Of a DNA stretch of 35,108 nucleotides, positions 1-35,108 are shown in pieces. Origin of the DNA: Terriglobia bacterium (GTDB lineage Bacteria > Acidobacteriota > Terriglobia > Acidiferrales > UBA7541); assembly GCA_020073585.1 (NCBI GenBank), contig JAIQEV010000040.1, positions 1-35,108 on the forward strand. Reading direction: 5' to 3'. Both the position numbers and the translations under genes were made by a program. The notes under the pieces are model-generated. The model did not search any database. It was not told where the DNA came from and saw only the letters and a program-made list of their open reading frames with translations. Each line of letters begins with the position of its first letter. Positions within the stretch are counted from its first letter, which is position 1.

Positions 1-219
1 ATAGCCGCTGTGTCCAGGAGTGACCTTTGCCCTCATCTCGTCTGTACTCTCGTACGTGTCGTATACGACATTGATTCCGGTATTCATCTTGAAGACATCG
101 ATTAGATACTCGGCGATGTACTCGCTCCAAGTGTAGACTCTGACCTCGCCCTCTGGCTGGACAGGGAGCTTCTTCTTCAGACTTTCTGCAGGGCTTCCGA
201 TTTTCTGGAGCGTTGCCAT
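1..219 (-). CDS. PotD-like polyamine-type ABC transporter substrate-binding protein, 5' fragment
   Basis: Reading leftward from the ATG at 219-217 gives 73 residues that run off the window. The stretch VRVYTWSEYIAEYLIDVFK and then NVVYDTYESTDEMRAKV matches the conserved N-terminal region of spermidine/putrescine periplasmic binding proteins (PotD/PotF), which would deliver polyamines or similar cations to an inner-membrane ABC importer. About 27 polar residues precede this block and there is no hydrophobic signal peptide, which is abnormal for this exported family. An in-frame stop lies just upstream (223-225), so no longer start is available on this sequence. Its ATG overlaps the hyuA ATG on the other strand, and base composition is visibly less GC-rich than hyuA. 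It may be a gene cut off by a rearrangement or by an assembly join; the family call is good, the start is doubtful. Confidence 0.6.
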   Translation of the reverse strand, partial: MATLQKIGSPAESLKKKLPVQPEGEVRVYTWSEYIAEYLIDVFKMNTGINVVYDTYESTDEMRAKVTPGHSGY

Positions 220-2296
220 GAGCTATCGCCTCGCCGTGGATGTGGGCGGCACGTTTACCGACCTGCTGCTGTTCAATGAAAAGGCGGGCGAACTGATCCT
301 CGCCAAGACGCCCTCGACTCCCGCGGATCCCTCGGTGGGGGTGCTCACGGGGATCCATAAGATCGCGGCGAAGGCCGGGATCGACCCCAACGAAATCTCG
401 CTGATCCTGCACGGCACCACGGTGGCCACCAACGCGGTCCTGGAAGGCAAGGGCGCGCGCGTGGGCCTGCTCACCAACAAAGGCTTCGAGCAGATCCTGC
501 ACGTGGCGCGCGGGCAGACGCCCGGGCCGCTGGCCGGGTGGATCATCATGATCAAGCCGGAGCCGCTGGCGCCGCTGGAGCTGACGCGGGGCATCAGCGC
601 GCGGATGAGCGCGCGGGGCGAGGCGCAGGCGCCGGTGGACGAGAAGGAAGTGCGCGCCCACATCCGCGAGCTGCACCAGGCGGGAATCGAGGCGCTGACC
701 GTTTCGCTGATCAACTCCTACGCCAACCACGCGCACGAGCAGCAGGTGAAGAAGATCATTCAGGAGATGTACCCGAACCTGCCGGTGACGGCTTCGACGG
801 ACATCCTGCCGGAATTCCGGGAATACGAACGGACGCTGACGACGGTGATGAACTCCTATCTGCGTCCGAAGATGCGCGTGTATCTCGACGGCATGAAGCA
901 GAAGCTGAAAGAAAGCAAGCTGAAGGCGCCGATGCACATCGTGCGCTCTGACGGCGGGGTGATGAGCATCGAAGCGGCCGCCGAGCGTCCGGCGAACACG
1001 CTGCTCTCGGGACCCTCGGGCGGAGGCGTGGCTTCGGCGTATATCGGGGCGCTGGCCGGGTTTTCGAACGTGCTGTCGTTCGACATGGGGGGCACGTCCA
1101 CGGACGTGGCGCTCTCGCGCGGCGGCAAACCCAACGTGGTGCGCGACACGCGGGTCGGGCAGTACCCGATCAAGGTGCCCAGCCTGGACGTGCACACGGT
1201 AGGCGCGGGGGGCGGTTCGATCGCCCACGTGCCGCTCACCGGGGCGTTGCGCGTGGGCCCGCAATCGGCGGGAGCGGAGCCGGGGCCGGCGGCCTACGGC
1301 AAGGGCGGCACGGAACCCGCGGTGACCGACGCCAACATCGTTTTGGGATATCTCCCGCCGACGCTGCTGGGCGGGGAAATGACGCTGGACGAAAACCTCT
1401 CGGCCAAGGCGGTGCAGAAGGTCGCCGACGCCCTGGGGCTTTCGCTGCATGTGGCGGCGGAAGGCATCTACAACATCGTCAACGAGAACATGTTCGGGGC
1501 GCTGCGGCTGGTGAGCGTGCAGCGCGGCTACGACCCGCGGGAATTCGCCCTCGTGGCCCTCGGAGGCGCGGGTCCGCTGCACGCCAACGCGCTGTCGATT
1601 CTGATCGGGTCGTGGCCATCCATCATTCCGCCCATGCCCGGGGTGCTTTCCGCGCAGGGCTTCCTGCACTCGGACATCAAGAGCGAGTTTTCGCGGACGG
1701 TGATCCGTCCGGTGAGCCAGATCGACCTGAAAGAGATGCGCGCGACGCTGGACACGCTCGGGGAGCAGGCGCGGGAATGGCTGGTTTCCGAGCATATCGC
1801 CGCGAAACACCAGAAGATCCAGTTTCAGATCGACATGCGCTACTACCGGCAGGGCTACGAATTCTCGATTGACGTCGAGCCGGGCTGGCTGGATTCCCCC
1901 GCCGGGGTGCAGAGAATGATCGAGAAGTTCCGCCAGATTCACTACCAGAACTACTCCTTCAACATCGAGCACGAAGTGGAAGTGGTGAACCTGCGGGCGG
2001 TGGCGATCGGGGTGGTGCCCAAGGTGGAGATCCGCAAGCACAAGAAGTCAGGGCAGACGGCAGCCAAAGCGCGCAGCGGGTCGCGGAAGATCTACTTCCG
2101 GGGCAAGTGGATCACGGCGGCGATGTACGACCGCGCGGGTCTCGGCGCGGGCTGCAAGATCGAAGGGCCGGCGATCGTCACGCAGAGCGACACCACGACA
2201 CTGATCCTCCCGGGGCATACCGGAGAGGTGGACGAGTACCTCAACATCCTGATCTGGCCGAAGGGCAAGCGCACAGCTTCCCGCGGGAAACGCTAA
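218..2296 (+). CDS. hyuA: Hydantoinase/oxoprolinase family protein, HyuA-type (ATP-dependent) subunit
   Basis: The 692-residue protein belongs to the hydantoinase A / acetone carboxylase beta family. These subunits bind ATP and phosphorylate a carbonyl or enol substrate while the HyuB partner completes ring opening or carboxylation in the cytoplasm. Visible signatures are the N-terminal ASKHA phosphate loop DVGGTFTDLLLF (about residues 8-19), LHGTTVATNAVLE near 65-77, the second phosphate loop SFDMGGTSTDVALS near 290, VGAGGGSIAHV near 330 and ALGGAGPLHANAL near 448. Length is normal for the family. GGAG about 8 bases before the ATG supports this start. hyuB begins 26 bases after its stop, so the two are surely co-transcribed. 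The substrate cannot be read from sequence: N-methylhydantoin, 5-oxoproline-like lactams or ketones are all possible. No acetone-carboxylase gamma subunit is adjacent. Confidence 0.9.
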   Translation: MSYRLAVDVGGTFTDLLLFNEKAGELILAKTPSTPADPSVGVLTGIHKIAAKAGIDPNEISLILHGTTVATNAVLEGKGARVGLLTNKGFEQILHVARGQTPGPLAGWIIMIKPEPLAPLELTRGISARMSARGEAQAPVDEKEVRAHIRELHQAGIEALTVSLINSYANHAHEQQVKKIIQEMYPNLPVTASTDILPEFREYERTLTTVMNSYLRPKMRVYLDGMKQKLKESKLKAPMHIVRSDGGVMSIEAAAERPANTLLSGPSGGGVASAYIGALAGFSNVLSFDMGGTSTDVALSRGGKPNVVRDTRVGQYPIKVPSLDVHTVGAGGGSIAHVPLTGALRVGPQSAGAEPGPAAYGKGGTEPAVTDANIVLGYLPPTLLGGEMTLDENLSAKAVQKVADALGLSLHVAAEGIYNIVNENMFGALRLVSVQRGYDPREFALVALGGAGPLHANALSILIGSWPSIIPPMPGVLSAQGFLHSDIKSEFSRTVIRPVSQIDLKEMRATLDTLGEQAREWLVSEHIAAKHQKIQFQIDMRYYRQGYEFSIDVEPGWLDSPAGVQRMIEKFRQIHYQNYSFNIEHEVEVVNLRAVAIGVVPKVEIRKHKKSGQTAAKARSGSRKIYFRGKWITAAMYDRAGLGAGCKIEGPAIVTQSDTTTLILPGHTGEVDEYLNILIWPKGKRTASRGKR

Positions 2297-2322
2297 ACGA
2301 ATTTGGTGCGCAGGAGCGAGCC

Positions 2323-4173
2323 ATGGCGAAGAGCATGAAGAAGAAGGCGGGCGAGACGGGCAAGCGCAAGCTTGTGCCGGTGGACAAGATCACGCTGGAC
2401 ATCGTGGAGAACGCGCTGCGCAACGCGCGCTTCGAGATGGACACGGTGCTGTTCCGCTCGGCGATGTCCCCGGTGATCCGCGAGCAGCACGACGGGTTCC
2501 CGATGATCTGCACGCCGGACGGGCGGATGGTGGTGGGGCAGTTCGGGTCGTACATCAGCGGATTCATCAAGGAATGGAAGCGCGGGATATTCGACGGCGA
2601 CGTCTTCCTGATGAGCGACCCGTACCAGTGCAAGGGCGCGATCTCGCACATCAACGACTGGATGGTGCTCATTCCCATCTTCTACAAGGGAGAGCAGGTG
2701 GGGTGGAGCTCGCAGTTCGGGCACACCATTGACGTGGGCGGGCCGGTTTCGGGGAGTTTGCCGACGGACGCGACGACGATCTTCGGCGAAGGGATGCGCA
2801 TACCGGCGGTGAAGCTGTTCGAGCGGGGCAAGCTGAACGAGGACGTGCTGGACCTGCTGCTGAACAATTCGCGCATGCCGACGATGAATTATTTCGACCT
2901 GATGGCCATCGTGGCGGCGTGCCGCACGGCGGACAAGCGGGTGAAGGAGCTGTGCGAGCGCTTCGGGACCACGCTGTATCTGTCGGCGTGCGAGGCGCTG
3001 CTGGAGCGCACGCACCGGGCGATGGCGCAGCTGATCGTCAAGAACCTGCCGGAGAAGAAGATCAGCTTCGAGGATTACATCGACGACGACGGCCGGGGCA
3101 ACGGGCCGTACAAGATGAAGCTGACGATCTGGCGGGAGGGCGAACACGGGCACTTCGACTGGACGGGCACGGACCCGCAGGCGCCCGGGCCGATCAACTT
3201 CTTCCTGAACGAAGAGATGTTCAAGATGTTCATCGGCGTGTACCTGATCATGGTGTTCGACCCGCAGATTCTGTTCAACGACGGGTTCTACCCGCTGCTG
3301 CACGTGACGCAGCCCGCGGGCAGCCTGATCCAGCCGAAGTTTCCGGCGGCGCTGGGCTGCCGCACGCACGCGCTGACGCGGCTGTTCGACGTGCTGGGCG
3401 GGGCGCTGGGGCAGCAGGCTCCGGACCTGACCACGGCGGCGGGGTACGGCACGTCGCCGTACCTGCTCTATAACGGCACGGACGAACGCGGAGAATTCTT
3501 CCACCTCATGGAGATCAGCTTCGGGGGCATCCCGGGGCGTCCGTTTGGGGACGGGATGGATGCGCACTCGTGGTGGCCGCTGTTTGAAAACATTCCCAGC
3601 GAGTATCTGGAGACCTATTACCCGATCACGGTCCTGGAGTACGGCTCGCTCGAGGATTCCGGCGGAGCGGGTTTTTACCGCGGGGGCAATGGGGTGCACA
3701 AGATTTACCGCTTCGAGGCCGACGGGGAGATCGCGATCCACGATGACCGCGAGCGCTCGCAGCCGTGGGGGATTCTCGGAGGGCGGCCGGGGCAGACGAG
3801 CACGAAGCTGCTGCTGCGGAAGAACGGAGAAGAGGTCAAGCTGCCGTCGAAGATCAGCGGGGTGAAGGTTGCGAAGGGCGACCGGTTGATCTACCGCACG
3901 GCGGGCGGCGGCGGGTGGAAGGATCCGCTGGACCGGCCGGCGGAGCGGGTGCAGGCGGATGTGCAGCGGCGGCTGGTGTCGAGCGAAAAGGCGCGCAGCG
4001 ATTACGGGGTGATCCTGGAGGCGAAAACGCTGGCGCTGGATGCCAGCGGAACGAAGGAGCTCCGCGAAAGGATGCGCAGGGAGCGCGGAGCGGTCGAGAA
4101 GTTCACGTTCGGGCCGGTGCCCGAGGCGATCGGGGTGCGCAAGGCCGGAGCCGGGAATCAGGCGGCGAAGTAA
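2323..4173 (+). CDS. hyuB: Hydantoinase/oxoprolinase family protein, HyuB-type subunit
   Basis: This 616-residue protein is the B-type partner of the preceding HyuA. Family signatures are LDIVENALRNARFEMDTVLF near the N-terminus, REQHDGFPMICTPDGRMVVG, and the glycine-rich C-terminal element TAGGGGWKDPLDRPAERVQADVQ written here in part (about residues 525-545). In the family HyuB carries the second half of the ATP-dependent hydrolase or carboxylase reaction. The reading frame stays open upstream to 2107, but that part lies inside hyuA. The ATG at 2323, preceded by CAGGAG at 2311-2316, is the sensible start. A lysine-rich head (KSMKKKAGETGKRK) precedes the conserved domain. It is followed 39 bases later by a CoA-transferase gene, linking ring opening or carboxylation with CoA activation of an acid. 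Confidence 0.9.
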   Translation: MAKSMKKKAGETGKRKLVPVDKITLDIVENALRNARFEMDTVLFRSAMSPVIREQHDGFPMICTPDGRMVVGQFGSYISGFIKEWKRGIFDGDVFLMSDPYQCKGAISHINDWMVLIPIFYKGEQVGWSSQFGHTIDVGGPVSGSLPTDATTIFGEGMRIPAVKLFERGKLNEDVLDLLLNNSRMPTMNYFDLMAIVAACRTADKRVKELCERFGTTLYLSACEALLERTHRAMAQLIVKNLPEKKISFEDYIDDDGRGNGPYKMKLTIWREGEHGHFDWTGTDPQAPGPINFFLNEEMFKMFIGVYLIMVFDPQILFNDGFYPLLHVTQPAGSLIQPKFPAALGCRTHALTRLFDVLGGALGQQAPDLTTAAGYGTSPYLLYNGTDERGEFFHLMEISFGGIPGRPFGDGMDAHSWWPLFENIPSEYLETYYPITVLEYGSLEDSGGAGFYRGGNGVHKIYRFEADGEIAIHDDRERSQPWGILGGRPGQTSTKLLLRKNGEEVKLPSKISGVKVAKGDRLIYRTAGGGGWKDPLDRPAERVQADVQRRLVSSEKARSDYGVILEAKTLALDASGTKELRERMRRERGAVEKFTFGPVPEAIGVRKAGAGNQAAK

Positions 4174-4212
4174 GAGACCGACAGAGCGGGAAAGGCGAGC
4201 AGGCGCGAGCGA

Positions 4213-5460
4213 ATGGACGATACGACAAGCAATCCGAAAAGCGGGAGCACGGACGCGGGTCACAAGGCGAAGCCGCTGGAAGGCCTGAAAGTGCTGGAGA
4301 TGGGCCAACTGCTGGCGGGGCCGTTCGCCTCGGTGATGCTGGCGTGGTTCGGGGCCGAGGTGATCAAGATCGAGCCGCCGGGCATCGGAGACCCGCTGCG
4401 CACGTGGCGGGCGATGTACAAGGGCACGGCGCTGTGGTGGTACATCCTGGGGCGCAACAAGAAGTGCGTGACGCTGAACCTGCGCGCGCCCAAGGGGCAC
4501 GACATCGTGCGCGAACTGGTGAAGGACGTGGACGTGGTCCTGGAGAATTTCAAGCCGGGAACAATGGAGAAGTGGGGCCTGGGCTACGAGGACCTGAAGA
4601 AGATCAACCCCAAGCTGATCATGGCGCGGATTTCCGGGTGGGGACAGACGGGGCCGTATTCGCACAAGCCGGGATTCGCATCGGTGGCGGAAGGGGTGGG
4701 CGGGCTGCGGTACGTGAACGGATTTCCGGACCGGCCGCCAGTGCGGCCGAATCTGAGCCTGGGGGATTCGCTGGCGGGGCTGCACGCGGCGCTGGGGATC
4801 CTGATGGCGGTGTATCACCGGGACGTGAAGGGCACGGGACAGGGGCAGATGGTGGACGTGGCCATCTACGAGGCCGTGTACAACATGATGGAAGGGATCG
4901 TGCCGGAGTACGACAAGGCCGGGGTGATCCGGCAGCGCGAGGGGACGCGGCTGAGCGGGATCGTGCCGACGGGGACGTATCCCTGCAAGGACAACATCTA
5001 CATCATCATCGGCGGGAACAGCGACAGCATCTTCAAGCGCATGATGCTGGCCATGGGGCGGCCGGACATGGCCGCGGACCCGCGCTTCGAGCACAACAAC
5101 GACCGGGCGCAGCACGTGGACGAGATCGATCAGGCCATCGAGGACTGGACGCGGCAGCATCCTTCGGAAGAGGTGGTGCGCATCCTGGAGGGAGCCACGG
5201 TGCCGGTGGGGCCGATCTATTCCGTGGCGGACATGCTGAAGGATCCGCACTTCCAGGCGCGCGAGATGTTCGAGGACGTGGACCTGGGCGGCGGGGACAT
5301 GGTGAAGCTACCGACGCTGGTGCCCAAACTGAGCGAAACGCCCGGAGGCATGGACTGGGTGGGGCCGGCGCTGGGGGCGCACAACCGCGAGGTGTACGGC
5401 GGGATGCTGGGGTATACGGACGAGCAGTTGAAGCAGTTGAAGGACGAAGGGGTCATCTAA
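4213..5460 (+). CDS. CaiB/BaiF family (class III) CoA-transferase
   Basis: This 415-residue protein is a formyl-CoA-transferase/CaiB-like family III CoA-transferase. It would move CoA between carboxylic acids in the cytoplasm through an aspartyl-CoA anhydride. Visible hallmarks are GLKVLEMGQLLAGPFASVML (residues 24-43), the Ala-Glu-Val-Ile-Lys-Ile-Glu-Pro-Pro segment at 48-56, VLENFKPGTMEKWGLGYEDL near 109-128, and LGDSLAGLHAALG near 183-195. Asp185 in the last motif is the expected catalytic aspartate. Full length for the family. It is the third gene of the hyuAB operon and ends 15 bases before the convergent stop of the GntR gene. Donor and acceptor acids are unknown; context suggests the acid made by HyuAB and/or the amidase downstream. 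Confidence 0.9.
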   Translation: MDDTTSNPKSGSTDAGHKAKPLEGLKVLEMGQLLAGPFASVMLAWFGAEVIKIEPPGIGDPLRTWRAMYKGTALWWYILGRNKKCVTLNLRAPKGHDIVRELVKDVDVVLENFKPGTMEKWGLGYEDLKKINPKLIMARISGWGQTGPYSHKPGFASVAEGVGGLRYVNGFPDRPPVRPNLSLGDSLAGLHAALGILMAVYHRDVKGTGQGQMVDVAIYEAVYNMMEGIVPEYDKAGVIRQREGTRLSGIVPTGTYPCKDNIYIIIGGNSDSIFKRMMLAMGRPDMAADPRFEHNNDRAQHVDEIDQAIEDWTRQHPSEEVVRILEGATVPVGPIYSVADMLKDPHFQAREMFEDVDLGGGDMVKLPTLVPKLSETPGGMDWVGPALGAHNREVYGGMLGYTDEQLKQLKDEGVI

Positions 5461-5475
5461 GGGCGCGGCGGAGGG

Positions 5476-6435
5476 TCAGAGCACCACGCCGGCGCGGATG
5501 CGGGCGCTTTCGAGCGAGGCCAGGTCCATGTCCATCAAGGGGCGGGTGACGCGGGGGAGTTTCTTGACCTTGTCGGGGACCTGATTCCAGATGCGGTTGC
5601 TGAAGATGACCAACTGGTATTTTCCGGAGCGCACGAATTTTTCCAGATTGGGGATTTCGCTTTTGCGGATGGCGACCATCTTCACCGCGGAATCCACGAG
5701 GATCTTGCGGTAGCTCTCGAGGATGAGGGTGAGGGAAGGGTGGTCGCGGTCGTCCACGACCAGGACGACATTGGCGTTGGCGGGGAGCTTGCGGAACTGC
5801 TCGCGCATCTCCGGGGTGAAGACCAGGCTGAGGGGAATGACGCCGGCGCGGTCGCGGCCGACGATCTGGCGGACCTGATCGAGGCGCAGGTAGTTGGTCA
5901 GGATGGTGCGGATGCCCTTGAGGCCGGAGGATTGCAGGGCGGCCAGTTCGTCCATGGAGAGGCCGGGGACGTTGACGTGCCAGTAGGACGAGATCTTGGC
6001 GGCGCGCTGGCGGGCGGTGAATTCGGAAGCGTCGACGAAGACCAGCGAGGGCTGGATGCGCTCGCGCTCGCGGGCCTGCTGATAGAGATAGCGGGCGAAG
6101 GCCGAGGGAGTGATGCCCAGGCGCTCGACGCGGGAGAGAATCTCCGCGGAGAGGCTTTCACACTGCTCCATGATGCTGCCGCGCTGGCTGTAACTGAGGT
6201 CCTTTTCGACGAGGACGCCCTTGCCGTGGCGCAGGCTGAGGATGCCGGAGCGCTGCAGGCCGAGATAGGCCTTGCGGACGATGTTGCGGCTGAGGCGGGT
6301 CTGCTGTTCGACGTCGCGGATGGAGGGCAGGGTATCGCCGGGGCGCAGGCGGCCGAGGAGCAAGGCGAGCTTGATCTGCTCCTGGAGCTGGAGATGAGGG
6401 GGCAGGGTGCTGTGGGCATCAAGAATAAATTCCAT
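5476..6435 (-). CDS. GntR-family transcriptional regulator with unusual C-terminal domain
   Basis: The protein is 319 residues long. Residues about 12-78 form a GntR winged helix-turn-helix (PPHLQLQEQIKLALLLGRL, then GDTLPSIRDVEQQTRLSRN and a beta-wing ending HGKGVLVEKDL). The remaining 240 residues do not look like the FCD or UTRA effector domains; alternating hydrophobic strands (NVVLVVDDRD, YQLVIFSNRIW) suggest a periplasmic-binding-protein-like Rossmann domain, which is an inference. The frame is open upstream to 6702, but the ATG at 6435 has GGAG just ahead, and the region beyond holds a promoter, so this start is chosen. It diverges from the HMG-CoA-lyase-like gene and converges with the CoA-transferase, so it most likely governs this catabolic island and itself. 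Confidence 0.85.
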   Translation of the reverse strand: MEFILDAHSTLPPHLQLQEQIKLALLLGRLRPGDTLPSIRDVEQQTRLSRNIVRKAYLGLQRSGILSLRHGKGVLVEKDLSYSQRGSIMEQCESLSAEILSRVERLGITPSAFARYLYQQARERERIQPSLVFVDASEFTARQRAAKISSYWHVNVPGLSMDELAALQSSGLKGIRTILTNYLRLDQVRQIVGRDRAGVIPLSLVFTPEMREQFRKLPANANVVLVVDDRDHPSLTLILESYRKILVDSAVKMVAIRKSEIPNLEKFVRSGKYQLVIFSNRIWNQVPDKVKKLPRVTRPLMDMDLASLESARIRAGVVL

Positions 6436-6508
6436 GGGAACTCCAGCCGGGGAATGGAAGCCGCAAGGCATTGTGCCCGAAGAGGGCGTGGGAGCGCAGG
6501 GAAAAAGC

Positions 6509-6537
6509 TTGACAGCGGGTGGGCTGTGACATATATA
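6509..6537 (+). promoter_or_regulatory. Sigma-70-type promoter of the lyase/amidase operon
   Basis: TTGACA at 6509-6514, a 17-base spacer and TATATA at 6532-6537 make a nearly consensus housekeeping promoter. It reads toward the HMG-CoA-lyase-like gene at 6687, leaving a leader of roughly 140 bases. The -10 element lies inside the palindromic sequence proposed as the GntR operator. Confidence 0.75.
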
Positions 6538-6552
6538 CACACCAATTGTCAC
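6525..6552. promoter_or_regulatory. Candidate GntR operator
   Basis: TGTGACATATATACACA (6525-6541) is an imperfect TGTG-N9-CACA palindrome covering the shared -10 element. In addition GTGACA (6526-6531) is repeated in inverse as TGTCAC (6547-6552). A dimeric regulator bound here would block both divergent promoters. The assignment to the adjacent GntR protein is inferred from position and symmetry. Confidence 0.5.
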
Positions 6553-6561
6553 GATTTTCAA
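6532..6561 (-). promoter_or_regulatory. Divergent promoter for the GntR gene
   Basis: On the minus strand TTGAAA (6561-6556) is followed by an 18-base spacer and TATATA (6537-6532). The -10 hexamer is self-complementary and shared with the rightward promoter, so the two promoters compete for the same DNA. Transcription would begin near 6525, about 90 bases before the GntR start codon. Confidence 0.5.
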
Positions 6562-6686
6562 ACAGTAGTCAAGAACAACCTGCGGGGTGCCGCGGGGCCT
6601 GGCGCCGCCAGGGAACGGGGTGGAATTAACATGACCGCAGCATCCAGCCGCAGGGCTCAACCCACGGAGTGTTTCTTCCCCCGGGC

Positions 6687-7643
6687 ATGAGCGAACCCAC
6701 ACGAGTCACGATTGTGGAAGTCGGGCCGCGCGACGGCCTGCAACTGGAGAAATCCTTTGTGCCCACGGCGCGGAAGATCGAGCTGATCAACGCGCTGACG
6801 CGGGCGGGGATCCGGCGGATGGAAGCGACCTCGTTCGTGAGCCCCAAGGTGATGCCGCAGTTGAGCGACGCCGCGGAGGTGATGGCGGGGATGGAGCGCG
6901 CGGCGGGCGGCGTGTACGTGGCGCTGGTGCCGAATTTGAAGGGGACGCAACGCGCGCTGGCCTGCGGCGCGGACTCCGTGAAGATCGTCATCTGCACGAG
7001 CGACACCTACAACCGGCGCAACGTGGGGATGCCGCTGGAGGATTCGCTGAAGAGCTGCACGGAGGTGCTGGCGGCGGCGCGGCAGGCGGGAAAGATCGCG
7101 GAAGTGGTGATCGGGTTGTCGTTCGGCTGCCCCCTGGAGGGGCCGGTGCCGGAGGATAAGGTGATCGCGCTGGTAAACCGCGTGGCGGAGATGGGCTACG
7201 CGGAAATTTCGATTGCCGATTCCATGGGACTGGCGAATCCCCGGCAGGTGCGGAGCATGATGCGGCGGCTGCGGCGGGAGTTTCCGCGGGCCCATTTTTC
7301 GCTGCATCTGCACGACACGCGCGGGCTGGGGCTGGCCAACGTGCTGGCGGCCTGGGAAGAGGGCATCGACATGTTCGATGCCTCGATAGGCGGGCTGGGG
7401 GGATCGGCGGTGGTGGTGGCGGGAGCCACGGGAAACATCACCACGGAAGACTTGGTGAACATGTTCCACGAGATGGGCGTGGAGACGGGCGTGGACATGG
7501 GCAAGCTGCAGGGAGCGGCGCGGCTGGCGCAGGAGATCATCGGGCGTCCGCTGCCGAGCCACGTCCTGAACAACGGCACGCCGGCGCAGTTTTATCAGAA
7601 GGTGCGGGAAGACGAGGCGCGGAAGGCCGCGCAGCGGAGCTGA
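6687..7643 (+). CDS. HMG-CoA lyase-like retro-Claisen/aldol lyase (catalytic Cys replaced by Ser)
   Basis: The 318-residue protein has the DRE-TIM metallolyase fold of hydroxymethylglutaryl-CoA lyase: VEVGPRDGLQ at residues 10-19, SFGCPLEG at 145-152, IADSMGLANP at 176-185, and the metal-binding HLHD (His207, His209) before TRGLGLANVL. Authentic enzymes cut 3-hydroxy-3-methylglutaryl-CoA into acetyl-CoA and acetoacetate and carry a catalytic cysteine in GLGGCP. Here the motif reads GLGGSAVVVAGATGN, with Ser240 in that place, so activity or substrate may differ. A GTG at 6669 would add six residues; ATG 6687 gives the family-typical N-terminus, but neither has an ideal ribosome site. It is the first gene behind the GntR-overlapped promoter, and the amidase gene follows 12 bases after its stop. 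Confidence 0.85.
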   Translation: MSEPTRVTIVEVGPRDGLQLEKSFVPTARKIELINALTRAGIRRMEATSFVSPKVMPQLSDAAEVMAGMERAAGGVYVALVPNLKGTQRALACGADSVKIVICTSDTYNRRNVGMPLEDSLKSCTEVLAAARQAGKIAEVVIGLSFGCPLEGPVPEDKVIALVNRVAEMGYAEISIADSMGLANPRQVRSMMRRLRREFPRAHFSLHLHDTRGLGLANVLAAWEEGIDMFDASIGGLGGSAVVVAGATGNITTEDLVNMFHEMGVETGVDMGKLQGAARLAQEIIGRPLPSHVLNNGTPAQFYQKVREDEARKAAQRS

Positions 7644-7655
7644 AGCGGGAAACGC

Positions 7656-8333
7656 ATGAGCGGAAGCGGCTACAAGGAGATGCGCAGCTTCTACGAGAAG
7701 CGCGGGCTGGCGGGCCGGGTGGGTTTCGGCAGCGCGCCGGCGGTGCTGGTGGTGGATTTTTACCGCGGCTCGCTGGATGCGCAGTCGCCGCTGGGGTGCG
7801 ATCTGGAGAAGCCGCTGGCGGAGACGGTGCGGATTCTGGAAGCGGCGCGGCAGGCGCGGGCGCCGGTGCTGTTCACGGTGGTGGAGTACAGCGCGGATTT
7901 GCACGAAGGCGGGCATTTTTTCGCGAAGGTGCCGAGTCTGAAGATCCTGGTGGCGGGGTCGCGGTGGGTGGAGCTGGATGCGCGGCTGGGGCGGCGGGCG
8001 GAGGAGCCGGTGATCAAGAAGCATTTCGCCTCGGCGTTTTTCGGGACGGACCTGGCGGAGCGGCTGCGGGCGCTGGGAGTGGATACGGTGATCGTGACGG
8101 GGTGCACGACGAGCGGCTGCGTGCGGGCCACTGTGGTGGACGCGCTGCAGAACGGATTCCGGGCGATCGTGCCGGAAGAGGCCGTGGGGGACCGCGCGGA
8201 AGCGGCGCATGCGGCCAATCTTTTTGACATGGATGCGAAATACGGCGACGTGGTGACGGTGGCGGCGGTGCTGGAGTACCTGGGGCGGCTGGGGAAAAAA
8301 GAGGGGCAAAAGATTCGTCCGGGCGCGCAGTAA
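7656..8333 (+). CDS. Isochorismatase-superfamily amidohydrolase, N-carbamoylsarcosine amidase-like
   Basis: The 225-residue protein has the cysteine-hydrolase triad of the isochorismatase superfamily: Asp34 in AVLVVDFYRGS, Lys122 in VIKKHFASAFFGT, and nucleophile Cys155 in GCTTSGCVRATVVDA. The N-terminal extension, RGSLD-like loop and SAFFGTDLAERL are closest to N-carbamoylsarcosine amidase and maleamate amidohydrolase, which release ammonia (and CO2 from a carbamoyl group). With HyuAB in the same island, an N-methylhydantoin to N-carbamoylsarcosine to sarcosine route is a natural reading. The CoA-transferase and lyase do not belong to that route, so a different amide substrate remains possible. 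The family is clear, the substrate is not. Confidence 0.85.
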   Translation: MSGSGYKEMRSFYEKRGLAGRVGFGSAPAVLVVDFYRGSLDAQSPLGCDLEKPLAETVRILEAARQARAPVLFTVVEYSADLHEGGHFFAKVPSLKILVAGSRWVELDARLGRRAEEPVIKKHFASAFFGTDLAERLRALGVDTVIVTGCTTSGCVRATVVDALQNGFRAIVPEEAVGDRAEAAHAANLFDMDAKYGDVVTVAAVLEYLGRLGKKEGQKIRPGAQ

Positions 8334-8406
8334 GGTTCAGGCAGGAAACCGAGTTTGACGGAAGAGCGAGAAATTTTTCCCCGCAAGGGGCAGCGGAGGG
8401 GTGGCA

Positions 8407-11400
8407 ATGCAGGAAAACGCGAAACGGTGGCTTGGGTTTGCGGCGATGCTGGTGGCGGTGGTGCTGGCGGCGGCGCCGGTGCAGGCGCAGAAAACGACGG
8501 GCACGATTTTGGGCACGGTGGCCGACGCGCAGGGCGGGGCGGTCAGCGGAGCGAACGTGGTGGCGAAAAACGCGGCCACCAACCTGGAGCGCGCGGCGAC
8601 GAGCGACAGTTCCGGCTATTACCGGCTGGAGCTGCTGCCGGCGGGCAGCTACACGGTGACGGTGGAGAAAACGGGTTTCCGGCGGCAAGTGCTGACGGGG
8701 ATCGTGCTGCAGATCGACCAGGAGGCGCGCATTGACGTGACCATGCAGATCGGCGAGGTCAGCCAGCAGATCGAAGTGACGAGCGCGCCGCCGCTGGCCG
8801 ATACGACGACGGCCACGATCGGCGACGTGATCGAGAACAAGCGCATCGTGACGCTGCCGCTCAACGGGCGGAACTTCCAGCAGTTGGCGCTGCTGACGGC
8901 GGGCACGGCGTCCGGGCAGCAGGGCGGCACGCAGGACTTCTTCGGAACGGCCGCGGGGAGCATCGGCTTCGTGGTGAACGGCGGGCGCGACGACCAGAAC
9001 AACTTTCTGGTGGACGGCATCAACGTCATCGACCACTACTTCAACTCGCTGACGATTACGCCGTCGATTGACGCCATCGAGGAGTTCAAGGTGCTGCAGA
9101 ACTCGTACTCGGCGGAATCCGGGATGTTCGGCTCGGGGCAGGTCAACATCAGCACCAAGTCCGGCAGCAACGGGATTCACGGCTCGGCCTTCGAATTTCT
9201 GCGCAACGACCATCTGGATGCCAAGAACTTCTTCGACCTGAAGGATCGCAACAAGCCGGCCTTCCACCAGAACAGCTTCGGCTTCAGCCTGGGCGGCCCG
9301 GTAAAGAAGGACAAGACTTTCTGGTTCGTGGCCTATGAGGGGCTGCGCGTGCGCCAGGCGCAGACCATGCTGTCCTCGCTGCCCACGGCCGACCAGCGCA
9401 ACGGTCTCTTCACCGGGCTGAATGCCTGTCTGACCGATCCCAATCCGGCGGATCCCGCCGGGCCGTTCGTCTGCACGGGCGGGCCTGGCCCCGGCACTTT
9501 TCAGACCCAGATTCCCCTCGGGCGCTTCGGTCCGGTGGCCAATGCCATCATTGCCAAAGCCTTCCCCGTTCCCAATCTCTTGCCCAATACTCCCGGGCTC
9601 AACAACGTCAGCGTGGACAAGCGCCTGGAAGACCGCGACCAGGTGGTGGCGCGCTTCGATCATCGCCTCAACGACAAGCATTCTCTCTTTGCCCGCTACA
9701 TCTGGGCGCGCTCCGATCAGTCGTTCCCCTTCGGCAAAAACATCCTGACCTTCGATCCCGCGCCGCCTCCGGGCTTCCCTACTCCGGTGCCGGACAAGAG
9801 CCAGAACATCGCGCTGGGGCTCACGTCCACCTTGCGCACCAGTCTCTTGAATGAGCTGCACCTCGGGTGGAACTACTACGACGGCAAACGCCTGGCGGGA
9901 AACAACGTAAACTTCCCGCAGACGGTCCTCGGCCTGCCCGCTGGACCGACCACCAACATCGCGCCGACGGACCTAGGTTTCCCGGCTTTCCACGTTGCCG
10001 GGCTCTCGCAATTCGGCGATTCCGACGTCTTTAACCCGCTGTTCCGCAAGGACCGCGTGCTGCAGGTCAGCGACAACCTGATCTGGATCAAGGGCCGCCA
10101 CTCGATGAAGTTCGGCGGGGACATCCGGGACGTGCGCTTCGATACCCTGAGCAACTTCTTCACCCGCGGCTTCCCCAACTTCGATGGCGTCTCCCTGACC
10201 GGAAGCTTCATTGCGGACTTTCTGCTGGACCGCCCGTTCTTTAACGTGCGGACCATCGGGGACACGACCGGCAATTTCGTGACGCACCTGTGGGGCATGT
10301 ACGCCAACGACGAATGGCGGGTGAATTCCCGGCTGACCATGACCCTGGGCGTGCGTTACGAGATCTTCCCCCCGATCTATGAGAAGCACGACCGCATCGC
10401 GGTCTTCGATGCCGCGACGAATTCCATCATCGTCGCCGGCAGCACGCTGCCGGCGTCAGTCACCGATCCGAACGGGCTGGCGCAGCAGTACAACAACGCC
10501 CTGCTCGCTGTTTTCGGCATACCGCCGGTGAACTATGTCACGGCGGCCTCCCGCGGTCTGGGGCGTTCGGTAACCAAGACGGATTTCAAGCGCATCGCTC
10601 CGCGCATCGGACTGGCCTATGACCTCACCGGGCACGGGAAGACCGTGATCCGCGCCGCCTTCGGCATCTTCAACGCCCTGCGCGACTACTCCGCTTCGAG
10701 CGATTCGCGCAACATGCTGCCGTTCACCCAACAGATGCTCCTGGTGGACCTCAACCGCTTCGGCCTTCCCGTGCCGGCGCTCGGCTACGACACCATGTAT
10801 CACGGGTATTGGAATCCGGCCGGGCTGCCCGTCGGGAACGTGCAGGGCGGCGGGATTGGTCCGCAGGTGAATATGCCCATCGGGTACACCGAGCAATACA
10901 CGCTGAACATCCAGCACCAGATCGGGCAGAACTTCTCGATCGAGGCGGCCTACGTCGGCGTTACCGGCATCAATCTGAACCGGCTGACCTCCTCTAACCA
11001 GATCCATCTAAGCGGTCCGATGATCGGCCAGCACGACAGCCCGCAATTCGGCACCTTCATTCAGGAGGCCAGCGGGGCCACCAGCAGCTATCACGGCGGC
11101 TTCATCCGCGCCGAGAAGCGCCTGAGCCAGGGCCTGACCTTCGTTACCTCCTACACCTTCTCGAAGTCCATCGACACCGTTTCCTCGGCGCGCGAGAACG
11201 GCGGCGCTCCCACGCGTGAGCAGGACGCCTTCTGCCTGAAGTGCGACCGGGGCCTTTCCAACTTCGACATCCGCAACCGCTTCGTGGGCAGCTTCACCTA
11301 CGACCTGCCGTTCGGTCCGGGCCGCAGCTTTGCCCACGATGTGACGGGGGCGATGGCCAAGCTGCTCGGGGGCTGGCAGACGGGCGGCATCGTCACCCTG

Positions 11401-11844
11401 CAGGGCGGCCAGCCGTTCACGCCGCAGTTTCCGGGGGGTTCCGCCAGCATCCGCTTCCCGCGGCCCAGCCAGGATGGCAACGGCAACCTGCCTGCGGGCC
11501 AGCGGGACCCGGCGCAGTGGTTCAATACCAGCGTGTACTATGCGCCGGCGTTCATCGGGTTCACCGGAGAGGCGCTGCCCGGAAATTCCGGGCGCAACAG
11601 CCTCATCGGCCCCGGCTACAAGGACGTGGACTTTACTCTGCAGAAGGACACGGCCATCGGCGAACGCTACAAGGTGCAGTTCCGCGCCGAACTCTTCAAT
11701 CTCTTCAACCATCCGAATTTCAACCTGCCAGACCGCGTTTTTGTGCCCGGGCCGACCGGCCGCAACGTCAACCCCAACTTCGGCAAAATCACGAGCGCGC
11801 GTTTGCCGCGCGTGCTGCAGTTCGGGCTGAAGTTCATCTTCTAG
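8407..11844 (+). CDS. Oar-like TonB-dependent outer-membrane receptor with carboxypeptidase-regulatory domain
   Basis: The 1145-residue protein begins with a signal peptide (hydrophobic residues 9-23, likely cut after VQA at 27). A carboxypeptidase-regulatory-like beta-sandwich follows at about 30-115 (GTILGTVADAQGGAVSGANV, DSSGYYRLELLPAGSYTVTV), then a plug at about 120-250 (LPLNGRNFQQLALLTAG, FLVDGINVIDHYF), then a long beta-barrel ending in a terminal phenylalanine (LQFGLKFIF). Such receptors take up large or scarce substrates across the outer membrane with energy from TonB-ExbBD and are typical of Acidobacteriota. GGAGGGG just before ATG 8407 decides this start over the GTG at 8401. A small CCCC-GCAA-GGGG hairpin sits in the leader (8379-8390). 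It lies 73 bases after the amidase gene in the same direction, so it may import the substrate of the island. Confidence 0.9.
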   Translation: MQENAKRWLGFAAMLVAVVLAAAPVQAQKTTGTILGTVADAQGGAVSGANVVAKNAATNLERAATSDSSGYYRLELLPAGSYTVTVEKTGFRRQVLTGIVLQIDQEARIDVTMQIGEVSQQIEVTSAPPLADTTTATIGDVIENKRIVTLPLNGRNFQQLALLTAGTASGQQGGTQDFFGTAAGSIGFVVNGGRDDQNNFLVDGINVIDHYFNSLTITPSIDAIEEFKVLQNSYSAESGMFGSGQVNISTKSGSNGIHGSAFEFLRNDHLDAKNFFDLKDRNKPAFHQNSFGFSLGGPVKKDKTFWFVAYEGLRVRQAQTMLSSLPTADQRNGLFTGLNACLTDPNPADPAGPFVCTGGPGPGTFQTQIPLGRFGPVANAIIAKAFPVPNLLPNTPGLNNVSVDKRLEDRDQVVARFDHRLNDKHSLFARYIWARSDQSFPFGKNILTFDPAPPPGFPTPVPDKSQNIALGLTSTLRTSLLNELHLGWNYYDGKRLAGNNVNFPQTVLGLPAGPTTNIAPTDLGFPAFHVAGLSQFGDSDVFNPLFRKDRVLQVSDNLIWIKGRHSMKFGGDIRDVRFDTLSNFFTRGFPNFDGVSLTGSFIADFLLDRPFFNVRTIGDTTGNFVTHLWGMYANDEWRVNSRLTMTLGVRYEIFPPIYEKHDRIAVFDAATNSIIVAGSTLPASVTDPNGLAQQYNNALLAVFGIPPVNYVTAASRGLGRSVTKTDFKRIAPRIGLAYDLTGHGKTVIRAAFGIFNALRDYSASSDSRNMLPFTQQMLLVDLNRFGLPVPALGYDTMYHGYWNPAGLPVGNVQGGGIGPQVNMPIGYTEQYTLNIQHQIGQNFSIEAAYVGVTGINLNRLTSSNQIHLSGPMIGQHDSPQFGTFIQEASGATSSYHGGFIRAEKRLSQGLTFVTSYTFSKSIDTVSSARENGGAPTREQDAFCLKCDRGLSNFDIRNRFVGSFTYDLPFGPGRSFAHDVTGAMAKLLGGWQTGGIVTLQGGQPFTPQFPGGSASIRFPRPSQDGNGNLPAGQRDPAQWFNTSVYYAPAFIGFTGEALPGNSGRNSLIGPGYKDVDFTLQKDTAIGERYKVQFRAELFNLFNHPNFNLPDRVFVPGPTGRNVNPNFGKITSARLPRVLQFGLKFIF

Positions 11845-11863
11845 GGACGGGCAGATTCGGGGA

Positions 11864-11895
11864 GAGGGCGCTCGGATGAGCGCCCTCTTCTTATT
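11864..11895 (+). terminator. Rho-independent terminator after the TonB receptor
   Basis: GAGGGCGCTC (11864-11873), a four-base loop and the exact complement GAGCGCCCTC (11878-11887) are followed by TTCTTATT. The perfect 10-bp stem lies 19 bases after the receptor stop codon and closes the catabolic operon. Confidence 0.85.
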
Positions 11896-11908
11896 GGAAA
11901 GAGGAAAA

Positions 11909-12301
11909 ATGGCCATGAAGCATGCGCGGGAGTGGTACGTGGAGCTGGCGGTGAAGAAGTACTTCGCCAACGTGGACCGCAAGAATCTGCAGGGGGTTCT
12001 GGACTGCTTCAACGAGGATGCGGTGTTCACCATCCAGTCCCATTTCTCCGTGCATACCGGCCGCGACACCGGGATCCGCAAGATGTTCGAGGAGCTTTTC
12101 CAGTACCGGACCATTCTGCACACGGATTTCGAAAACATAGTGGACGTGGAAAGCGAAGCCATCTCCTCGCGCTTCCGCGTGGAGCTCGACCCGGTCAGCG
12201 GGCCGCACGTGCACCTGATGAACGTCAACCACTGGTACGTGAAGAACGACAAGTTCCAGCGGGTCTACGTGTGGATGAGCGGGGAAAACGTACTGAAGTA
12301 A
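11909..12301 (+). CDS. Small NTF2/SnoaL-fold protein
   Basis: The 130-residue soluble protein has the SnoaL/NTF2-like pattern: an N-terminal helix followed by KKYFANVDRKNLQGVLDCFN, then EDAVFTIQ, GRDTGIRKMFEELF and a C-terminal sheet ending NHWYVKNDKFQRVYVWMSG. This fold covers isomerases, dehydratases, polyketide cyclases and non-catalytic proteins, so no reaction can be assigned. An ATG at 11876 is in frame but lies in the terminator loop; ATG 11909 follows AAAGAGG and is preferred (the ATG at 11915 is also possible). It is separated from the receptor by a strong terminator and thus probably has its own weak promoter or depends on read-through. Confidence 0.7.
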   Translation: MAMKHAREWYVELAVKKYFANVDRKNLQGVLDCFNEDAVFTIQSHFSVHTGRDTGIRKMFEELFQYRTILHTDFENIVDVESEAISSRFRVELDPVSGPHVHLMNVNHWYVKNDKFQRVYVWMSGENVLK

Positions 12302-12331
12302 GCCGGTCGCCTACCTTGCATTGATCTTCCT

Positions 12332-12371
12332 AAAAAGAAGCGGCCGCCGCGAACCTTCCGCGGGCGGCCGC
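12332..12371 (-). terminator. Terminator of the aldolase gene
   Basis: GCGGCCGCC (12340-12348) pairs with GGCGGCCGC (12363-12371), and the stem is extended by partly paired CGCG bases. On the minus strand the hairpin is followed by TTCTTTTTA, giving a good intrinsic terminator 37 bases after the aldolase stop. The plus-strand side lacks a T run, so it may help the NTF2-like gene only weakly. Confidence 0.75.
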
Positions 12372-12407
12372 CTTCTCGGGTGGAACCCGTCGTGCTCTCT
12401 GCCGTGC

Positions 12408-13487
12408 TTATGCCACGGTCACATCCGGACTGAGATAGACGTCCTGAATCGCGTTGAGCAGGGAGACGCCTTCCTTCATGGGGCGCTGGAAGGCCTTGCG
12501 GCCGGAGATGAGGCCCATGCCGCCGGCGCGCTTGTTGATGACCGCGGTGAGGACGGCTTCGGCGAAGTCGTTGGCGCCGGAAGCGCCGCCGCTGTTGATG
12601 AGGCCGGCGCGGCCCATGTAGCAGTTGGCCACCTGGTAGCGGCAGAGGTCGATGGGGTGGTCGCTGCACAAGTCGGTGTAGATGCGCTTGTCGAACTTGC
12701 CGTAGCTGGACTCGCCCATGTTAAGGGCCTGGAAGCCGCCGTTATTTTCGGGAAGCTTCTGCTTGATGATGTCGGCCTCGATGGTGACGCCGAGGTGATT
12801 GGCCTGACCGGTGAGATCGGCGGAGACGTGGTAGTCCTTGTCCTTCTTGAAGGCGCTGTTGCGCAGGTAGCACCACAGAACGGTGGCCATGCCCAGCTCA
12901 TGGGCGTGGGCGAAGGCCTGGCTGACTTCGACGATCTGCCGGGCGCTTTCCGGGGAGCCGAAGTAGATGGTGGCGCCGACGGCGGCGGCGCCCATGTCGT
13001 GGGCCTGCTTGACGGTGCCGAACATGATCTGGTCGAACTTGTTGGGATAGGTGAGCAGCTCGTTGTGGTTGATCTTCACGATGAAGGGAATCTTGTGGGC
13101 GTACTTGCGGGCCACGGAGCCGAGCACGCCGTAGGTGGAGGCCACGGCGTTGCAGCCGCCCTCGATGGCCAGCTTGACGATGTTCTCGGAGTCGAAGTAG
13201 TCGGGGTTCTTGGCGAAGCTGGCGCCGCCGGAGTGCTCGATGCCCTGGTCCACGGGGAGGATGGAGAGATAGCCGCTGCCGCGCAGCCGCCCGGTGTGGT
13301 ACATGCGGTGCAGGTTGGCGAGGACGCGGTTGTTGCGGTCCGAGAGCGAACAGACGCGATCCACGAAGTCCGGCCCGGGAAGGTGCAGGCGCTCCTTGGC
13401 GATTTTCGGCGTTTTGAAAGCGAGCAGGTAGTCCGCTTTATCGCCGAGATACTGGGTGATCTGACTGTTGCTGAGCGAGGTTGCCAT
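12408..13487 (-). CDS. fbaB: Class I fructose-bisphosphate aldolase, DhnA/FbaB type
   Basis: The 359-residue protein is a DhnA-type (archaeal/bacterial class I) fructose-1,6-bisphosphate aldolase, which interconverts the bisphosphate with dihydroxyacetone phosphate and glyceraldehyde 3-phosphate through a lysine Schiff base. Family signatures are [53 protein letters not shown], and the C-terminal phosphate-binding segment [25 protein letters not shown] ten bases before ATG 13487 supports the start. The gene is monocistronic in appearance: 118 bases separate it from the L,D-transpeptidase stop and it has its own terminator. It is next to the pentose-phosphate operon, forming a sugar-phosphate neighbourhood. 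Confidence 0.9.
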
Positions 13488-13605
13488 GACTCGTTTTTCT
13501 CCTAGGATGCGGCGGTGGAAAGTAGGCGGGCCGCCGCTGGGTGCATCGTCCCTAGCAATTTACCACTTTTTGAGGAAATGGGCTGCGCGGGACGCGGCGG
13601 CGGGG

Positions 13606-15354
13606 CTACATGGCCGGATAGGGGTAGCCGCGGGCCAGCACCTGTTCCAGGGCGGCGTCGTAGCCGTAGAGGTCGTCGAAGAAGCGGGCTTCGCCGGTTT
13701 CCGTGACGATGGCGGTGGCATAGAAGATGAGCACCGGGATGGGCGCGGCTACGCGCACGTGCTGGTTATCTTTGGTTTGTGTGGCCGCTCCGCGGTCAAT
13801 TGTTTGTGTGACCGCTAAGCGGTCAACGCCGCTGCGCATGGCGGCTTGCACCTTCTCCAGGTCCCAGCCGGGATTGTGGCGCAGGACCCAGGCGGCGAGC
13901 AGCGCGGGGTTTTCCACGCGGATGCAGCCGTGGCTGAAGTCGCGGCGCGCTTTGGAGAAAAGTTCCGTCTCCGGCGTGCCGTGCAGGTAGACGTCGTAGG
14001 AATTGGGGAAGAGGATCTTGACCCCGTCGAGAGCGTTCTTGGGGCCGGGGCGCTGGCGAACCTCGAGGGTGCCGGCCCGCAACTGGCGCAGAATGTCTGG
14101 GGTCAGCTCGCCGGTGAGGATCTCGCCGGCGTGGGTGATGACTTCGAAATCGTTCTTGGCGAAGTAGGCGGGATCTTTTTCGAGGGCGGGAAGGATCTCG
14201 TCGCGCTGCAGGGAAAACGGCACATTCCAGTAAGGGCGGAAGACAACCTCTTCGATGGTGTCGGCGAAGGCTGGGGTTTCATAGCCGTAGGCTTTGCCTA
14301 CGACGACGTTCATGGAGAAGGCCACGCCGAGGTTTTCATCGAAAGCGCGCAGGCGATATTCGGGAATGTTGACGACGATGGGGGGCTGGGCGAATTCGTG
14401 CGGGAGCCAGCGCAGGCGCTCGAGAGTGAGCTGGAACTGGCGGATGCGGCGCGCCAGCGGGGTATTGAGCTGGGCCAGGGTGTCTGGGCCGAGAAGGCCG
14501 TCGGGCTCCAGGCCATGGCGTTCCTGAAAGCGCTTGACGGCGTCCACCAGCGCGCCGCGGTAGATGCGGGTGAGCAGCGGGACGTTCGCTTCCAGGGGGA
14601 GATCGCCGAGCAGGCGCAGGAGCTGGGCCAGGCGCGGGAGGCCGGGATAGCGTGCACCGGGGCGCACGGCGCGCGCGGGAAGGGGCAGGAGTTCGCCGCT
14701 ATCGTTCCGGGCCAGGGCGAGGTAGTGCTGCAGGGCCTGCTGGATGCGGCGATAGACGGGGAAGGGCGGCTCGACGCCGGCAAGGACCGCTTTCACATCG
14801 GCGGCGCGCACGACACGCTCGCGGACGAACTCGGAGAGGTCGTATTTCTTGTGCTCGATGTCGAAGCCGAAATGGAAATAGCGCGGATTGACCTTGCCGA
14901 TGTGCAGGTCGGAGATGTAGCGCATGAGGCAGACGGTGACGGCGGCGTCGAAGCGTTCGAGATTGCCGGGGGTGGGCGACTGGCGCAGTTGCGCGATGCG
15001 CGCGGTCCAGCGCGGGCCGTCGTAGTCCTCGATGTTCAGCCCTTTGTCATCGGCGGAACGGAAGACGTCGAAGAGGGCCAGCGCCTGGGGAGTAGGCGCG
15101 GCGTTGGCGGACCAGGCGAGGGCGTAATTTGTGGGGAGGTAGAAATCGCGGAGATTGGAGCGATAGCCGGAAAAATCGGGCCAGCGGAGATCGTCGAGCC
15201 GCCCCGTGGCGACGATGGCGCGCAGGGTTGCGCCGGGCCCGGCGAGTTGCGGCGGGGGTTCCTGCGGAGCGGGCGCGGCTGCGCGTAAGGAGACGGGAGC
15301 CAGGCACGCCAGCAGGAGCAGGAAGAGCGACGGCGCCCGCGAGCGATTGCGCAT
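13606..15354 (-). CDS. L,D-transpeptidase (YcbB/LdtD-like) with peptidoglycan-binding domain
   Basis: The 582-residue exported protein has an N-terminal hydrophobic signal (FLLLLACLAP; the LLAC could also be a lipobox), a scaffold region, a PG_binding_1 domain (YRGALVDAVKRFQERHGLEP, about residues 260-315) and a YkuD catalytic domain. The YkuD motif is VYLHGTPE followed by FSHGCIRVENP with catalytic Cys477. Such enzymes make 3-3 meso-diaminopimelate crosslinks in the cell wall. A GTG at 15372 would lengthen it by six residues; ATG 15354 starts directly with the signal peptide. It lies 21 bases after the pgi stop, at the tail of the pentose-phosphate operon. Residues 510-528 are a nine-residue tandem repeat from an inserted palindromic element (see repeat). 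Confidence 0.88.
   Translation of the reverse strand: MRNRSRAPSLFLLLLACLAPVSLRAAAPAPQEPPPQLAGPGATLRAIVATGRLDDLRWPDFSGYRSNLRDFYLPTNYALAWSANAAPTPQALALFDVFRSADDKGLNIEDYDGPRWTARIAQLRQSPTPGNLERFDAAVTVCLMRYISDLHIGKVNPRYFHFGFDIEHKKYDLSEFVRERVVRAADVKAVLAGVEPPFPVYRRIQQALQHYLALARNDSGELLPLPARAVRPGARYPGLPRLAQLLRLLGDLPLEANVPLLTRIYRGALVDAVKRFQERHGLEPDGLLGPDTLAQLNTPLARRIRQFQLTLERLRWLPHEFAQPPIVVNIPEYRLRAFDENLGVAFSMNVVVGKAYGYETPAFADTIEEVVFRPYWNVPFSLQRDEILPALEKDPAYFAKNDFEVITHAGEILTGELTPDILRQLRAGTLEVRQRPGPKNALDGVKILFPNSYDVYLHGTPETELFSKARRDFSHGCIRVENPALLAAWVLRHNPGWDLEKVQAAMRSGVDRLAVTQTIDRGAATQTKDNQHVRVAAPIPVLIFYATAIVTETGEARFFDDLYGYDAALEQVLARGYPYPAM
13776..13826. repeat. Tandem 27-bp palindromic repeat inside the L,D-transpeptidase gene
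   Basis: Two units (13776-13799 and 13803-13826) of 24 bases, separated by TTG, differ at few positions. The second has the core palindrome GACCGCTAAGCGGTC (13810-13824, outermost base apart). On the coding strand the units give VDRLAVTQT and IDRGAATQT, a nine-residue repeat that stays in frame. A closely related copy occurs at 33648-33668 in the HAD phosphatase gene. Confidence 0.8.
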
Positions 15355-15375
15355 TCGTCCTGCGAGGCTCACGCG

Positions 15376-17034
15376 TTACCCGCGCACGGCCTCTTCGAAG
15401 GATTTGATTCCGGAGGCGGCGTCGCGGCCGAGCTGCACGCGGAGGATGCGGCGGCCGCGCTGCGCCAGGGCCTGGAAATCGCCGAGGGCCTGCGCCTGGA
15501 GGAGCTGAGCGAAGGTGTAGTCGGTTTCCGGGACGGGCAGCGGCTCGGAGGGTTCGTCGAGGAACTGTACGAAGAGGCCGGAGTTGGGGCCGCCTTTGTG
15601 AAGCTGTCCGGTGGAGTGCAGAAAGCGCGGGCCATAGCCGAGGGTGGTGGCCAGGCGCGTGGTGTCGCGCAGGGTTCTCTGGAGCGAGGCCAGCGCACTG
15701 TCGGTGGAGTCGTTGGAAGCGAGATAGGCCTGCAGCGCAATGTAGTCGCCGGGCTGGGCTTTGCTGAGCCAGTCGGCGACGGCTTTCCGCAGCGCGGCGC
15801 GGTCGGAGGCGAGGACCGGTGCGCCGGCGGCAGGGCCCTGCGCCGCGCCGGCCATGGCCTGGCGCGCCAGCGTTTTTGCCAGTTCGACGTCCGGCTGGTC
15901 GAAGGGCTGAATACCGAGGGCGGCGCCGGCGGCGGCGACGGCCACTTCCCAGCGGAAAAATTCCTGGCCGAGGTTGATGGTGTCCCCGGCTTCGATGCGG
16001 ATCACCGGGTGGCCTGCGGCTTCGAGGGCCATCAGGCGGGCCTCCTGGGCGGCATCGGAATCCCGCGCCGCGCGCAGCGAGACGAAGACGCGATCCGGGG
16101 CGTATTGCTGCGGAGCGCCGAGGGGTTCGCCGGCGACGGGGACGATGCCCTTACCGTTCTTGCCGGTGCTTTCGGCGATGAGCTGCTCGAGCCAGGCGGG
16201 GAGCAGGGCCAAAGAGGGCGAAGTGACAAACGTGAGTTTGTCGCGGCCGGCGCGGGCCAGTTCGGCGAGCGCGGCGCCCAGGACCAGGCCGGGGTTGCGG
16301 GCTGCGGGCACGGAGCCGGAGCAGGCCCGGGCCATGCGGCTGGCCGCCTGCAGGAAGCGCGCGACGTCCACACCGAGGAGCGCCGCGGGGACCAGACCGA
16401 AATGGGTGAGCGCGGAGTAGCGGCCGCCGACATCGGGGACGGCTTCGAAGACGCGGCGGAAATTGCGCGCCGCGGCGTGCTTACCCAGAAGCGTGCCGGG
16501 ATCGGTGATGGCGACGAAGTGGCTACCGGGAGTTTTGGTTTTTTCGGCGACGCGGGCCCAGAAATAGTTGAGGAAAGAGTTGGGCTCGATGGTCGTGCCG
16601 GATTTGCTGGAGACGATGAAAAGCGTGCGCTCGAGGGGCACGCTCTTTTCCACGGCGCGGACGGCGCCGGGGTGGGTGCTGTCGAGGACGGTGAGTTGGG
16701 GATAGCCGGGGGTGTGGCCGAAGGTCCTGGCGAAGAGTTCGGGAGCGAGGCTGGAGCCACCCATGCCGAGGAGGACGACGTGCTGGAATCCGGCGGAGCG
16801 GACTTCCTGTACGAAGGCGGCGATGGCGGGGACGTGGGCCTGCATGGCTTCGGGGAGCGCGAGCCAGCCGAGGCGGTTGGCGATTTCGGCGGGCTCCTTG
16901 GCCCACAGAGTGTGATCTTTGGCCCAGAGGCGGCGCGCAAAACCCGCGGCATCCCAATCGGCGAGGCGCTGGTCGGTGGCGCGCTGCGCGGGGCCGAGGC
17001 TCATGCGCAGGGGATTTACGGGGCTATCGAGCAT
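15376..17034 (-). CDS. pgi: Glucose-6-phosphate isomerase (type found fused to transaldolase)
   Basis: The 552-residue protein interconverts glucose 6-phosphate and fructose 6-phosphate. SIS-domain hallmarks are VVLLGMGGSSLAPELFARTF near residue 85, IVSSKSGTTIEPNSFLNYFW near 137, and GGRYSALTHFGLVPAALLG near 200. The arrangement, including a C-terminal LGYGPRFLHSTGQLHKGGPN, matches the isomerase half of bifunctional transaldolase/phosphoglucose isomerases rather than the classical E. coli type. Start at ATG 17034 overlaps the end of tal by 11 bases; ATG 17004 is an alternative. The frame stays open upstream to 17145 inside tal, so one base change in the overlap would fuse the two proteins. 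Confidence 0.88.
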   Translation of the reverse strand: MLDSPVNPLRMSLGPAQRATDQRLADWDAAGFARRLWAKDHTLWAKEPAEIANRLGWLALPEAMQAHVPAIAAFVQEVRSAGFQHVVLLGMGGSSLAPELFARTFGHTPGYPQLTVLDSTHPGAVRAVEKSVPLERTLFIVSSKSGTTIEPNSFLNYFWARVAEKTKTPGSHFVAITDPGTLLGKHAAARNFRRVFEAVPDVGGRYSALTHFGLVPAALLGVDVARFLQAASRMARACSGSVPAARNPGLVLGAALAELARAGRDKLTFVTSPSLALLPAWLEQLIAESTGKNGKGIVPVAGEPLGAPQQYAPDRVFVSLRAARDSDAAQEARLMALEAAGHPVIRIEAGDTINLGQEFFRWEVAVAAAGAALGIQPFDQPDVELAKTLARQAMAGAAQGPAAGAPVLASDRAALRKAVADWLSKAQPGDYIALQAYLASNDSTDSALASLQRTLRDTTRLATTLGYGPRFLHSTGQLHKGGPNSGLFVQFLDEPSEPLPVPETDYTFAQLLQAQALGDFQALAQRGRRILRVQLGRDAASGIKSFEEAVRG

Positions 17035-18148
17035 CTGCGATCTTCTTGCGCTTGGCGTCGAGGGCGGTGAGGAGCTGCTTGTAGGAGTCCGCGAAGAGGG
17101 TGACGCCCTGGCTTTGCAGGGTTTCGGTGATGGCGGCGAGGTCAATGCCGGCTTTGGGCAGCCCGGCGAGAACCTGGCGGGCTTCCTCCAAGCGGCCGGT
17201 GAGGGTCAGCTTGACGGCACCGTGATCGCGGAAGGCCTCGAGCGTGGCGGGGGGCAGGGTGTTGACGGTGTGCGGGCCGATCAGTTCGTCCACGTAGAGG
17301 ACATCGGAATAGACGGGATTCTTGGTGCCGGTGCTGGCCCACAGGGGGCGCTGCACCTGCGCGCCTCTTTCCTGGAGTTTCTTGAAACGGGGACTTTCAA
17401 AAAGTTCCTGGAAGCGGTGGTAGACGATGCGGGAGTTGGCGATGGCGGCTTTGCCGCGCAGGGCCAGAGCGTCGGGGGAGCCGTTGCGCTCGAGCTCCTT
17501 GTCCACCATGGTGTCCACGCGGCTGACGAAGAAAGAGGCGACGGAGGCGACGCCCTGCGGATTCTTGTTCTTCTCGATGCCGCGGATGTAAGCCTGGGCC
17601 ACGGCTTCGTAGTGCGCCAGGGAGAACATCAGGGTGACGTTGACGTTGATGCCCTCGGCGATGAGCGTTTCGACGGCGACGATGCCTTCCCTGGTGGCGG
17701 GAACCTTGATCATGAGGTTGGGGCGGGCGATGACTTTCCACAGGCGGCGGGCTTCGCTGAGGGTGACCTGGGTGTTGTAGGCGAGGTCCGGGGCCACCTC
17801 GAAGCTGACGAAGCCGTCGGCGCCGCTGGTGGAGTCGTAGACGGGGCGCAGGACGCCGGCGGCCATCTGGATGTCCTCGATGGCCAGGCGCTCGTAGAGC
17901 GTGACCGTGTCTATGACGGGATCGGCGGCGAGGGCCTTGCGCAGAGCCTCGTCGTAGTCGCTGCTGCCGGCGATGGCTTTTTCGAAGATGGTGGGATTGC
18001 TGGTCATGCCGCGGAGGCCGGCGTCCACGAGCTGCTGCAGCTCGCCGCTGGTGACCAGGGTGCGGCGGATGAAATCGAGCCAGATGGACTGGCCGAGTTT
18101 CCGCAGCTCCTGCAGGGTGTTGCCCGGAGCCATCTTAGTCCCGCCCAT
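17024..18148 (-). CDS. tal: Transaldolase
   Basis: The 374-residue enzyme transfers a dihydroxyacetone unit between sugar phosphates in the pentose phosphate pathway. Signatures are [13 protein letters not shown], the catalytic-lysine motif [32 protein letters not shown], and [19 protein letters not shown] near the C-terminus. GGAGG six bases before the ATG at 18148 decides this start, which overlaps the rpiB end by 14 bases; ATG 18133 lacks such a site. With rpiB, tkt and pgi it forms one leftward, translationally coupled operon covering the non-oxidative pentose phosphate branch. Confidence 0.92.
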
Positions 18149-18590
18149 ACTTGACCTCCAAAGCCTGAACTTTCGCGAGACGCCGCACGTGCCGCTCCTT
18201 GTGGGAAAACTTCGCGTTGACGAAGGCGGTGACCAGCTCCTCGGCAAGTTTCGCGCCGATGACGCGTGCGCCGAGGACCAGTACGTTCATATCGTCGTCC
18301 TCCACGCCCTGGTGGGCGGAGTAGGTGTCGTGACACAGGCCGGCGCGGATGCCCGGCAGAATGTTGGCGGCAACGCTGGCGCCGACGCCGCTGCCGCAGA
18401 TGAACACGCCGCGCTCGGAACGCCCCTCGATCACGGCCTTGCCCAGGGTTTCGGCAAAATCCGGGTAATCCGAGGGCTGGTCGTTGTAGGCGCCCACGTC
18501 CAGAGTTTCGTGGCCCAGGCCGCGCAGGAATTCCCCGATGGCGTTCTTCAGCACGAATCCGGCGTGGTCGGAGGCGATGGCGATTTTCAT
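18135..18590 (-). CDS. rpiB: Ribose-5-phosphate isomerase B
   Basis: The 151-residue protein is an RpiB/LacAB-type isomerase that interconverts ribose 5-phosphate and ribulose 5-phosphate. It begins [15 protein letters not shown], carries the catalytic-cysteine loop [16 protein letters not shown] (Cys near 65) and the substrate-binding stretch [20 protein letters not shown]. Length is typical. It starts six bases after the tkt stop, with AGGA inside the end of tkt, and its end overlaps the start of tal, so expression is coupled along the operon. Confidence 0.93.
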
Positions 18591-18596
18591 CTGGTC

Positions 18597-20666
18597 CTAT
18601 TTTGCCAGAACTGAGCGGACCGCGGCCATCACGCTTTCGGGAACGAAGCCGAACTTCCGCAGCAGGTCCTTGAGCGGGGCGGAGGCGCCGAAGGAGGTCA
18701 TGCCAAGTGTACGGCCTTGTGCGCCGACGTACTTCTCCCAGCCCTGGGTCACGCCCATTTCGACGGAGACGCGCGCGGTGACATCGGGAGGAAGGACGGC
18801 GTCGCGGTAGGCTTGCGGCTGGCGCTCGAAGAGCTCCCAGGAGGGCATGCTCACCAGACGCACGCGGAGGCCTTCGGCGGAAAGTTTTTCGTAGGCCTCG
18901 AGGCAGAGCGGCACTTCGCTGCCGGTGGCGATGAGGATGGCTTCGGGCTGGCCGCCCTGGGCTTCGGCGAGAACGTAGGCGCCTTGCGCGACGCCGGAGG
19001 CGGAGGCGTATTTCGCGCGGTCCAGGGTGGGGACGGCCTGGCGGGTGAGGATGAGGGCGACGGGTTCATGGCGCAATTGCAGGATGACGCGCCAGGCTTC
19101 GGCGACCTCGTTGGCGTCGCCGGGACGCAGGACGAGGAGGCCGGGAATGGCGCGCAGCGAGGCGATCTGCTCGATGGGCTGGTGCGTGGGGCCGTCTTCG
19201 CCGACGGCGATGGAGTCGTGCGTGAAGATGTAGATGACAGGCAGCTCCATGAGGGCGCTGAGGCGGATGGGAGCGCGCATGTAATCGCTGAAGACGAGGA
19301 AGGTGGAGCCGTAGGGGCGGAGCTTGGAAACGGAGAGGCCGTTGGCGATGGCCCCCATGACGTGTTCGCGGATGCCGAAGTGCAGATTGCGGCCGCCGCG
19401 GGTGGCAGCCTGGAAATGGCCGGCGCCTTCGAAGTTGAGCAGAGTCTTGGTGGAGGGAGCGAGGTCCGCGGAGCCGCCGAGGAGCCAGGGGATATTCTTG
19501 GCGGCGGCGTTGAGCACTTTTCCGGAGGAGTCCCGTGTGGCCAGACCCTTGGGGTCGGCGGGGAAGACGGGGAGGTCCTGGTCCCAGCCGTCGGGAAGCT
19601 GGCGGCGCTGCATCTGGGAGAGCTGCGCGGCGAGGCCGGGGTACTGCTTGCTGTAGTCCGCGAATTTCGCGGTCCAAGCGGCGCGGGCTGCGGCGCCGCG
19701 GGCGCCGACGCCGCTCTGGAAATGATTGTAGACGCCGCCGGGGACGAGGAATTTGGCGTCCTCGGGCCAGCCGTAGTTGCGCTTGGTGAGGCGGATCTCT
19801 TCTTCGCCCAGGGGCTCGCCGTGGGCGCTGTGGGTGTCCTGTTTATGGGGGGAACCGAAGGCGATGTGGCTGTCCACGATGATCAGGGTGGGGCGGCCGG
19901 TGGTCTGCTGGAAAGTTTTCAGGGCGCGCTCGAGCATTCCGAGGTCGTTGGCGTCGGTGATGTGGACGACGTTCCAGCCGTAGCCGGCGAAGCGCGCGGC
20001 CAGATCCTCGCTGAAGGCCAGATCGGTGCGGCCCTCGATGGTGATCTTGTTGTTGTCGTAGAGCCAGCAGAGATTGGAGAGCTGGAGGTGCCCGGCGACG
20101 GAGGCGGCTTCGCCGGCGAGGCCCTCCATCATGTCGCCGTCGCCGCAGATGGCGTAGACGTTGAAATCGAAGAGGTCGAAGCCGGGGCGGTTGAAGGTTT
20201 GCGCCAGCCAGAAGCGGGCGATGGCCATGCCCACGGAGTTCGCGAGGCCCTGGCCGAGAGGGCCGGTGGTGGTCTCGACGCCGGAGGTCCAGCGGTATTC
20301 GGGGTGCCCGGGGCACTTGCTGCCGAGCTGGCGGAAGTGCCGGATCTCCTCGAGGGAGACCGCGGGATCGGCGAGGGGCTGATAGGCGGAGCTGACGGCT
20401 TTGACCTGCGCGAGATGCAGCAGGGAATAGAGGAGCATGGAGGCGTGGCCGCCGGAGAGCACGAAGCGGTCGCGGTTGGGCCAGATGGGATCGCCGGGAT
20501 CGAAGCGCAAGAAGCGCTGCCACAGGCAATAGGCCACGGGAGCGAGGCCCATGGGCGCGCCGGGATGGCCGGAGTTGGCCTGCTGCACGGCGTCCATGGA
20601 GAGCGTGCGGATGGTGTTGATGCAGAGTTGGTCCAACTGGGCCTGGCTGGGATCTGACTGGCTCAC
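18597..20666 (-). CDS. tkt: Transketolase
   Basis: The 689-residue thiamine-diphosphate enzyme moves two-carbon units between sugar phosphates. It shows QANSGHPGAPMGLAPVAYCL near residue 25, the diphosphate/metal motif AICGDGDMMEGLAGEAASVA near 155, and the pyrimidine-domain motif THDSIAVGEDGPTHQPIEQI near 480. The frame is open upstream to an ATG at 20825, but the extra 53 residues are not family-like. The GTG at 20666 (GTG AGC CAG), with GGGAG six bases ahead, gives the usual transketolase N-terminus and is chosen. It is the first gene of the tkt-rpiB-tal-pgi operon. Confidence 0.92.
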   Translation of the reverse strand: MSQSDPSQAQLDQLCINTIRTLSMDAVQQANSGHPGAPMGLAPVAYCLWQRFLRFDPGDPIWPNRDRFVLSGGHASMLLYSLLHLAQVKAVSSAYQPLADPAVSLEEIRHFRQLGSKCPGHPEYRWTSGVETTTGPLGQGLANSVGMAIARFWLAQTFNRPGFDLFDFNVYAICGDGDMMEGLAGEAASVAGHLQLSNLCWLYDNNKITIEGRTDLAFSEDLAARFAGYGWNVVHITDANDLGMLERALKTFQQTTGRPTLIIVDSHIAFGSPHKQDTHSAHGEPLGEEEIRLTKRNYGWPEDAKFLVPGGVYNHFQSGVGARGAAARAAWTAKFADYSKQYPGLAAQLSQMQRRQLPDGWDQDLPVFPADPKGLATRDSSGKVLNAAAKNIPWLLGGSADLAPSTKTLLNFEGAGHFQAATRGGRNLHFGIREHVMGAIANGLSVSKLRPYGSTFLVFSDYMRAPIRLSALMELPVIYIFTHDSIAVGEDGPTHQPIEQIASLRAIPGLLVLRPGDANEVAEAWRVILQLRHEPVALILTRQAVPTLDRAKYASASGVAQGAYVLAEAQGGQPEAILIATGSEVPLCLEAYEKLSAEGLRVRLVSMPSWELFERQPQAYRDAVLPPDVTARVSVEMGVTQGWEKYVGAQGRTLGMTSFGASAPLKDLLRKFGFVPESVMAAVRSVLAK

Positions 20667-20734
20667 GTTCGCTCCCTGAGGGCAGGGCGTGGTCGCCGCT
20701 GCCGGACCGTCCTGCGCCGCAGTGCAGAACGGAA

Positions 20735-20763
20735 TGTATAACGGATTTCTGGAGAAAAGGAAA
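20735..20763 (-). promoter_or_regulatory. Possible promoter of the tkt operon
   Basis: On the minus strand TATACA (20740-20735) lies about 70 bases before the GTG start of tkt, with a poor -35 match TTTCCT (20763-20758) 17 bases upstream. Position is suitable, but only the -10 element is convincing. Confidence 0.3.
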
Positions 20764-20915
20764 ACGGTTCGTTGTTCCGGAACCGGCACAGAATCCGCCA
20801 GAGATTCTACCTTGTGCGAGGGCACCTTTGCTCGCCAGATGGCGGAGTCTCACGGCGGGCGCAGGCGGCTACCGCGGAGGCCAGCGCGTTCCCGGTTGTT
20901 GGCGGCCTGCCGGCC

Positions 20916-22859
20916 TCACACAATCGCGGACTGCGCTTGGGAAGCTGCAGCCCCTTGAGGAGTGCTGTCGAGAACTTCACGCACCTTGTTGCGCAGGGCG
21001 GCGGTCGAGAATGGCTTTGCGAGCAGGCTCGATTCGCCGCGCACCCGGCCATCCGCAGCAAGGAGCACATCGCTGTAGCCTGACATATAGATGACCTTGA
21101 CGTTTGGCCGCAGGGCCAGCAAACGCTCGGCTAACATCGTCCCGTCCATGCCGGTGGGCAGGATGACGTCGCTGAGCAAAAGGTCAATCTGCCCTGAATG
21201 GCTCTCCGCGACGTGCAGGGCCTCCTCGCCGCTTCCCGCCTGCAGGACCTTGTAGCCGCTGCCCTCCAGCACTGCGCACGCCATCTCCGCCAGGCTGGGT
21301 TCATCCTCGACCAGCAGGATGGTTTCGGTAGCCTGCTTCGTCGTTACTGCGGGATGCGCTTCCGGTACCCGGGCTTCGGCAGGCTCGCTGACGCTCGGCA
21401 GATAAATCTTGAACGTCGTTCCCTTGTCCAGCTCGCTGTATACCCAGATGTAGCCGCCGCTCTGTTTCACGATCCCGTAGATGATGGATAGCCCGAGGCC
21501 CGTGCCTTTTCCCAGTCCTTTCGTCGTGAAGAAAGGCTCGAAGAGGTGCGCCTGGGTCTCCTTACTCATGCCCACACCGGTGTCGGAGACCGAGAGTTGC
21601 ACGTAACTCCCCGGCACCACAGAAGGATGATTCCGGGCGTATTCCTCATCGAGTTCGGCGTTGGCGGTGGCGATGATCAGTTTCCCGCCTTTGGGCATGG
21701 CATCGTGGGCGTTCACCGCCAGGTTCATCAGAACCTGCTCGATCTGCATGGGATCGGCTTTCACGGCGGCGAGGTTTGCGGCGGGCCGCAGGATGAGTTC
21801 GATGTTCTCGCCGATGAGGCGGGTCAGCATCTTGGCAACCTCGGCGACCACATCGTTGAGATTGAGCACAATCGGTTGCATGACCTGCTTGCGGCTGAAC
21901 GCCAGGAGCTGCTGCGTCAAGGTTGCCGCACGCTGGGCCGCATTCCGGATGCCCGCGAGCTGTTTCGCCAGCGGATCCTCCGCGGGTAGTTTCTCCTGCG
22001 CGAGTTCCGCATATCCCAGGATGATGCCCAGAATGTTGTTGAAATCGTGCGCCATGCCCCCGGCCAAACGCCCCACGGCCTCCAGTTTCTGGGCCTGGAG
22101 CAACTGCTGCTCCAGTTGCTTGCGCTCGGTGATGTCCCGGGCAACGGAGCACGCCCCCGTCACGCGTCCCCCCTCTTTGATCGGGGAAAGAGTGAGCGAG
22201 ACGGCGATCCGCTGGCCATCCTTGCGCACCCGCTCGGTCTCATGATGCTCGACGCATTCTCCGCGCTTGACCCTTTCCCGCATCTCAAAAAATTCCTTGG
22301 TGAGTTCCGGAGGCAGCAGCATCGAGACTGGGCGGCCAATGGCCTCCTCGGCCGGGTAGCCGTAGAGTGTTTCCGCGCCGCGGTTCCAACTGACGATCGT
22401 GCCGTCCAAATCCTCCCCGGTAATGGCGTCCGGGGAAGACTCCACGATGGAAGCCAGGTACGCGCGCGCCTCCTCCGCCCGCGCGCGCTCGATCCCGTAG
22501 CGCACCACCCGCGCCAGCGCACTTCCCGTTAAATCCCCCTTCGTCAGGTAATCCTGGGCCCCGGCCCCCACCGCCTGCAGCGCCGCTTCCGTGTCCTCCA
22601 GGCCGGTCAGTATGACGATGGGCAGATGCGGGAGCTCGGCATGCAGCCGGGAGAAAGTGCTCAGGCCTTGGCTGTCGGGAAGGTTGAGATCCAGGATCAC
22701 CGCGTCGAAAGATTTCGCGCTCAGCTCTTGCAAGCCCGCGGACAGCCGATCCGCGCGGCACACCGCAAACTGCCCGGCCCCGGCATGCTTGAGCAGCTCG
22801 CAGATGAGCCGGGCGTCACCGGCATTGTCTTCGATCAGCAGCAATTGGTGCATCCTCAT
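20916..22859 (-). CDS. Hybrid sensor histidine kinase, REC-PAS-HisKA-HATPase-REC
   Basis: The 647-residue soluble protein has five parts in order. Receiver 1 covers about 4-122, with phospho-acceptor Asp57 in VILDLNLPD. A PAS domain covers about 133-245 (SSPDAITGEDLDGTIVSWN). HisKA has His271 in GGMAHDFNNILGII. HATPase_c has NLAVNAHDAMPKGG, SVSDTGVGM and GKGTGLGLS. Receiver 2 covers about 512-630, with Asp564 in LLLSDVILPTGMDG. No membrane segments are seen, so it is cytoplasmic and probably receives its signal through receiver 1 from partner proteins. It lies 53 bases after the single-domain response regulator and is the last gene of a three-gene signalling operon. The final output may be a phosphorelay, because no DNA-binding domain is encoded in the operon. 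Confidence 0.9.
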   Translation of the reverse strand: MRMHQLLLIEDNAGDARLICELLKHAGAGQFAVCRADRLSAGLQELSAKSFDAVILDLNLPDSQGLSTFSRLHAELPHLPIVILTGLEDTEAALQAVGAGAQDYLTKGDLTGSALARVVRYGIERARAEEARAYLASIVESSPDAITGEDLDGTIVSWNRGAETLYGYPAEEAIGRPVSMLLPPELTKEFFEMRERVKRGECVEHHETERVRKDGQRIAVSLTLSPIKEGGRVTGACSVARDITERKQLEQQLLQAQKLEAVGRLAGGMAHDFNNILGIILGYAELAQEKLPAEDPLAKQLAGIRNAAQRAATLTQQLLAFSRKQVMQPIVLNLNDVVAEVAKMLTRLIGENIELILRPAANLAAVKADPMQIEQVLMNLAVNAHDAMPKGGKLIIATANAELDEEYARNHPSVVPGSYVQLSVSDTGVGMSKETQAHLFEPFFTTKGLGKGTGLGLSIIYGIVKQSGGYIWVYSELDKGTTFKIYLPSVSEPAEARVPEAHPAVTTKQATETILLVEDEPSLAEMACAVLEGSGYKVLQAGSGEEALHVAESHSGQIDLLLSDVILPTGMDGTMLAERLLALRPNVKVIYMSGYSDVLLAADGRVRGESSLLAKPFSTAALRNKVREVLDSTPQGAAASQAQSAIV

Positions 22860-22912
22860 ATCCCTCGAATCCCCGGGCTAGGCCATCCGGGCGTTTCCCC
22901 TCCGGCTGGGGA

Positions 22913-23365
<453 letters not shown>

Positions 23366-25574
23366 AGGTCACCTCTCTCATCGGCAGACTGAAATAAAAG
23401 GTCGAGCCCTTGCCCGGTTGCGACTCCACCCAGATGCGTCCCCCGTGCCGTTCCACGATCTTCTTGGCGATCGCCAGCCCCAAGCCGGTCCCGGGGTATT
23501 CAGCTCGCGAATGCAGGCGCTGAAAGATCACGAAGATGCGCTGGGCTTGCTGGGGGTCGATCCCGATGCCGTTATCGCGCACCGAAAATCGCCATTCGCC
23601 GCGGATGTCCTGCGCGGAGACGTGCACGCGGGGCGCGTCGGGGCCGTGAAACTTCAGCGCATTCCCCAGCAGGTTCTGAAACACCTGGCACAACTGGATT
23701 TCGTCGGCTTGCACCTGGGGCAAGGGGTCGTGGGTGATAACCGCCTTGGTCTCCTCGATGGTCATCCGTAAGTTGTTCAGGGCGGTCTCCAGAACTCTCT
23801 CGCAGTCGGTATCCGCGAATTCGCCGCCGCGCGTGCCCACCCGCGAATAGGCCAGCAGATCGTTGACGAGTATTTGCATCCGGTGCGCCCCGTCCACCGC
23901 GTAGCCGATGAACTCCTTGGCATCGGCATCGAGTTTCCCGGCGTAGCGCTGGGCCAGAAGTTGCGTGAAGCTCGCCACCATGCGCAGCGGCTCCTGCAGG
24001 TCATGGGAGGCCACATAGGCGAACTGCTGGAGATCGGCATTCGAGCGCGCCAGTTCTTGGGCGCGGCGTGCCAGCTCCTCCTCCGCCCGTTTCTTTTCGG
24101 TGACGTCCCGGGCCGCGGCAAACACGCCCTCGATTTCCCCGGCCTCGTTCTTGAAGACCGTGGCGTTGTACAGAACGTCGGTGATGCGGCCCGAAGAGTG
24201 CCTTAGGGCCAGCGGATAATCCTGCACCGAGCCCTGGGCAAACACCTGTTGGTAGCCCTCCCGGGCCTTTTCCGGCTCGGTGAAGTAGTCGCAAAAGTCG
24301 CTGCCGATCAAGCGCTCGCGAGGCACTCCGGTCGCTCGCTCCGTGGCTTCGTTGACGTCGGTGATTTGGCCTTCGCGATTAATCGTAACCAGGGGGTCCA
24401 GGCTGGCTTCAATGAGACTACGTGTGTAATTGGACGCCTTGCGGAGTGCTTCCTCCGCTCGCTTGCGCTCGGTGATGTCCTGGACCGTGCCGTGCAGACG
24501 TGCGATCTGGCCGCTGGCATCGCGCACCGCTTTGGCGCGGATCGCGCCCCATCTCTTGCTGCCGTCCGGGCGGACAATTTCCACGTCCACCTCGCAAGGT
24601 GCGCCCGTCTGCCGGATGCTTTTTGCGGCAGCATCCATTTCTGCCCAGCTTTCGGGTGTGAACAGCCGCTTGAGCCCCTCGTAAGTGAGCGGGGGCAACG
24701 CCGGATCAAGACCCAGGATGCGGTAAACCTCCGCGGACCACGTGAGTTTCCCCGTGGGGAGGTGCGCCGCCCAATTCCCCACGCGGGCTAACCGCTGCGC
24801 TTCGTCCCTCGAGCGCAGGGCCTCCTCCGCCCGTCGGTGGCTTCCCTGCGCGGCCCCGACCAGGGCGTTAATGCCTAGCCCCATGATCGTAAACAACACG
24901 AACCCGAAAATTTCAGCAGGATCCCAGATGGCGGCTGCCCCGGAAAGTTCAGCGGCGGTATAGCCCACCCAAAGAACCGAAAGCAACGTCGCGAGAATGC
25001 CCGGTCCTATGCCGCCAAGCATAGCGGCCAGAATCACCGCAGGGTAGAACGTGATGTAGGGATGGGTGTCCGCAAAGGCCTTTCCCGGCATACTCCGCAG
25101 GATCGCTGCCACCGTCACGACGAGCACTGCAAATCCGTAGCGCAACAACCAGTGGCGCGTCCACCCAAAGGCATACAGGCTGGACGTGGATTCAGTTACT
25201 GTCCTAAGGCTTGGCTTGGTTTGAGGATTGGCAGATTCTGGCGCCGGCTCAATGCGATTGCCCTCGCTCATAGAACCCCCCTTCACTTCGGGGCCCGTGT
25301 ATATCCTGATTTGGGGGGATCGCGGTTTTGCGGAAACCGTGCGGGGCGTGTCGGCTGGGCCTGCTATGGCAGGGCCCGGATCATGGACCCAAGTGTTTTC
25401 AGGCTAACACACTGCGGTGGGGCATGCAATTCATTGCGGAGCATGAGGTTCCTCCGCCACACTAGATCCGTTTGGCATCCGGGGCGTCCTGCGGTTGACC
25501 TGCCCCTGCGGAAATCAATACACTGACGCAAGCTGTCGGAAGTGGCGCACGCTAACTCATTTGTTTTCTGCCTT

Positions 25575-25662
25575 GCCCGGGTGGCGGAATGGCAGACGCT
25601 GAGGACTTAAAATCCTCCGGGGATTTTTCCTCATGTGGGTTCGACTCCCACCCCGGGCACCA
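25575..25662 (+). tRNA. tRNA-Leu (UAA)
   Basis: A class II tRNA is readable. The acceptor stem GCCCGGG (25575-25581) pairs with CCCGGGC (25652-25658). The anticodon stem GAGGA/TCCTC encloses the loop CTTAAAA with anticodon TAA at 25608-25610. A long variable arm follows, then a T arm GTGGG-TTCGACT-CCCAC. Discriminator A (25659) is followed by an encoded CCA (25660-25662). Confidence 0.95.
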
Positions 25663-26008
25663 GTTTTCCAGGCAATCGCGATCCATTCATGCGGCCGCTG
25701 GGTTGCAGCAAAATTTTTGATTTGCCGGCAGCCGGTGCTCGTGATACTAATATGCCTCGCACATGACTCGGCACTTCCACTTCGTCGTGGTTTCCCTTCA
25801 ACGAATGCGTTTCTGTTGTTGTTGCCTCTAGTTCTTTCCGCGTGGTCTGGCCGCAAGAATCACTCATCTGTTTTTGATTTTTAGCAGCTCCCGGCCGCGC
25901 TGAATCTCCCCACACATCCGTCGATCCGTACATTCTTGAAGTCCAACCGGAAACCCTAAAGATTTTTCGACATCCGAAGAAATCATTTTGACAAGGAGCA
26001 TTACGCAC
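25663..26008. other. Gene-free stretch between tRNA-Leu and the FadL-like gene
   Basis: Nothing convincing is coded here. The sequence is less GC-rich than its surroundings, with T-rich runs near 25805-25885, as expected of a promoter region. AAGGAG at 25993-25998 is the ribosome-binding site of the next gene. No second copy of the tRNA 3' end was seen, so there is no sign of an integrated element. Confidence 0.5.
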
Positions 26009-27274
26009 ATGAGGTCTACTTTCAGAAGTTACTTAGCGGCTTTACTCTTCACCGTGGTTCTGGCCGTCCCGGCACTGGCGACCGACGGCTATCTGGCAAC
26101 CGGCTATGGCGTGAAGCAGCAGGGGCAAGGGGGCGCCGGGGTGGCCCTGCCGGAAGACAGTCTGGCGGCCGCCACGAATCCGGCCGGCATGGTTTTTGTG
26201 GGGAACCGCTTCGACTTCGGCGTGAGTTTTTTCCGCCCCATTCGCAGTGGCGCGATTTCCGGCAACCAACTGCCGCCGGGCTACCCGAACGTGAATGGCA
26301 GCTACGACGCCAACGGCCGCAAGAATTTCTTCATCCCCGAACTGGGCTACAACCGCTTGATTCGGCCGCGTATTTCCCTGAGCATATCGGTATACGGCAA
26401 TGGCGGGATGAATACGGTTTTTCTTGCGCCGATCCCGCTGCTCGGCACCGGCCGAGCCGGCGTGAACCTGGTGCAACTGTTTGTGGCGCCAACCCTGGCG
26501 TTCAAAGTGAGCAAGCGCAATGCCTTCGGCATCTCCTTGAACCTGGCCTATCAGCGGTTTCAAGCCGAAGGCTTGCAGAACTTCGCTTCTCCGGCCTATT
26601 CAAGCGATCCCGCGAACGTCACCAATCGCGGCTACGACTCTTCGGTGGGCGCGGGAGTGCGCGTGGGCTGGCTCGGCGAAGTCTTGCGGAACGTCACCCT
26701 GGGCGCAACCTTTCAGAGCAAGACGTACATGGGGAAGTTCAACCGCTATCGGGGGCTGTTTGCCGAGCAAGGGGGATTCGACATCCCCGCGAACTTTGCC
26801 GGCGGCATCGCCGTGAAGGTGCATCCCCGAGCGACCGTGGCTTTCGACGTGGAGCGCATTCTGTATGGACAGGTAAAGTCCATCGCCAATTTGGGCTCGA
26901 ATCCGGCGCTGCTGGGTGCGGCGAATGGCCCCGGCTTCGGGTGGCACGACATTACCGCGTACAAGCTCGGAGCCAATTACAAGGCCAATTCCGCTTTGAC
27001 CTTGCGCGCGGGCTATAACCATTCTGGTCTCCCGTTCGCCAATACGCAGACATTCTTCAACCTCGTGGCGCCGGGCATCGTGCAGAATCACGTGAGCGCC
27101 GGAGCGACCTGGAGACTGCGCGGAGGCAAGGAGATCAATTTCGCCTATTTCCATGCCTTCCAAAGGACCCTGAATGGAGTCTCCTCGATTCCGCCGAGCG
27201 CGGGTGGCGGAAATGCCAACCTCCGCATGCATCAAAATTCGGCGGGAATCAGCTTCGGTTGGCGGCGGGAGTAG
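26009..27274 (+). CDS. FadL/OmpP1/TodX-family outer-membrane transport protein
   Basis: The 421-residue protein has a signal peptide (LAALLFTVVLAVPALA, cut near 24) and then the family-typical GYGVKQQGQGGAGVALPEDS and ATNPAGMVF, where the NPA motif of FadL-type channels is visible. The rest is made of alternating amphipathic strands of a beta-barrel (for example VTLGATFQSKTYMGKFN, TLRAGYNHSGLPF). These proteins let long-chain fatty acids or aromatic hydrocarbons through the outer membrane. AAGGAG ten bases before ATG 26009 decides the start over an upstream TTG. The chain ends SFGWRRE rather than with the usual terminal aromatic residue. It converges with the degenerate receiver gene. Confidence 0.85.
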   Translation: MRSTFRSYLAALLFTVVLAVPALATDGYLATGYGVKQQGQGGAGVALPEDSLAAATNPAGMVFVGNRFDFGVSFFRPIRSGAISGNQLPPGYPNVNGSYDANGRKNFFIPELGYNRLIRPRISLSISVYGNGGMNTVFLAPIPLLGTGRAGVNLVQLFVAPTLAFKVSKRNAFGISLNLAYQRFQAEGLQNFASPAYSSDPANVTNRGYDSSVGAGVRVGWLGEVLRNVTLGATFQSKTYMGKFNRYRGLFAEQGGFDIPANFAGGIAVKVHPRATVAFDVERILYGQVKSIANLGSNPALLGAANGPGFGWHDITAYKLGANYKANSALTLRAGYNHSGLPFANTQTFFNLVAPGIVQNHVSAGATWRLRGGKEINFAYFHAFQRTLNGVSSIPPSAGGGNANLRMHQNSAGISFGWRRE

Positions 27275-27363
27275 CCCGCAAGGCCTGCGTGCCGGGGATT
27301 TTCCTGGACTCGGCGTTGCATCGCCGGGCATCAAGGTTCTACGTGGTGCGGGCGGAGCCGCGT

Positions 27364-27759
27364 TTACGCGGCGCTTTCCGGGCCGCTCTGCCGGGTCCAG
27401 CAGGCCGCCAGAACGCGCGGGATGCCCTCCAGCCGGTGCTTTTCCACGAACGCGGAAACGCCGAAGTTCTCGTAGCGCCGCAAGTTTCCGGGCTTGGGGG
27501 TGATGCGCATGACGATGATCCGCGGGCGATGCGCGAGCTGCGACACCCGCCGCAGAAGGTCGCCCGTGTGCAGGTCGGCAACGTAATCCTCCAGGAGCAG
27601 GGCATCGAACGATCCGGCTTCCATCTGGCGGAGCGCTTCCAGGCCGCTCCAGGTGGCCAGGGTTTCGTAGCCGGCGCCGGCGAGGAGTGTTTCCAGACGG
27701 GCCAGGACCTCTTCGCTGTTGTCCAGAACCAGAATGCGCTTGCTCTTGCTGCTCGGCAT
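27364..27759 (-). CDS. Degenerate receiver-domain protein (pseudo-receiver)
   Basis: The 131-residue protein follows the receiver fold: RILVLDNSEE at 8-17, FDALLLEDYVADLHTGDLL at 51-69, RIIVMRITPKP at 80-90, and VSAFVEKHRLEGI at 101-113. Key residues are altered. In the usual alignment the phospho-acceptor position is Glu57 (with Asp58 next), the acidic pair is Asp-Asn, the switch Ser/Thr after beta-4 is Arg, and the Lys-Pro motif is Lys-His. It may be a constitutively on-like or phosphorylation-independent partner protein. The start at ATG 27759 gives a normal receiver; the frame is open upstream to 28032 but that part is antisense to the Crp/Fnr gene. It is divergent from that regulator across a shared palindrome. 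Confidence 0.75.
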   Translation of the reverse strand: MPSSKSKRILVLDNSEEVLARLETLLAGAGYETLATWSGLEALRQMEAGSFDALLLEDYVADLHTGDLLRRVSQLAHRPRIIVMRITPKPGNLRRYENFGVSAFVEKHRLEGIPRVLAACWTRQSGPESAA

Positions 27760-27820
27760 CGCACACTCACGGGGGGCGGGGAATCTTGCGCAAAAGAGTG
27801 CGCCGCCGGGCGGTTTCCGG

Positions 27821-27838
27821 CAGTGACGCACGTCACTG
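27821..27838. promoter_or_regulatory. Crp/Fnr-type binding palindrome
   Basis: CAGTGACG (27821-27828) and CGTCACTG (27831-27838) form a perfect inverted repeat around CA, containing the Crp-family core GTGA-N6-TCAC. It lies 62 bases before the receiver start on one side and 73 bases before the Crp/Fnr start on the other. It is thus well placed for autoregulation and joint control of both genes. Confidence 0.75.
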
Positions 27839-27910
27839 CGCCGGGTGATGCCTCGCACAGAAAATGCCAAAAGCCGGGCTATGCCCCGATGGGCCGCACA
27901 GGAGGACCCC

Positions 27911-28627
27911 ATGCAAGTGCCGTATGGACTCCACCCCATTGAAGATTGCGAAACCTGTTTTCGCCACGCCGAAAACTGCTTCTGCGAACTTCCCGCTCCC
28001 GCCCGCAAGCTCCTGCAAGAGATCAAGTACACCAGTTATTACCCGGCGGGCTCCTTGCTCTTTGTGGAAGGGCAGGCGCCGCGCGGCGTTTACCTGCTCT
28101 GCGAAGGCCGCGTAAAACTCCAGATGGCCTCTCCGGAAGGGAAAACGCTTATTCTGCGCATCGCCGGGCCCGGCGAAGTGCTGGGCATGCATGCGGCGAT
28201 TCCCGGCAAGCCCTTCGAGCACACCGCCGAGACCCTGCAGCCGAGCCAGGTGAGTTTTCTCAAGACCGAAGATTTCGTGCGCCTCTTGCAGCAGTTTCCG
28301 CAGGCCTCCGCCAAGGTGCTGGGACTGCTCAGCGACCATTACCGCGCCGCCTGCTACCAGGTGCGCTGTCTGGGGCTGTCGCGCAGCGCCGGCGAAAAAA
28401 TCGCCCGCTTTCTCCTGGCCTCTTCGGAGCAGGGCCAGGAAACGCGCAAGGGAACCCGCTTTCATCTCGCGCTGACGCACGAAGAGATCGCCCAGCTCCT
28501 CGGCGTCTCCCGCGAAACCGTCACGCGCACCTTGACGGAATTCCGGAAAGAGCTGTTGATTTCCATTCGCGGCTCCGCCGTGACCATCCGCAACAAAACC
28601 GGCCTGAAAGGGCTGCTGGCCGCCTGA
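27911..28627 (+). CDS. Crp/Fnr-family transcriptional regulator with N-terminal cysteine cluster
   Basis: The 238-residue protein has a cyclic-nucleotide-binding-like beta-roll at about 30-150 (YYPAGSLLFVEGQAPRGVYL, GKTLILRIAGPGEVLGMHAA), a dimerisation helix, and a winged HTH at about 170-230 (THEEIAQLLGVSRETVTRTL). At the N-terminus Cys13, Cys16, Cys23 and Cys25 (DCETCFRHAENCFCELP) form C-x2-C-x6-C-x-C. This recalls FNR's iron-sulfur ligands, though the spacing differs from E. coli FNR; oxygen or redox sensing is therefore an inference. GGAGG ahead of ATG 27911 fixes the start; longer in-frame starts at 27845 lack one. It is divergent from the pseudo-receiver gene and ends before a bidirectional terminator. 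Confidence 0.9.
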   Translation: MQVPYGLHPIEDCETCFRHAENCFCELPAPARKLLQEIKYTSYYPAGSLLFVEGQAPRGVYLLCEGRVKLQMASPEGKTLILRIAGPGEVLGMHAAIPGKPFEHTAETLQPSQVSFLKTEDFVRLLQQFPQASAKVLGLLSDHYRAACYQVRCLGLSRSAGEKIARFLLASSEQGQETRKGTRFHLALTHEEIAQLLGVSRETVTRTLTEFRKELLISIRGSAVTIRNKTGLKGLLAA

Positions 28628-28714
28628 GGGTTCGAACGCCGTCCCCTCCTTCGGCATCTGGAGCATGGTATGGAATGTGCGGGGATCTGTTCTTCTGCGG
28701 GATGCGGGGAGAAA

Positions 28715-28761
28715 AGAACAGGGCGGCACACGCCCTTCTAGCTAATGTGCCGCCCCGTTTT
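28715..28761. terminator. Bidirectional terminator between Crp/Fnr and universal stress protein genes
   Basis: GGGCGGCACA (28721-28730) and TGTGCCGCCC (28746-28755) form a perfect 10-bp stem around a 15-base loop. The plus side is followed by CGTTTT, and the minus side by TGTTCTTTTC. It lies between two convergent genes and can serve both. Confidence 0.8.
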
Positions 28762-28784
28762 CCCACCCGAGGTGGAAACTCGTT

Positions 28785-29702
28785 TCAACTCTTCACAGTC
28801 AACACCGGGCACGCAGCTTCGCAAACCACCCGGTAGGTTGTGGCGAAGGGATTGTGCGTTCCCAGGCCGCCACCGCCGGCCCGGGCGCCCATCACGATCA
28901 AATCCATATTCCGGGCCCGGGCCATGTTCATGATCTCTTCCGGGGCCGAGCCGAAGCTCACGGCCATCTCCGGATCGCACCACAGCGCCGATCCAGGGGG
29001 TATGAGTCCCTGCAGGCGCTGCAGGACCGCTTCGCGCTTGGCCGCCAGTTCGCGCTCCGACGCCGTGCCGTGACGCGTGGCGACGTGCAGCAGGGTCAGG
29101 CGCGCCTGATACTCCTGCGCCAGAGAGAAGGCATAGGCGGCGGCGCGGTCCGGGGTCTGCTCCAGGTCCGTGGCGAACAGAATGTTCTTCCATTCCGCGG
29201 TGCGCGCCGGTTCCCCCGCAAAGCGCGGCCCCACGGTCATCACCGGGCACGCCGCCCGCCGAAAGATTTCTTCCGCGCCGGAGCCCAGCAGCAGCTTCTC
29301 GATTTTCTTGGCGCCATGCGTGCCGACCACAATCAGGTCAATCTCGTACTTCTTGATGAGCTTTTCGATCGTGGGCCACAGGAAGCCTTCCTCCAGCACC
29401 ACCTCGTGCGGCGCCTCGCGCAGCCGCCCGGAGATGAGGATGTCGGCGAGCTTCTGCTCGGCGGCCTGGCGCAGCGCTCCGTGCGTTACCGTGGCTGCTT
29501 CCGGGGGCACAAAGGCGTAGGCGTCCGGGGTCAGGACATGCGTCAGGTAGATACGCGAGTCAAAGCGGCGGGCGATGATAAGGGCATAGTCCAGGGCGTT
29601 CTCCGCGCAGGGGGAAAAATCGGTGGCAACGAGAATGTTCGCCAGGGAGACCCGGGTGACCGGCGGCTGTTTGATTTGCGGGTATTCCTTGGTCTCTTTC
29701 AT
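28785..29702 (-). CDS. Tandem-domain universal stress protein
   Basis: The 305-residue protein has two UspA domains, about 20-160 and 168-305. The first (ANILVATDFSPCAENALDYA) retains the ATP-binding motif G-x2-G-x9-G-S (Gly127, Gly130, Gly140, Ser141). The second (WKNILFATDLEQTPDRAAAY) has GARAGGGGLGTHNPFATTYR in its place and has probably lost nucleotide binding, so the pair may be asymmetric. GGAGGGAG before ATG 29702 decides the start; the frame is open to 29798 but overlaps the promoter. A -24/-12 sigma-54-type promoter lies about 60 bases upstream, which ties its expression to the NtrC-type regulator encoded upstream on the same strand. A cytoplasmic role in stress or low-oxygen survival is likely from family behaviour. 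Confidence 0.9.
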   Translation of the reverse strand: MKETKEYPQIKQPPVTRVSLANILVATDFSPCAENALDYALIIARRFDSRIYLTHVLTPDAYAFVPPEAATVTHGALRQAAEQKLADILISGRLREAPHEVVLEEGFLWPTIEKLIKKYEIDLIVVGTHGAKKIEKLLLGSGAEEIFRRAACPVMTVGPRFAGEPARTAEWKNILFATDLEQTPDRAAAYAFSLAQEYQARLTLLHVATRHGTASERELAAKREAVLQRLQGLIPPGSALWCDPEMAVSFGSAPEEIMNMARARNMDLIVMGARAGGGGLGTHNPFATTYRVVCEAACPVLTVKS

Positions 29703-29760
29703 AACTCCCTCCCGGATTGCAGATTGGGGAGTGCAAACGTAACAGGCAACGCCTCTGACA

Positions 29761-29777
29761 AAGCACATGGCTTGCCA
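29761..29777 (-). promoter_or_regulatory. Sigma-54 (-24/-12) promoter of the universal stress gene
   Basis: On the minus strand TGGCAAGCCATGTGCTT has GG and GC separated by exactly ten bases and matches TGGCACG-N4-TTGCW at all but two positions. Transcription would start near 29751, leaving a leader of about 50 bases with the GGAGGGAG site. A TGTGT-TT-ACACA palindrome at 29850-29861, about 100-110 bases upstream of that start, is a possible enhancer site. Confidence 0.6.
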
Positions 29778-29965
29778 CCTTCTATCTTCATTGCCCATTG
29801 AAAATAAAGCACTTAAAACCGGTCCCCGGTACTCGCGGAGGTTCTTGTGTGTGTTTACACAGGGCCTTGCGCCAAGTCCCTCACATGGAATTCCCCTGGA
29901 TTCCGAGTTAACCGCTTAGTGCTCAGGTTGAAAAAAAAGCGAGTGGTGAAGCCAGAAAAGGAAGA

Positions 29966-30054
29966 AGGTAGCGGCCGGTGCGGTTTCACCCTGTTTTGGG
30001 TCGGAATGTCGCGATTGCGGCGTTCCTGCTTTCCACCGCGCACGGCCGCTACCT
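29966..30054. repeat. Inverted repeat enclosing a structured 89-base segment
   Basis: AGGTAGCGGCCG (29966-29977) and CGGCCGCTACCT (30043-30054) are exact inverse copies, and pairing continues with TGCG/CGCA after a single bulged base. Inside are ACCC-TGTTTT-GGGT and GGAATGTCGC-GATT-GCGGCGTTCC, the latter fully paired on the plus strand if two G-U pairs are allowed. This may be a structured RNA or a small palindromic mobile element. No coding function is seen. Confidence 0.55.
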
Positions 30055-30129
30055 AGCTTGCGGGACATAGACCCATTTGAGCAGTTTCCTTGCAGCGAAT
30101 GCTTGCGCTTGCCGGTGCAACCCCTCCGT

Positions 30130-30171
30130 CTAAGAAGTTGCGGCCGGGGCATCCGCCTGGGCCCAATCCAT
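30130..30171 (-). CDS. Possible 13-residue leader-like peptide
   Basis: ATG at 30171 opens [13 protein letters not shown] and a TAG stop. GGAG (30182-30179) is seven bases ahead of the ATG, an ideal distance, and the start lies only about 22 bases after the start point predicted for the consensus sigma-54 promoter at 30204-30219. Length is far too short to judge by coding statistics, so it could be chance. Confidence 0.25.
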
Positions 30172-30203
30172 TTTTTCTCTCCGCGTGTGCCACAGGGTAT
30201 GGG

Positions 30204-30219
30204 AGCAACGAAAGTGCCA
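30204..30219 (-). promoter_or_regulatory. Consensus sigma-54 (-24/-12) promoter
   Basis: On the minus strand TGGCACTTTCGTTGCT is TGGCAC-N5-TTGCT, with GG and GC ten bases apart, essentially the sigma-54 consensus. It lies 166 bases past the stop of the NtrC-type regulator and points to a stretch with no recognisable gene until the universal stress protein at 29702. A weak inverted repeat GCGCGA/TCGCGC (30302-30307, 30322-30327), about 110-135 bases upstream of the predicted start, is a possible enhancer site. Confidence 0.7.
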
Positions 30220-30384
30220 TTCCGGCATCTCCTGTGCGGCCCGCTAACCCCATTTTCTTCCTCTGCTTATGGGATTTGCTGGCGCTTGCCCAGCACGGAT
30301 TGCGCGAGCCAGTGCGGCATTTCGCGCTCGGTCGGGCCATCTGACGCAGTGGAAACCCCGCGCTGTGGCGGCGGGAAGAGCCGT

Positions 30385-31848
<1,464 letters not shown>

Positions 31849-31853
31849 CGTCT

Positions 31854-32969
31854 TTACTGTACCACTCCGGCCTTCGCCGCGACACCCTCGCTCGCCCGGC
31901 GCTCCAGCGGCAGCCAGATTTCGAATTGCGTGCCCCGCCCGGGTTCGCTGCTCACCGCAATGCGCCCCCCGTGCGATTCCACGATGCCCCGGGCCAGCGG
32001 CAGGCCCAGCCCCGTGCCTTCCTTGCGCGTCGTGAAGAAGGGCCGGAAAATTTTCGGCAGCACGTCGCGGGAAATTCCGCGGCCGGTGTCACTGACGCGG
32101 ATCAGGGCCCGCCCGCTCTTCTTTTCCAGGACCACCTCGACGCGCCCTTCCTCGCGGATGGCCTGGATGCCGTTGAGGAGCAGATTGAGCACCACCTGCT
32201 GCATCTGTACGGGGTCGTGGACCACGGCGGTGAGGTCCGGCGAGGACGCAAAGAGCACCTCGATGGGCCGCGTGCGCACCTGCTGGCGCGCCAGCAGGAC
32301 CGCCTGTTCGACCGTGGCGTTGAGGTCCGCGGAGTGAAATTGCGGAGGCCGCGGCCGCGCGTAAATCAGCAGGTCATTGAGGATGCTCTGGATCTGGCGG
32401 ATCTCCGCGTGGACCTCGGCCAGGACCTCGCGGCTGGAGCTGTTGGGAGGCAGGTCCTTGCCGATCACTTCGATGACTCCGGCAATGCCCGCGAGGGGAT
32501 TGCGGATTTCATGCGCCAGGCCGGCGGCCAGCTCGCCGATAGTGGCCAGGTGCTCGGCGCGGGACATCTCCTGCCGGTGCAGGCGCTCGATTTCCTCCTT
32601 GCTTTCGCGCAGTTGCCGCACCATTTCGTTGAAGTGCTGCCCCAGCTCCCCCACGTCGTCGTTGCGCACCGCGAATTGGACTTCGGCTTGCAAATCGCCG
32701 GTGCGCACCAGCGCGATGGTCTTCTTCAGCTCGCGCAAGGGCCGCTCCACCAGAACGGCCAGCACCGCCAGCAGCACCCCGCAGATCACCACCGCGCCTG
32801 AGGCCGCCACGGTCAGGATCCAGCGCCCATTGGGGGTTTCCTGCACCAGCAGGACGATTTGAAAGGCAAAGAGACCGAGCAGGAGGACGCCGACGACGGG
32901 CAGAATGGCCTTCAGCCGCCAGTGCAGGCGCGGTGCGGACCGGAAGATGTTGCCGAGGTCCATACTCAT
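31854..32969 (-). CDS. Membrane sensor histidine kinase (HAMP, NtrB-like), partner of the NtrC-type regulator
   Basis: The 371-residue protein has two membrane helices (about 22-43 and 52-73) with only some eight residues between them, then a HAMP linker (about 73-125, [20 protein letters not shown]), HisKA with His153 in [15 protein letters not shown], and HATPase_c with [23 protein letters not shown] and [18 protein letters not shown]. The tiny extracytoplasmic loop suggests it senses the membrane or an internal signal rather than a soluble external ligand. ATGs at 32969 and 32963 are both possible and neither has a clear ribosome site; the frame is open to a TTG at 32993. It is the first gene of the two-gene operon and diverges from the HAD phosphatase gene. 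Confidence 0.9.
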
Positions 32970-33251
32970 ATCTGACCAGAGAGGCCCGCACAAGGCAAGT
33001 GCCCCTGCTCCGGAACGCGGCGCGGCCGGTCTTGCCGGGCCGTTCGCCGGGCCCCGCGCCGCGCATCTCGTTCGCTGCTAACCATTTACCACTTCTCCGC
33101 ATCCCATGAAAAGATCACCGGGCGTTTACGCAATTGCGCATGCCAATGATTAAAATAATGCGTGAGCGCATCTCCGCTTCCGCGGGTATCGTGAATGGCA
33201 TGGCGATCACCGCTGGCACAACGGCGGCGCCGGTTACCAAGGAGCTCTTCG

Positions 33252-34082
33252 ATGGCGGGGCAGTACCTGTTGGCGAGCGATTTTGACCAGACGCTGAGCT
33301 TCAACGATTCGGGCGTCGTTCTCAGCGAACTTATCGGTTTCCACGGCTTCCGCGAAAAGGTCGCCGGACTTTCCTACACCCATCTGGTGCAGCAGGGCGC
33401 CGAGCTCGCCTATCTCATCCTGCACGACCCGGATTTCCGCCGCGTGCGCCGCGAACACCTGGTGGAGACCGGGAAGCGCATGCGCCTGAAGCACGACGTC
33501 GCACTTTTCGCGCGCGCCCTGGATACCCTGGCCGAGGGCTACAAGTTTTCCTTTTACGTGATTTCCGCCGCGCCGCAGGAGATCATCCAATCGGCGCTGG
33601 AGGGTGTTGTGCCGCCGGAGCATATTTTCGGCACACGCTTCCGCTATGTTGACCCCTTAGCGGTCACCGCTACCGGCGGCGCGACCGGGGAAGTGCAGTC
33701 CATCGAGCGGGCCTCGGCCGGCTGGGGCAAAGTTACTGCGCTCGAGGAGATTCGCGCGGCGCTGGGCATCAGCCATGACCACATCATCTACCTGGGCGAC
33801 GGCAGCTCCGACCTGCCGGTGATGATGCACGTCAACCAGCACGACGGGCTGACCATCGCCGTCTCCGAGGCCCAATACATCACGCGCATCGCGCGCCGCA
33901 CCGTGCTCAGCGACAACGCGATGAGCGTCCTCGTCCCCGTGCTCGAGGACGTGCTGCGCTGGGATTCCGCGCAGATCCGCCGGGTCTTCGCCGGCTTTGG
34001 CTTCACTCTCCGCGAATGGGACAAGACCCGCACGGACATGCTCACCATCGAGGACGCCACCCCGCCCGCCGCTTCACCCTGA
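33252..34082 (+). CDS. HAD-superfamily phosphatase (SerB-like)
   Basis: The 276-residue cytoplasmic protein has the haloacid-dehalogenase motifs: nucleophile loop [10 protein letters not shown] near 9-18, motif [10 protein letters not shown] near 103-110, a motif III lysine in the [11 protein letters not shown] region, and motif [13 protein letters not shown] near 180-190. The helical cap and VISAA pattern resemble phosphoserine or small-metabolite phosphatases; the substrate is unknown. AAGGAG seven bases before ATG 33252 decides the start. Residues 133-139 (VDPLAVT) come from a copy of the palindromic repeat also found in the L,D-transpeptidase gene. The last nine bases overlap the end of the truncated murG on the other strand. 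Confidence 0.82.
33648..33668 (+). repeat. Copy of the coding palindromic repeat in the HAD phosphatase gene
   Basis: The 21 bases here match the coding strand of the L,D-transpeptidase repeat (around 13807-13827, minus strand) at 19 positions. Both are in the same frame relative to their host gene: VDPLAVT here, VDRLAVT there. The core is the palindrome GACCGCTTAGCGGTC with one changed base. Confidence 0.7.
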
Positions 34083-34610
34083 GAATAATCGCAGGCTGCA
34101 CCCCGAGCGCAGCGCGGATTCTCTCTTCGTGTCGAGCGCTCGGGAACGCAGCCGGGAGGCAAGCTCGCAGGTTTCTTCAAAGTGCACGGCCGCGGCCGAG
34201 ACCCAGCGGGCAACCAGGCGATTCGCAAATCCGGGAACGACGTTGGGTTCGAAGGCGAGCGTCGGAATACGGCGGCGAATTGCCGCCAGCATCGCAGGAC
34301 CGGAAGCATAGCCCCCCACGCCAATCACCACGTCGGGATTGAAATCGGAAAGCACACGGCCCGAGGTCCAGAGAGCGCGTGGCAAGTCGAACATCGTTTT
34401 TGCGCGGGTCAGGAGGCTGACATTCTTTAGCGCGCCAACCTTGATCAGTTCGAGCGGGAATCCGGCTTGCGGGACGAGCCGTGTCTCAATGCCGCGGGCC
34501 GTGCCGATGAAGAGCACCTCGGCGGCGAACTGCTTTTTGAGTTGCTGAGCGATGGCGAGGGCGGGGATGACATGTCCACCAGTACCGCCGCCTGCGATGA
34601 CGATGCGCAT
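34074..34610 (-). pseudogene. murG: Truncated murG (N-terminal domain of the lipid II glycosyltransferase)
   Basis: The first about 148 residues are clear MurG N-terminal domain: [20 protein letters not shown], the [20 protein letters not shown] segment, [17 protein letters not shown], and the [12 protein letters not shown] segment ending VHFEETC. MurG adds GlcNAc to lipid I on the inner face of the membrane and is normally about 360 residues. Here homology stops near 34165, and some 30 unrelated residues ([17 protein letters not shown] and on) precede the stop. The whole UDP-GlcNAc-binding C-terminal domain is missing. Either the gene is broken by a rearrangement or the assembly joins unrelated sequence here. 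It follows ftsW as in the division and cell-wall cluster. Confidence 0.8.
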
Positions 34611-34618
34611 GAATGTCA

Positions 34619-34714
34619 GCGCCTAAGGGCGCAAGCAGAGTGTCGCACAGCGGCATCGCTAAAGCGATGCCATGATACGATTCCCAGCGCGACGATTGCC
34701 GGCGAGGCGCCGGC
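34619..34714. repeat. Cluster of three palindromes between ftsW and murG
   Basis: Three separate palindromes follow each other: GCGCC-TAAG-GGCGC (34619-34632), GGCATCGCT-AA-AGCGATGCC (34652-34671, perfect 9-bp arms) and GCCGGCG-AGG-CGCCGGC (34698-34714). They look like REP-type intergenic elements rather than a terminator, because no T run follows on the minus strand. They fill nearly the whole gap between ftsW and murG, which in most genomes is very short. Confidence 0.7.
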
Positions 34715-34721
34715 GCTACAA

Positions 34722-35108
34722 CTACTCCGCCTGTTTTGTAATGTTCAGCAGGACCCCCACGCATGCCAGCGCTACAAACAGCGACGAACCGCCGTAAGAG
34801 ACAAACGGCAGCGGGATGCCCTTCGTCGGCAGCATCCCCAGCACCACCGCGAAATTGATGAGCGACTGGCAGAGCACCATGGCGGTTACGCCGAGGGCCA
34901 GCATGCGCCCGAATCCGTCCGGAGCGTTAAATGCGGCGCGCAAACCCCGCCATGCATAAACTGCGAATAGAGTAATGACAACCACAGCGCCGATGAAGCC
35001 GAGTTCCTCGCAGATGACGGCGTAAATAAAATCTGTGTGCGCTTCGGGAAGGTAAAAAAGCTTCTGTTTGCTCTCCATCAGGCCGACGCCTGTGAAACCG
35101 CCGGAGCC
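34722..35108 (-). CDS. ftsW: FtsW/SEDS peptidoglycan polymerase, C-terminal part
   Basis: The gene enters from beyond the right edge; 128 residues of its C-terminal part are visible. The SEDS-family signature is clear: GSGGFTGVGLMESKQKLFYL, then LPEAHTDFIYAVICEELGFIG, then hydrophobic helices and the PTKGIPLPFVSYGGSSLFVA motif before the end. FtsW polymerises glycan strands from lipid II at the division septum; RodA has similar motifs, but the murG neighbour favours FtsW. The stop is 111 bases from the murG start, the gap being filled by palindromes. Confidence 0.9.
   Translation of the reverse strand, partial: GSGGFTGVGLMESKQKLFYLPEAHTDFIYAVICEELGFIGAVVVITLFAVYAWRGLRAAFNAPDGFGRMLALGVTAMVLCQSLINFAVVLGMLPTKGIPLPFVSYGGSSLFVALACVGVLLNITKQAE

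Follow-up and report, generated by a model that had tools for sequence, protein, structure and literature searches.

Palindromic repeats that are read as part of proteins have been discussed for Rickettsia, where the original papers on the Rickettsia palindromic elements (RPEs) are reportedly those of Ogata and colleagues, and for Opitutus terrae (O. terrae below). Two reviews report in-frame palindromic repeats from Rickettsia and Wolbachia (PMC2229807, PMC10969869). REPs inside open reading frames are described in PMC3733652 from O. terrae, R. conorii, Thauera and others; over half of them occur as dimers or groups, encoding 20–30 residues, and the authors of that study suggest insertion into linkers or loops and the removal of inactivated genes. 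In the open-licence literature, no report was found of in-frame palindromic repeats in Acidobacteriota. Here, a 35,108-nucleotide stretch from a Terriglobia bacterium (contig JAIQEV010000040.1; hereafter the window) is analyzed together with its genome (G000) and 36 genomes of the genus in all, of which G009 is the closest relative at hand. A small palindrome is found in frame in two unrelated genes of the window and in some hundreds of copies in the genome.

Inserts in two genes of the window

The 20-mer GTTGACCGCTTAGCGGTCAC, at 13808–13827 on the minus strand, lies on the coding strand of an L,D-transpeptidase gene, where it matches exactly and is followed by a diverged tandem copy, and a copy with one mismatch occurs at 33648–33667 (+) in a gene for a HAD phosphatase (Table 1). 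Both occurrences had been described in an earlier note on this DNA and are borne out here; the transpeptidase insert, which that note placed at 13776–13826, is where it was said to be and is slightly wider, covering 13774–13827. None of 100 shuffled versions of the window contains a match to the 20-mer. The two copies are read in the same codon phase, as VDRLAVT and VDPLAVT, again as reported earlier. Around the 20-mer extends a palindromic unit of 27 bp, GTTGACCGC-TTC-GCGGTCACRCATACA, of which it forms the core. The only RNA gene found in the window is a tRNA-Leu (anticodon taa) at 25575–25662, and Rfam at gathering thresholds likewise gives a tRNA alone.

Table 1. Positions of the two host genes, their repeat units and the adjoining target in the window
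Feature	Position	Strand	Basis
YcbB-like L,D-transpeptidase gene, 588 aa	13606..15372	-	Pfam Scaffold, PG_binding_1, YkuD; YcbB chains in PDB; genus orthologues
First 27-bp unit GTTGACCGCTTAGCGGTCACACAAACA, encodes VDRLAVTQT	13801..13827	-	Exact match; profile score 36.5
Second, diverged 27-bp unit ATTGACCGCGGAGCGGCCACACAAACC, encodes IDRGAATQT	13774..13800	-	Profile score 21.8; 27-bp length difference to G009
Target pentamer right of insert: AAAGA (G009 AAGGA; empty G018 allele GAGGA)	13769..13773	-	Codon-level filled/empty comparison
HAD-family phosphatase gene (PF12710)	33195..34082; start may be 33252 (gene finder)	+	Pfam; matches in 34/36 genus genomes
27-bp unit, one stem base broken, GTTGACCCCTTAGCGGTCACCGCTACC, encodes VDPLAVTAT (residues 152-160)	33648..33674	+	Profile score 25.5

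In an alignment of 10 full-length transpeptidases, which come from nine genomes (another two matches, both partial, were excluded), the G000 protein carries 18 extra residues (two units), that of G009 carries nine (one unit) and the other eight carry none. At the codon level, the empty allele of G018 reads GGT-GGA-GAG-GAT and the filled allele of G009 reads AGC-GGA-[27 bp]-AAG-GAT. For the phosphatase, 30 loci from the 34 genomes with a match were aligned; the nine-residue insert is found only in G000 and G009, with identical DNA in the two, and is missing from all 28 other genus orthologues shown. Empty relatives read, for example, TAC-AAC-GAA, where G000 reads TAT-[27 bp]-GGC-GGC. The peptide is therefore an insertion in both proteins, and orthologues without the palindrome are also without the peptide, which shows that, as had been proposed, a REP-like unit has entered both of these unrelated genes in frame. 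A second, partial copy of the phosphatase gene (99 residues, 97% identical) is situated at a contig edge, G000:C16:2-298, suggesting a strain mixture in the bin.

The earlier note had also placed both peptides where related proteins appear to have a loop, and AlphaFold models of the two window proteins support this placement. In the model of the transpeptidase, built on the 10-sequence alignment (mean pLDDT 75.9), the insert (residues 516–533) has pLDDT below 50 and is predicted to lie between a helix and a strand; a solved YcbB chain, 6ntw, has a gap at this position. In the model of the phosphatase, for which no relative was found among solved structures at E 0.01, the insert lies in the turn between strands 144–151 and 166–172.

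The repeat unit, its copies and its target

A profile of the unit was built from 799 kb of G000 (40 stretches plus the window) and 1.19 Mb of G009 (60 stretches); the G000 stretches had been picked where exact copies were listed. The consensus is GTTGACCGCTTCGCGGTCACRCATACA, with a sharp left edge and no conservation of the left flank, and the 27 bp comprise a stem of 7 bp, a loop of 3 nt and a short tail rich in A and C. The hairpin that it forms as single-stranded DNA has a folding energy of about -7.5 kcal/mol. In 144 of 262 units the loop reads GAA on one of the strands, and at least 157 units have a GNA loop on that strand. GCGAAGC is an extraordinarily stable DNA mini-hairpin, and GNA loops form its class, according to PMC4686876; the commonest loop of the unit, read on one strand, gives GCGAAGC.

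Set to a threshold of 14, the profile picks out 283 units (reversed sequence gives 8), and the 283 form 204 arrays (137 single, 57 double, 9 triple and one of five). The period between neighbouring profile units (n=79) is 27 in 72 cases, 26 in six and 28 in one. Exact tandem pairs read from lists for whole genomes have period 27 in 39/45 cases in G000, 28/32 in G009 and 3/7 in G005. The period-26 minority looks like a subtype, seen at G005:C301 and C394 and in some pairs of G000 and G009; its spacer in G005 is like ACTTGAA.

In G000 (4.03 Mb, 113 contigs), TGACCGCNNAGCGGTCA matches 310 times forward and 302 times reverse when up to two mismatches are allowed, where the reversed pattern gives 6 and 7; TGACCGCNNAGCGGTCA is near-palindromic, and the forward and reverse counts mostly score identical places. 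A palindromic family is thus present many times in one genome, so that the 20-mer, whose absence elsewhere would have spoken against the earlier proposal, is amply represented. At up to one mismatch, forward matches number 232 in G000, 248 in G009 and 93 in G005, and 0–18 in the remaining 33 of the 36 genus genomes; 25 genomes outside the genus have 0–2 forward and 0–3 reverse. The host acidobacterium and G009 thus hold roughly 250–300 copies each. A draw of 396 genomes of the phylum, G000 included, yielded one other rich genome, G276, with 77 forward matches, and at most 7 on both strands summed in the rest. G276 (loci L386-L394) belongs to another class of the phylum; there a similar palindrome is mixed with CGACCGCGGAGCGGTCG versions and has longer common flanks, some contigs end at or near the repeats, and the tail 'ACAGANGATAG' resembles some of the 27-bp units. 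The architecture of the palindromes inspected is unlike that of the G000 unit, and G276 looks like a separate REP-rich genome.

The position of the unit between the two close genomes could be compared for 34 of 95 G000 arrays and 36 of 109 G009 arrays (overlapping sets). Among the 34, the length difference is zero in 16, +27 in eight, -27 in two (one of which is a flanking indel) and another value, from 7 to 55 bp, in eight; steps of 54 and 81 are also seen from the G009 side. The differences that are not multiples of 27, such as 45 bp in a gene for a desulfurase-like protein, come with other small indels around. Two of the 16 zero-difference sites, the arrays L203:2540 and 2660, were kept although they lie in a possibly chimeric tract: the first 4.2 kb of L203 (G000:C29:1-4215) is 99.95% identical to G009, where the rest reads at about 85–93%. 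A second version of this region is found in G000:C26 (L091), pointing to a chimeric contig, a mixed bin or a recent exchange.

The right edge of the arrays is marked by a short motif. Among 183 arrays scoring at least 20 in the sampled stretches, purine-NN-GA directly follows 89, and it is found at 13 of 14 other offsets in only 3–11; the exception is offset -3 (37/183), which overlaps the tail of the unit. The fourth place of the target is G in 154 of the 183. In the empty alleles corresponding to L074:3867 and L083:7662, AGAGGAT and GAGGAAG stand exactly where the filled allele resumes; at the desulfurase site, most of the empty alleles compared carry C instead of the expected target G when read on the same strand as the unit. 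The similarity between the 5' pentamer of the unit and the right flank does not exceed that of shuffled pairs (472/2000 reach the observed value), giving no sign of a target-site duplication, and none is visible in the empty/filled pairs; the combination of terminal inverted repeats and target-site duplication that defines a MITE is not found for the unit.

Intergenic arrays favour divergent spacers by count (46/134 arrays vs 211/974 spacers, not weighted by length). Where a gene on the same strand lies to the right, its start is within 20 bp in 20 of 88 cases and exactly 12 bp away in eight, a spacing that would be expected if the ribosome-binding AGGA serves as target. The arrays at L083:384-434, L083:7662 and L074:3867, among others, stand immediately before the ribosome-binding site of the gene that follows and may alter translation of that gene.

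We regard it as probable that the unit is a non-autonomous mobile palindrome of 27 bp that inserts beside purine-NN-GA and persists in genes as a tolerated passenger. At many sites units, single or tandem, are present in one genome and absent from another in steps of 27 bp, and about half of the arrays stand directly 5' of purine-N-N-G-A, often RAGGA, which several empty alleles already contain. In the mechanism that we propose, the unit would move as a folded single strand that an enzyme cuts and joins. The first five bases of the unit, GTTGA, themselves match the target, and arrays with period 27 would accordingly arise by the landing of new units beside older ones. Most insertions in genes would be harmful and purged, and the survivors would be near-neutral passengers in flexible loops, not selected peptides. 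Points against this reading are the several length differences between G000 and G009 that are not multiples of 27, the lack of a full purine-NN-GA beside about half of the arrays and the missing target G in the empty alleles of the desulfurase site.

As to the enzyme, none that mobilizes the unit was found, and the alternative that fares best, unlikely as it is, holds that the unit is a classical REP mobilized by a RAYT (TnpA-REP, a Y1 transposase). Its size, hairpin and genome-wide copy number are REP-like, G000 has one Y1_Tnp gene above the Pfam cut-off, and clear units lie beside two of three such genes in G009 and one of nine in G005. However, the profile of 281 copies shows no GTAG or CGTC tag, no unit is found within the 4.6 kb read around the G000 gene, and the neighbourhoods of the remaining ten of the 13 Y1_Tnp genes in the three genomes hold no clear unit, so that the arrangement of a REPtron is not seen (two of the ten hold a weak match, score 14). 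The four arrays in 71 kb around the 13 genes amount to about the general density, by a hand estimate. Across the 36 genomes the numbers of Y1_Tnp genes and of units do not run in parallel (15/0 in G034, 0/18 in G025, 1/232 in G000), and the G000 protein is only 67% identical to its nearest relative in G009, with similar genes (59–66%) in unit-poor genomes.

Copies in genes and their reading frame

The in-gene behaviour of the unit was followed on gene calls from a home-made codon-usage gene finder (80% coding). Of the 183 arrays, 32 lie inside predicted genes, 13 across a gene end and 138 between genes. Many of the 32 are near predicted ends (13 within 50 residues of the N terminus, 7 of the C terminus), where the choice of start is possibly wrong, and two doubtful ones were kept, in L277 (54 aa) and at L228:12074, whose G000 counterpart scores only 15. 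With four sites common to G000 and G009 removed by hand, there are about 28 distinct sites in about 27 genes of the two genomes. Pfam was run on 20 of the host proteins, of which 18 match at E 0.001, one of these 18 only marginally; the matched hosts include isocitrate lyase, LptD_N, a DEAD-box helicase, Amidase_3 and a cysteine-desulfurase-like aminotransferase of class V, as well as GyrB, TilS, GH57 and X-Pro dipeptidyl-peptidase. The GyrB gene (L268:11633-14068, G009) has a unit in the antisense frame near its predicted N terminus, which reflects either true coding or a wrong start.

Orthologues of three more of these genes, up to 30 loci each, were compared across the genus. Isocitrate lyase has an 18-residue insert in G000 only; none of the 24 other rows covering the site has it, that of G009 among them, and L308, one of the 24, carries a short extension there that is unrelated. 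In the desulfurase-like protein, 15 extra residues are found in G000 alone, and 29/29 other rows lack them. TilS has nine extra residues in G009 and none in G000, at a linker of variable length. In alignments with two solved isocitrate lyases and two solved cysteine desulfurases, the solved chains show gaps where the inserts lie. In the five genes compared, window genes included, the unit is thus present in frame in unrelated conserved genes and absent from orthologues.

Four of the six reading frames through the unit are open. Of the 32 in-gene arrays, 23 are read in the sense frame VDRFAVT, seven in the antisense frame DREAV and one in each of the two other open frames. In predicted genes, the phase of RAGGA would direct 50.2% of insertions into the sense VDRFAV frame, 30.7% into the antisense DREAV frame and 6.5% into the two frames that contain stops. 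The 28 distinct sites (19, 7, 1, 1) fit this expectation (p 0.32) and do not fit equal use of frames (p 5e-6). Looser targets fit less well: p is 0.11 for RNGGA and 0.001 for RNNGA counted equally. With a position-weighted target profile trained on the 138 intergenic arrays, stop frames take only 11–14% and the VDRFAVT frame is in excess (19/28 vs about 8–10 expected; p 0.0001–0.007 by profile width). Neither this weighted profile nor equally counted RNNGA reproduces the observed frames.

Since 27 is a multiple of three and RAGGA in genes is mainly read [A/G]AG-GAN (Lys/Glu-Asp/Glu), most landings are in frame and free of stops; the commonest possible landing in a gene reads VDRFAVTHT. The recurring VDR(F/L)AVT and its stop-free frame are largely explained by the target and the 27-bp length. 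These two also explain the greater part of the in-frame behaviour, and some preference for VDRFAVT may remain beyond them. The shared frame pointed out in the earlier note is real, and is mostly a consequence of target and length rather than by itself a sign of selection on the peptide.

The earlier note had gone further and called the repeat domesticated, which would mean that the VDR(F/L)AVT insert is kept for a useful role in the proteins. The excess of the VDRFAVT frame over the profile-based null and the identity of the phosphatase insert in G000 and G009 speak for this second alternative, which we nevertheless consider improbable. Genes contain 7009 RAGGA motifs and intergenic sequence 2057, and with 32 and 138 arrays, respectively, copies in genes are depleted about 15-fold per target, or 12- to 15-fold with the weighted target. 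Domestication thus overstates the case, and tolerated mobile DNA fits best. The many different host genes, the gains limited to one species (isocitrate lyase, the desulfurase-like protein and probably TilS), the unequal copy number in the transpeptidase and the predicted position of both modelled inserts in loops of low or lowered confidence also argue against a retained peptide. No sign of a function of the inserted peptide was found. Stems are neither more decayed nor better kept in genes than between them (mean 6.55 vs 6.58 of 7 pairs).

A third alternative, that the arrays result from tandem slippage or local duplication of pre-existing sequence with no mobility, appears very unlikely. It draws on the exact period of the tandem arrays and on adjacent units being slightly more alike than random pairs (0.806 vs 0.756; spacer alone, 0.599 vs 0.422), as well as on the longest listed array, G000:C106:1200-1378, which holds at least seven near-identical 27-bp units and where local duplication is likely. 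Against it, two-thirds of the arrays, 137 of 204, are single units at different places, and the orthologous sites of relatives are empty. Neighbouring units show about 5 differences over their 27 places, and only 4 of 79 pairs have exactly the same spacer, so that insertion beside an older unit fits better than recent slippage. Finally, chance similarity, or a peptide conserved in both protein families, could appeal to the stem mismatch in the phosphatase copy and is refuted by the shuffles and by the orthologues of both proteins (28/28 and 8/8) that lack the peptide.

Returning to the mobile palindrome, a bolder form of this reading, to which we give somewhat less than even credence, is that of a minimal mobile codon cassette: a 27-nt single-stranded hairpin that would insert itself precisely 5' of RNNGA through an enzyme other than a RAYT and be built to survive in genes. 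Such a cassette would keep adding nine-residue loops to the proteome, often at Lys/Glu-Asp/Glu dipeptides, which tend to be exposed.

Comparison with described systems

In-frame mobile palindromes are best known from intracellular bacteria, and intragenic REPs have been reported from some other species. The host acidobacterium is presumably free-living and reaches the same result with a unit that is very small. Two close species among 36 genomes of the genus provide empty sites at base level and hence a direct test of why the copies are in frame; a target motif and a length divisible by three may nearly suffice, without selection on the peptide. The inserts in isocitrate lyase, the L,D-transpeptidase, TilS and the cysteine-desulfurase-like protein also offer a natural series of nine-residue loops for work on insertion tolerance.

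The parallel with RPEs drawn in the earlier note holds for their in-frame behaviour in genes. The palindromes of Rickettsia and Wolbachia are likewise found both between genes and in frame in unrelated, apparently functional genes, where they are apparently tolerated (PMC2229807, PMC10969869). However, those elements are stated there to measure 105–146 bp or about 150 bp, and these sizes set them apart from the acidobacterial unit, which has 27 bp, is often tandem and is GC-rich.

The GTAG and CGTC REPs, as described in PMC3733652, resemble the unit in being hairpins of 20–40 bp that are mostly intergenic, GTAG stems having 6–13 bp and loops often of 2–3 nt. Their superfamilies are defined by the tag (PMC3733652), whereas the 27-bp unit has neither GTAG nor CGTC beside its hairpin. 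The same study reports that neighbouring units are opposite in many REP families and that REPs favour unidirectional and convergent spacers (PMC3733652); by contrast, the 27-bp unit forms direct tandems with one main period and is over-represented, by count, in divergent spacers. The visible target motif on the right-hand side is a further feature of the unit, unlike GTAG/CGTC REPs.

The IS200/IS605 family and TnpA-REP, described in part in PMC8266576, resemble the unit in three respects: a hairpin formed by a single strand, the lack of a clear target-site duplication and a short motif beside one end. Unlike in IS200/IS605, the motif of the unit lies at a distance of 8 nt from the stem and has the form TCNNY when the opposite strand is read, and no Y1 transposase is linked to the unit. 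In-frame palindromes and intragenic REPs are thus already known; what is new is a small, often tandem unit with a visible target and with empty sites resolved to the base.
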